From the NCBI RefSeq assembly GCF_045679555.1, contig NC_092120.1:11955805-12019804 (forward strand): 64,000 nt of DNA, read 5' to 3'. Made by a program: the position numbers and the translations under genes. The stretch is from Salvelinus alpinus. Taxonomy: Eukaryota; Chordata; Actinopteri; Salmoniformes; Salmonidae. The notes under the pieces were generated by a model. The model had not been told where the DNA came from, did no database searches, and saw only the letters and a program-made list of their open reading frames with translations. Below, piece after piece: positions 1 to 64,000 of the stretch (its first letter is position 1; each line of letters opens with the position of its first letter).

Positions 1-18
1 TTACATTTGTCCCACATA

Positions 19-142
19 GGGTTGCAAAACTCCGGAAACTTTCAATAAATTCCCTGGTTTTCCTCAAATCCTGGTTGGAGGATTCCTGGAATCAGGAAGG
101 AATAAGCAGGAAATCCGGAAGCGTCCAACCAGGATTTGCAAC
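19..142. mobile_element. degenerate foldback MITE
   Basis: Two ends carry gttgcaaa (left) and its reverse complement tttgcaac (right), and the inner segments aatcctggttgg / ccaaccaggatt are complementary. This is a short palindromic element with one arm partly deleted; it resembles an abundant salmonid MITE from memory. Confidence 0.45.
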
Positions 143-1203
143 GCTAGTCCCACACCTCTCTCTTCTTCCTCTCCTTCTAACCTTGCAAACGAAACAAGGC
201 CAAACAGTCTGTCACTGTGTCAATGGTTATCTCAAAAAAGGTAGGAAGAAATATATATATTTTTTCCTCTTATCTCTATAGTTGAGTTGACTGGATATTG
301 GGCGAGGTTGGTTTTGCATCGGTGCCCCCACCCACCCGGGGCACAGGGCCATGCAAAATGAACTCCCTCACTGACTCACAGACTTTGGTCCTGTCTACCG
401 GCTCATCTGATTGGCTGTCAGGTTACTCGTAAGATGTCCGTGGGTTGATGATGTCATGGTGGAGTGGGTGATGGTTGGTGTGGTTTTTGGACTGAGTGAA
501 ACGGTCTCTCAACTGTGTTTTCCCTAGTAGGGGGCAAAGGTTCCTCAAAGTAACAGGCAGTACGGCCAACGTCAATGTTTCTATTAGAACAAACAGAATT
601 ATGCAGGGGGGTGCTGTGCTGTTTGAGAAGTAAGGGTGGTAATATTGTTTTCAAAGACCACCAGTGTTTTTCCTGCAGTATACTACATCCTTGACCAATA
701 GCATGTTAAAATGGATCCAACTTTGGAACTGTGTCCACTGTGATGTGTAACGCCAGGGAGGCTTTTCATTGGAAGTGGGCGGTTTGAATCATATTCATCA
801 GGTCATGGTCATCTGTGAAACCCAGATCCGTGTTCACGGTTCATATCTGAGATAAAGCTCACAGAGGTGAAGGTCATCTCTGGAACACAGGCCAGGCACA
901 GATGGAGATTGATCTATTAGAATCGTTGGGTCAGGTCAAGGAGGAGGGGCCTGGATGGTTCTCCCAGAATAAAGTAGGATCTGTCGTCTAAAGTAGAATC
1001 TATGGCTGTCCAATCAAGGACAGCTTCCTTTGGAAGGTGGACTCAGTGTTATTTTCAGAGAATCTCCCTAAGCCTGTTTACAATAGTCATAAACAAATAA
1101 ACTGGTTGCCAATCAATGTTAGACACTATTTTATTATGTTAGGCCTGTGGTGGTGATGGAGTTACGTTAGTATGATCATTTTCTAACATCATTTCAAGCC
1201 TCA
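143..1203. other. non-coding, presumed scap intron
   Basis: No exon-like ORF with splice sites and no recognised repeat was found. The two short ORFs here have no family resemblance. Confidence 0.5.
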
Positions 1204-2558
1204 AATGGAAAGGCTGCTTTCTGTTGTGTGAATGGAAAGGCTGCGTTCTGTTGTAGTGTGAATGGAAAGGCTGCTTTCTGTGGTAGTGTGAATGGAAAGG
1301 CTGCGTTCTGTTGTAGTGTGAATGGAAAGGCTGCGTTCTGTTGTAGTGTGAATGGAAAGGCTGCTTTCTGTGGTAGTGTGAATGGAAAGGCTGCTTTCTG
1401 TTGTAGTGTGAATGGAAAGGCTGCGTTCTGTTGTAGTGTGAATGGAAAGGCTGCGTTCTGTTGTAGTGTGAATGGAAAGGCTGCTTTCTGTTGTAGTGTG
1501 AATGGAAAGGCTGCTTTCTGTTGTAGTGTGAATGGAAAGGCTGCGTTCTGTTGTAGTGTGAATGGAAAGGCTGCTTTCTGTTGTAGTGTGAATGGAAAGG
1601 CTGCTTTCTGTTGTAGTGTGAATGGAAAGGCTGCTTTCTGTTGTAGTGTGAATGGAAAGGCTGCGTTCTGTTGTAGTGTGAATGGAAAGGCTGCGTTCTG
1701 TTGTAGTGTGAATGGAAAGGCTGCGTTCTGTTGTAGTGTGAATGGAAAGGCTGCGTTCTGTTGTAGTGTGAATGGAAAGGCTGCGTTCTGTTGTAGTGTG
1801 AATGGAAAGGCTGCTTTCTGTTGTAGTGTGAATGGAAAGGCTGCTTTCTGTTGTAGTGTGAATGGAAAGGCTGCGTTCTGTTGTAGTGTGAATGGAAAGG
1901 CTGCTTTCTGTTGTAGTGTGAATGGAAAGGCTGCTTTCTGTTGTAGTGTGAATGGAAAGGCTGCTTTCTGTTGTAGTGTGAATGGAAAGGCTGCTTTCTG
2001 TTGTAGTGTGAATGGAAAGGCTGCTTTCTGTTGTAGTGTGAATGGAAAGGCTGCGTTCTGTTGTAGTGTGAATGGAAAGGCTGCTTTCTGTTGTAGTGTG
2101 AATGGAAAGGCTGCGTTCTGTTGTAGTGTGAATGGAAAGGCTGCTTTCTGTTGTAGTGTGAATGGAAAGGCTGCGTTCTGTGGTAGTGTGAATGGAAAGG
2201 CTGCGTTCTGTGGTAGTGTGAATGGAAAGGCTGCTTTCTGTTGTAGTGTGAATGGAAAGGCTGCGTTCTGTTGTAGTGTGAATGGAAAGGCTGCTTTCTG
2301 TTGTAGTGTGAATGGAAAGGCTGCGTTCTGTTGTAGTGTGAATGGAAAGGCTGCTTTCTGTTGTAGTGTGAATGGAAAGGCTGCTTTCTGTTGTAGTGTG
2401 AATGGAAAGGCTGCTTTCTGTTGTAGTGTGAATGGAAAGGCTGCGTTCTGTTGTAGTGTGAATGGAAAGGCTGCGTTCTGTTGTAGTGTGAATGGAAAGG
2501 CTGCTTTCTGTGGTAGTGTGAATGGAAAGGCTGCTTTCTGTTGTAGTGTGAATGGAAG
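1204..2558. repeat. 30-bp minisatellite, about 45 units
   Basis: The unit begins aatggaaaggctgctttctg and ends ttgtagtgtg. There is one 27-bp degenerate unit (1204-1230), then 44 perfect-length units (1231-2550) and a partial one. Only two positions vary commonly: ctgcTttctg/ctgcGttctg and tTgtag/tGgtag. It probably lies in the scap intron upstream of 3268. Because 30 is a multiple of 3 and the unit has no stop in several frames, long ORFs appear on both strands; these are repeat artefacts. Confidence 0.97.
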
Positions 2559-3267
2559 TGCAACCATAAGGTGGGGAAAAACAGCAATTTTGTCCCTGGC
2601 TCTCAACGGTCCACATTTGCATACTTCCACTGAAGTGGTCTGATTGGCTTGAACATGTGCAGCCAGTGTGCACACCACATGGGTACAACGTTTCCCTAAG
2701 GGGACAATAAAGTCAGTGTGTACACGCTGACTCCATGCATGAGCATGTGTGGGAGAGTACGTGTGCTGGACCAATCAGACTCTGCCGTGGTTTCAGGACT
2801 GGTATTGCACGTCGAGCTGGTCTCACCAGTGCGTCAGGCCCTGTTGTCATGGCAGTGACTCATTCTACACTACAGGTGCTGTTTAGGCTTCTGCCTTTAC
2901 CCCCGTCTCCACTAGAGGGACACACTGGACCCATTACATACGGCTCTGCTTTCCTCACGGAGGGACAATGAACAGTCGGTCATGTTATGGAATGTCATTC
3001 TGACGAGCTGATGATTTATGTCGGTACGTCATTGCGTCAAGTTCACACCTCTCTCAACGTTCAAGTCTTTCTATTGTAAGATGCTCTGTGCGGGCTACGT
3101 GATGGCTTGGTCTCCCCGTCATTGGTACTCTCTGTTTGTCTGTAACGTGCTCTCTCTTCACACGCTTAACCTGCTCTCTATGTCAATGCAATCCAAACCA
3201 GCTTTATTGGCACGTATGGAGAAGGCAGCAAACAGGTTATTAACCCTGTCTGTCTCTCTCTCTTTAG
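2559..3267. other. presumed scap intron, no exon identified
   Basis: A 78-codon ORF (2735-2971) shows no SCAP similarity that I can recognise. The segment ends in a pyrimidine tract and the acceptor tctctttag at 3259-3267, immediately before the TM8 exon. Confidence 0.5.
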
Positions 3268-6200
3268 GGTAGCAGCTCTGGGCCTGGCGGCAGGGGTTCT
3301 GCTGGTGCTGCTGCTCTTCTGTCTCTACCGGGTCCTCTGTTCACGCAACTACGGCCAGAACGGCGTGGCCCACGGACGCCGTCGCCACGGTGACCTGCCC
3401 TGCGACGACTACGGCTACTCGCCACCCATCAGCGAGATCTCCCCCCTGCTGCTGCGTGGACACAGCATGGTGAGAGCCTGGGCACACACACACGCTGACA
3501 CAAATACCATTGTTCATTTGCATGAATATTTACGAGTATCTCTCCTCTGCGTTCTCTATCTCTCTCTCTATGTCTCTCTCTATATCTCTCTCTCTCTATA
3601 TCTCTCTCTCTATATCTCTATATCTCTCTCTAGGATATAGAGTGTCTGGCGAGTGATGGCATGCTGTTGGCCAGTTGTTGTCTGGCAGGACAGATCCGTG
3701 TGTGGGACACTCAGACTGGAGACTGCCTCACCGTCATTCCTAAACATGGGTAAGACACGCACACACATACCATATCCACAAGGTCACCTTGGCCGATACA
3801 GGATTACATACACACACGTACATACACACACCTATGGACAGTTCATGCTTGTATTCATGCATAATGTTTACTTTTTTGGCCTGGCACCACCTACCTCTTC
3901 GGCGTACAACTTGTATTATTTTAATAATAAATGTACAATATTAACTTTACATATGTAAGTACAAGTCATTAGATGGGTTTTTTTCAGCATAGTTTTTATG
4001 TGTTCTCCCTTCGTCCCATTCCCATGTCCTTTATTTCTTCCTACATGTCTTCCAACCTGTTCTCCTATATGCATATCCAGCCTCCTGGTCTGAACATTAA
4101 ACTGTCTCTCTGTCAGGCTGCGGCGGAGTAGCAGCAGTGGCTGCTGGGAGCAGCGGGATGGTTGGGACGCCGTGGGTGTGGCCGAATCTGAAAATCTGGG
4201 GGGCGGGACAGAACCAGGGGGTGGGGTTTTCGACGAGGGCTACCCCCTCAGGCGGCGGACCACCCCACGTCCTGCCCTCTTTGAGAACCAACCCGACCTC
4301 ACCCCCCTCATCGACACCAACTTTGACTCCCAGCCCCCCTCCCACCACCTCCTCACCCCGCCCAGGGATGGCTTTGACTTCGGGGGGCTGGTGGAGAAGG
4401 CCTACCTGGAGCACGAGCTTCCCTCGCTGGGCCTCACTGCCTCCTACCCCTCCTCCTCACCCCTGTCGGGACCCCCTCCCCAGAGGAGACGCAGCCTGGG
4501 GTACATCCAGCCTCCTGCTCCACAGGGCCAGGGAACCCCGGACTGGGAAAGCGCCGTGTGGGCCATGGAGCTCCGGGGGAACCTCATCGCTGCTGGGAGG
4601 AGCAACGGCAAACTGGAGGTGAGACCGAATCCCAGATCATCCCCCCCTAGCCCCTACACCGTCACTAGACACTTTATTATGCTCCCTTGTAGAACAGAAA
4701 GAAACAACTGGATGGGTGCAGTGGGAGTGGATGAGATGGAAAGAGAGGAGGTAGTTATAATGAGCAAGCAGGAAACAATATTTGCAAGAGGAGAGAGAGT
4801 CAGTAGGAGAAATTGGCACAGAGAAAGTGAGAAAAGGCCAGGGCACTAATGTGTTATGTGGTTAGCTGTGGGACGCAGTGGAGGGCTCGTTACGCTGCAG
4901 TAATGTGTTATGTGGTTAGCTGTGGGACGCAGTGGAGGGCTCGTTACGCTGCAGTAATGTGTTATGTGGTTAGCTGTGGGATGCAGTGGAGGGCTCGTTA
5001 CGCTGCACTAATGTGTTATGTGGTTAGCTGTGGGACGCAGTGGAGGGCTCGTTACGCTGCAGTAATGTGTTATGTGGTTAGCTGTGGGATGCAGTGGAGG
5101 GCTCGTTACGCTGCACTAATGTGTTATGTGGTTAGCTGTGGGACGCAGTGGAGGGCTCGTTACGCTGCACTAATGTGTTATGTGGTTAGCTGTGGGACGC
5201 AGTGGAGGGCTCGTTACGCTGCACTAATGTGTTATGTGGTTAGCTGTGGGACGCAGTGGAGGGCTCGTTACGCTGCAGTAATGAAGATGGCGTCTCGGGG
5301 ATCACGGCCCTGGCCTTCCTCAACAACAGGCTTGTGGCGGCCAGACTCGACGGCTCTCTAGACTTCTTCACTGTCGACATCAACAAGCCTCTGGGCTTAC
5401 TGCAGTACAGAGGTGAGCTTCACACACACTGTCAAACGACCCAATGATGTCAATATTCACAGAGTGTACAAAACATTAGGAACCTGCTTTTTCCTTGATA
5501 TATACTGACCAGGTGAAAGCTATGATCCCTTATTGATGTCACTTGTTAAATCCACTTCAATCAGTATAGATGAAGGGGAGGAGACAGGTAAAATAATGAT
5601 TTTTAAGCCTTGAGACATGGATTGAGTATGTGTGTCATTGAGGGTGAAAGGGCAAGACAAAAGACTTAAGTGCCTTTGAATGGGGTATGGTAGTAGGTGC
5701 CAGGCGCACCATTTTGAGTGTGTCAAGAACTGCAACGCTGCTGGGTTTTTCACGCTCAACAGTTTCCCGTGTGTATCAAGAATGGTCCACCACCCAAAGG
5801 ACATCCAGCCAACTTGACACAACTGTGGGAAGAATTCGAGTCAACATGGGCCAGCATCCATGTGGAACACTTTCGAGACCTTGTAGATTCCATGAGTTGA
5901 GGCTGTTCTGAGGGCAACAGGGGGTGCAACTCAATATTCGGAAGGTGTTCGTAATGTTTTGTACACTCAGTGTATGTCTAATATGCTTGGAAAGTCGATT
6001 GTGTCACAATCTGTAAAATGTCAACAACTGGAGTCACCTGGTCATTTTTGGAGACGTTATTGACAGGGCAGTACAACGGTAGCTATAAATAGTGTAGTTA
6101 GCTAATTATCAAGTAAGGTGTCTCCAGACATGTTTACTTTTGACGTTTGTGACATTCTGACTTTCGGAGCGTTTTAACTCTAGACGTCTGTAATGTGTGT

Positions 6201-7778
6201 TATCTATGTTGGGTGTGTGTGTGTGGTGCCAGGTCCCCCCGGGCGTAGTAACATACCGCCCTCGCCCTGCTACAGCAGTGAGGATGTGATCTCATGCCAG
6301 CTGACGCGCTCGGTGCAGTGTGCCCACCAGAAACCCATCACGGTGCTGCGAGCCGCTGCCGGCAGAGTGGTAACGGGCAGCCAGGACCACACCGTCAGGG
6401 TGAGGGAGAACACGGTCACAGAAACACACGTGTATATCGTTCACCAACTGTTTCCATGATAATACAGTATAAAATCAACGCTCACACAATAAAACCCTGC
6501 TGTTTGTCCCTGTGTGTCAGGTGTATCGTCTGGAGGACTCATGCTGTCTCTTCACGCTCCAGGGCCACTCTGGGGGAATCACTGCCATCTACATAGACCA
6601 GGTTAGTCAATGGTACAGTCTGTATCCCCCCCATCGGGCAGTCCAATGGTACAGCCATGTCCCCCAAAGCTGTGTTCCAATGGCTAGACTGTTGTCTGGC
6701 TGCGTTCCAACCCAAAATCTGCTCCCTTTAAGAATTCCCCCAGAAGGTTAGTTATGCAATGGGCTCACCTTGCTCCTAAAATTCCACCTTTTCCAAACCT
6801 GTACCAGTCTTGCTGGGTGTGCAGGAGAGTCACTAAGGCACAGGCAGCCCAATATTATTATTTTTTACACTAATTGGTCTTTTGACCAATCACATCAAAT
6901 CATTTCAAATCAGATCTTTTTCAGAGCTGGTCTCATTGGTTAAAAGTCTGCCTGTGTAAACGCGGCCTAAGGTACTCCTTTCCGATCAAAATCCATTCAA
7001 GTGTAAGCCCCCCTTACTAGGGCACATCGTAGCAAAACGTTTTGCAACGGAAAATTAGGATTTCTTATGAACAACTCCAGGTAGTCCCTCCCCATAGCAG
7101 TCCACTTTTTTCTGTTTGTACTTAATGAATATGACCCATGTGAAGTATGTCATTGTCGTGTTGCAGACCATGGTTCTGGCCAGTGGGGGGCAGGACGGAG
7201 CAATCTGTCTGTGGGATGTGCTGACGGGCAGCCGGGTGAGCCACGTGTACGGTCACCGTGGCGATGTGACCTCGCTGGTGTGCACCACATCGTGCGTGAT
7301 CAGCAGCGGCCTCGACGACCTCATCTGCATCTGGGACCGCAGCACGGGCATCAAGCTCTACTCCATACAGCAGGTGCGTCTCTCTGTGTGTGTGTGGATA
7401 ATTTGGGAGAAATCAGGTAAACTAGTCTCCTGTTATTCAACGATAGTTTTTGCCTCTTCGCCTGCTTCTATCCCAATTTTTCCTTCCTTCTTTAAACCTA
7501 ACCTGTCTTTCTTTCTCCCCCCCCTCCCCAAGGAGGTGGGCTGCGGTGCCAGTCTGGGGGTGATCTCTGAGTCTCTCCTGGTGACAGGGGGCCAGGGCTG
7601 TGTGTCCTTCTGGGACCTGAACTTTGGGGACCTTCTCCAGACGGTCTACCTGGGCCAGAGCAGCGACGGCCAGGGGGTCCGCCAGCTCGTGGTGCTGAAC
7701 AACGCCGCCATCGTCTGCGACTTTGGCTCCGAGCTCAGCCTGGTCTACGTACCCGCGGTGCTGGAGAAGCTGGACTGA
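3268..7778 (+). CDS. scap: scap, 3' part: SREBP cleavage-activating protein (TM8 to C-terminus)
   Basis: Eight exons join in frame with GT-AG introns: 3268-3469, 3634-3749, 4117-4618, 5244-5412, 6233-6399, 6521-6601, 7167-7373, 7533-7778 (562 codons plus TGA). SCAP escorts SREBP from ER to Golgi when sterols are low; the cytosolic C-terminal WD40 propeller binds SREBP. The first exon encodes a hydrophobic helix ([20 protein letters not shown]) matching the last transmembrane segment. The WD part follows: [11 protein letters not shown] in exon 2, GSQDHTVR in exon 5, [14 protein letters not shown] and [19 protein letters not shown] in exon 7, and the C-terminus [13 protein letters not shown], nearly identical to the mammalian protein as I remember it. 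Exon 3 carries the Pro/Ser/Gly-rich insert, which diverges more. Earlier exons lie upstream of the window. Exon 4 has a repeated acceptor (see separate entry). Product assignment is firm; expression of all exons is inferred. Confidence 0.95.
3543..3630 (+). repeat. TCTC/TCTATA microsatellite in front of a scap acceptor
   Basis: Tandem tctctctc/tatatctc units directly precede the acceptor at 3631-3633 and serve as its polypyrimidine tract. Length changes here could affect recognition of exon 3634-3749. Confidence 0.85.
4849..5280 (+). repeat. scap: 54-bp tandem repeat x8 spanning a scap splice acceptor and the start of its exon
   Basis: Each unit consists of 17 intronic bases ending in the acceptor (atgtgttatgtggttag) plus 37 bases that equal the start of the true exon (ctgtgggacgcagtggaggg and onwards). 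The true exon starts at 5244 in unit 8. In the scap frame, splicing into any of the first seven acceptors would read 17 codons and then hit TAG, which is the next copy's acceptor. Units differ by CAG/CAC near the end (L/V in a shadow frame) and by gacgcag/gatgcag. Confidence 0.95.
5461..5972. mobile_element. internally deleted Tc1-like element (gtgtacaaaacatta family), copy 1
   Basis: Inverted ends gagtgtacaaaacattagga and taatgttttgtacactcagt. The inside keeps a transposase-like helix-turn-helix ([13 protein letters not shown]) joined directly to a C-terminal piece ([17 protein letters not shown]), so the catalytic core is deleted. It lies in a scap intron. Two related copies lie near 41916 and 54859. 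Confidence 0.75.
7010..7137. mobile_element. short TIR element (MITE), copy 1
   Basis: Core gcaaaacgttttgcaacgga, ending ttaatgaatatgaccc. It matches 18829-18953 over most of its length, and that copy shows inverted ends (gggtcgtactcatta / attgagaacgaccc). It lies in a scap intron, 29 bases before the exon at 7167. Confidence 0.6.
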
Positions 7779-9830
7779 GCAGAAGCAGAACTAGGACAGG
7801 CTCCACACAGTGGCCTGGAGGAGTAGATGAAATGGTCAGTACTGACAATGGGGATACATGCAAATGCAACTCATTTTGGCCCTACACTACGCTGCAGTTG
7901 GACAATCTTCTTGGAAAGAGTTGACGTGATTTGCTAATTTAGATTGTTAGCACTTCACCCGATTAGGTGGGAGGGCATTTCTATAGCAACACATAACGTT
8001 TTTATAAAGCTAATGTCTGGTTGGAGAGACAGATGTCCACCAGAAAGATGACCCTTGACCTTGTTGCTAGCTCAGGTGGTTTGTATCCAAGCATTGGATA
8101 GTTTGGGGTACACATCCAACAATCAGGCTGTCATTGGCGGAGTGTTTGATACCACGCCAGCCAATCAATGTAGCGCAGCTGTAGCAGGCTCATGTCGTGA
8201 GGTCTGAGGGCCGTTGGGCTAAGCAGTTACTAGCATGTGTGTGTTTTGTGTCCTGGGAAAGAAACAGTCCCTTTTTATGGTGAAAACATTGCTGACAAAA
8301 ATCCTTCATTATTGTGTGTGTGTGCGAGAGAGAACTGAATACGATGACTGTAATGAAATGCACCTTGAGAGGGGGTTGTTTTTATGTTTAAATCTATTTA
8401 TTAGTGATACATTTTTAAGTAACAATTTGAGATGTGCATAATATAATGTGGAGATGATGTCATAAATGTCGGGTAGGATTTTTTTTTTTAACATTGGTTA
8501 TGATGAGATTAATATTTGTAATAATATTTTGGAACTGAAAACGCTAAAGTGTTTTCTTGGAGTTGGGGATTGAGGGGGAGAGGTTCCTTGCCTTACCCCA
8601 GGCTCTGATTTTAGGGCTACTGTTGCTGCAAGAGGACCCATCCCCCCTTAAGCTGTAAGAGGCTCTATACTTTCTGCTTGAATTTAAGATTTGCATCTGA
8701 AGGTGTGGTAGCTCTACATTGGCACACATTGTCAGAGTTTACATTGGCTGCTCTCTTCCCATGTTGACTGTGCCCAGGAGAAATGTCAGATCTTTTGAGA
8801 TTGTGACTATATTCAATTGCACGGTTTTACGTTAGTAACATTGTCATGTTACCATTGTACGTCTTGTTTTCTGACAAAAGGTTCCATTGAGGAAATCACG
8901 TTACTTTTTTAAATACCTAAAATGGCTTCCTCTTGAAAAACATCTTACAACTGCGTTTCTCTGTCCGCTGTTTTTCCCAATTCACTGAAAATATATATTT
9001 TCTTTCCCTTATCTCAGGGTTCTCAAACTCACAAGCAGAGAATTACAATCAGGCGTAAAAGGAGAGGATGGGTAGTGTACCGGTAATGTGGTTAACTCCA
9101 CCGTGGCCCATCTAGTCTTCATGTGAGCAAAGGAGTCAGCGAGGGTCTCAGACTAGGAATATGATGGTACCCTCTAGGTAGGAGCCTCTGTACTAATAAC
9201 TCAACCTTTCTCCCAGCCCGTTACCTCTGAGTGACTGTAGCGCTAGCCTGCAGACACACGCAATGCAGAGAGAGCGTAGTGGACTTGACCTTAGACGTTA
9301 GCCTACTTGGTTACTTACACCCATAGCTGAATGTAGATCCGTGATGCTTGATATTGAAAAGCAAATCCACTCAACTTCAACCAACAGAAATATAACACTA
9401 ACTTGTGCACTAACTCTTAACCCTCTCAAATGCACATACACACACACACACTAGGCACTTTGAAACATAATGTATAGAAAGACACACATACTGAAAACAT
9501 AAAAACGCACACATCAGACTTGTGAATGCACGGGTGGACAGCTTTAGTCCTCAAGTTGCTGTGTCTGCTGGTTTATCAAGAAGATGAATTGAAAACCCAG
9601 AAGGACTGGAGTTGTGCACCCGTGTAATGGTTCTAATTTATTTCCTTTTTTTAATGTAAATAATAGGTCAACGCTTTAGAGTGTAGATTCACTTATAATT
9701 GTAAGGATATAAACTGCTGCCTGAGTTAAATATGGTTGTGTTCCAAGTCCTTTTAAGCTGCCTTTCCTTATCTCATTGCTTGCAAATAATGATACGATAG
9801 TTATTTGACACCCACACATTCTGTCACAAT

Positions 9831-9892
9831 ATGTGGCCTATGCAGGAATTAAACCTCACCACTCTGGTGTTGTGAGCACTATGCTCCAAACA
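9831..9892 (-). mobile_element. tRNA-derived SINE fragment
   Basis: On the - strand the sequence reads gagcatagtgctcacaacac and then ggtttaattcctgcatagg, resembling the A/B-box head of a salmonid tRNA-SINE. Degenerate; inside the presumed scap 3' UTR. Confidence 0.35.
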
Positions 9893-10218
9893 ACATTGCA
9901 ATGTTTATGGAACAGGAGTTCTTACATTTGTTTTACAGCTTTCTGCCACTGTAGTGATGAAAGGAGATGAAGGGAAGCATTTAAGATAATTGGAGCACAG
10001 CCCATGTCCCCTTGATCTGACCCTTTTGGTTGACGGAGGGAGGGGCAGAAAGAAACCAGTGTAAATATTGTTTTTGTGGAATCATAGGCCTGCTCTGCCC
10101 CCCTCCCGAACCACCTCCCTTTGGTTGGCTAGGGTGCACAGACTGTAGTGGCGGTAGCAAATGTTCTGGGCTATTTTACTATTTTTAACACAGGAGCAAA
10201 ACTTTGTACTAATTTCCA

Positions 10219-10224
10219 AATAAA
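10219..10224 (+). terminator. scap: poly(A) signal AATAAA, candidate for scap
   Basis: Canonical AATAAA, followed about 25-30 bases later by TG-rich sequence (gtcatgtggtctgtagtgtg), a typical downstream element. It lies 137 bases from the opposing poly(A) signal of ptpn23. Confidence 0.55.
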
Positions 10225-10360
10225 GAGGCTTTGATACCTTGTCATGTGGTCTGTAGTGTGTGATTTTCTGTAGGGGGGGGGGGGAGTTAGCTTATGGAAT
10301 GTTTGAGTATCCACTGTTGGTGTGTATTAAATACAGTAGTCAAAACCATGCCAACCTACA

Positions 10361-10366
10361 TTTATT
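10361..10366 (-). terminator. ptpn23: poly(A) signal AATAAA (reverse strand), candidate for ptpn23
   Basis: TTTATT on the + strand reads AATAAA on the ptpn23 strand, about 620 bases after its stop codon. With the scap signal at 10219 it makes a compact tail-to-tail gene junction. Confidence 0.5.
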
Positions 10367-10988
10367 CAAGATATATTTACAGTGTTAATGAAAGACAAGA
10401 AAAAAAAAATTGTTAAGACGTGCTGATTCTGCTCTATGTATGCGGTTAACAAAACGAGAGCCTTCGTCTGCAAGCTCCTCCCCCACCCTTCGGCGATCAT
10501 ATCAGTCACTATCATCTGAGTCCACGCCAACCCCTGGCCCAGAGCGACCAGCTGTAAGAGGGAACCATAGACACTGCTGCTAGGAGTGCATGCTGGGATT
10601 GTAGTGGTGCTGAGTGGCCAGCTCTGAAGCAGCGAGTGAAGAACAGACCCATCTGGTACAGGTAGAAACACAGACAAAGAGAAGGAAAGAAAAGACGAGT
10701 GCACCATGATTTGGTCCCAGAAGCACAGCCAGGCCACCAGTGATGGGAGGCGGAATGTATGACCCCTGAAGTGCACCTAAAGCGACAAAGGCCCAGGTTC
10801 AAACCAACTCCTAGACCCTACCACTAAGCACTTCTAGTTGTGATTCTTGGAGTTTCCACCATTCTAGTCATTTTGGTTCATTAACTAAGAATCAGAGAAT
10901 CAAGAAGAACTAGTACTAAAGGCTACAGGTCAGTTTGACACACGGCTATGAAGTGAGAAAGAAAGAGGGGTATCGTGGCTCCTGTGTT

Positions 10989-11564
10989 TCAGTTCTTGTT
11001 GAGGCTCCAGAGGGGGTCGAGGTTGCTCAGGGGGTCGTCTCCCCCCTCCTCGTGGAGGCCCTGGCCCTCGGCAGGCTGCAGGAAGCTCTGCTTAGTGACA
11101 CGGTGCTTCCCCTTGCACCCACCACCCTCCATGGAGAAGGCCTCAGGAGTCAGAGAGGCCAGCAGCTCCAGAGAGTTCAGGGCTGGATCAGGGGTAACCT
11201 GGTTATTGGCTGTGGGGGGAGAGGAAGGGGCGGTGGTATCCACACCATTGGGTGGTGGGGACTGAACCTTCTCTGGGGAGGAGAGTGGGGGACTGACGGA
11301 GGAGGGTTGGGTACCGCTGGGACAGGGGTCCCGGGCGGGGGTGGCGGCTGGCTCTAGCTCTCTATCCAAGGGCAGGCCGGTGGGGGGGGTGAAGGGTTGG
11401 TCCTCTAGGCCAGAGGGGGCACCAATGTCAAGGACAGGGTCCATGGCTGGGTCAGTGGCACTGGGGGGCCGGATACTGAGTTTGGCGATGGTGGCCTGAA
11501 TGGAGCTGATGGTCATGTCACCTCCCAGAACGATGTCCTGTTGGGACTCCTGGCGAGAGTAAGG
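10989..11564 (-). CDS. ptpn23: ptpn23 last exon: C-terminal tail
   Basis: Encodes [20 protein letters not shown] followed by a P/S/T/D-rich tail and ending [17 protein letters not shown] ... [17 protein letters not shown]-like composition, no membrane segment. The acceptor is tgtag (CT on + at 11565-11566); the stop codon is at 10989-10991. The region from 10367 to 10988 is the presumed 3' UTR. Confidence 0.95.
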   Translation of the reverse strand, partial: PYSRQESQQDIVLGGDMTISSIQATIAKLSIRPPSATDPAMDPVLDIGAPSGLEDQPFTPPTGLPLDRELEPAATPARDPCPSGTQPSSVSPPLSSPEKVQSPPPNGVDTTAPSSPPTANNQVTPDPALNSLELLASLTPEAFSMEGGGCKGKHRVTKQSFLQPAEGQGLHEEGGDDPLSNLDPLWSLNKN

Positions 11565-14500
11565 CTACAGGGAGAAGACAATATTTAGACAGGAGGAAGC
11601 AGTAAAGCAGTAGCATAGAAGGGTTGGTTGTTCAGCAACAAAACCAACACGTGAACAACTATGGGGCAAAACAGACGGGGTTGGCTTAGATTGTTGACAG
11701 CATGTGAACTATATTTAGTCTCCAATGTTTATTGAAAACAATAAATGTGCACAATGAACACTTGTCTCATACATCATTACAGTTGTTGATTAGCTAGCTA
11801 GCAAATGTTTTGCCATATTGACATGAAATCAGTCAAAACACGACATGGTATCAATATATCATGTCCATGATAAAACTAGCTGACACGAGTCACGATTCCC
11901 CACATTGCAGTTTCTTGTCATTGTTGGTAGCTATCTTGACATCCAGAACCACAACAACCCATGAAATTCTTGTGAGCATGGTTTTCGTGACGTTGTCAGC
12001 TAACCCATCTATAGGGCCTCTCAATTTTAGCTTACATCGAGTACCACCAAAATCTAAGCAAATACAAATTGTATATAGGACCATATTTACGACCTCAATC
12101 ACCACTACTCACTATCCATTCAGGTTTCTGAGACCTTAAAGCCTGAATGCCAAAAGGATGAAAAACTGGCTCAGTGAGAGACTGGGCTCACCTTGGTGGC
12201 AGCAGTGCTGGGTGTCTTGCTGCAGGGGGCGGTAGGGAGGTAGCCGTGTCTCTGGAGGACCTGCTCAGCGTGTTTCAGCACCGCCTCGTAACAGAACTTC
12301 AGGTGCAGCTGCGGACAGACACCAGAGAGGAGACACCTTGAAGAGCCATCACACCAACAAACAACATTGACTCAATGCACTGGGAAAGTGACATGAGCTT
12401 TTACTAGAGAACTTGCCTCTTATGAAACTGCACAGTTAACCCCTTGTAAAGCACGAGCTTGTTAGGTGTGCGTGTTCTTACCTTCTCCTGCAGCATGTTC
12501 TTCCTCTGCTGCCTCATCTTCTTGACCAGTAGAGGTAGGTCAGGGATGCTGTTCCCTGCCTCCAGCTCCTGTACCGCTGCATACAGCAGACAGAGGGCGC
12601 CAGTACGCCCCACGCCAGAGCTGAGGTCATGGAGAGAGACCGGGTTAGTGTCAATATTCACAACACACACACTTGGTTTTGATTAATCATCATTATGTTT
12701 GGTGATAGTAATAAAATAGCATGTGTGTGTTACCTGCAGTGCACAACAATAGGTGTGTGTAAGGGCCTCTGGTGCAGGTAGTATCCATGAACCTCCTGGA
12801 TGAAGCAGATTAGATTGCTCTTGCTCATAGGAAGACCCCTGGGGGGAGAAAGAGAAATGGTATTCGTTAGCCAGATATTCATTTCCATGCATACAGTGGT
12901 TATTCAGTTGTTACTGTGTGGACTCACAGCTCAGGCCAGGAGGTGAACTGTAGGTGTATGACGGTGCGTTTGAGGCTCTGGTCACGGTATTGCAGGCCAA
13001 TCATTCGCTCCACGTGGGTGGGCGTGGTCTTCTGCGTAGTCAGGGTGACTGTGATTGGTCCCTGAGCAAGCTGCTGGCCGCGTTCTGTCGGGAAATAGCG
13101 CAAAACCTTTCCCTACGGAAACACAGTAAAGAAACCGACTAAGAGTTGGGGTTCTTTCAATAAATTACAATGCGTCAATCAAAATATGGACTGATAACTT
13201 CAAATTAAATAATACATGTGTTTTCACAGACGTTTATGTCAATAGTCTGGAAATAAACCATCTAATCAAAGTTCTGCCTTATCCAATTCCTTACCTACCT
13301 TTTATTCCTTCTTGTGTAAAAAACAAACAGGTGGTACATCTACCACAGTAGTAAGCCTTTATGAGCCACCCCTAGAATGGCCCATTCCTTCTCCCTTCTG
13401 AGTGTGTTCATACCTTATCTAACTCCTGCTCTGAGACCAGCATGACCACCAGCGAAACCTTCTGCTCCCACACCATGAGCCAGAAGTCGGCTGCCGTGCC
13501 CGACAGCGGCGCCTGCGTGGCAATGAGGCGCGGACAGTAGGGCGACAGCTCCTCCACATAACTGCCGTTGATGTAGTCGTCCTTGCCCGAGCGCAGCAGC
13601 ACGCGGTTACAGTCGTAGGGCATCACGTCCTGGTGACGGTTCTTCATAGTGTAGCAGCGAGCGATGGCGATGGACAGCTGCCTGGCGTCCCTCTCCTGCC
13701 CCTCCTGGAGCTCCTTCCAGCGGGCATCCAGCGGCGAAAGACCACCTTCGTCAACCGACGGGCGCTCAAGAGACTCCACGGCCGACCGGAAGCGTTCGAG
13801 TTCGCTGCAGAGGCGGGCAACGCGTTCGGGGGCTTGGTACGGGTCGCCCTGGATCAGCCGAACGCCCTGGGAGCTCTTCTTGCGGCGCTCCCCGTCCTGA
13901 GGGTCAGCCTTGGTGGGTTGGAGGACATTGGCGGGGGCCTTGGGGCCACCGGGCTGGCTCTCTGGGCTAGAGGAGAGCAGGTCGTCTGTGATGGAGTTCT
14001 GGTGCGGGAAGAGGGAGGTGGATAAGAAGGAAGGGAGAGAGGGTGGACCGCCAGGGGTGGGGGCCGGGGAGGGCCTCTGGGGAGCCAGGCCTTGGGAAGA
14101 GGGGCCTGGGGAGGGAGAAGGGGAAGGGGAGGGCGAGGGAAGGATGACGTTAGGTGGGAGGGCCACTGAAGGAGCTCCAGCAGTTGGTGGAATCATGTGC
14201 TGGGGAGGGGGCCGAGGTTGGCCCATAGAGGTGGGCTGTGGTGGGGCTCCAGGAGAGCCGTTCACACCTGGAGGAGTAGGGTACATGGTGGGGGTCATGG
14301 GGGCTACAGGCTGGGGAGCCTGGGACTGTTGGGGGGCTGATTGAGGCATTATAGGAGGCTGGTAGCCCTGTGGTAACTGGGGCCGATAGACATGTTGGGG
14401 GGGTTGACCAGGGTGGGGCATCTGGGGCCCCTGAGGTGGGAGGGGGCCCCTGGGCAGGTAAGCCTGAGGGAGGTGGACATGATGGGGCTGAGAAGCAGGG

Positions 14501-16414
14501 GGCATGGACTGGTGCAGGCCAGGGGGCATGGGCTGGCTGGTGGGGGGCAGGTAAGCCTGGGAAACTGGGGGCATCGGCTGGCTGTTAGGGGGCATCTGCT
14601 GATGAGGGCCAGGGTGCATTTGTGGATGCGGGTGCATTTTCTGGGCGTTGGGATGCATTTGTTGTTGTTGGGAAGGTAGCATCTGCTGATGAGGGTGCGG
14701 GGGCATCTGTTGGTTGGCAGGTTGCATGTATGGTTGGGAGACAGGGGGTATGGGCTGGGAAGTGGTGGGCATCTGTGGGTGAGGGCCCCTTGGGATCATG
14801 TGTGGCGGCTGTTGGGGCAGGTAGCCCTGTTGAGGGTGTTGAGGCTGATAGCCCTGTGGTAACTGGGGCTGGTAGCCATGCTGGGGTTGTGGCTGGGGCT
14901 GACCAGGATATGGCTGCTGATACTGGGGGGGCATGGGTGGCCGGGGCTGGTGCTGGGGGGGCATGTACTGTGGGTAACCTTGCTGGGCCTGGGGTCGGGG
15001 CCCGGGCAGAGCCCTGGGGGCAGACTGGTAGCCAGGGGGCAGCTGCCCAGGAGGGTGTTGGTACTGATGCTGTGGATGTTGGTGTGGCACCTGGCTGGGC
15101 GCTTGCATGGGCACCCCAGGCTGGGGCATGTACTGTGGGTACACACCCAACTGTGGGGGAACAGCGTAGCCTGCAGAGACAGTAGGTGGGTGTGAGTTAT
15201 AACTGGGGATGGGGGTCTGGATACTATCTACTGTAGTAGTGGAGGGACGGAAAGGGGCACGGGCAGGCCTGACTCCCCCAGTTTGGGGGGCTTGCGGCTG
15301 GGGAGGGCCATAGCCAGAAACAGGAGTCTGCTGAGGGGGTAGCTGAGTGAAGGGTCCGCGAGGGAAACCCTGGGCGGGGAGTGGGCCGGGGAACTGGGGT
15401 GGGCGATGGTTTGGTGGGAACTGAGGGGTATAGAGCGGTGCCCCAGGCGCCCCTGGCCAGGGTAACGAAGCATTGCCACCCAGGTTGGCACCAGGAAGAA
15501 AAGCCTCAGGTCCCGGGCGAAGGGCAGAGTGTAGGGAGGGGTGGTCGGGGGGTAGACTACGGAGCTCGTCAGGCAGGTCTCCTCCCAGGCTCAGTATAGC
15601 AGCGTTGATCTGGGCTAGCTCAGCATCCTCCAGACTAGAACAGGCAGAGTCCACCTTGGACCCCAGGGACGGTTTGGCTGCAGTGGGCCGAGAAGGGGGA
15701 TTCTTCTGGGTCTCCCTGTCCAGCACGGCCTTCCTCTCCTCCTCCCTGGCCTGACACAGAGTCTTAGCTCGCTCCAGCAGGCGGGAGGACTTGGTCTCCA
15801 GGTCCTCGTAGAACTCCTTCCCCTCCTGGGACTTCTTCATCAGGTCCTCGTAAGCCTCGTAGGACGCCACCAGGGTCTGCACCGTGCCGTTCCACCTGAG
15901 AGTTGGAGTGAGAGAAAGGAAGGAGGAGAGGAAGAGAAAGGGAGAGGTGAGAACTTCTTCAGTAACAATGACATGAGGCTAGTGCTTTACGTATCTAGTG
16001 TTTCCAGTGGAAACCATTCCCTATATTGGCCCCTTCCCTATGACCTTGGACTGGAACAGCGTCAAAGTCCTTTGACCAATAGTACTGGTGTCCCACTAAA
16101 ACCCTTCCCAAGCCCATTGCTCACTTGTGTTCCGTCTCGGCGAGACCCTTGCGGACCGAGGCGTATTGCACGTTGGCTTCCGTCAGCGCCTTGAGGATGT
16201 TCTCCTGGGCAGACAGGTTCTGGTCGATGTACACCTTCACCTGCTCATACTTCTTCAACTGCTCCTCAAACAACCTCTATAGAGAGGGAGGGAGGGAGGG
16301 GGAGAGGGGGGGGGGAGGGAGGGGGAGAGGGAGGGGGAGAGGGAGAGGGGGGGGGGGAGGGAGGGAGGGGGAGAGGGAGCGGGGGAGAGGGAGGGAGGGA
16401 GGGAGGGAGGGAGG

Positions 16415-16456
<42 letters not shown>

Positions 16457-19133
16457 GAGAGAGAGAGGGAGGGAGGGAGGGAGGGAGGGAGGGAGGGGCA
16501 AATGTTACATATAGTGTGTTAAGAGGCATGCGTTAGTCTAGAATTTCATGAACATCCAACCCACACACATTGTCCTGTACCTTCATGTCAGTGCGCTCGG
16601 TAGTGACCAGGGAGGAAGTGATGTCGTCCTGCTGGATGAGGTCACGCAGCTGTTTCTCCAGGGTGCTCCTCTGGTCCCTCATCTCCTGCACCTTACCCAG
16701 GATCCTCTTCATGCACTGCAGCCCCGCCACCTCCTCTGTAGGAACACACACATATGTGTACATATATATACACATATATATATACATTTACATTTACATT
16801 TAAGTCATTTAAGTCATTTAATAATATATATTAATATATATATATATATTTAGAAACACACTCCAAATGACACCACAAACATCATAACTCTTTTCCACTT
16901 TCCTATACCCACCCTGGTTGAGTTGGGGCCTCGGCAGGGCTTCTCTCAGGGCATCCAGTGGTCCCCCCAGCAGCCTCAGGTTACTGATGTGCAGGTTCAT
17001 GGCTCTGTGCAGCTCTGTGTTGGTGAAGCTGGCCTTTTCATGGGCCTCCATGTACTTCTCCAGGTCCCTGCGGATCTCAGCCAGGGTCTGGGCATGTGCC
17101 TGGGGGTGCAGCTCCGCCGCGGGGCCTCCTCCTGCTGCCTCTCGCCGCGCCCGCACCCCGGCCGCGTCCTCCTCCAGCACGTCCCGGATCTCCCTCAGAG
17201 ACGCCTCCACGTCCGTGAACACACCAGACAGGACTGAGGCAGAGAGACACAGGGATAGTATCGAAAGGCTGTGTGTGTTTGACATGTGTATGTGTGTGTC
17301 CCAGGCCAACTACTCACCCTGCATGGACTGAATGAGGCTCTTGACGGTGTCTGGTCTGACACTGAGCGCAGCACACTTCTCCATCAGTACAGGGGGGATG
17401 TGACTGTACATGTCCAGGTTATCTACTGAGTCTGGCTCCAGACCCAGAGAGTCCATAAACTGCCTGTAAACCCAGAGCTAGATCAGTAACCACACAAAGT
17501 CACTATATTAAATCGTAAAAGGCGTACCTAGACGACACAAATACACACACAGCCCCTCCCACTCTCCTACTCACTCTAGAGTCTCATTCCTGCTGTCTAT
17601 CTTGGCCATGATGTCCCGTAGCAACTTGGCCTTCTCTTCACTGTAGAGAGAGGATGCCTCGTGGGCAGCCATGGGCACCAGCTTGGCAAACAGGTCTGGG
17701 CCTGTGACACTGGGATCAGTTGGGTTCACGGGCAAGGCCTTCACCAGGGGGGCACCTAGAGAGGACATGATGACAATGAAAATCCAAATATAGTATATGA
17801 AATGCAGGAGAGGTTGTGTGTGAGGATAGGTCAGGGTTCGATGTTACCTTTGACAGAAGCAAGAGTCTCCAACGAGGGGACAGTCTCATGGTAGATGAAG
17901 TCATTGTCTTTCTTGGCAGAGTTGAACCTACAAGGGACAGGGGATAAGGAAGAGCAAAATAAAAAAGGAGAGGAAGGATCAGAGAGAAACACTTCAGCAA
18001 GAGTGCCACTGTTTGAGTGACAGAGTGTGTGTGACTGTCTACCTATCTCAAAGGGTAAAGACTGTACCAACCTACCCACAATCATAAGTGAATATACAGT
18101 AGGGAATATAGCTGCTTACTTTCCCCCTATCACGTCCATGGTGAACTTCAAGGCCTCCTGCACACTGTCTGGCTGACCCTGTTCAAACAGAGAGATTGAG
18201 GGGAAGGAGCATAAAGACAGTTACTTTGTTATTGTAAGCTTGATAACAGATACAAAAGAAACCATTTCAGAAGGCCAAATCGAAAAGGTTACACAAAGAG
18301 TCAATTGGAAGGTGACTGTACCTTAGCCAACTTGATGGCTTCACTGAGTTTGTCTAATGAGCTCTGCAGGTAAGCCAGCTGTTAAAAACACAAAGACACA
18401 CAGCTTTAGAAAAAATAGGTGTATAAGGAGAGACATTGGTATGCATGTAGAGGAACGGAGGTATGCAGAGGAATATACACAGGGGGAATAGGGATAGTCA
18501 AGAAGGTGACATACCCGCTCTCCATATTTCTGTTGCTCCTCAGCCTGCTTCCCCATATGCAGCTGAAAATAAATATGTTATTCAATAACAGAGTATCCGT
18601 AAACCAAATTGAGAACACATTCGCAATATACTCCCTCACAACTGACTGTCCTGTCTCAAACTCACATGGGCGATGGAAGCAAAGTAGGAGATCTTCATCT
18701 GTACCAGTTTCTTCCAGTCCTTCTGGATCTTACCCAGCATGGAAGCCGTGTCAGAGTTCTCCAGAGCCCTGCACGCCTCCTTATAGTAGTCCACCACCTG
18801 CACCAAGCCAACAACAGAACAGTCACACACCTGGGTCGTACTCATTAGGGCACACCGTAGCAAAACGTTTTGCAACAGAAAACAATTCGTATTTTCTTAT
18901 TGGACAAGTTCAGTTAGTCCCTCCCAGTTTGATGCCTATTGAGAACGACCCTGCTCTACGGCAACTAAGGTCTAGAGGGTGTTATCATGCCCTGCTACTA
19001 CGTCATGTGTTGAGAGTAGAGAGATTTACCTGAGCACTGATGCGGGCTACAAGGAAACTCTTCCTGTTGTCCAGCATGGACTTCTCCAGGAGACACTCTT
19101 GAGCCTGACCCTGAATGGAGACAAATAACCATG

Positions 19134-19196
<63 letters not shown>

Positions 19197-22100
19197 TGTG
19201 TGTCTGTGTGTGAGAACACGTGCATGTGCGAGTGTGCGATAGTTACCAGCATGAGGTTGATGTTGAGATTAAGGATCTGGTGACTCATGTCCACGCTGAA
19301 GTTGTGGCTGAAGTGGTCCCTCAGGTAGGAGAAGGCCCCCGCAGAGCACTGGAAGTGTGTACATGACACCTTCATCCCCTAGAGGGAGAGAGAAAGGGGA
19401 AGGGAGACAGAAGGGAGTGAGGATGGAAGTGAGAGAAATAGACAAAGGGACATATTGAGTTTCAGAAAGAGGAGGGCAACACAATGGATGTCAGTGTGAT
19501 ATGTCATGGAGAGAGAGGTTAACGTGGTAGAGATAGACGGCCATTGCTTCTGCCCACCTCTTCGGACACCCTGTTATCCATGGCTCCCAACATGGAGTGG
19601 AGAGCACCTACAGAGAAGACAACATTATGGCAATCAGGACATAGCTGTTTGACGGATGGTTTTGCCCTCAGTGCTGATCTAAGGTCAGTTTTACACTACA
19701 CCATTCAAATGGTTCAACTCACCCAGGTTGTAGAGGATGCAGGCTTGCTCATAGCTGATGTCATCATGAGTGACTGTTTTTCCAGAAAATATTTCTGTCC
19801 TGGTAAGAGAGAAGGAAATTGTTGACACTGTTTTGCATACATGAGGGTGTGGTGTGTGTCTAAAGTTGAAATCGGAAGATAACACACACATTTTTTTTTT
19901 TTTTTTTACAATTCCTGACATTTAATCCTAGTAAAAATTCCCTGTCTTAGGTCAGTTAGTATCACCACTTTATTTTAAGAATGTGAAATGTCAGAATAAG
20001 AGTAGAGAATTATTTATTTCAGCTTTTATTTCTTTCATCACATTCCCAGTGGGTCAGAAGTTTACATGCTACCAAATAATAATTGAGTGTATTGCCTTTA
20101 AATTGTTTAACTTGGGTCAAACGTTTCAGGTAGCCTTCCACAAGCTTCCCACAATAAGTTGGGTGAATTTTGGCCCATTCTTCCTGACAGAGCTGGTGTA
20201 TCTTAGTCAGGTTTGTAGGCCTCCTTGCCCGCACACGCTTTTTCAGTTCTGCCCACAAATTTCTATAGGATTGAGGTCAGGGCTTTGTGATGGCCACTCC
20301 AATACCTTGACTTTGTTGTCCTTATGCCACAACTTTGGAAGTATGCTTGGGGTCATTTTCCATTTGGAAGACCCATTTGCGACCAAGCTTTAACTTCCTG
20401 ACTGATGTCTTGAGATGTTGCTTCAGTATATCCACATAGTTTTCCTCTCTCATGATGCCATCTATTTTGTGAAGTGCACCAGTCCCTCCTGCAGCAAAGC
20501 ACCCCCACAACACGCGTTTTAATGACTCCAACCTAAGTGTATGTAAACTTCCGACTTCAACTGTACATGTATGTCTGTTTTTGTATGTATTATGGATCTC
20601 CATTAGTTCCTGCCAAGGCAGCAGCTTATCTTCCTGGGGTCTAGCAACATTAAGGCAGTTATATACAATTTTAAAAACATTACAATACATTTCACAACAG
20701 ATTTTTACTATACATGAAGTGTGTTCCCTCAGGCCACTACTCTACTACCACATATCTACAACACAAAATACATGTGTATAGTGAGTATGTTATCGGGTGT
20801 GTGTGTGTGTGTGTGTCTGTGCCTATGTGTGTCTCTTCACATTCCCGGCTGTTCCATAAGGTGTATTTTAAATCCGATTTTACTGCTTGCATGAGTTACT
20901 TGATGTGGAATAGAGTTCAATGTAGCCATGGCTCTATGTAGCACCTCCCATAGTCTGTTCTGGACTTGGGGACTGTGAAGAGACCTCGGGTGGCATGTCT
21001 TGTGGGGTATGCATGGGTGTCCAAGCTGTATCCTAAAGGTTTAAACAGACAGCTTGGTGCATTCAACATGTCAATGCCTCTCGCAAATACAAGTAGTGAT
21101 GAAGTCAATCTGTCCTCTACTTTGAGCCAGGTGAGACTGACATGGATATTATTAATGTTAGTAAGTCTCCGTGTACATTTACGAGCCAGCCGTGCTGCCC
21201 TGTTCTGGGCCAAATTAAATTTTCCTAAGTCTCTCTTTGTAGCACCTAACCAGACGACTGGACAGTAGTCTAGGGCCTGTAGGACCTGCCTTGATGATTG
21301 CATTGTTAAGAAAGCTGAGCAGCGCTTTATTATGGACAAACTCTCCCCATCTTAGTTACTGTTGCATCAATATGTTTTGACCATGACAGTTTACAATCCA
21401 AGGATACTCCAAGCAGCTTAGTCTCCTCAACTTGCTCAATTTCCACATTATTCATTAGTTGAGGTTTAGGGTTAAGTGAATGATTTGTCCCAAATACAAT
21501 GCTTTTAGTTTTTGAAATATTTAGGACCAACTGCTTTCTTGCCACCCATTCTGAACCTGACTGCAGCTCTGTGGTAAGCGCTGCAGTGATTTCACTTGCT
21601 GTGGTTGCTGACGTGTATAGTGTTGAGTCATCAGCATACATAGACAAACAGGCTTGACTCAGAGCCAGCGGCAGGTCATTAGTAAAGATTGAATAGTAAG
21701 GGGCCTGTGTTCTGTTATACAGGTAACTCTCGATCCACAATATAGCAGGGGATGTAAAGCCATAACACCAATGCTCCATCTAAGCTGCGCGCGTGTAGCC
21801 CCAGAACTGCCATGCAGAAATATCAGCCCACAGAGAGAAGCACGAGAGCAGCGGCCACCAACCGGTCAATCTCCAAGACATTCCTAGTTGATTGCCAAAC
21901 ATTTATGTAAAAAAAACAACGATAAAGCCTTGTGTTCCTATTTTCTTTGTTTTAGTCTTGGGCTGTTGGCGGTAGGTGCACTCGATTCAGCTGCCCTGCG
22001 CGCCGGGTACACGAGCTGTTGCCATTCTGAACCATTGCATGTGTCTGAAAGTACAAAATATGCCTTTCCTGCGGACCCAGAGAGCAAATTAAGTGCACTA

Positions 22101-25100
22101 TAGGCCTACCGCTGGCCAATCGGATGGCTCAGATGACCGTGTCTGCAGTAACGTAGCACGGCATAAAAGAAAGCCACAGAAAGTTGATACTGTGACATTT
22201 CTAAACATTTAAAACTATGAGTAGAGAGAGACTGTCAGCGAAAACAGCAAAGAAATGCTGTTTTTATGACTGAGTTCAAGTTCTTACTCAGCACTGTCAA
22301 CACTTACGAGCCATAAAATGCGCGTTGTTCCTATTTCCACTCAGCGCTACAAGCACTGCAGCAGTAACGAATGAGTAGGAAAGTATCTATAGGCTTGCGT
22401 TGTTGTTATTATTATTAGCGGCTTGGGTCTTTTTTAATTTCGAGGAATATTTAACTTTCTTTGTTCAACATGACTTTGTGCATGAGGCAGAAATAATGCG
22501 GTGCGAGTCGAGTTTCGCCAGCTGGAAGATGGTGTCCCTTTTTGATCAGTGTCAGTGGAGGAAAGGGAGAGTGGAGGGATGTTGAGAGGCGGACCCTCAG
22601 TCTGCTCTCTCCCTCCGCTGAGACTGACCATCAGATGCAGGCACCATCAGCCCCCCCAAAAAATGTTTAAATGTATTTTTTATTTTTTATTGTCTGAACA
22701 ACAATGCATTGGCAGGGCAATTCAAGCAAAGCCAATATGCAGTGATAATGTATTGGACCTATAACTTACTGCACAAACCTCATTGCTACAGAACTGTTTT
22801 TGATTGTTGCATAGGCTTACATTTTTTTAAAGTCATGCTTAAAAAAAAATCTGAGTAGTAGATCTCGGCTTGCATTTTGACTCAGTGATCTTGACTCAGA
22901 CAAGGTTGGTGACCACTGTTCTTGAGTTTTCCCTGTTAACACTATCAACGTTTCCATTTCCAGTGGAAATTGTGATCGAATCAATGCAATATTACTGAAA
23001 CTATGCAAGAGATTTTGTTGTAGGCAGAACGCATCAGAGTAGGATTCTATTGCATTGCCACGCACTACTCAGCCCGTACTCTACACAGACCGGTGCGGTA
23101 TAAACAATCAGAGCTGCAGTAGACCTATATGCAAATAGATCATTGCCATATATGGATATGTGCCATTTACTTTGAACTGGACTGTGTTTGCAGCATGAGT
23201 GGTCGTGAGTAGATACGCTTCATTTGAGGTCAAAGTAAGAGCTGCTGTAGCCATGTGTGCACATTTTGTTCATATCTTTTGCTAGTTAGTGAGTTATTAG
23301 CCCAGTTATAGATCATTTATAGTCAGCAATAGGGGAGTGATTGCTTCCTACAAGAGCACAAAACATATACATTTCTAGACGTCTTTGAAAAGCGAGTCAG
23401 GTAAAGACCTTTTTTTATGTCTTAAAGGTGCAGTGTTGTATTTTGAGACAGGCTTGAATAACCTAAGTAGCCAATAGGCAGAGGGTAGAATAATTTGTCT
23501 GATTCTCTGTAATAATGGTATCGGAATAATAATGTATTTTATTTTGTAAAGTGGTTTCTTGCATCAAACAACGACATTTTCAGTCACCTCCTTGTCTGAA
23601 GGACAAGTGGATAAACAGGTTGATGTCAAGCCCTGCACTTTTTTCCCAAAATCTCATGGAATGTAGGCCTACATTGAGCACCACACATTGGCTGCTACGT
23701 TAGGCTGAATGACAGAACAGCTGTTTCCATGTTAAAATGTTATGGGATGTATTTTCTCCATTGTTTTGATGTTAGGCTACTCTGTTTGGCCTACATTATG
23801 ATCAAATAGCCACAGTAGCCTACTTGGTCACTGTTAAAACTGTAACTTAAAGCGGGTACAGCCTCCGTGTTCACAGTAAACGTGTGCTGGAAGTTGCACA
23901 GAATTTTCACAACGTTCAGGTTTACGTTAAGCAGACCTGAAATTTGCTCAGTGCCGGAAGAAAATGTAGGGAACATTACATAACGCATACGCTTTTCCAG
24001 CAGCAGATTATTACAGATAATGTCAAAAGTTGCACTGAAGACTAACAAAACAGGTCCCACAATCTGTTTACTACTTATTATTTTATTATTATTGTTGACA
24101 ACAATATTTGTTTCACCACTTCCACACTCACTTTACAGAATTACAATGCTTGTCTTTCATTATTTGGTCAGTTATGCATGGATGTGTAGGTTCAGAATTT
24201 GTTGTTGGCATGTCATGCCAAAGTTTGCTAATCTTGCCAATGAAAAAACAATTTAAGTAGTTGGCAATATCAGTGTGTTTGTGATGAATGAGCCATCTGA
24301 TTCAATGAAGGATGGAGCCGAGTTCGCCCAAAATGTAATGTAAAGTGATCAAAACCTTTTTACGAGTTCGCCCAAAATGTAATGTAAAGTGATCCAAACC
24401 TTTTTACTATCATTCATCTTTGTTTCATAGTAACTGCTTTTCCAGAAAATATTTCTGTCCTGGTATGAGAGAATGAAATTGGCGACACACTGTATTGCAT
24501 ACCTGAGGGTGTGGTGTGTGTCTACGCGTATGGTAGGGAGAGCTTATGAAAGTGTGTGTGTGTTCGCTCATACTTTATTTGGATAGTCCAGATTGTCCAT
24601 CTGTAGATGCTCTGTGGATCTGTTCATAAGCAAATGCTTGCTACGGTTACAGTTAGGGATGGTTCAGAATAAGGGTTAGGGTAAGAGTTAAAGTTAGGGC
24701 TAGGGTTAAGTTTAGGGTTAGGATAAGGGTTAATGTTAGGGTTAGTAGATAGTCCATCTGTAGATGCTCGACAGACTATCCAAATAAAGTGTTACCTTGT
24801 GTTCTTCCGGTCTTTCCGTAGCTGTCTGTGGTAGAGTTTATGAAAGCAACTGTGTGTATGATAAGGATCTCATGGGTAAGGGTGTAAATATAGGGGTCCT
24901 ATGTGTACTTCATTGCCTCATACCATGAGATGGGTACTGCTGCTTCCTGCCCAGGCCCCAGAGGCACACGGCTCTGGAGGTAGTGCAGCTGCCCAAAGTA
25001 CTTCCTCAAAATGCTGCAGCCCTCAAAGTCCCGCGTCACATTCACCGCACCCTGCCACAAACACTTACTTATTATATGATAGAAAGACAGTACAGTATAG

Positions 25101-28100
25101 TATATGACCTACATAACAAATAAATCACAACATATGACATTTGCATAGCACAACTCGCTCAGTCCCAGTTCATACCTGTCTCAGTGTCTCCAGCTTCTTC
25201 AGCTGTTCATTATAGCTGTCTGGATTCTCCCCATAGTTCTTCAGAATGAACTGAAAGGACAGAGGGAAAGCAGATAAGAGGGGCCATTGGGAGCTCAGCA
25301 AATAACCTTTATTTAACCAATAAGGTCTATTCATTCAATCAGAAATAGATTTACAGTACCAGTCAAAAGTTTGGACACCACTACTCATTCAAGGGTTTTT
25401 CTTTATTTTTACTATTTTCTACATTGTAGAATAATAATGAAGACATCAAAAGGTATGAAATAACACATGGAATCATGTAGTAACCAAAAAAAGTGTTTAA
25501 CAAATCAAAATATATTTTAGATTTTTCAAAGTAGCCACCCTTTGCCTTGATGACAGCTTTGCACACTCTTGGCATTCTCTCAACCAGCTTCATGAGGTAG
25601 TCACCTGGAACGCTTTTCTAACAGTCTTGAAGGAGTTCCCACATATGCTGAGCACTTGTTGGCTGCTTGTCCTTCACTCTGCGGTCGAACTCATCCCAAA
25701 CCATCTCAATTGGGTTGAGGTCGGGTGATTGTGGAGGCCAGGTCATCTGATGCAGCACTTCATCACTTTCCTTGGTCAAATAGCCCTTACACAGCCTGGA
25801 GGTGTGTTTTGGTTCATTGCCCTGTTGAAAAACACTAAGCGCAAACCAGATGAGATGGTGTATCGCTGCAGAATGCTGTGGTAGCCATGCTGGTTAAGTG
25901 TGCCTTTGCATTCTAAATAAATCACTGAGTGTCACCAGCAAAGCACCTCAACACCACCTCCTCCATGCTTCACGGTGGGAGCCACACATGCGGAGATCAT
26001 CCTTTCAAGAAGAAGTTTGTTGTGCTTCTTATAGGCCTTGATTTTCCTCTAATCAACTCTCTAGGCCTACTCTGCGTCTCACAAATACTGTGGTTGGAAC
26101 CAAAAATCTCAAATTTGGACTCATCAGACCAAAGGACAGATTTCCACCGGTATAATGTCCATTGCTCGTGTTTCTTGGCCAAAGCCAGTCTCTTCTACTT
26201 ATTGGTGTCCTTTAATAGTGGTTTCTTTGTGGCAATTTGACCACAAAGGCCTGATTTCATACAGTCTCCTCTGAACAGTTGATGTTTACATAAGTATTCA
26301 GACCCTTTACAGTACTTTGTTGAAGCACCTTTGGCAGTGATTACAGACTCGAGTCTTCTTGTCTGCTCTGGCTGGGCCCCTCAAGGACATTCAGAAACTT
26401 GTCCCGAAGCCACTCCTGTGTTGTCTTGGCTGTATGCTTAGGGTCGTTGTCCTGTTGGAAGGTTAACCTTCGCCCCAATCTGAGGTCCTGAGCGCTCTGG
26501 AGCAGGTTTTCATCAAGGATCTCTCTGTACTTTGCTCCGTTCATCTTTCCCTCGATCCTGACTAGTCTCCCTGTCCCTGCCACTGAAAAACATCCCCACA
26601 GCACAATGCTGCCACCACCATGCTTCACCGTAGGGATGGTGACAGGTTTCCTCCAGAAGTGACACTTGGCATTCAGGCCAAAGTGTTCAATATTGGTTTC
26701 ATCAGACCAGAGAATCTTGTTTCTCATGGTCTGAGAGTCCTTTAGGTGCCTTTTGGCAAACTCCAAGCGAGCTGCCATGTGCCTTTAAATGAGGAGTGGC
26801 TTCCGTCTTGCCACTCTACCATAAAGGCCTGATTACAACTGTAGTAATCCAATCCTTACTGGGTGTGCAGGCTTCTGTTCCAGCCCAGCACTAACACACC
26901 TGATTTAACTTACCAAACCTAATGAGTTGATAATAATGTGTATTATTGCTGGGCTGGAATAGAAGCATGCTCACCCTGTAGATCAGAGAGTGGAGCAAGG
27001 TTGGCCACCTCTGGTATGGACTTTTTTGTACACCTGAAATTATGCTTTAGTAATAATAGTCTAATTACTAAGATATTACTAACCTTTACAAACAAGTTAG
27101 ATTGTTTGTACTTTTGAAATTATATTCTGATTCATTCCATGTTGATTCATTGAAGTGAAGTGTTTAAACTTGTTTTAATTGTTAACTTAAAAACATTATT
27201 CAAGATGAACTACAGTAGTGCCAATGTTCATTCATCACAGATCACAATTCTGCAATAAAGGTGTGAACAGGATCCGTCTCTAATTTGTCTGTGTTGCTTT
27301 CTTAAATGAACTTTTTGTCCAGTTGTGAGCTCTCCAATTTAAAGTGATACCAGTAGATAATGTATATGTAGCTAACCATGAGCCAGATTTTTTACATGAT
27401 TTTTCTGACCTGAAATTGTTTAGTGCAAATCCAACCGTTATATTCTAGGTACAGTACTGTACATGAAAATAAGGAGCAATTTGTAGGCTAATAAAAATGT
27501 AAAAAAGGAAAATAATGTGGCGTGGGGAGTGTTGTACTTCTACCTTGTTTATTTGCTGAAAATAATTTTAGAATAAAGACTAAATCAGATGGTCAATTGC
27601 AGAAATGTTGGTGTTGATGGTGGGTAAAGAGAAATTTGCACAACAAAATGTACAAGTCAAAGCCCCAATTCCTTTACCCAAAGTACCCATTCATGTACAT
27701 GTACGCTTATGTATTTTACAGGAAGTGAGCTATAATCATCAATTTCATGACACAAGTATAATGAAAGTGCCATAAACTATAATATATGAGAATCACGTTA
27801 AGATACCATAATCCAATTGGAAGCATATTACATGGAAAAGTCATGCTTAGTGAATCATTTACAAACTTATAATGCGTGTTTCTGGTGTTTTCTATCCTTT
27901 AGTGGGAACATTTCACAATTTAATTTACTCAACACATTCACAAATGGTGGCTCTGATCACAGTTTCGAGGTTTAAGAGCACACGCTCATTGTTGTGTAAA
28001 TCTCTCTTCACCCACCATTAACACCAACAATCTCTGCAATCCTCCTACATGCCATTTACCTTATGATTTTGTCTCTGTATTCTAGCATAGCAAAATCATA

Positions 28101-31100
28101 TAGAATTGGAAAACCAGACGCAGCGATGATTGGTTTCAGTCCAACTTTTTTGGTTGCGCTTGCTCGGAACTAATGACAGGCGGAACTACGTTTCATGAAT
28201 GAAAGATTATCAAGCAAATATCTGCTCCTCACTTGATTGGTTAGCGGCAGCGGTGGCAACGTGGAATTTGCATAAAGTAGAGCAGGCCTGAACTTTTTAT
28301 TTCGCTCCGCTAGCAGGGTTCGCACCGCTCACCTTCTCACAATCCCCTGCGCATGTGTTCCAGTTGAAAATTAATGGGGGCGTAACTTTTGGAAGTGGTG
28401 TAAACACTACGATAGAAGTACCTGGCCTGCTTCTCGCTAATGTCAAACGTAGGAAAGTGCCCAGCTGGGCGTATTTTACTTCACCTCACACAGTAAGTCA
28501 ACAAAGACCTTTTTGTATCCATTCAAATTATTGTGACGGTATGCGAATACTTCGTTTGAATGGTTTTGTGCGTCGAAATAGGAACTGTATTTTTTTTTAA
28601 ATGTAGCTATATGCAGAAAAGCCAACAGACAAGGTCTAGGTAGGCATATCAGTGGAGGCTGGTGGGAGGAGGTATAGGAGGACGAGCTCATTGTAATGAC
28701 TGGAATGGTATGACTGGAACAGTATCAGACATATGAAACCTTTTGTTTGACTCTGTTCCAAAAATTCCATTCCAGCCATTTACAATGAGCCCGTCCTCCT
28801 ATAGCTCCTCCCACCATCCTCCTCTGGCTTATCTCTGTTAATGTTGTGCCAATACGAAAAAGCAACACATCGTCTCCAACCTGGCATTTCCTAATTTGTT
28901 GATAAATATAAGTAATCTAAAAACAATAATGAAATGCCATGATAATAACAAAGTTATGTTAAAGTGTACAAACAGAGTTGTGATCCCCCCTGAACGGTTA
29001 TGTCGGTGACCGTTTACATTGGCCTGGACAATTACCATAACCTCAAATTCCAAGATAGCCACAGTTCTACTTAAATGTCAATGATCTAAAAATGCTTAAA
29101 TTGTTCTAACTTAGACCCTATTTTACATGATCTGAGGTTTTGATGTTGTGCCCAACATCGGTTGAGACACAACATGCTCTTGAATATGTGGGTGTCATGT
29201 TTGGCTGATAATTGTACTAACATTTGAATCCAGTTTTTACTTTCAAATGGTACCACAAAGATGGTTGGAGGTCCACATATCAAATAATGTTGACTTGAAT
29301 GGGAATCTGTTGTCTTAAATAATACTGTCAATCCTCCAATGGAAACCAATTGAAATCAAATTTTGTTTGTCACATGCGCCAAATACAACAGTGAAATGCT
29401 TACTTACAAGATCTTAACCAACAATGCAGTTAAGAAAAAAAGAAATAAGAAATAAAAGTAACAAATAATTAAAGAGCAGCAGTAAAATAACAATAGCGAG
29501 GCTATATACAGGAGGTACCTGTATGGGGTAATTGAGGCCGAGCAGTTGCCATACCAGGCAGTGATGCAACCAGTCAGGATGCTCTCGATGGTGCAGCTGT
29601 AGAACCTTTTGAGGATCTGAGTACCCATGCCAAATCTTTTCAGTCTCCTGAGGGGGAATAGGTTTTGTCGTGCCCTCTTCACGACTGTCTTGGTGTGCTT
29701 GGACCATGTAGGTTTGTTGGTAATGTGGACACCAAGTTACTTGAAACTCTCAACCTGCTCCACTACAGCTCCGTCGATGAGAATGGGGGTGTGCTCGGTC
29801 CTCCTTTTCCTGTAGTCCACAATTATCTCCTTTGTCTTGATCACGTTGAGGGAGAGGTTGTTGTCCTGGCACCACATAGTCAGGTCTCTGACCTCCTCCC
29901 TATAAGCTGTCTCATCATTGTCAGTGATCAGGCCTACCACTGTTGTGTCATCGGCAAACTTAATGATGGTGTTGGAGTCGTGCCTGGCCATGCAGTCATG
30001 AGTGAACAGGGAGTACAGGAGGGGACTGAGCACACACCCCCATGGTGAGGATCAGCGTGGCGGATGGGGGTGGCCCGTCAGGAAGTCCAGGATCCAGTTG
30101 CAGAGGGAGGTGTTTAGTCCCAGGGTCCTTAGCTTAGTGATGAGCTTTGAGGGCACTATGGTGTTGAACGCTGAGCTGTAGTTAATGAACAGAATTCTCA
30201 CATAGGTGTTCCTTTTGTCCAGGTGTGAAAGGGCAGTGTGGAGTGCATCATCTGTGGATCTGTTGAGGCGGTATATAAATAGAAGTGGGTCTAGGGTTTC
30301 TGGGATAATGGTGTTGATGTGAGCCATGACCAGCCTTTCAAAGCACTTTGTGGCTACAGACGTGAGTGCTACGGGTCGGTAGTCATTTAGGCAGGTTGCC
30401 TTAGTGTTCTTGGGCACAGGGACTATGGTGGTCTGCTTGAAACATGTTTGTATTACAGACTCAGACAGGGAGAGGTTGAAAATGTCAGTGAAGACACTTG
30501 CCAGTTGGACAGCGCATGCTCTGAGTACACCTCCTGGTAATTTGTCTGGTCCTGCGGCCTTGTGCATGTTGACTTGTTTAAAGGTCTTACTCACTTCGGC
30601 TACAGAGAGCATGATCACACAGTCATCCGGAACAGCTGATGCTCTCGTGCATGCTTCAGTGTCACTTGCCTCAAAGCGAGCATAGAAGTAATTTAGCTCG
30701 TCTGGTAGGCTCGTGCCCTGGGCAGCTCGCGGCTGTGCTTCCCTTTGTAGTCTGTAATAGTTTGCAAGTCCGGCCACATCCGAAGAGGGTCGGGACCGGT
30801 TCAGTACGATTCAATCTTAGTCCTGTATTGATGCTTTGCCTGTTTGATGGTTCGTCGGAGGACATAACGGGATTTCTTATAAGCTTCCGGGTTCGAGTCC
30901 CGCTCCTTGAAAGAAGGCAGCTCTACCCTTTAGCTCAGTGCGAATGTTGTCTGTAATCCATGGCTTCTGGTTGGGGGTATGTACGTACGGTCACTGTGGG
31001 GATGACGTCATTAGTGCATTTATTGATGAAGCCAGTGACTGATGTGGTATACTCCTCAATGCCATCGGAGGAATCCCGGAACATATTCCAGTCTGTACTA

Positions 31101-33810
31101 GCAAAACAGTCCTGTAGCTTAGCATCTGCTTCATCTGACCACTTTCTTATTGACCGAGTCACTGGTGCTTCCTGCTTTAGAGAAGAAAAGATAATAAAGT
31201 ATAGATAATAGAATAGACATGACCATTTAAGTTGAGATTCAATGGTGGGTGGACCAGCGGCCATCTTTGTGGTAGTAATTAGAAGTTAAAATGTTTATTC
31301 AATTTCAGTGGTGTACCCACTGTACCAGATCATTTGCAATGGTCTGAGGGATAGGTCCATTCTATGAAATGTATTTCTATGATTCAAATGACACCCACCC
31401 TGCACTTAAGAGCATGTTGTGTCTCAACTGATGGCGGGCACAACACAAAAACCTCAGATGATGTAAAGTAGGGTCTAAGCTGGAGGTCGACCGATTATGA
31501 TTTTTCAACGCCGATACCGATTATTGGAGGACAAAAAAAGCCGATACTGATTAATAATTTAAAAAAATATATATATATATATATATATATCATACACACA
31601 CACACATTTTTGTAATAATGACAATTGCAACAATACTGAATGAACAATGAACACTTTTATTTTAACTTAATATAATACATAAATAAAATCAATTTAGTCT
31701 CAAATAACATGAGAACATATGTTAAAACGAACCACCAGCTTTCATGGGTCTTCAATATTCCCAGTTAAGAAGTTTTAGGTTGTAGTGCAGAAAGCAGAGC
31801 TTGTCTGCATGGTCCCCTGTCAGTCTGCTCCTCCGCGAAACACAGACCTTATTTGAAGTAGATCAAGACATTCTCTATGGAAGACATGAACGGTAAAATA
31901 ACGAAGGAACCCCTTTCAAGTTCAGCCGCAAGTTATTACAGGAATTATAACGCGTCGACTATTTCTCTCTAAACCATATACCTTTGACTAATCCGGAAAC
32001 TATCACCTCGAAAACAAAACGTTTATTCCGTTCCGTATTTTATCTAACGGGTGGCATCCATGAGTCTAAATATTCCTGTTACATTGCACAACCTTCAATG
32101 TTATGTCATAATTACGTAAAATTCTGGCAAATTAGTTCGCAAAGAGCCAGGCGGCCCAAACTGTTGCATATACCCTGACTCTGCGTGCAATAAACGCAAG
32201 AGAAATGACACAATTTCACCTGGTTAATATTGCCTGCTAACCTGGATTTCTTTTAGCTAAATATGCAGGTTTAAAAATATATACTTGTGTATTGATTTTA
32301 AGAAAGGCATTGATGTTTATGGTTAAGTACACATTGGAGCAATGACAGTCGATTGATTGTTTTTTATAAGATAAGTTTAATGCTAGCTAGCAACTTACCT
32401 TAGCTTACTGCATTCGCGTAACAGGCAGGCTCCTCGTGGAGTGCAATGTAATCAGGTGTTAGAGCATTGGACTAGTTAACTGTAAGGTTGCAAGATTGGA
32501 TCCCCCGAGCTGACAAGGTTAAAAATCTGTTGTTCCTAGGCCGTCATTGAAAATAAGAATGTGTTCTTAACTGACTTGCCTAGTTAAATAAAGATTAAAT
32601 AAAGGTGTAAAAAAATATATATATACCGATTTCCGATTGTTAAGAAAACTTGAAATCGGCCCTAATTTGTGAATATTTAAAAAATCTGAGTTTAAGCGTT
32701 TAGATAATTGACGTTAAAGGTTCAAATCAGTTTTCATATCTAGAAATTATTAAATAATTTGACAACCCTGTTTGTAAGCTTTTAAATTATATCAAACTCA
32801 ACAGTTTATATTTTCCAGTGATTAAGACATGGCTGTCTCATGGTATGGTATGACAAATGGGTAAACTTTGAGCAGTTTTATCTTCTGAATGTTTTGGCAT
32901 CGGGTAAAAAAAAAACTTATTTCATGGGCAAACATGTATGGAAAGTTTTGTTTAAACCAAAAGGGATGCTATCCAAAAGTGATTGAATTTAAATGGATTT
33001 ACCCTACAATGGTTTCTATTTGCATTGAGGTCAAAGGTGACCGACACCATGATACATACACAGCAGTACTGTAGGTAACTATTTTTGTTAAAAAATACAT
33101 TTTGGAAGGATGTGTTAGTTGATAAATTTTTTGATTTTGTCAGATGGATTATTGTACAGTTATTCAAATCTGGTAAGTGGTGGACAAAATTGGAATAGTA
33201 TTGACATGACTACATGACCAAATGTATGTGGAAACCTGCTCGTCGAACATCTCATTCCAAAATCAAGGGCATTAATATTGAGTTGGTCCCCCCTTTGCTG
33301 CTATAACAGCCTCCACATTTGGGAAGGCTTTCCACTAGATGTTGTAACATTGCTGCGGGGACTTGCTTACATTCAGCCACAAGAGCATTAGTGTGCTGAC
33401 GTTGCTTACAGAGGCAGTTTGGAACTCGGTAGTGAGTGATGCAACTGAGGACAGGAGATTTTTGCGCGCTTCAGCACTCGGCGGTCCCGTTCTGTAAGCT
33501 TGTGTGGCCTACCACTTGGCGGCTGAGCCGTTGTTGCTCCTAGACATTTTCCCTTCATAACAGCAATTACAGTTGACCAGGGCAGCTCTAGCAGGGCAGA
33601 CATTTGACGAAATTACTTGTTGGAAAGGTGGCATACTATGACGTTGCAACGTTGAAAGTCACTGAGTTCTTCAATAAGGCCATTCTTTTGCCAATGTTTG
33701 TCTATGGAGATTGCATGGCTGTGTGCTCGATTTTATACACCTGTCAGCAACAGGTATGGCTGAAATAGTAAAATCCATTAATTTGAAGGGGTGTCCACAT
33801 ACTTTTGTGC

Positions 33811-33886
<76 letters not shown>

Positions 33887-36018
33887 TGCATTCTGAACAT
33901 ATTCAGACCCGTTAACTTTTTCCACATTTTGTTACGTTACAACCTTATTGTAAAATTGATTAAATAAAACACTCTCAATCTACACACAATACCCCATAAT
34001 GACAAAGCAAAAACAGGTTTAGAATTTTTTGCAAATTTATCCAAATAAAAACGGAAATACTTTATTTACATAAGTATTCAAACTCTTTGCTATGAGGCTT
34101 GAAATTGAGCTCAGGTGCATCCTGTTTCCATTGATCATCCTTGATATGTTTCTACAACTTGATTGGAGTCCACATGTGTTAATTTCAATTGATTGGACAT
34201 GATTTGGAAAGGCATACACCTGTCTATATAAAGGTCCCAAAGTTGACAGTGCATGTTAGAGCAAAAACCAAGCAATGAGGTCGAAGGAATTGTCCGTAGA
34301 GCCCAGAGACAAGATTGTGTCGAGTCGGAGATCTGGGGAAGGGTACCAAAACATTTCTGCAGCAATGAAGGTCCCCAAGAATACAGTTGTTTCCTTCATT
34401 CTTAAATGGAAGAAGTTTGGAACCACCAAGACTCTTCCTAAAGCTGTCCACCAAGCCAAACTGAGCAATCGGGGGAGAAGGGCCTTGGTCAGGGAGGTAA
34501 CCAAGAACCCGATGGTCACTCTGACAGAGCTCCAGAGTTCCTCGGTGGAGATGGGAGAACCTTCCAGAGGACAACCATCTCTGCAGCCAGACGGAAGCCA
34601 CTCCTCAGTAAGAGGCACATGACAGCCCGCTTGAAGTTTGCCAAAAGGCACCTAAAGGACTCTCAGACCATGAGAAACAAGATTCTCTGGTCTGATGAAA
34701 CCAAGATTGAACACTTTGGCCTGAATGCCAAGAGTCACTTCTGGAGGAAACCTGGCACCATCCCTACGGTGAAGCATGGTGGTGGCAGAATCATGCTGTG
34801 GGGATGTTTTTCAGCGGCAGGGACAGGGAGACTAGTCAGGATCGAGGGAAAGATGAACGGAGCAAAGTACACAGATCCTTGATGAAAACCTGCTCCAGAG
34901 CGCTCAGGACCTCAGACTGGGGGCGAAGGTTCACCTTCCAACAGGACAACGACCCTAAGCACACAGCCAAGACAACGCAGGAGTGGCTTTGAAATGTCCT
35001 TGAGGGGCCCAGCCAGAGCCCTCTTCATTCCTCTCTGGGCTGTCTTTCTCCTTCTTTACATTACTTTTCCATGGACTGTTATGCTTCATTTTCTTTCCAG
35101 ATAAAATCTGTCGCTGTTATAATAAAAATCGTAACCGTCATTGAATGTCATTGACAAAGGTTGCTAGAAAATTGATCTGGGACTAAGGCAGCAAAAAAGA
35201 AGAACCAGAGAGGGCAAAAGTCCTCTAGTAATATCTGGAGCATGAGGCGGAGGAGGAAGAAAGGAGATTGGATAGTAAGGCATAAGACGTCATTGTGGTG
35301 GGTGTGTTACTTTGCAATATTTCTCAATAAATATTGTGAGGGAGAATTTCCTCAGACATATGTTATGATGACTAGGGCAGAGTTTTCCCTGGCCAGATCA
35401 GATGACCAGAAAAAACTCCTGACTCTACTATGACCCTTCACCTAACGTTACTCTGCTGTTCTCTCATTTTAAATCATTCCAGCACTAATTTCTGAATGTC
35501 TTGGCTATTTTTCACCATGCCCCCCCCCCCCCCCCCCTTAATGACAACTGACAGGGGTGTGAACATACAGGATTCCAACCTGCCAGACTTGTCTCTATAT
35601 CAAAGCAAACTGGTTCAGGGTGAATGTGACAATGACATCATTATTTTAAAGACTATTTATTTGTTGTGACTGGGGTATCTGACACATTAACTACATGTTG
35701 ACATAAATAGCTAACTAATTATCAACTTAGCTAACTAACTGTAAACAAAGGCGATTGTCATGGCTGACACAGCTAACCCAATACTAGCTAGCTAACTACC
35801 TTTACTTGATGCGTCAGGCTAATAACAGTCTAGTGCTCGATACTTATGATTATTTTACGTAATCCTTGTCTGCTTGACTTCCGATCTCAACCGCCCGACA
35901 GTGCCCGGTTGTCCCACTCCCTCACCCATCTCACCTGCCTCACCGACGGGCTGAACTCGAACTCCCCTGCCTCTTTCAGATCCAGCCAGATCATTGGCAT
36001 ACGGGGGACCGCCTCCAT
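10989..36018 (-). CDS. ptpn23: ptpn23, complete: HD-PTP, Bro1-domain tyrosine-phosphatase-like ESCRT adaptor
   Basis: Twenty-three coding exons in transcription order: 35935-36018 (ATG at 36018), 25176-25250, 24924-25051, 19723-19799, 19558-19607, 19247-19378, 19030-19110, 18666-18797, 18515-18562, 18322-18378, 18120-18178, 17848-17927, 17575-17755, 17318-17463, 16913-17233, 16581-16735, 16125-16276, 13414-15895, 12928-13112, 12734-12838, 12482-12620, 12192-12308, 10989-11564. All junctions are GT-AG and phases match; the sum is 5562 nt (1853 aa), longer than the human protein (about 1640 aa) because of the proline-rich region. Start [18 protein letters not shown] and end DPLWSLNKN match HD-PTP as remembered. 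Order: Bro1 domain, coiled-coil V domain, Pro/Gln-rich region, PTP-like domain, PEST-like tail. HD-PTP works on endosomes in ESCRT-dependent sorting of ubiquitinated receptors. Confidence 0.97.
11567..12186. other. ptpn23 intron, nothing further seen
   Basis: AT-rich intron without repeats that I recognise; the two short ORFs in it overlap each other on opposite strands and have no family features. Confidence 0.6.
12192..13112 (-). CDS. ptpn23: ptpn23 exons for the PTP-like catalytic domain
   Basis: Four exons with [51 protein letters not shown] and [20 protein letters not shown]. By exon arithmetic the signature cysteine is about residue 1576 and the arginine about 1582. Departures from active classical PTPs: WPE instead of WPD, HCSSG instead of HCSAG and, in the preceding exon, KNRH instead of KNRY. 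The same differences are, as I recall, in mammalian HD-PTP, which is reported to have little or no phosphatase activity. The cysteine and arginine are intact, so substrate binding remains possible. Confidence 0.95.
13414..15895 (-). CDS. ptpn23: ptpn23 giant exon: end of V domain, Pro/Gln-rich region, start of PTP domain
   Basis: A single 2482-nt exon. It opens with [20 protein letters not shown] and closes with [20 protein letters not shown] ... [20 protein letters not shown]. In between are about 600 residues rich in P, Q, G, M and H with repeated motifs such as QPMPP, QMPP, HPQ and GYQPQ, presumably SH3/TSG101/ALG-2-type docking sequence. This low-complexity part accounts for the extra length over human HD-PTP. 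Strong G-richness on the + strand makes spurious ORFs there. Confidence 0.95.
16125..17755 (-). CDS. ptpn23: ptpn23 exons for the coiled-coil V domain
   Basis: Exons 13-17 encode the helical V-domain-like arm, for example [100 protein letters not shown] and [20 protein letters not shown]. These regions are charged, heptad-like and well conserved. The intron between 16276 and 16581 begins, on the gene strand, with AT-poor sequence and ends in a 220-nt pyrimidine tract. Confidence 0.94.
16277..16498 (-). repeat. 220-nt polypurine/polypyrimidine tract abutting a ptpn23 acceptor
   Basis: On + it is (GAGG/GA)n; on the gene strand a nearly pure C/T tract running into the acceptor ctctatag before exon 16125-16276. 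The branch point is either inside the tract or more than 220 nt upstream. It could form triplex (H-) DNA. Confidence 0.9.
16753..16855. repeat. AT microsatellite with acattt SINE-tail repeats
   Basis: (AT)n, then acatttacatttacattt and aagtcatttaagtcattta, resembling the tail repeat of a salmonid tRNA-SINE, then more (AT)n, in a ptpn23 intron. Confidence 0.6.
17848..25250 (-). CDS. ptpn23: ptpn23 exons for the Bro1 domain
   Basis: Exons 2-12 encode about residues 29-335, and with exon 1 most of the Bro1 domain. Landmarks: [114 protein letters not shown] and [16 protein letters not shown]. Bro1 domains bind CHMP4-type ESCRT-III subunits. Exon sizes are small (48-132 nt) with conserved phases. 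The start of the fourth exon (19723-19799) is also present as a stray fragment at 24436-24526. Confidence 0.95.
18829..18953. mobile_element. short TIR element (MITE), copy 2
   Basis: Ends gggtcgtactcatta / attgagaacgaccc are inverted repeats; the core gcaaaacgttttgcaacaga is shared with 7010-7137. It lies in a ptpn23 intron. Confidence 0.6.
19136..19215. repeat. (GT)n microsatellite
   Basis: About 30 uninterrupted GT units followed by gtctgtgt variants in a ptpn23 intron. Confidence 0.97.
19861..20565 (-). mobile_element. truncated Sleeping-Beauty-type Tc1 element
   Basis: Degenerate end aagttgaaatcggaag at the left and acttccgacttcaactg at the right, bordered by TA. On the - strand it keeps transposase pieces such as [29 protein letters not shown] and the C-terminal [20 protein letters not shown]. 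The N-terminal DNA-binding half is deleted and frames are broken. It lies in ptpn23 intron 3, exactly at the end of the duplicated segment described in the findings. Confidence 0.85.
20566..21779 (-). mobile_element. 5'-truncated non-LTR retrotransposon (LINE) with YADD reverse-transcriptase motif
   Basis: On the - strand: [20 protein letters not shown] (RT catalytic YADD), then [38 protein letters not shown] and [20 protein letters not shown], across two frames with a break near 21335. The 3' end has no long poly(A). Clade not determined (Rex/Jockey-like superfamily likely). Dead copy. Confidence 0.75.
21849..22918. mobile_element. non-autonomous hAT-like transposon
   Basis: Inverted ends CAGCGGCCACCAACC (21849) and GGTTGGTGACCACTG (ending 22918). 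No transposase frame inside, and no intact 8-bp target duplication is visible. It lies in ptpn23 intron 3. Confidence 0.6.
22919..24318. other. ptpn23 intron 3, unassigned AT-rich sequence
   Basis: No coding exon or recognised repeat; short ORFs only. Confidence 0.5.
24319..24406. repeat. 44-bp tandem duplication
   Basis: Two copies of a unit starting cgagttcgcccaaaatgtaa and ending cctttttta/c, differing by one base (gatcAaaacc / gatcCaaacc). Confidence 0.92.
24436..24526 (-). pseudogene. ptpn23: duplicated fragment of a ptpn23 exon and its acceptor
   Basis: Closely matches 19777-19862, which covers the first bases of the fourth coding exon (ttttccagaaaatatttctg), the acceptor and about 60 intronic bases up to ggtgtgtgtcta. 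In this copy the exon part is only about 25 bases long, and gtaactatgaaac replaces the rest. It would act only as a decoy acceptor. Confidence 0.85.
24572..24790. mobile_element. MITE with TTAGGG-like interior
   Basis: Ends actttatttggatagtcc and gactatccaaataaagt are inverted repeats. Subterminal gtccatctgtagatgctc occurs on both sides; the centre is degenerate ttagggttaggg. It lies in ptpn23 intron 3. Confidence 0.8.
25354..26284 (-). mobile_element. Tc1-like element, 3' part truncated
   Basis: Starts with TA plus cagtaccagtcaaaagtttg. On the - strand it carries degenerate transposase text ([20 protein letters not shown] around 26100-26180). It is abutted by a different Tc1 family at about 26285, so one element was inserted into or recombined with the other. 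In ptpn23 intron 1. Confidence 0.8.
26285..26836 (-). mobile_element. Tc1-like element fragment (family of 33885)
   Basis: Begins tttacataagtattcagacc. A 145-codon open frame on the - strand (26341-26778) reads [40 protein letters not shown] and [14 protein letters not shown], the DDE-transposase middle. It has no second end, so it is a fragment. Confidence 0.85.
26856..26984. mobile_element. palindromic MITE
   Basis: Ends gcaggcttctgttccagccc and gggctggaatagaagcatgc are inverted over about 33 bases around a 60-base centre. Confidence 0.8.
27000..27594. other. ptpn23 intron 1, no feature seen
   Basis: AT-rich sequence with only short ORFs. Confidence 0.5.
27595..28043. mobile_element. foldback element with ~45-bp inverted ends
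   Basis: Left gttggtgttgatggtgggta and right ttcacccaccattaacacca are inverted repeats (several mismatches) extending to gcacaac / gttgtgt. No coding interior. Confidence 0.7.
28650..28828. mobile_element. palindromic MITE (gtggaggctg family), copy 1
   Basis: cagtggaggctggtgggagg at the left versus cctcccaccatcctcctctg at the right; the inner arms (attgtaatgactggaatgg / ccattccagccatttacaat) also pair. A related copy lies at 56046-56195. Confidence 0.8.
29108..31483. mobile_element. foldback transposon with >200-bp inverted arms, interrupted by a LINE
   Basis: Left arm from 29108 (ttagaccctattttacatga) to about 29335; right arm about 31215-31483, reverse complement ending agggtctaa. Shared blocks: gagacacaacatgctctt and accacaaagatgg. 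The LINE copy 29344-31210 fills the space between the arms. Confidence 0.85.
29344..31210 (-). mobile_element. L2-like LINE copy, degenerate
   Basis: On the - strand from 31210 to 29344: [60 protein letters not shown], and then [19 protein letters not shown] with the RT catalytic FADD. Separate frames show at least two frameshifts. The 3' tail region (aatcaaattttgtttgtcac on +) is a common salmonid repeat end. Endonuclease part missing; not functional. Confidence 0.85.
31484..32665. mobile_element. hAT-like non-autonomous element (gtcgaccgatta family) carrying a SINE
   Basis: Left end ggaggtcgaccgattatg; near the right, taccgatttccgattgttaa and gaaatcggccctaattt. The terminal part of the right end is missing. 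An (AT)n/(CA)n tract lies at 31568-31606. Confidence 0.6.
32436..32612 (+). mobile_element. tRNA-derived SINE inside the hAT-like element
   Basis: tRNA-like head gttagagcattggactagtt and B-box-like ggttgcaagattggatcc; body cctaggccgtcattgaaaat; tail ttaaataaag. Matches 50586-50774. Confidence 0.75.
33210..33806. mobile_element. internally deleted Tc1-like element
   Basis: Ends ctacatgaccaaatgtatgt and gtgtccacatacttttgtg are inverted. A deletion joins gagcattagtgtgctgacgt near 33400. On the - strand, [18 protein letters not shown] resembles the transposase HTH region. Confidence 0.75.
33807..33882. repeat. (GT)n(AT)n microsatellite
   Basis: Compound dinucleotide repeat lying exactly between two Tc1-like elements. 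Confidence 0.95.
33885..35020 (+). mobile_element. Tc1-like element, 3'-truncated, most complete transposase in the window
   Basis: 5' end cagtgcattctgaacatatt and ccacattttgttacgttaca. The + strand frame from 34275 starts with [20 protein letters not shown], with the [23 protein letters not shown]; a second frame from 34619 has [20 protein letters not shown], and a third carries [18 protein letters not shown]. Two frameshifts split it; the C-terminus and 3' end are missing. In ptpn23 intron 1. Confidence 0.88.
35021..35930. other. ptpn23 intron 1, proximal part
   Basis: Contains a C homopolymer (35520-35537) and repeated gctagctaact-type words. No coding exon seen. Confidence 0.6.
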
Positions 36019-36224
36019 CGCGGCCAGCGACTGAACCGAGCCTGAGTTAAAGTGACTTCTATTTAAATATCACTTCAGCAGTTTTGAATTCAGGGGATTT
36101 CTAACTATATTGTTTCTTATAATCGCCAAACAACTGTGTCATGTCTCCATTTACACTTCAACAGGAAACGATGGATGCTAAGGGACGTGACGCCAGAAGG
36201 AATGTTCCAGTGCGCAAATGTTTA

Positions 36225-36239
36225 TGGGAAATATAGTTC
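36225..36239. promoter_or_regulatory. ZNF143/THAP11 (SBS)-like motif
   Basis: Reverse complement reads gaactatatttccca, close to the ACTAYAATTCCCA consensus. It lies between the divergent ptpn23 and gabpb2 starts. Sequence match only. Confidence 0.3.
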
Positions 36240-36453
36240 ACTATATTAGATCAGACTAGTTGTTTCACCAGAGGCTTGAATTTGAAACATCTAGCTATAT
36301 TCAGTATCTTTGGTTAGGCAATAACTACATGACATACTAGTATATCTTATGTAAAGTGATACTAATGTCTCTTATCATCATGTTTGAGCGTGGGAACATT
36401 TGTGGAACATTTTTGCTGCACACTACATACTATTACCACGTCCGGTGTGCCTG

Positions 36454-36466
36454 GCCGCCATATTTG
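36454..36466. promoter_or_regulatory. YY1-like site in the shared promoter
   Basis: gccgccatatttg fits the CCGCCATNTT promoter motif. It sits about 130 bases before a strong 5' splice site (36591) and 440 bases upstream of the ptpn23 start codon, so it may serve the bidirectional promoter. Confidence 0.4.
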
Positions 36467-36540
36467 ATTCTGCAAAAACTATAAATATTATGATGTTTGT
36501 TTAGCTGTCTAGAAGTTACGAAAGTGTAATAAACACACAT

Positions 36541-36590
36541 TCGGCGGCAGAAATTAGAAGAGTTGCACTTTTAGCGAACGACTAGCTAAG
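36541..36590 (+). other. gabpb2: candidate non-coding first exon of gabpb2
   Basis: The segment ends gactagctaag followed by a consensus donor gtaagc at 36591. The first coding exon opens with an acceptor directly before ATG at 37461, so an upstream 5' UTR exon is needed. Its 5' limit is unknown. Confidence 0.4.
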
Positions 36591-37457
36591 GTAAGCAACA
36601 CTTGAAACCCTAATCCATAGTTAGCTGTAGCTAAATATCAACAAACCGTGTAAAAAAAAAAAAGCTCTGCAAACTTAGCTAGCTATCTAACGTTAAGCTA
36701 ACGAGCTAGCTACTTGTAAAACTAAGTCATTGACATTGTTAGCTGTTTATCTAGCTAACTATCTTGCAATGTAGCTAAATACCCAAAACGCAAACGCGAA
36801 ATACTATTAAGATGTTATTGATTATGGGTCGGGGATATGCTTTTTTTTGAAGTCTTGTGAAAATCAAAGCCATCTTCAGTTCTGAATGCTAGTAACTAGC
36901 TAGCAATAATAGTGCGGATGTGGAAGTAGCCAGATTTGGTGCCCACTTTGCCATCCGTAGTTTCATATTCGACTTCCACCGGAACATGCCACCAACCAAG
37001 TATCAAAGCTTATATTGTTGATTGTTACATTATTATATGTATTACTAGCTAACGAGAAAAGTTCAAGCCCAGCTAGTTGAACTGTGCGATAATTCAGTCA
37101 GTGTTTCTTCAGCTAGCCTGTGACTTGACACTGTATTTTAGCAAAATAAATCATTTCACTTTTGCCAAGTTGGTTCTTATTGTTGCCACAATTTCACATG
37201 GGTTCTGACTACGATTGCTTCAAATTTACACAAACGGAATATTTCCTAGTACTGCAATATTTCCTTCAATACAACCATCAACATTACATCAATAAAACAC
37301 ATTGATGCAACATGTTTCGCAGAGCAAAAACAATTCTATTTTGGCAGCAAAAACCTTTCTCTAGAGACTTTTTAGCAGTGCCTGGCTTATATTCACTCAA
37401 GGGGTTTGTCTTATTGTTTTGACACTCTTATGCAAAAGCACTCTTTCTGTCTCCCAG
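36591..37457. other. presumed gabpb2 intron 1
   Basis: AT-rich, with a cluster of gctagcta and taacgtta words around 36670-36780; no coding sequence. Confidence 0.5.
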
Positions 37458-37460
37458 TAG

Positions 37461-40400
37461 ATGTCACTGGTGGACCTGGGGAAGCGGCTGCTGGAGGCTG
37501 CACGGGCAGGGCTGGATGATGATGTCAGGACCCTCATGGTCAATGGAGCTCCCTTCACCACTGATTGGGTAAGGGTCTCACTGTAGGGATACTCACATCT
37601 ACACAATTTATGATTTTACACCGCATGTAGCCTAACACAGAGATATTGTTCCTCAGATCTCTTGCGGTACATCACAAATCTACCTATGTTGCAGTGCTGG
37701 CTTCTTTCACACAATCCAGACACAGTGTTGTAAGGACTGGGTCCTCATAAACCAAATCGTGTCTTCTAGCTGGGGACTTCCCCGCTCCATCTAGCTGCTC
37801 AGTACGGACACCACTCCACGGCTGAGGTGCTTCTCCGAGCAGGCGTTAGCAGGGATGCCCGGACCAAAGTGGACAGGACCCCACTCCACATGGCGGCCAC
37901 GGAGGGCCACTCCAATATAGTGGAGCTGCTAGTCAGTGTAAGGGCAGTAAGGACAGTATTCAGCTGTTTATAAGAAAAACATAACAGTTCTAAATTCATT
38001 AAAGTGACTGACAAACAAATTTTATTTTTTAAATGTTGAATGTTCACCACCCACATTTTGGAATCTAGGCTACCCGTCTCATCTTCCTATCTCTTTCCCA
38101 CTACTGGGGGGGGGTGCGTGCTGTGCTCCCTAGCAGAGCGGAGCGGACATCAACGCTAAGGACATGCTGAAGATGACAGCCCTGCATTGGGCGGCCCAGC
38201 ACGGTCACAGAGAGGTGGCAGAGCTGCTGCTCAAATATGGAGCAGACGTCCACTCCCTCAGCAAGTTTGACAAGACGCCCTTTGACATCGCCATGGACAC
38301 CAGCAACACTGAGCTCATGATACTGTTACAGGTGAAGGGATTGTTGTTTTTATATGGCTCTGATGTTAATTTGTTTTCACAAAAATGCCCTTATGTCTGT
38401 ATAAGAAGGGAAGTGAACACAGATTTTTTTTTATCTAAACACATGCAAGTATGTGCTCTTATCACTGGTTTATGTAACACGTGTTGAGGCCCTGAAGGTT
38501 AAACTGTTGCCCAGTATGTGGGAGGAACTGTATCTGTGTTCTTTTGTTAGATAACATCTTCAAGGTGTGTTTTGTGTATGTACACAGGATGGCATGCAGA
38601 ACCAAGTGAATATGAACCCAGAGCCCCAGTTCATCATCTCCTCTGCTGGGGTCGTGAACCTCTCTGACCTCGTCAACACCACCGCCAAGTCAGGTATGGG
38701 CAACTGGAGCACAGGTTACAGTAAGTTAGGTACAAATTAACTAGAGGTATATCAAATATAACTCACTGACATTTATCATTTATATAAATGGGGAACCTTA
38801 GTTACCACCTGACCTCACCCAAGACACTTCTAAATGGGATGACTTGATTGAGGTTTTTCATTGTCTTATTATTCCAGGAGAATCTGTCTCTACCACCTCA
38901 GTCCTGGCAACACTGGCAGCCCTGGCAGAAGCCTCAGGTCCCATGGGTAAAAATGCAGGTAAGTGATGTCTATGCATAACCATGAGGATAACACTACAAA
39001 TTACTCTGAGCTACTCATGTTACAATTAATAGTACTTTGATCTATATCATATTCTATAAAATGATAATTCTCTGTGCGTTAGGGCTCAGAGTATTATATT
39101 ATAGTTCTTAGACTGCAATGGTAAGTAACTCTATCTTTCCCACAGGCAAATCTGAGGACGCAATCGCTGCAGATTCTGTGGACTCGGCCATTCAGCATGT
39201 AGTGGGCGATGGAGGTCAGAGGGTCATCACCATAGTGACGGACCAACACGGCAACCTGCAGCCAGCGGGACTTGGGCAGCAGTTCTTTGTCACTATGCAG
39301 GGGCAGCAAAGTAAGTAGGAAACCACATCTATTTATACACTCAGTGGCCAGTTTATTAGGCATACCACCCGTTCACGAAAATGGTTCGCTCCTACAAACA
39401 GTAAGTCAGGTCGCTGTAACTTGCTATGAAAAGCAGGTAGACAGGCATCGGGGCATTCAGTTACTGTTTGATTGACTGTTAGAATGGGCAAAACGAGTGA
39501 CCTATGCTACTTTGAGCATGGTATGATTGTCGGTGCCAGGCTCACCAGTTCCAGTATTTCAGAAATGGCTTTTCCTGGGCTTTTCACGCATGACAGTATC
39601 TAGGGTTTACAGAGAATAGTGCAACAAACAAAAAACATCCAGTTAGCTGCAGTCCTGTGGGAAAAAACTTGTTGATGAGAGAGGTCGAAGGAGAATGGCA
39701 AGAATCGTGCAAGCTAACAGGCAGGCCTCAAACAGGCAAATAACGGCGCAGAACGGTTTCTCGGAATGCACAACTTGTCGATCCTTGTCACGGATGGGCT
39801 ATTGCAGCAGACGACCACACCGGGTTCCACTCCTATCAGCTTAAAAACAAGAAAAAGCTTATTGATAGGTCCCTTGATACCAATTGAGCAACATTTGAAC
39901 GCCACAACTTGTAGAATCCATGCCCTGAAGAATTCAGACTGTTCTGGAGGCAAAGGGGTGTCGACCCGGTACTAGATAGTTGTACCTAATAAACTGGCCA
40001 CTGAGTGTATGTTTATTTAGTTTACATTGTGCTCATGTCAGCCTTTTTCAAGACATTACAATGAATGCATTCATGAGTTTGTGTTTTGTTTCTGTAGTGG
40101 TGGCAGTCCCGGCTGGTCAGATCACAGAGGAGGTGGTGGAACAGGAGCCTTACCCCTCTCCTGCACGCAAGAGGAGAATAGAGCCTGCAGCCATCCTAAC
40201 CAGACCCAAAGACAAGGTCAGCAAAGGTCCCCATATTTGTGGCTTGGCATAATATTCTGAAATAGTTTCTCTCCTCTTACTGTGTGTGTCCATTGTTCTC
40301 AGAAAGCGAAGTCAGGGGACAGCAGTCGGGAGCAGCTCCAGAAGCAGCTGCAGGAGGCCAATCGGAAGGCCCAGGAGTACCGCACACAGCTCCTACAGAA

Positions 40401-40770
40401 GGAGCAGGAGGCTGAGCAGTACCGCCTCCGACTAGAGGAGGCCATAGAGCAACAACAGAGCAACAATACCAGTAGCATTGCTGGTTCTACCAGCACAGGT
40501 GTCCAGGAGGTAGAAGAGGAGGTGGTCCAAATGGAAAAACAACGCGAGACAGAGGAGATAGTTGTAGAGGAGGACAAAGTGGAAGGGGAGGAGGACGTCC
40601 CATTTCCGGAAGACACCATTCTGGTTAAAGTGGAGGAGGAGCTGGATTCAGGGGAGGGAGAACAGATAACAGTGGATGATACCGAGGAAACGGAGAAGGC
40701 TTCAACTAAGTTCACAACGACCCCCAAACGGGGGAGAGGGAGGGGACGAGGACGTGGAAGGAGGCGGTAG
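37461..40770 (+). CDS. gabpb2: gabpb2: GA-binding protein beta subunit (ankyrin repeats, coiled coil)
   Basis: Eight exons: 37461-37568, 37770-37937, 38137-38331, 38588-38693, 38878-38958, 39146-39310, 40098-40216, 40303-40770; 1410 nt, 469 aa, all phases match. Start [17 protein letters not shown], then ankyrin repeats: [59 protein letters not shown]. Middle: [14 protein letters not shown] and [11 protein letters not shown], the activation region. The C-terminal leucine-zipper-like helix is [20 protein letters not shown] ... [19 protein letters not shown] beta dimerises and binds the ETS protein GABP alpha to activate housekeeping and mitochondrial genes in the nucleus. Closer to GABPB2 than GABPB1 by the PFTTDW and [19 protein letters not shown] wording as remembered. 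Unusual tail: about 70 acidic residues, then [14 protein letters not shown]. Confidence 0.93.
39338..40007. mobile_element. Tc1-like non-autonomous element filling gabpb2 intron 6
   Basis: Bordered by TA, with near-perfect inverted ends cactcagtggccagtttatt / aataaactggccactgagtg. It starts 27 bases after the exon ending at 39310 and stops 90 bases before the exon at 40098, so it makes up most of the intron. Remnants of a transposase frame ([13 protein letters not shown]) are visible. Confidence 0.88.
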
Positions 40771-41915
40771 TCAAGCGTCCCTCTGTTCTCTTGGTTTTCT
40801 CTCATGATATGTCTTGTTTTATGCTTTTATATTAATATTAACGGTTATTACTTGTTTGTTGTTTTAGAACGATAACGTTGTACTTGTATTTGTAACTAGG
40901 TTTTGAGATAATTTTATTTACTTGCAATACTTTTGATGAAGAAGCCATTGGCGAGCACTTGTAAGCTAACGCTGAGCCCTGCGGGAGGAGTTAAGGATGC
41001 AGATGGCTCCACAGTGTACAAACATTTCTGTGAATTTAGAGAAAGTAAGAAAAAGGTATGTTTGCATAGGAGTGTAAATACTGCAATGTGGGTTTGATTG
41101 CACTGTGCATTCATTCTCCTAAGAATAAGGTTTGCAACACATTCTAAATAGGATATTCAATCCACAGCATTTCCTGTTCATGTCTTCAGCGTCATGTTTA
41201 AAATAGAATCAAGTTAGCTCAAGTGTATAGTGCTAACTGAGAAAATGTATCTGATTCTTCAGAAAATGTTCTCCAAGGCTGGCTAAGTTCTAGTTATTTG
41301 CGTACCTGTGTGTGTGGGTGAGGTCGAGGTGTGGGATATCGGTGTTTCTTTGCTAGATGGCCAGCTTTCTTAAATCTGTCTTGAATATCCTATTCTAGTA
41401 CTATTTTAGCCGCAGACCACTCAGACACTAAGATACTGTAGGTTTTCATTTTTTGTTCCAAGTAGTGTTAGATTTTAATGTGTAAGTTACTGTTATTCTT
41501 AAGCTCTTATTTTTGTTCCTTTTGTAATTTTAAAGCATTACACTCTGTATAGACCAGCATCTGTCAATAGACATTGATCTGTCATCGCACTCCAGTTTAA
41601 ACTAATACTCTCAGAAAAATATTGTTTACATATGCTCTCTTTATATGGCTGGTTAGTTTGACACTAAGTGTTTCTTTATGAACATTATAAAAGCACAATC
41701 AGGGGTTATCTTCCAGTTGGTTAGGAGAAACAAAAATCAAATTTTGCTACAAAATAATGTTAGTGAGAAAATATGGGAAATTGTGGAATACCCCTTTCTT
41801 AAATGTATTTTTAGAATTCAATAAATAAGCAGTTATTGTTATTCTATCCATGCATGCTACTTGTCCTTTTGATTTATTTATTATATGACTATTGCTCATC
41901 GACAAACTGCATCTA
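40771..41915 (+). other. gabpb2: probable gabpb2 3' UTR and flank
   Basis: Unique AT-rich sequence without exon signals. The first good AATAAA is at 41820-41825, about 1.05 kb after the stop. UTR length is inferred. Confidence 0.45.
41820..41825 (+). terminator. gabpb2: poly(A) signal AATAAA, candidate for gabpb2
   Basis: Canonical hexamer in attcaataaataagc; it lies just before the transposon that begins near 41916. Confidence 0.4.
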
Positions 41916-42361
41916 CACACACTGAGTGTACAAAACATTAGGAACACTTGCTCTGTCCATGACAGACTGACCAGGTGAACCCAGGTGAAAGGTATGATCC
42001 CTTATTGATGCCACTTGTTAAATCCACTTCAATCAGTGTAGATGAAGGGGAGGAAACAGGTTAAATAATGATTTTTATGCCTTGAGACATGGATTGTGTA
42101 TGTGTCCCATTCAGAGGGTGAATGGTCAAGACAAAAGATTTAAGTGCCTTTGAACCGGGTATGGTGGTAGGTTTCCCATGTGTATCAAGAATGGTCCACC
42201 ACCAAAAGGATATCCAGCCAACTTGACACAACTGTAGGAAACATTGGGGTCAACATGGGCCAGCATCCCTGTGGAATGCTTTCGACAGTTAGAGTCCATG
42301 CCCCGATGGGGGGGTGCAACTCAGTATTAGGAAGGTGTTCCTAATGTTTTGTACACTGTGT
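41916..42361. mobile_element. Tc1-like element (gtgtacaaaacatta family), copy 2
   Basis: Ends cactgagtgtacaaaacatt / aatgttttgtacactgtg. More deleted than copy 1: the HTH part (gctgggtttttcacgctcaa) is missing. Confidence 0.8.
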
Positions 42362-43307
42362 ATACCTGCAGGCATATACAATCGTATGTGTTTTGAATTA
42401 GTCCTGACTGACTAGTTTTAATGATTTTTTTTGGGTTGCATAAGGTTCACCACACAGCTTCTGTAAGTAATTGGCACAATAGGGCATTTATTTTTTTGTC
42501 TCGTTGAGCCTGAGAGGTTTATTTTAATTTCATATTTTCTCTGGAGGACTGCTTAATAAGCTCGTCCAACCTCACCTCTATTTATAGCATTCATTTCACA
42601 ATGATGTCCCTGGTGACCAATCAGGAAAATTACAAGCAATTTTTTTAACTGCTTAGCTATACATGTACAGTGTCTATTCTGTTCTTTTATACAGCTGTGA
42701 TGGTTTCAGCAATGTACCATAGTACATCAGTCTCTCTATATGGTCAAGGTATGAGCTGTGCACCATGTTTCAACCCAAGAAGCTTAGAAGAAAGAAGTAA
42801 TATAAAGTCCATGTACCTTAAAGGCCCAGGAGTCTTCAAAGGATATTGGTTAGATTCATTTTCCCTTTTTACCTACTGGACATGTATCCTGTAGCTAGTT
42901 TTCTCTACGCCCATTTCTTCCTCTTGTCAGTAAATGGAGGTAAGATAAATGTTGTACCCCAACGGAGGAATCATTCCCCTGCACTGCAAAATTGATTGTG
43001 CAATTCCAATAACCTCTATAAGTCCTACTCATGGCCATTCCCACTCACAGGGGAACATTCCCAAGAAAACTGTTTACGGACCATTAAATAAACTTGCATA
43101 GATTACAGCAGAAAAACTAAAACAGCCCCTTTGGGAATGAAATATAGTCCGTACATACAGTATATGTAAGGTGGCTGAGTGTGTGTAGTAGACCTTAAAG
43201 AGCCACTAAACACACAGATTGGTATGTATGGGGAGGGGGAAGCTGAAAATGTAACATCATTTTCACAATTTCATAATATTATTCCAATCTTATAGTGTGG
43301 AAATATA
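42362..43307. other. intergenic, nothing identified
   Basis: AT-rich, no repeat or gene that I can name. Confidence 0.5.
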
Positions 43308-44246
43308 CAGTGGGGTCTGAAATTGTTTACACCCTTGATAAAGATGAGCAAAAATGAATGTATAAAATAAATAATTCAAATACTGAGGTATATTGAATGT
43401 CAAAAAAGCGGGGGGAAATTATATTATTTTATACTAATACAATTGCTCAGAGAAAAAGATTGTGTTTAACAAGTAATGTTTTTTCTCAAAAAGGTAGGGG
43501 TCAAAATTATTGACACCCGTTTTCAATACCTCACCTTGCAAGGATAACGGCACTGAGCCTTTACATTTTTTTTCGAGAACACATTGGGAGGGATCTTAGA
43601 CCATTCCTCCATACAGAATCCTTCCAGATCATTGATATCCTTCGTCTATGCTTATGGACTGCCCTCTTCAATTCGATTCGCAGGTTATCATTGGGTTTCA
43701 AGTCCGGAGACAGATGGCCATTGCAAAATTTGGTCATGCACACCAGTGGTGGGTTTGGTGTCGAAATGAGAATGCATGAGCAGAAAATAATTCCATACTA
43801 CTGTAAAATATGGTGGTGGATCTTTGATGTTATGAGGCTATTATGCTACCACTGGTTCTGGGGCCCTTGTCAAGTTCAATGGCATCATGAACTTTACCCA
43901 GTACCAGGATATTTTAGCCAAAAACCTGGTTGCCTCAGCCTGGAGGCTGAAACCTTGCTGCAAGCGGATCTTCCAGCAAGACAATAACCCCAAGCACACA
44001 TCAAAATCCGCAAAGAATTGATAATTGGCCCCAAAATCAACATTTTGCAATGGCCATTATAGTCTCCGGACTTGTGGTTTGAAATGTAGACGGCAGTCCA
44101 TAAGTGCAGACTAAGGATATCAAGGATCTGGAAGTTTCAACTCTAAACCCAACAATGCAATAATCAATAACAATGTAATACTAGGAGAAAAAAAACACAT
44201 GAGAAATAAGAAGAATTATGAAGAACACAATAAGTAAGTAATTAAG

Positions 44247-44421
44247 CATACTTGCATTCAGAAAATATTCAGACCCCTTGACTTTTTCCACATTTTGTTA
44301 CGTTATGTGTATAGATTGATGAGGGGGGAAAAACAATTTAATACATTTTTGAATAAGGCTGTAACGTAACAAAATATGGAAAAAGTCAAGGGGTCTGAAT
44401 ACTTTCCAAATGTACTGTACA
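44247..44421. mobile_element. palindromic MITE made of two Tc1 ends
   Basis: cagaccccttgactttttcc ... ggaaaaagtcaaggggtctg pair across a short centre. These are the terminal sequences of the Tc1 family seen at 33885, without any interior. Confidence 0.85.
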
Positions 44422-44619
44422 CGGTCAGTTCCAATACCACATTTACAATGTGAAGGGATACTGGAGTGATGGAGGTGGATATGTATAGGGGTAAGGTGAC
44501 TAGGCAACAGGATATAAGATAAACAGAGTAGCATCAGCTTGTATGTGAGTGGGTGTGTACGTGTGTGTAGGGCCTGTGAGTGTACATAGAAACAATGCAA
44601 AAAATATTAAATATAATTA

Positions 44620-45160
44620 ACATTCAAGATTAACTCAGATACTCAGTGTTGCTATTTTGTTAGCTATTTATCAGTCTTATTGCTTGGGGATAGAAGCTGT
44701 TCAAGAGCCTGTTGGTGCCAAACTTGATGCACCGGTACCGCTTGCCATGCGGAAGCAGAGAGAATAGTCTATGGCTTGGGTGGTTGGAGTCTTTAACAAT
44801 TTTCCAGGCCTTCCTACCACACCGCCTAATATACTGTAGATGTCCTGGATGGCAGGGAGCTCAGCCCAAGTGATGTACTGGGCTGTCCGCACCACCCTCT
44901 GTAGCGCCATGCAATCGAGGGCGGTGCTATTGCCATACCAGGCTGTGAAACAGCCAGTCAAAATGCTCTCAGTGGTACAGCTGTAGAACTTTTGGAGGAT
45001 TTGAGGGCCCATGCCGAACTTTTTTCAACCTCTTGAGGGGGTAAGAGGCGGTGTCGCGCTTTCTTCACAACTGTGTTTGGACCATTTTAAGTCTTTACTG
45101 ATTTGGACACCGAGGAACTTGAAGCTCTCGATCTGCTCCATTGCAGCCCCGTCAAAGGAT
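44620..45160 (-). mobile_element. L2-like LINE 3' fragment
   Basis: On the - strand: GPQILQKFYSCTTESILTGC and FTAWYGNSTALDCMALQRVV, the C-terminal part of the LINE ORF2 also seen in the L2-like copy at 29344-31210. Confidence 0.75.
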
Positions 45161-45337
45161 TCTGTATGGAGGAATGGTCTAAGATCCCTCCCAATGTGTT
45201 TTCTAACTCATAAAACATTTTAGAAAAAGGCTCAGTGTCGTTATCGTCGCAAGGTGAGATATCGAAAAGTATTTGAAATAGGGGTGTGAATAATTTTGAC
45301 CCCTACCCTTTTGAGAAGAAAATATATGACTTCTTAA

Positions 45338-45511
45338 CAGTGCTTGACTTGGATTGAAATTGGTTCCGGTAGTCATTTTGGGTGACGGTACAATTTATAT
45401 TTAGGTGCAGGAGTGCCACAATACTTTTGAGCTAATATTCTATAAGAGGAACAGGAACCTTTGAGGTGCAGGTACTGAGCTCCAGTGAGCTCCTACCCAA
45501 GTTAAGCACTA
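45338..45511. mobile_element. hAT-type MITE with 8-bp target duplication
   Basis: Ends cagtgcttgacttgg / ccaagttaagcacta; flanks cttcttaa (45330-45337) and cttgttaa (45512-45519) differ by one base. Inserted into the right arm of the Tc1-like palindrome. Confidence 0.8.
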
Positions 45512-45689
45512 CTTGTTAAACAAAATATTTTCTCTGAGCAATTGTATTAGTATACAATAATATCCTTCCCCCAAAAATTTTTGCATACAATATAACTATA
45601 ACTATTTGAATGATTTATTTTATACATTAATCTTTGCTACTCTTTATCAAGTGTGTCAATAATTTCAGACCCCACCCTATATAAAACGT

Positions 45690-48319
45690 CAAGTTTTTGA
45701 CTGCACTGTGCCTTTAAAATACTCATGTAATTAATGGGTGCATTTCCTTTACAAGAGTCATTATCAGTTATTGATAATTGATAGTTATTGATCCCCACAG
45801 GTTTATGTCCTTACCATGAGCAGAGAACTCCAAATTACTGTAGTAGAGTGTGTGGATATGGAAATGAATGCCTGCTTCTAACAGGAAGACACACAAAGGC
45901 TTTGTATTTCATGTTCCAATGTTAGTGTATGTGTATCTTTAATAAACAGACAAAGAGAAGTGTTGAAAATATCTAAAATATATTTGGAAAACATTTAAGG
46001 TAGATAATATGAATTACTGAAGACCTCTACGGCTTTTTTGAAAGATATGTAACAGCATTGTACGAAATGGCATAATAACAATTGCTTATTGCTTTACACA
46101 AGCGTTTTAATATTTCACAAAATGATTGTACATAAATGTTTTGAGATGTAATATTAAATAGGTTCCCCATCCCTGTCTGTCTATGCGATAATTATATATA
46201 TCAAGGCACACCATTTGTGTGTCACAGTGAATTGTTATTCTGCATGGTATTGGATCCGTCTCGCTCGAAAGAGCAGCCCTTGCCTGCGGCTGGAGCAATA
46301 GCAGGTGTGTCTAGTGGCCTGATGAGAGCCAGACAAAGTGCCTGGGTTCACACAAATGATACAGACAGCGAGCCACCCCTGCCACAAGCTGAAAATGTGT
46401 TAAAGAGAAAGTGTTAATGTTTTTACCCATATCATGAGCTTGGAAAGGGCATAATTAAAAAATAATAATTATGTTTTTTTCCCTTAACTTTTTGTCTGAT
46501 GTTTGATGTATTAAAACAAAAAACAAAAAAGGTAATGCATCGTAATTACTTTTATTATGAAAGGAAAGAGGCTCAAGGCAAGCATAATACACGTTCAAAA
46601 GAAGGCTCAAACGTTGACAGTGAATACTGTACTGTACCAACTAAATAACAGCAGCATCAACATGCGTAAAGCACTCAACATGCTTGGAGGGGATATTTTG
46701 CAAAAACATGCAAAGACACTTGTGCACAGAAAGGTAACACTAAACTGATACATTGTGATAGGAAAAGACCACAGTTCATCACAAGAACATCACATGTCAA
46801 AGTGTGAAAGCATACTCATTTGGTAGGTGTATGGCATCTGCTTGAAGTGCATAACATATTTTTCTGTCAGCTATTGACTATCTGTAAACATGCTACTCTA
46901 TAAGGCGTACAGTTAAGGAGTTGCCCAAATAAAGAGACACAGATATTGTCCATAAAGGGATAGTCCAAGGTGTGATAATCTGTTCAGATGTAGCACACTG
47001 CTAACATGCCATCTGTGGGCAGTGATATGCTTTATTTTATTTCAGATATGAAAAGGATATTACATAGAACTATAGCAAGATGCTATCTACAATAGAACTA
47101 CTGGTATGAATCTCTTCGACTCATTTCCCTAAAATGCTCATCTAGATGTTCATAATTAGGCACAAGTTACGGCACAGTAAACATTTCAATTAACCTCATT
47201 TGGTCATTCAGATTTATGACTCTGCATCCTTTCCATAAAAAGTGACAAAGTTGTCTATTTGTCATTTTTTTGATTGCAGACATTGAATAGTTAACATTTA
47301 TCCCATTGCTGACATCAAACATCTAAGGCCCATTGAAGCCACCCAAAAAACAATGAAGTCTCTTTAAAGGATTCTTTGAAACATTGTCTACCTCTGTTTC
47401 CATGATGACAAGAAAACAAATAACTTGGGTGACGAGGAAATGGATCTGGATATCAATGGTATGTTATAGGCTGGCTGATGTTGGCTGATGTTAAAGGAAA
47501 TATCTGTCTTCCAATTTCAAAAAGTATTAACCAGCTCAATGAGGGTGAGAGCCTTTGTGAGTGCACACGGCGCTGGTTGGCATAAATGTAACTACATTTG
47601 TTTTTTCTGTGTAAGTGTATTTTTGTTTGAGCAATGCTTGATTGATTGTTTGTGCATCTTGTACCTTGGCCAAAGTGGACAATTGAAGTAAAAGATTCCA
47701 CAGGATACACTGTGTATACACTGAGGACCTTGCCGCAAACAAGCAACTTTATAGCTTCAAACGGCATTCAAATGTTTTTCTTGTTCTTACATGGAGTTTT
47801 ATTCCTTTACTACTACAAGTACACAATTGAAATGTAGGCCTATTTGCAGGAGGAACTGTTGCATAGAGCACCTGTAGCCCTTTCCTGCAGTCGAATGACC
47901 AAAAGTGGTCTCATGGGTGGAATGTTATTCATATTTCTCATACTTTCATAATTAATAAACATCCAGTGTTGCTATGTCAAACGGTTGTGTTATATTTCAG
48001 TACTCTGTGATGTCTATAAAATGTAATATTGAGATGCAAACTCAAAATTGAATAAATTTCAACTCTGTATCTGACATGGTAAAGGTGTCTTATTTTTTTA
48101 AACCCATAACCATGTGTGTGAGGTGTTCACTTTTTTTTCTAAGTAGATTTGTTTAAGACTGCCAAGAAAGATTAAGGGGATGGGGTAGCGAAATGATGCA
48201 ATAGTAGTGGCAACAAGGTAGCCTGGAGAGTGTCTTCAGGAGATAGATTTGATAGGTGTTACAGCAGGTACCTTAGGTGATGCCTATAGTGTTAGACCAT
48301 TTGGTAGAAGATGTTCCTT
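45690..48319. other. intergenic; possibly the ctxn 3' UTR in part
   Basis: No gene recognised. Poly(A)-type hexamers on the - strand (TTTATT on +) at 46551 and near 47030 could end a long cortexin 3' UTR; a + strand AATAAA occurs at about 48051. No direct support. Confidence 0.35.
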
Positions 48320-49499
48320 ATAAGTGATTCCATACGAAAACAGAACAAACAAAATACGATGATTTGGGGATTTTTGCAACATTTAATCCATAGAATGGTC
48401 CTTTGGTGGAAGGATTGTTAACATATATTTGACAGTTGTATCTAAAAGCATAATTGAGAAATACTGAATCAACTTTGCCATATTATGGCATTTTTGCCAT
48501 ACCCAGGCCTCCTTTAAGACTCCATAATGTTTCATCTGTAGATGCTAAAAAGCAAAAATTGGTGTCATATGAAACTTTAATGCTTGCTCTGTAATATGAG
48601 TAGTATTATGATTTCAATAACATTTTTGTACATTCATTTATGAATATTGAAAAATAGAAACATGAATATTGAAAATTATAAACATGAATATTGAAAAAAA
48701 TATGTATTTGGCAAATGTTTCAATATATTGTTGAACATAATATACTCTAGGGGCATATCAAAGTTCCAGAGTGGGATCTCTGCTAGTTTAATTTTGTGGC
48801 CCATTTTATATAGAGAAATTGGCACAGCAGGCAATGTAACCAATCACAGCCCTCCTTTTACTTGCATCATTGCACCTCATGCAAATCACCAGCAGAGGCC
48901 GACCATTTTGAATCCATTTTGGTAATGTTAACAAACTGGATCATAACTCTAAAAGTAGCATAGATCCCACTCTGGAACTTTGATATGCCCGTAGAGCAGG
49001 GGTGTCAAACTCATTCCATGGAGGGCCGAGTGTCTGCGGGTTTTTGGTTTTTCCTTTCAATTAAGGGAGTTCCTTATGTGGGAGGGCCGTAGAGTATTAT
49101 GTTCAACAATATAAAAAAAATGTGCCAAATCAAAAATGTTGTTTTTTCAATATTCATGTTTCTATTTTTCAACATTCATATAAAAATTGAAATGAAAATG
49201 CTACTCATATTACAGAGCAAGCGGTAACACTTCATATTACACCAATTTTCATCTTTGCAGCCCATACAGATTAAACATTATGGCGTATTTAAGGAGGCCT
49301 GAGTAATGCCAAAATGTAATAAATATGACAACTTTGATAAATTATTTCTCAATTATGCTTTTAGATACAAATGTCAAATATATGTCAACAATCATTCTTC
49401 CGAAGGACCATTCTATGGATTCAATCTTTTTTTTTTTTTTTTTTATCAGCAAAATTATGGCCTTTTTCCCCCCTGGTTTCGTATGGAATCACTCGTATG
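48320..49499. repeat. 1.2-kb palindrome (foldback element) with ~470-550-bp arms
   Basis: Left arm 48320-48788, right arm 48951-49499, spacer about 160 bases. Matching blocks: agtgattccatacgaaa / tttcgtatggaatcact, ccatagaatggtcctt / aaggaccattctatgg, ttgctctgtaatatgag / ctcatattacagagcaa, ggcatatcaaagttccagag / ctctggaactttgatatgcc. The right arm has a 90-bp insertion (48997-49086). Confidence 0.9.
48997..49086. mobile_element. short hAT-type fragment nested in the palindrome
   Basis: Starts caggggtgtcaaactcattc, the end of a common fish repeat, and is flanked by ccgtagag on both sides (48989-48996, 49087-49094). The expected complementary right end is absent. The other palindrome arm shows the uninterrupted site (cctagag). 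Confidence 0.6.
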
Positions 49500-49781
49500 T
49501 TTTTTCATTAGGGTAATAAGGGTTGGCTATTACCGCTCATGACTGCAGTAATTGGTGAAGGAATTGATATAACATGTTATAATAGAGCAGACAAAGGCCT
49601 TAGGTGATGCATGCTCGAAGGCTGCATCTAATACAAAGGGGTCCCTGGTGGTTTGGCACCGGCAGTCATACAGCATGTGGTCCTTGGGCAAAATGGATAA
49701 ACAAAGTTGCTCCTCGAGCATTGCAATAGTTGACAGTGCTTCAACTGAAATACAGTGTCGAGGGAGCTCCTTAGGTCCTCC

Positions 49782-49967
49782 TTAGACAATGCGGTAGTCA
49801 AACGTGTCCTTCTCTGTGTGGTCTGTCCAGTTGGAGGAGGGCATGCTGCGGTATGGGTCCAGCAGGATGCGGAAGCAGCGCACGATGAGCAAGGCCAGGG
49901 CGATGAAGAGGAGGAGAACAAAGACAAAGGCAGCCTTCCCCTCAGCCATCCTGGACCCCTCATCCAT
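49782..49967 (-). CDS. ctxn: cortexin family protein (ctxn), 61 aa
   Basis: Small single-pass membrane protein: MDEGSRMAEGKAAF, then one hydrophobic helix (FVFVLLLFIALALLIVRC) and the cortexin signature FRILLDPYRSMPSSNWTDH, ending DYRIV. Cortexins are about 80 aa in mammals and enriched in neurons; the N-terminus here is about 20 residues shorter. The helix resembles CTXN3 and the WTDH/DY end resembles CTXN1, so the paralogue is not fixed. I chose the ATG at 49967: the frame extends to a TTG at 50000, directly preceded by an in-frame TGA. An acceptor (ctttcactacag) precedes the exon at 50042. Confidence 0.85.
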   Translation of the reverse strand: MDEGSRMAEGKAAFVFVLLLFIALALLIVRCFRILLDPYRSMPSSNWTDHTEKDTFDYRIV

Positions 49968-50041
49968 TTCGTCACTGCTCCTCCTGCCTTCCTCAGACAA
50001 TCACTTACAGATGTGGGAAGATACTGGAGCACTGGTGGCAC
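49968..50041 (-). other. ctxn: 5' UTR part of the cortexin coding exon
   Basis: On the - strand ctttcactacag ends at 50042 and the exon continues gtgccaccagtgctcc to the ATG. A pyrimidine tract precedes the AG weakly. This implies an upstream non-coding exon. Confidence 0.45.
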
Positions 50042-50091
50042 CTGTAGTGAAAGCTAAACCAATCAAATATGAGTAAATGCATTGTATATAA

Positions 50092-52127
50092 TCAGTGGCG
50101 AGCCGTCATTCAGGGCAGGTGGGGTTTGCCTGTTTTGCATGTTATTTTGGCATTAATACGTGTCACATATCAGTTTGCAAACAATGTAAAATATATATAT
50201 TGAGTTAATAAAGTTGCATACAAACATGGTCTCTTTTTTGTTTTCTTGAGTAAGGCAGCTCAAAAAATGCAGGTGTTTCAGCCTAGCTTAGTGCTTTCTG
50301 TGGTGGTGGGGAAAGCCAGCAGAAAATACGGAGTGTTGCGCCATGATTTGCTCAGTGTTCTGTCACTCATGGGGACACTACGTCACCGCCAAGTCTAAGG
50401 GTAGACATTGGAAGTTCTAGCCCCTTGGGTGCTGCCATAGAGTTGAAGTGCCCATCCAAGAAGGCTCAAGGTCATTGGCCACAGATAAAATGATGTCAAA
50501 TCATGTTATACAGTAGCTTTGATTGGACTGATCATGTCAACATCATACTTTAAAAATCTTCGCTTGCAGTCATCATCATGAATGGGCCAGCAGGTAGCCT
50601 AGTGATTAGAGCGTTGAACTAGTAACTGAAAGGATGCAAGATCGAATCCCCGAGCTGACAAGGTAAAAATCTGTCGTTCTGCCCCTGAACAAGGCAGTTA
50701 ACCCACTGTTCCTAGGCCGTCATTGAAAATAAGAATTTGTTCATAACTGACTTGCCTAGTAAAATAAATAAATGAATCAAGTTGACACTCTACTGGCAAA
50801 TCCATTTTAATCCTTGTCATATGAAGAGAAATAATGAAGAAAAATTATAGATAAAACGCATCGGTGCTCATCGGCCAATGGACATAAACATTACACAACA
50901 AGTTGAACATCGCAAATTCAACAATGAGTGGTTTGGAAGGAATCAGTAGCTAACTGCAAGCATTGCAAAGCAATCATTAGCCTGCTATTCAGTGGTGTGG
51001 CTGTGGCTGTGTGGTTCCAAGTCTAAGATTAAGGGTCTCTTTTCCTAGTTTAAAATGATAAACATTCAACATTGGCCATGCTGTCAATGAAGCAAGATTT
51101 GTGCCGCGCTCAAAACAACTGTTAACTCGGAACTGCAAAATCTGACTTTAGTGAGTTCAAGACAACTGGGAACTCGGGAAAACGAGTTACGACTGGGAAA
51201 ATAAGTTTGGAACTTTCAACCAACTCGGAATTGTAAATCCGGAACTCGGGCCTCTTTCGAGTTCCGGCCTGAAGATCACTGACGTCATCATGATTCAAAC
51301 TTTTTTTTTCCGTTTCCATTTGTCTTGAAAGCATCCTAAATACAGAGAATGCCAAAGTTTGATGACAAAATTTGCCCACGAAAGACCGCCATGTTCCTGT
51401 TCAAGTGAGCACAGCACAACAAAGTGAGTCAAAAATGTCTTGTATGCTGCTGCATAAATGGTTTAATATCCCAGGGAGATAAAGTAACAAAGTAATAAAC
51501 TAAGTGTATGTTGTGTAGTAAGCTGTTAGTAGCCCATGTGCCTCACCCTAATAATTTTGCCTACTGTTCTGACTTGGTGGTAGTCTATAACTTTTTTTTG
51601 AGAAATGTAATCATTGAATATTGTAAGAGCTTTCATTGTCTGCTTATATGCCCCCTTCATTTATCCTACGGTTCTGACTTGGTGTACAGGGAGAACACTG
51701 TAAGAACGGCCCATGTTCTGAATTCGGTCTCTGTACATTTCAAAAGTGCTGAACAAATAGTTATATCGACTACGTCCGTCCTAGCTCGCTCATTAATGTC
51801 TTAATCGAAATTACGGATTGCCTCTGATCCGCTTGTCGACCCCCTTATGCCATAGATTGTACATCTCAATTGTCAGTAGAAACCACATTTGTTTAAGCAA
51901 ATCAGCCATATCAGTCATATCAGTCAGCCATATCAGTTTTTTAAAAAGGCAGCAAATGAGGCTGAATGAACTGTTTCGCTGCCAGACAAGGCTCCGCTGA
52001 TAGCCAGGTGTAGCAGTGGTATAGTGCAATTAATGTATATTTTAGTGTTGTGTAGTGGCTTTGCTGGCATGTATCCCACTTTGTTTTTTGCCCCACCAAG
52101 ATTTACATGCTAAAATCGCCACAATGC
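50092..52127. mobile_element. non-autonomous DNA transposon, ~2 kb
   Basis: Left end agtggcgagccgtcattcag; right end aagatttacatgctaaaatcgccac. The short inverted ends (gtggcga / tcgccac) and the interior (aactcgggaaaacgagttac) resemble an abundant salmonid element. No transposase frame. Lies in the presumed ctxn intron; carries a SINE at 50586. Confidence 0.55.
50586..50774 (+). mobile_element. tRNA-derived SINE
   Basis: A-box region tagcctagtgattagagcg, B-box region ggatgcaagatcgaatccc, body ctgcccctgaacaaggcagt and cctaggccgtcattgaaaat, tail aataaataaa. Confidence 0.85.
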
Positions 52128-53856
52128 TTTACAGTGGAAATAAAAATGTATTTTAGATTCTGTCTTGGTCTACTAATGTAGAGGCTAGGCAAGAATAGTA
52201 AATACTTGCAAGGGTAAAAAGTATTCTAACTACTGGCTTGCCTACATCAGAACACTGCAACATGGCCATGTAAAAGGACAAGCCAAGCGGGGGCAGCAAA
52301 CACAATGCCAGCAGAGTGTGTGGTAACACTCTTAAACTGGAGCAGGGTGGCTCCCTGTTGCTTTGAATGGTTCAGGCTCCAAGCAGCAGCATTGTGTAAG
52401 AGTGTTTTGCTCTCTTTCGACTGTGAGCTTTAAGAGGATCTTTTGGGCTGGATTTAGGCCTCATGGTTCTGTAAGCGTTAAGCGTTGTCACAGCGATTGA
52501 GAACGTCACCTGGGAGGGGATGACAGGCAAAGCCGGTGGTGTTATGTGATGGCTTATGGTGAGGAGAAAGACGAAAGAGCCCTTTATTCTAGACATATCT
52601 CTGCCAGTGACTCTCGGGAGAGAAGCCTTCAACCCTGCTTCTCTGTGATGGGCAGAGGATGAACATCCTGTAATCCATCACACTTAGGGCTCAAGAATGA
52701 TAGTTCACCCTGCTGACTTATAGTGTTGCCAGAGGAAAGTGACAGGTGATGTGGCAGTAAGCACAGCTGATGGAAAAGGAACCAAAATAAGTTTTTGTCC
52801 GTTTTACGGTAAAAAAAAAAAAATCAGTCTGATATAAATCGATATTAGTTAATACAATATACTTGTTGATGAATGTAAGCTAATATCCATTTCTTACCAC
52901 GATGAAATTAATAATTTAGACTACAAAAAAAAAACATGTTTAAGCAGTGCTTTTGATATAGGCTACCTCCTCCAGTTCTTTAATTCTGTCCCTTCAAGGT
53001 ACTATTGTTGAGCAATTAAGTCTAGCAACCGCATTTTACTCTGCTGATTGTTGTTAGGCAATATAAAATCAAGTCTCCTCGCATTTACTTGACCTTTTTG
53101 CATTGTCATTGCATTATGGAAGCCTCAGTTACACAAAGAATCAAGGAGGCAGTTGACACATTAAAGAATATGATTGTTCATGCCTATGTAGACATGGACA
53201 GAGTTGACTATAAAAGTGCCAAGAGAATGAGTTTTGTTTTAATTTATGATTTTATTCTACAGCTGACTTCTAGTGTCATTTTGTAGGGAGGGCTGTGAAC
53301 AGCATTCATTAAATATGTTTTTATTAGTCAAACTGGAGAGAATAATACTTTTATATGAGGGGTTCCATACGTTTTGTTACTGATTCTACAGTGTCGAGAA
53401 TGGATATTGTAGGCTATATCTCATAACAAACACATACTTGCCTGACTTCTACTGACTTCTGAAATAATGTAACAGAATGGCACGTGTTGCGCATTGACAA
53501 GCCACACCATTTTGATATTAGAAAACAGCTATTTTTAGAAAACAGGACACACCCTTAAATACATGTTTATTTTAAGATGTTTTGTAAGAGTTTATAGACT
53601 ATTACAATAACAATCGATATCAGAAAATATTCTATCAGTGCGACATTGGGAAATTAAAAGGAAAATTCAAGGCATTCTCTCGCCTGTGCGCAGGTGCCAA
53701 AATGATAATACAGAAAAATAGGCAAGTTTGTCTCTTTAATGTCACTCAATGAGCAGCATTGCATTTAAATGCTAAAATAAATTACCAAAACATTACTCAA
53801 AATAATTTATGTATTAGGCCTACTTTAGACTAGTGAGAAGATGGCGTGACGCTTAC
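52128..53856. other. intergenic / presumed ctxn intron, nothing identified
   Basis: AT-rich with short ORFs only; no recognised family. Confidence 0.5.
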
Positions 53857-53950
53857 CTGTTGTATCAGAAGAGCGCGGGAAATTCCGTCAGCGCGCGCAC
53901 CAAAGGCAATACATTTATGAATAGCGTAATATTTTTCAGTATTTTGCGAG
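53857..53950 (-). other. ctxn: candidate non-coding first exon of ctxn
   Basis: On the - strand gatacaacag is followed by the consensus donor gtaagcg, and the segment before it is CpG-rich (gcgcgcgctgacgg, ttcccgcgc), unlike its AT-rich surroundings. Distance to the cortexin exon 3.8 kb. The link is inferred. Confidence 0.3.
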
Positions 53951-54858
53951 AAAAACAATAACAAGCATTTTATCTAAACATACCCATTTTCATTCTCTTT
54001 CTTTCAAGCTGTTAATATTTCTGCCTGCTCATCCACCCAGAGCTTTTGTCGTCCCCCTCACTCACTCCCACCAAAGAGATGTAGTAGGCTATCTCGTCGC
54101 CAATGGCAACCTGTTGCCATAGTAATCCATCCGTACAGGTGTAAGTGCACGAGAGAAAGCAAGGTGTGGTTCTGTCTGTGTGTTTCATGACATAGCAAAT
54201 TGATACGCTTCTGTTTGAGACATATACGAATAACTGGTTCTTCCACAACCTCATTGTTAGATAATTATTGCAAAATGTGCAGAATATCACAATAAATAGA
54301 GATAACACATCGAAAATAATAAATTCTGGCATTTGATTTAAAACATTTTTTTTTACTTCGCTGGAAGAAACATGTAGAGAAACCTTGCACAGACTAGTAT
54401 TTTGGTTTTGACTCATATCCCATTCCCTGAGTCCCACCGATAGTCCAGGCTACCAAACTATTGCCTAATATCCGAATTATTTTTCATTAAAAAACAATGA
54501 TGACCATGCAAGTCATTTTCTTAATGGTCTGTGAGTAATAGGCTACAATAGACATACCTCAGTGGTAAAATGTGACTGAATTACTTGATTCATAAAATAA
54601 GCAGACCAATACTGTTTTGGGTCACAGAGAGTGGGTTATTTGTCCTCAGTGTTCGATGAACATGATTTGCTCTGAGCCAGACATCAAGCAGTTAGTATTC
54701 CACATTTAAGAATGACGGGTCAGACTGCTTGCAAAAACCTAATCCCCATTGTTGTTCACTAATCTGAAACTCACTGATGGGCCTGGCATACAAAGCACCA
54801 CAGAGCTCTCTGGTGGGTATTTTATGCATTGCAGTTCAAAGCACACAATGGAGACACT
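53951..54858. other. intergenic, nothing identified
   Basis: A 141-codon ORF on - (54012-54437) shows no known domain and has AT-rich composition like its flanks; not called. Confidence 0.5.
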
Positions 54859-55332
54859 CTGAATGTACAAAACAGGAACCGTTGCTCTTTACATGACATA
54901 TACTGACCAGGTGAATCCAGGTGAAAGCTATGATCCCCGATTGATGTCAACTATTAAATCCACTTCAATCAGTGTAGAGGAAGGGGACAGGTCAAAGAAG
55001 GATTTCTAAGCCTTGAGACAATTGAGACATGGATTGTGTATGTGTGCAATTCAGAGGGTGAATGGGCAAGACAAAAGATTGAAGTGCCTTTGAACGGGTT
55101 ATGGTAGCAGGTGCCAGGCGCACCGGTTTGAGTGTGTCAAGAACTGCAACACTGCAACAGTTTCCCGTGTGTATCAAGAATGGTCCACCGCCCAAAGGAC
55201 ATCCAGCCAACTTGACACAACTGTGGGAAACAGCCTCAATTCATGCCCCGATGAATTGAGGCTGTTCTGACTGCAAAAGGGGGTGCAACTCAATATTAGG
55301 AAGGTGTTCCTCATGTTTTGTACACTCGGTGT
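54859..55332. mobile_element. Tc1-like element (gtgtacaaaacatta family), copy 3
   Basis: Ends ctgaatgtacaaaacaggaa / catgttttgtacactcggtg, degenerate. Internal agaatggtccaccgcccaaa matches copies 1 and 2. Confidence 0.75.
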
Positions 55333-56008
55333 GTAAGAATATACTGTATAACCTGGTATTGAGCCTCAGGCGTTTAGTTACCGGACAGCGATGGGCCTAT
55401 ACCAGTGCTGCCATTGACTCAAAGGGAAGCTGAATCTATTATTATGCAAAAACAATACATGTATAGGCAAACAATAGTTTTTTATGTTTAAGTAAGAATC
55501 AAAGATGTACTCAATTGTTGATCCCTATGGAAGTTCCACACTTTGGGGATTTGTAGCCTCTGACTGTTTTTTGCTTTCTTTCCAATAGAGAACTGAAACA
55601 CAGTCTTTAATTACCTACCCTCCAATCAGTAGACATTCTCACTTCATGTTCTTTTCTGGAAATGAATTGAAATGAACACCGTTCATATCAAACACCATTT
55701 GCATAGTTCATTCAAGAAGCTATATACTCAAGAAGCTGGATACATTTGACCATAACACTTTAGTTCACACGCCAAAAACAAACCCATATGAATTTACATT
55801 TGAAAGAGGAGCATAAAAAATATATTTTACCCAGGTGGAAGGTGGTTGCAGAACAGATAAAAAATGTTCAAACATGCACTCAGGCCATCCCTTGATAGAT
55901 GCTTTTCATGTTGGCTACATAGCTTACAGAGCTTTAAGGTCAAATTTCTACTGAGAAATGAGTGGGCACATGTGCACACACACCCTCTCATGTGAAACAC
56001 ACCTCCAC

Positions 56009-56010
<2 letters not shown>
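55333..56010. other. intergenic, nothing identified
   Basis: No gene or recognised repeat. Confidence 0.5.

Positions 56011-56042
<32 letters not shown>
56011..56042. repeat. (CA)n microsatellite
   Basis: About 15 CA units immediately before the palindromic MITE at 56046. Confidence 0.95.
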
Positions 56043-56043
<1 letters not shown>

Positions 56044-56045
56044 GG

Positions 56046-56195
56046 CTGCAGAGGGGAGGACGGCTCATAATGTCTGGAATCGAGTGAATGGAATGGTATC
56101 ATGCACATGGAAACCATATTTTTGATGAGTTCAATAACATTCCATTTATTCCATTCCAGCTGTTACTATGAGCCCATCCTCCCCAATTACAGATT
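56046..56195. mobile_element. palindromic MITE (gtggaggctg family), copy 2
   Basis: gaggggaggacggctcataa pairs with tatgagcccatcctcccc; the inner ggaatcgagtgaatggaatgg pairs with ccatttattccattcc. Confidence 0.75.
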
Positions 56196-56874
56196 TTTAA
56201 AAATCCCTTTGGTGCAATTTTCACAAGTATGTGGTACATTTTTACAACTCTTAGTACAAAACAGGTCATCTATAAGGCAGTTGTTCAAAACTCTAAGCAC
56301 AAGCCTAGATTTAATCAGATCAAGCGTTAACCGGCGATAGCCGACACCCGCATAGCTGATATTTTGGCTGTGTCATAGCTGATGTTTTGGATGTGTCGGA
56401 GGTGTAACTGCATTGGAGCTGTCAAAATCTGTAAGCAACTGCTCTTGATCATTGTCACAAAGCCATAGGCCTAACCCTCGCGGCTGACAGCTGATTGAAC
56501 AACACACAAAATCATACAGTCACTTTTTCACCAAACTTAATCATTGTTTCAGAAATACATGTTTCACATTGCAATACATGTTCATATAAAGTAATTGCCT
56601 TTTACTTTTAATGCAATGCTCACATTACTTTTGATATGATATTACTTAATCCGAATGCTCTTTAATGATGATCACTTAAATGTTTGGTGAACCTATAGAT
56701 TTGACATGTAAACTGGTTTGTCTACTACAAATTTTGAGAACAACATAATGAAAATGTATGTCTATAAAGTAGAAACCTAAAAAGTATGATATATACTCCA
56801 ATTAACTATTAAAGGCTAAATGGTGACTTCAAAAAAGTTTATTGAAAAGATCAGAGATGTACTGTTCATAACAA

Positions 56875-56970
56875 ATCCAATCAAATGAAAAGTTTATTGG
56901 TTGCGTACACAGATTAGCAGATGTTACAGCAAGTGCAGCAAAATGTTTGTGTTTCTAGCTCCTACAGTGC
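56875..56970. mobile_element. LINE 3'-end-like fragment
   Basis: gtttattggttgcgtacaca, gcagatgttacagcaagtgc and tgtgtttctagctcctac resemble the 3' end of a salmonid LINE, from memory. Confidence 0.35.
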
Positions 56971-57020
56971 ATTAATACAATGTCAATTCGCAATAGAGCA
57001 CTGTATACTGTAATATAAGC

Positions 57021-57155
57021 CATTTACGTAGAATAAACTTTCATCCAAAGTGACAACAGTCCACACATTTTGGTATTTGACCCCAGTGGAAATCGAACCC
57101 ACAGCTCAGGTGTTGCTAATGCCATGCTCTTATGAACTGAGACACGTACAGGACC
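57021..57155 (-). mobile_element. tRNA-derived SINE (second type)
   Basis: On the - strand: A-box-like gtgtctcagttcataagagc, B-box-like gtgggttcgatttccac, then a body ending tttggatgaaagtttattct and tacgtaaatggc. Because it continues into a SINE body and has weak tRNA pairing, it is not a functional tRNA. Confidence 0.7.
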
Positions 57156-57554
57156 ACAACAATACATACGTACAATACTGTAAAATACAACACACGATTA
57201 CAATTCAGGTGGAAGATGTAGGACTTCCATCCCCATGAGCGTACCACTCTCCTTCAGGCCATGGATGATGAGGACACAATGATTTCAATCCAGACCAGTC
57301 AGGCTTGGATTAGCCATGCCAAAAGGTTTTTCCCCAAGTACTTTTACTGTGATGTTGATGAGAACCTATGAACCTATGGCCAAATGCTCAAGACATGCTT
57401 GATGCAATGGTGCCTGCTAAACATTGCTTCTTTAAATTGATAAAATTGTGAAAGATGTCTTGAATGGTGACATCTTTGATCACACATGGGATAGACATTT
57501 TGTAAATTTGATGTTCAGTTAATTTTAATGGGTAGTGTATTGAAAAACTGTCAT

Positions 57555-57917
57555 TGTCACACCCTAATCTGTTTTACCTATCTTTGTGATTGTCTCCACA
57601 CCCCCCCAGGTGTCACCCATCTTCCCCATTATCCTGTGTATTTACACCTGTGTTCTCCGTTTGTCTGTTGCCAGTTTGTTTTGTTTCATCAAGCCTACCA
57701 GCGTTTTTCCCTCTGCTCCTGTCTCTCGATTGTTCCTGATTCCTAGGTTTCCCGGTGTTGACCATTCAGCCTGCCTGCCATCCTGTACCTTTGCCCCACC
57801 TATCTGGATTACTGTCCTCTGCCTGCCTTTGACCCGTCTTTTGCTTGCCCCTGTTCTGTTAATAAACTGTTGTTACTTCGACGTTGTCTGCATCTGGGTC
57901 TTACCTGAAACGTGATA
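57555..57917 (+). mobile_element. solo LTR, probably Ty3/gypsy type
   Basis: Starts TGTCACACCC, ends AAACGTGATA, flanked by GTCAT on both sides (57550-57554, 57918-57922). Contains taataaactgttgttacttc, an AATAAA with downstream T/G-rich sequence as in LTR R regions. No internal genes nearby. Confidence 0.65.
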
Positions 57918-58136
57918 GTCATGTACTATAATCAACAAAAAAGCGAAGATATCAATATGTTTTGGTGATTAAACCAATGTACTCATTATATTTCACAGTA
58001 AACTTATATTCTGGATCAATGGTTGTGTGGTGAAAGATGTATACAAACTAAATGGATGCACAATGAAAGGTTTTGAATGTCAGACTGGCTGCGTAACAAG
58101 TGTTACCAGTGTGGAGTTTAGAAAATTCACCACATA

Positions 58137-59477
58137 CAGTGGCTTGCGAAAGTATTCACACCACTTTTCCTATTTTGTTGCCTTACAACCTGGAATTAAA
58201 ATAGATTTTGGGGGGGTTTGTATCATTTGATTTACACAACATGCCTACCACTTTGAAGATGCAAAATATTTTTTATTGTGAAGCAAGCAAGAAATAAGAA
58301 AAAAACTGAAAACTTGAGTGTGCATAACTATTCACCCCCCCAAAGTCAATACTTTGTAGAGCCACTTTTTGCAGCAATTACAGCTGCAAGTATCTTAGGC
58401 TTTGTCTCTATAAGCTTGGCACATCTAGCCACTGGGATTTTTGTCCATTCTTCAAGGCAAAACTGCTCCAGCTCCTTCAAGTTAGATGGGTTCCGCTGGT
58501 GTACAGCAATCTTTTAATCATACCACAGATTCTCAAATGTATTGAGGTCTGGGCTTTGACTAGGCCATTCCAAGACATTTAAATGTTTCCCATTAAACCA
58601 CTTGAGTGTTGCTTTAGCAGTATTGCTTAGGGTTATTGTCCTGCTGGAAGGTGAACCTCCGTCCCAGTCTCAAATCTCTGGAAGACTGAAACAGGTTTCC
58701 CTCAAGAATTTCCCTGTATTTAGCACCATCCATCATTCCTTCAATTCTGACCAGTTTACCCAGCTCTGTGGAGTGCACGGCTTAAAGTGGTCCTATGGAC
58801 AGATACTCCAACCTCCGCTGTGGAGCTTTGCAGCTCCTTCAGGGTTATCTTTGGTCTCTTTGTTGCCTCTGATTAATGCCCTCCTTGCCTGGTCCGTGAG
58901 TTTTGGTGGACAGCCCTCTCTTGGCAGGTTTGCTGTGGTGCCATATTCTTTCCATTTTTTTAAATAATGGATATAATGGTGCTCCGTGGGATGTTCAAAG
59001 GTTCTGATATGTTTTTATAACCCAACCCTGATCTGTACTTCTCCAAAACTGTCGCTGACCTGTTTGGAGTGCTCCTTGGTCTTCATAGTGCCGCTTGCTT
59101 GGTTGCAGACTCTGGGGCCTTTCAGAACAGGTGTATATATACTGAGATCATGTGACAGATTATGTGACACTTAGATTGCACACATGTGGACTTTATTTAA
59201 CTAATTATGTAACTTCTGAAGGTAATTGGTTGCACCAGATCTTATTTAGGGGCTTCATAGCAAAGGGGGTGAATACATATGCACGCACCACTTTTCAGTT
59301 TGAAATCATTTCAAATCTTTTGAAACAAGTTCTTTTTTTCATTTCACTTTACCAATTTGTACGATTTTGTGTATGTCCATTACATGAAATCCAAATAAAA
59401 ATCAATTTAAATTACAGGTTGTAATGCAATAAAATAGGAAAAACGCCAAGGGGGGTGAATATTTTTGCAAGGCACTG
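58137..59477 (-). mobile_element. Tc1-like element, near full length, degenerate
   Basis: TA on both sides; ends cagtggcttgcgaaagtatt and aatatttttgcaaggcactg. The interior corresponds to a transposase on the - strand with many stops and an internal deletion near 58760. Confidence 0.88.
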
Positions 59478-59549
59478 TACATGTGAAAATAGTACCAAAG
59501 TGCCAAAAAAAGGTGCCACCAACCTCCTGTGAGACACACAACTAACCTT

Positions 59550-59834
59550 GTGGGGACACACAATTCAGTCCCACTCTAAATCCTATTTTCCCTAACCCCT
59601 AACCCTAGCTGTAACCTTAACCCAAAAACCTAACCTTAACCCTAATTCCAACCTTAACCCTAAACCCCCAGAAGTAACATTTGACCTTGTGGGGACTAAC
59701 AAAATGTCCCCAGTTGGTCAAATGTTTGTTTGTTTACTATTTTTGTATAATTAAACACATCCACACACACTATTGTACAACTAATCTTGTGGGGACACAC
59801 AATTCAGTCCCAATCAAAATCCTATTTTCCCTAA
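59550..59834. repeat. cttgtggggac repeat, one copy plus start of a second
   Basis: aaccttgtggggacacacaa ... gaccttgtggggactaacaa at 59550-59735 encloses degenerate taaccctaacc runs; a second aatcttgtggggacacacaa begins near 59777 and runs into the satellite. Confidence 0.75.
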
Positions 59835-62800
59835 CCCCAAACCTAACCCTAACCCTAACCCTAACCTTAACCCAAAAACCTAACCTTAACCCTAACCCTA
59901 ACCCTAAACCGTACCCTAACCTTAACCCTAAAACTAACCCTAGTTCCTAGCCATAACCCTAATTCTAACCTTAACCCTAAAACTAACCCTAGTTCCTAGC
60001 CATAACCCTAATTCTAACCTTAACCCTAACCCTAAACCGTACCCTAACCTTAACCCTAAAACTAACCCTAGTTCCTAGCCATAACCCTAATTCTAACCTT
60101 AACCCTAACCCTAAACCGTACCCTAACCTTAACCCTAAAACTAACCCTAGTTCCTAGCCATAACCCTAATTCTAACCTTAACCCTAAACCTAACCCTAGT
60201 TCCTAGCCATAACCCTAATTCTAACCTTAACCCTAAACCGTACCCTAACCTTAACCCTAAACCTAACCCTAGTTCCTAGCCATAACCCTAATTCTAACCT
60301 TAACCCTAACCCTAAACCGTACCCTAACCTTAACCCTAAAACTAACCCTAGTTCCTAGCCATAACCCTAATTCTAACCTTAACCCTAAACCTAACCCTAG
60401 TTCCTAGCCATAACCCTAATTCTAACCTTAACCCTAACCCTAAACCGTACCCTAACCTTAACCCTAAAACTAACCCTAGTTCCTAGCCATAACCCTAATT
60501 CTAACCTTAACCCTAAAACTAACCCTAGTTCCTAGCCATAACCCTAATTCTAACCTTAACCCTAACCCTAAACCGTACCCTAACCTTAACCCTAAAACTA
60601 ACCCTAGTTCCTAGCCATAACCCTAATTCTAACCTTAACCCTAAACCTAACCCTAGTTCCTAGCCATAACCCTAATTCTAACCTTAACCCTAACCCTAAA
60701 CCGTACCCTAACCTTAACCCTAAACCTAACCCTAGTTCCTAGCCATAACCCTAATTCTAACCTTAACCCTAACCCTAAACCGTACCCTAACCTTAACCCT
60801 AAAACTAACCCTAGTTCCTAGCCATAACCCTAATTCTAACCTTAACCCTAAACCTAACCCTAGTTCCTAGCCATAACCCTAATTCTAACCTTAACCCTAA
60901 CCCTAAACCGTACCCTAACCTTAACCCTAAAACTAACCCTAGTTCCTAGCCATAACCCTAATTCTAACCTTAACCCTAAAACTAACCCTAGTTCCTAGCC
61001 ATAACCCTAATTCTAACCTTAACCCTAACCCTAAACCGTACCCTAACCTTAACCCTAAAACTAACCCTAGTTCCTAGCCATAACCCTAATTCTAACCTTA
61101 ACCCTAAAACTAACCCTAGTTCCTAGCCATAACCCTAATTCTAACCTTAACCCTAACCCTAAACCGTACCCTAACCTTAACCCTAAAACTAACCCTAGTT
61201 CCTAGCCATAACCCTAATTCTAACCTTAACCCTAAAACTAACCCTAGTTCCTAGCCATAACCCTAATTCTAACCTTAACCCTAACCCTAAACCGTACCCT
61301 AACCTTAACCCTAAAACTAACCCTAGTTCCTAGCCATAACCCTAATTCTAACCTTAACCCTAAACCTAACCCTAGTTCCTAGCCATAACCCTAATTCTAA
61401 CCTTAACCCTAACCCTAAACCGTACCCTAACCTTAACCCTAAACCTAACCCTAGTTCCTAGCCATAACCCTAATTCTAACCTTAACCCTAACCCTAAACC
61501 GTACCCTAACCTTAACCCTAAAACTAACCCTAGTTCCTAGCCATAACCCTAATTCTAACCTTAACCCTAAACCTAACCCTAGTTCCTAGCCATAACCCTA
61601 ATTCTAACCTTAACCCTAACCCTAAACCGTACCCTAACCTTAACCCTAAAACTAACCCTAGTTCCTAGCCATAACCCTAATTCTAACCTTAACCCTAAAA
61701 CTAACCCTAGTTCCTAGCCATAACCCTAATTCTAACCTTAACCCTAACCCTAAACCGTACCCTAACCTTAACCCTAAAACTAACCCTAGTTCCTAGCCAT
61801 AACCCTAATTCTAACCTTAACCCTAAAACTAACCCTAGTTCCTAGCCATAACCCTAATTCTAACCTTAACCCTAACCCTAAACCGTACCCTAACCTTAAC
61901 CCTAAAACTAACCCTAGTTCCTAGCCATAACCCTAATTCTAACCTTAACCCTAAAACTAACCCTAGTTCCTAGCCATAACCTTAATTCTAACCTTAACCC
62001 TAACCCTAAACCGTACCCTAACCTTAACCCTAAACCTAACCCTAGTTCCTAGCCATAACCCTAATTCTAACCTTAACCCTAACCCTAAACCGTACCCTAA
62101 CCTTAACCCTAAAACTAACCCTAGTTCCTAGCCATAACCCTAATTCTAACCTTAACCCTAAACCTAACCCTAGTTCCTAGCCATAACCCTAATTCTAACC
62201 TTAACCCTAACCCTAAACCGTACCCTAACCTTAACCCTAAAACTAACCCTAGTTCCTAGCCATAACCCTAATTCTAACCTTAACCCTAAAACTAACCCTA
62301 GTTCCTAGCCATAACCCTAATTCTAACCTTAACCCTAACCCTAAACCGTACCCTAACCTTAACCCTAAAACTAACCCTAGTTCCTAGCCATAACCCTAAT
62401 TCTAACCTTAACCCTAAAACTAACCCTAGTTCCTAGCCATAACCCTAATTCTAACCTTAACCCTAACCCTAAACCGTACCCTAACCTTAACCCTAAAACT
62501 AACCCTAGTTCCTAGCCATAACCCTAATTCTAACCTTAACCCTAAAACTAACCCTAGTTCCTAGCCATAACCCTAATTCTAACCTTAACCCTAACCCTAA
62601 ACCGTACCCTAACCTTAACCCTAAAACTAACCCTAGTTCCTAGCCATAACCCTAATTCTAACCTTAACCCTAAAACTAACCCTAGTTCCTAGCCATAACC
62701 CTAATTCTAACCTTAACCCTAACCCTAAACCGTACCCTAACCTTAACCCTAAAACTAACCCTAGTTCCTAGCCATAACCCTAATTCTAACCTTAACCCTA

Positions 62801-64000
62801 AAACTAACCCTAGTTCCTAGCCATAACCCTAATTCTAACCTTAACCCTAACCCTAAACCGTACCCTAACCTTAACCCTAAAACTAACCCTAGTTCCTAGC
62901 CATAACCCTAATTCTAACCTTAACCCTAAAACTAACCCTAGTTCCTAGCCATAACCCTAATTCTAACCTTAACCCTAACCCTAAACCGTACCCTAACCTT
63001 AACCCTAAAACTAACCCTAGTTCCTAGCCATAACCCTAATTCTAACCTTAACCCTAAAACTAACCCTAGTTCCTAGCCATAACCCTAATTCTAACCTTAA
63101 CCCTAACCCTAAACCGTACCCTAACCTTAACCCTAAAACTAACCCTAGTTCCTAGCCATAACCCTAATTCTAACCTTAACCCTAAAACTAACCCTAGTTC
63201 CTAGCCATAACCCTAATTCTAACCTTAACCCTAACCCTAAACCGTACCCTAACCTTAACCCTAAAACTAACCCTAGTTCCTAGCCATAACCCTAATTCTA
63301 ACCTTAACCCTAAAACTAACCCTAGTTCCTAGCCATAACCCTAATTCTAACCTTAACCCTAACCCTAAACCGTACCCTAACCTTAACCCTAAAACTAACC
63401 CTAGTTCCTAGCCATAACCCTAATTCTAACCTTAACCCTAAAACTAACCCTAGTTCCTAGCCATAACCCTAATTCTAACCTTAACCCTAACCCTAAACCG
63501 TACCCTAACCTTAACCCTAAACCTAACCCTAGTTCCTAGCCATAACCCTAATTCTAACCTTAACCCTAACCCTAAACCGTACCCTAACCTTAACCCTAAA
63601 ACTAACCCTAGTTCCTAGCCATAACCCTAATTCTAACCTTAACCCTAAACCTAACCCTAGTTCCTAGCCATAACCCTAATTCTAACCTTAACCCTAACCC
63701 TAAACCGTACCCTAACCTTAACCCTAAAACTAACCCTAGTTCCTAGCCATAACCCTAATTCTAACCTTAACCCTAACCCTAAACCGTACCCTAACCTTAA
63801 CCCTAAAACTAACCCTAGTTCCTAGCCATAACCCTAATTCTAACCTTAACCCTAAACCTAACCCTAGTTCCTAGCCATAACCCTAATTCTAACCTTAACC
63901 CTAAACCGTACCCTAACCTTAACCCTAAACCTAACCCTAGTTCCTAGCCATAACCCTAATTCTAACCTTAACCCTAACCCTAAACCGTACCCTAACCTTA
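59835..64000. repeat. telomere-like satellite with 128-bp higher-order repeat, continues past the window
   Basis: Monomer A (49 bp) starts ctaaccctagttcctagcca and ends ttaaccctaaaa; monomer B (79 bp) is the same plus ccctaaaccgtaccctaacc and a second ttaaccctaaaa. A and B alternate, so accgta recurs every 128 bases (for example 62345 and 62473); occasional B-B steps and an aaaact/aaacct variant occur. Nearly no other substitutions. No genes. Confidence 0.95.

What the first reader, a model, noticed from the sequence alone, without database searches (positions are those of the whole stretch)
4849..5280. A scap splice acceptor is tandemly multiplied eight times, with a built-in stop behind each decoy
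Each 54-bp unit contains a complete 3' splice site and the first 37 bases of the exon that encodes [13 protein letters not shown]. Only the eighth leads into the real exon. From the known upstream phase, use of any of acceptors 1-7 gives 17 sense codons and then TAG, because the acceptor's own TAG falls in frame. The intron and exon sides share taatg at the junction, suggesting the duplication arose by microhomology. The result could be a splice-competition element that lowers SCAP output or yields SCAP lacking most of the WD40 domain.
Basis: partly seen in the sequence, partly recalled or inferred. Interest (0 to 1): 0.8.

Follow-up and report, generated by a model that had tools for sequence, protein, structure and literature searches.

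The report
Splice acceptor multiplied by a minisatellite
One of this fish's two scap genes has eight tandem copies of a piece that straddles an intron-exon border; it looks like a recent, probably nearly harmless repeat expansion of a kind already known from lancelets and humans, and the same genome carries more of them in other genes.

Summary
The array is real: eight 54-bp units at 4849-5280, each with a complete 3' splice site plus the first 37 nt of a conserved SCAP exon. Only acceptor 8 (5244) keeps the frame; acceptors 1-7 give 17 codons, then TAG. The gene's paralogue elsewhere in this genome (C4) has a single copy with a 64/64 match, so the array most likely arose on this copy after the duplication. 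In the single-copy form two near-identical words, TGCACTAATG and TGCAGTAATG, lie exactly 54 bp apart, which explains the unit. The C/G difference recurs at the unit joints.

It is a splice-boundary minisatellite ("mirage"), described in amphioxus and also seen in human duplicated genes. It is not special to scap: the same gene copy has a fourfold donor array, the C4 copy has ten decoy acceptors before another exon, and myosin and kinesin genes here carry arrays of 34, 26, 12, 8 and 5 splice sites. Three of at most 200 unselected exon-hit edges were crossed.

Most likely the exon-proximal site is used, and leaky decoy splicing is removed by nonsense-mediated decay. A regulatory role is possible but nothing here supports it. 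No RNA data were available.

The parts
4843..5283 (+). 54-bp minisatellite, 8.2 copies, spanning an intron-exon boundary of scap
   Evidence: TRF; unit by unit
4849..5226 (+). seven decoy units; decoy exon starts at 4866, 4920, 4974, 5028, 5082, 5136, 5190; each leads to an in-frame TAG after 17 codons
5227..5280 (+). eighth unit, whose acceptor (AG at 5242-5243) leads into the real exon
   Evidence: the single copy in the paralogue (L002 1501-1564) matches a 64-nt stretch of the array exactly
5244..5412 (+). real scap exon [16 protein letters not shown]... (169 nt), donor gtgagc at 5413
4117..4618 (+). upstream scap exon ending ...NGKLE, donor gtgaga, intron phase 0
4897..4905 (+). first internal unit joint GCAGTAATG; the joints carry either the intron word (GCACTAATG) or the exon word (GCAGTAATG), traces of the founding microhomology
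3268..3469 (+). scap exon VAALGLAAG...GHSM (first base belongs to a codon split by the upstream intron)
3634..3749 (+). scap exon DIECLASDG...PKHG
6233..6399 (+). scap exon
6521..6601 (+). scap exon
7167..7373 (+). scap exon
7533..7778 (+). last scap coding exon with stop TGA

Best explanation
It is a young minisatellite that happens to straddle the 3' splice site of a scap intron, a so-called mirage. SHOWN: the paralogue is single-copy, and in it two words that match at 9 of 10 bases lie exactly 54 bp apart, one in the intron and one in the exon. SHOWN: the unit joints carry both versions of that word, and the variant pattern includes a repeated two-unit block (units 2-3 and 4-5). INFERRED: misaligned exchange or slippage between the two words made the first duplicate, and ordinary unequal exchange enlarged the array to eight. 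INFERRED: splicing mostly uses the exon-proximal copy (5244), because exon definition from the donor at 5413 favours the shortest exon (169 nt against 223-547 nt). The core acceptor sequences are otherwise equal. INFERRED: any decoy splicing yields a premature TAG and is removed by nonsense-mediated decay, so the cost is a modest loss of mRNA from one of two scap copies. No selected function is needed.
For: The search of the 2.37-Gb assembly returned two places, this array and a single-copy paralogue with 64/64 identity (the tool scores only best candidates). Founding words at L002 1501 and 1555, 54 bp apart. Colinear paralogues with Ks 0.082, Ka 0.015, Ka/Ks 0.185 and no stop or frameshift over 562 codons. 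Comparable splice-site arrays elsewhere in the genome: scap C35 four donors and scap C4 ten decoy acceptors; myosin L059/L087 34 acceptors, 26 donors, 12 acceptor-like sites; kinesin L101 8 acceptors; kinesin L084 5 donors, the true site included in these counts. Unit lengths 54, 54, 39, 40, 53, 52 and 26-28 show no preference for multiples of 3. No unusual RNA fold (z 0.12). Amphioxus Adh3 and globin data were taken by the authors to suggest that mirages do not disturb regular splicing (PMC3087553, passages read).
Against: No RNA data: use of 5244 is inferred. All eight acceptors are equal from -19 to +8, and classical minigene work (recalled) found that with duplicated 3' splice sites the one nearest the 5' splice site can win, which would make this allele a strong hypomorph. 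The C4 copy has ten decoys of its own, so it is not a clean back-up. With no outgroup, loss of an older array from C4 is not excluded, though gain on C35 is the simpler reading. The C35 copy may evolve slightly faster: of the 19 differing residues, 8 could be aligned by eye to 7lkf_A; 6 changed in C35 and 2 in C4, which is not significant.
Confidence: 0.72

Rival explanations
1. Splice-competition element: decoy acceptors 1-7 are used in a good share of transcripts, and copy number sets scap output through nonsense-mediated decay (a VNTR rheostat).
For: All seven decoys carry a complete acceptor and the first exon bases, and each leads to a TAG 169-493 nt before the next junction. The acceptor is weak in both paralogues (9 of 17 pyrimidines; the other seven acceptors of this gene copy inside the window have 8-17). 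An intronic VNTR in human TERT shifts splicing, and the authors tie it to expression through alternative splicing and NMD (PMC11830802, abstract and passages).
Against: Same kind of array in unrelated genes of this genome. No sign of selection on unit length or frame. Amphioxus mirages reportedly spliced normally.
Confidence: 0.17
2. Strongly damaging allele: decoys win because they lie nearer the 5' splice site, so this scap copy makes little full-length mRNA and is on its way to becoming a pseudogene while C4 carries the function.
For: Proximity effect known from minigenes (recalled). Slight excess of amino-acid changes in this copy, 6 against 2 by eye.
Against: The 562 codons compared are open in both copies and pairwise Ka/Ks is 0.185. 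The C4 copy itself has ten strong decoys. A young array would leave no time for decay, so the intact frame is only weak evidence.
Confidence: 0.07
3. Assembly artefact: the copy number was inflated by the assembler.
For: Copy number of tandem arrays is often wrong in assemblies; the amphioxus draft was aberrantly assembled for one mirage (PMC3087553).
Against: Units carry two variants in an interleaved order, and intron and exon words alternate at the joints. Arrays of different unit length exist at other boundaries.
Confidence: 0.04

Closest known systems
Amphioxus 'mirages' (Adh3, globins BflGb6 and BflGb9; PMC3087553, passages read; its reference 68 not held)
   Same: Minisatellite-like tandem duplication of an intron-exon boundary, at either the 3' or the 5' splice site, with splice signals in many but not all units, few copies and concerted evolution of units.
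   Different: Here in a vertebrate with an extra gene-copy pair, so a single-copy form can be read off the paralogue. Unit 54 bp against 150-160 bp in BflGb6 (Adh3 10-72 bp). No RT-PCR here.
Internal tandem repeats at exon-intron boundaries of human segmentally duplicated genes (PMC2812944, passages read)
   Same: Minisatellite units, about 30 bp on average, at exon-intron boundaries of recent paralogues, which can give alternative splicing and novel introns.
   Different: There the changes were tied to RNA evidence; here only genomic DNA, in an old conserved gene.
[quoted passage not shown] title seen only in reference lists; that it is IFI6/6-16 is recalled)
   Same: A minisatellite that multiplies a splice site within a gene.
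   Different: Donor, not acceptor; paper itself not read.
TERT VNTR6-1 (PMC11830802, abstract and passages)
   Same: Intronic 38-bp VNTR that influences splicing, with effects on TERT expression linked to alternative splicing and NMD.
   Different: Lies about 3.5 kb from the exon and acts, the authors propose, through G-quadruplexes; it does not multiply the splice site.

Membership tests
mirage (minisatellite-like tandem duplication of an intron-exon boundary) | tandem units, each holding intron end plus exon start | tested here: met
mirage (minisatellite-like tandem duplication of an intron-exon boundary) | one authentic copy at the exon-proximal end that keeps the reading frame | tested here: met
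   (only acceptor 8)
mirage (minisatellite-like tandem duplication of an intron-exon boundary) | homogenised units, with the outermost edges of the array escaping | tested here: inconclusive
   97% identity; the first unit follows GGGCACTAATG while all seven internal joints read CTGCA[C/G]TAATG
mirage (minisatellite-like tandem duplication of an intron-exon boundary) | copy number varies between haplotypes | not testable with these tools
   one assembly only; the paralogue has one copy
mirage (minisatellite-like tandem duplication of an intron-exon boundary) | regular splicing of the mature mRNA | not testable with these tools
   no RNA data
SCAP (SREBP cleavage-activating protein) | sequence match over the C-terminal WD40 half | tested here: met
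   7lkf_A, E 3.2e-238, query 1-562

The most novel reading that the evidence does not exclude
Splice-boundary minisatellites are pervasive in this fish genome, with thousands of splice sites multiplied 3- to 30-fold in conserved genes. That would make it a natural saturation experiment on how vertebrate spliceosomes choose among many identical competing sites, and a source of copy-number-tuned expression differences between duplicated genes.
Probability: 0.42. Interest if true: 0.72.

Novelty: new member of a known kind. Interest (0 to 1): 0.5.

Why it matters
Alone, the scap array is a tidy case whose origin can be read from its single-copy paralogue. It becomes useful because the same genome holds others: tandem arrays of 4-34 splice sites, at donors and acceptors, in conserved genes. 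Such arrays allow direct tests of exon definition against proximity in splice-site choice, show how duplicated genes may drift in expression, and could be starting material for new introns, as was proposed for amphioxus and human repeats.

Tried and rejected
A special RNA structure that hides the decoys was rejected: MFE -161 kcal/mol against a shuffle mean of -161.6, z 0.12. Design of the stop codons was rejected: two of three frames contain stops and the TAG is the acceptor's own. Unit length chosen as a multiple of 3 was rejected: 54, 54 and 39 are multiples of 3, while 40, 53, 52 and 26-28 are not (the irregular L087 array is left out). Splice boundaries as preferred sites for arrays: not supported. 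Arrays cover 3.5%, 5.5% and 7.5% of the non-hit bases in the kinase, myosin and kinesin loci, and 0 of 60, 1 of 60 and 2 of 80 hit edges are crossed. These are upper counts of true exon edges, because some hit ends are domain ends; several myosin loci overlap one another, so they are not independent. Exact 24-mer scans of bacterial/archaeal genomes and viral contigs gave 0 matches, as expected for fish DNA. No relatives of this genome are held, so conservation between species could not be tested. Literature searches; no title or abstract start in these capped listings concerned scap or salmonid splice-boundary arrays, and scap itself was never a search term. That the genome is a salmonid is my inference from the paralogue pair and the repeats; no tool names it.

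Full report
OBSERVATION. TRF places a 54-bp array at 4843-5283, 8.2 copies, 97% matches, score 840; within the scap part of the window only a 30-bp intronic minisatellite scores higher. The eight units at 4849-5280 differ at two sites only. Joining exons by their splice sites gives an open 562-residue C-terminal half of SCAP, matched by SCAP structure 7lkf_A over query 1-562 at E 3.2e-238. The upstream exon ends ...NGKLE at 4618 in phase 0. Using acceptors 1-7 gives [11 protein letters not shown][S/T]NVLCG and then TAG in 7 of 7 cases; only acceptor 8 reads on.

ORIGIN. A search of the window's own assembly (2.37 Gb, 928 contigs; the tool scores only best candidates) returned two places: the array itself and one 64-nt perfect match on contig C4. 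C4 carries a colinear scap paralogue with a single copy of the unit. There the intron word TGCACTAATG and the exon word TGCAGTAATG lie exactly 54 bp apart (L002 1501 and 1555). The seven internal joints of the array read CTGCAGTAATG (3) or CTGCACTAATG (4), as expected if misalignment between the two words founded the duplicate. Units 2-3 repeat as units 4-5, so a two-unit block was also copied. Between the paralogues Ks is 0.082 and Ka 0.015 (33 synonymous and 19 nonsynonymous differences in 562 codons), Ka/Ks 0.185, with one 2-residue gap. The simplest reading is that the array arose after the gene duplication, on a copy without visible decay in these codons. Without an outgroup, collapse of an older array on C4 cannot be ruled out. 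The 64/64 identity stands out against 87-88% in the two alignment blocks that flank it; constraint, a gene-conversion event or chance could explain it, and I did not resolve which.

ACCEPTOR STRENGTH. The real acceptor is weak in both copies (9 of 17 pyrimidines; the other seven acceptors of this copy inside the window have 8-17). All eight acceptors share the sequence from -19 to +8; units 3 and 5 differ at +9. They differ in the branch-point-like word at -22 to -16: CACTAAT before acceptors 1, 4, 6, 7 and 8, and CAGTAAT before 2, 3 and 5. Decoy use would lengthen the 169-nt exon to 223-547 nt and place a TAG 169-493 nt before the next junction. By the usual rule (general knowledge) that calls for nonsense-mediated decay, not for a stable truncated SCAP. 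The array folds no better than shuffles (z 0.12).

NOT UNIQUE. Just upstream of the window, the same gene copy has a 54-bp unit, 3.2 copies, 100% matches, that multiplies a donor: four ATGGAG|gtga sites after the exon ...SIDIRRME. Donors 2-4 would add 18, 36 or 54 residues in frame. The C4 copy has one donor. In turn, the C4 copy has a 39-bp array of 10.4 copies giving ten gttaac...ccag-type decoy acceptors 47-394 nt before the exon GKIDMVKSKWG; the window copy has one such site. This second scap array is intronic and does not cross the exon. The two exons are SCAP by sequence. So each paralogue carries its own decoy arrays, and neither is a clean back-up.

SURVEY. To see how common this is I used exon hits that were not chosen for repeats: the 30 best of 146 kinase matches, the 30 best of 155 myosin-head matches (several loci overlap), and 40 of 148 kinesin matches with 250-b flanks, picked by hand from the list before any repeat was looked at, mainly inner parts of the domain. 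Arrays with period >= 20, >= 2.5 copies and >= 75% matches cross 0 of 60, 1 of 60 and 2 of 80 hit edges, 3 of 200 in all. 200 is an upper count of splice edges, as some hit ends are domain ends. The three are L059 (myosin), L084 and L101 (kinesin). Reading them gives, true site included: L059 with 34 acceptor sites ending at the exon, then a donor array of 26 sites after the next exon that runs into L087, then 12 acceptor-like sites before the following exon in L087; L101 with 8 acceptors; L084 with 5 donors. L087 was fetched because L059's array ran off its end, so it is not part of the unselected count. Closest relatives among the fetched pieces lack the arrays: L082 matches several L084 units at one place and shows no array, and L056 shows none. 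No close relative of L101 was among the pieces. Arrays cover 3.5-7.5% of the non-hit bases in these loci, so no preference for boundaries is seen; crossing is about what a very dense minisatellite population would give. The sample is small and clustered (three arrays in one myosin gene).

MECHANISM. My best account is a neutral or mildly harmful mirage. The exon-proximal site wins through exon definition; leakage to decoys is destroyed by decay. [quoted passage not shown] Against it stands recalled minigene work in which the 3' splice site nearer the 5' site wins, and human cases in which boundary repeats do create new splice patterns (PMC2812944, passages) or an intronic VNTR shifts TERT splicing (PMC11830802, passages). 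Only RNA can decide.

KNOWN OR NEW. The kind is known: amphioxus mirages, with 6 and 3 units in two haplotypes of BflGb6, and both 3' and 5' boundaries affected; human internal tandem repeats at exon-intron boundaries, 27 intron modifications; and a minisatellite with multiple splice donors in an interferon-induced transcript (title seen in reference lists only). This array is a new member in a fish gene. The new point is abundance: if about 1% of boundaries carry such arrays, thousands would exist in this genome (gene and intron numbers recalled). That is an extrapolation from 3 of at most 200 edges.

Noticed in passing
L006 7620-7793 (C35:11953619-11953792, about 2.2 kb before the window start): 54-bp x 3.2 array that multiplies a scap 5' splice site (four ATGGAG|gtga donors); donors 2-4 would insert 18, 36 or 54 residues in frame.
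   Followed up: yes
L005 6250-6649 (C4:45056250-45056649): 39-bp x 10.4 intronic array of acceptor-like units (gttaac + pyrimidines + cag) 47-394 nt before a scap exon in the C4 paralogue; the window copy has one such site.
   Followed up: yes
L059 121-1505 and 1960-3174; L087 1-148 and 152-1424 (C1:14562229-14567402): Three splice-boundary arrays in one myosin gene: 34 acceptors, 26 donors, 12 acceptor-like sites, true sites included.
   Followed up: partly
L084 1-279 (C23) and L101 10-262 (C9): Kinesin genes with a fivefold donor array and an eightfold acceptor array.
   Followed up: partly
window 1204-2557; C4:45064416-45064872: 30-bp intronic minisatellite, 45 copies in this scap copy and 15 in the C4 copy, so it probably predates the split of the two copies.
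   Followed up: partly
window 5004-5067 against L002 1501-1564: The unit is 64/64 identical between the paralogues although the flanking alignment blocks are only 87-88% identical; constraint, conversion or chance.
   Followed up: no
window 59829-63997: About 4.2 kb of degenerate telomere-like CCCTAA repeats with a 128/256-bp higher-order unit, inside a 25-Mb contig.
   Followed up: no
L010 1-125 (C7): 49-bp x 2.6 array with an acceptor-like core (tttccccctccacag) about 1.4 kb from a kinase exon hit; whether it touches an exon was not tested.
   Followed up: no
L079 503-737 (C31): 71-bp x 3.3 array starting 16 b after a kinesin exon hit, each unit with ...taactccag; possible acceptor array of the next exon.
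   Followed up: no
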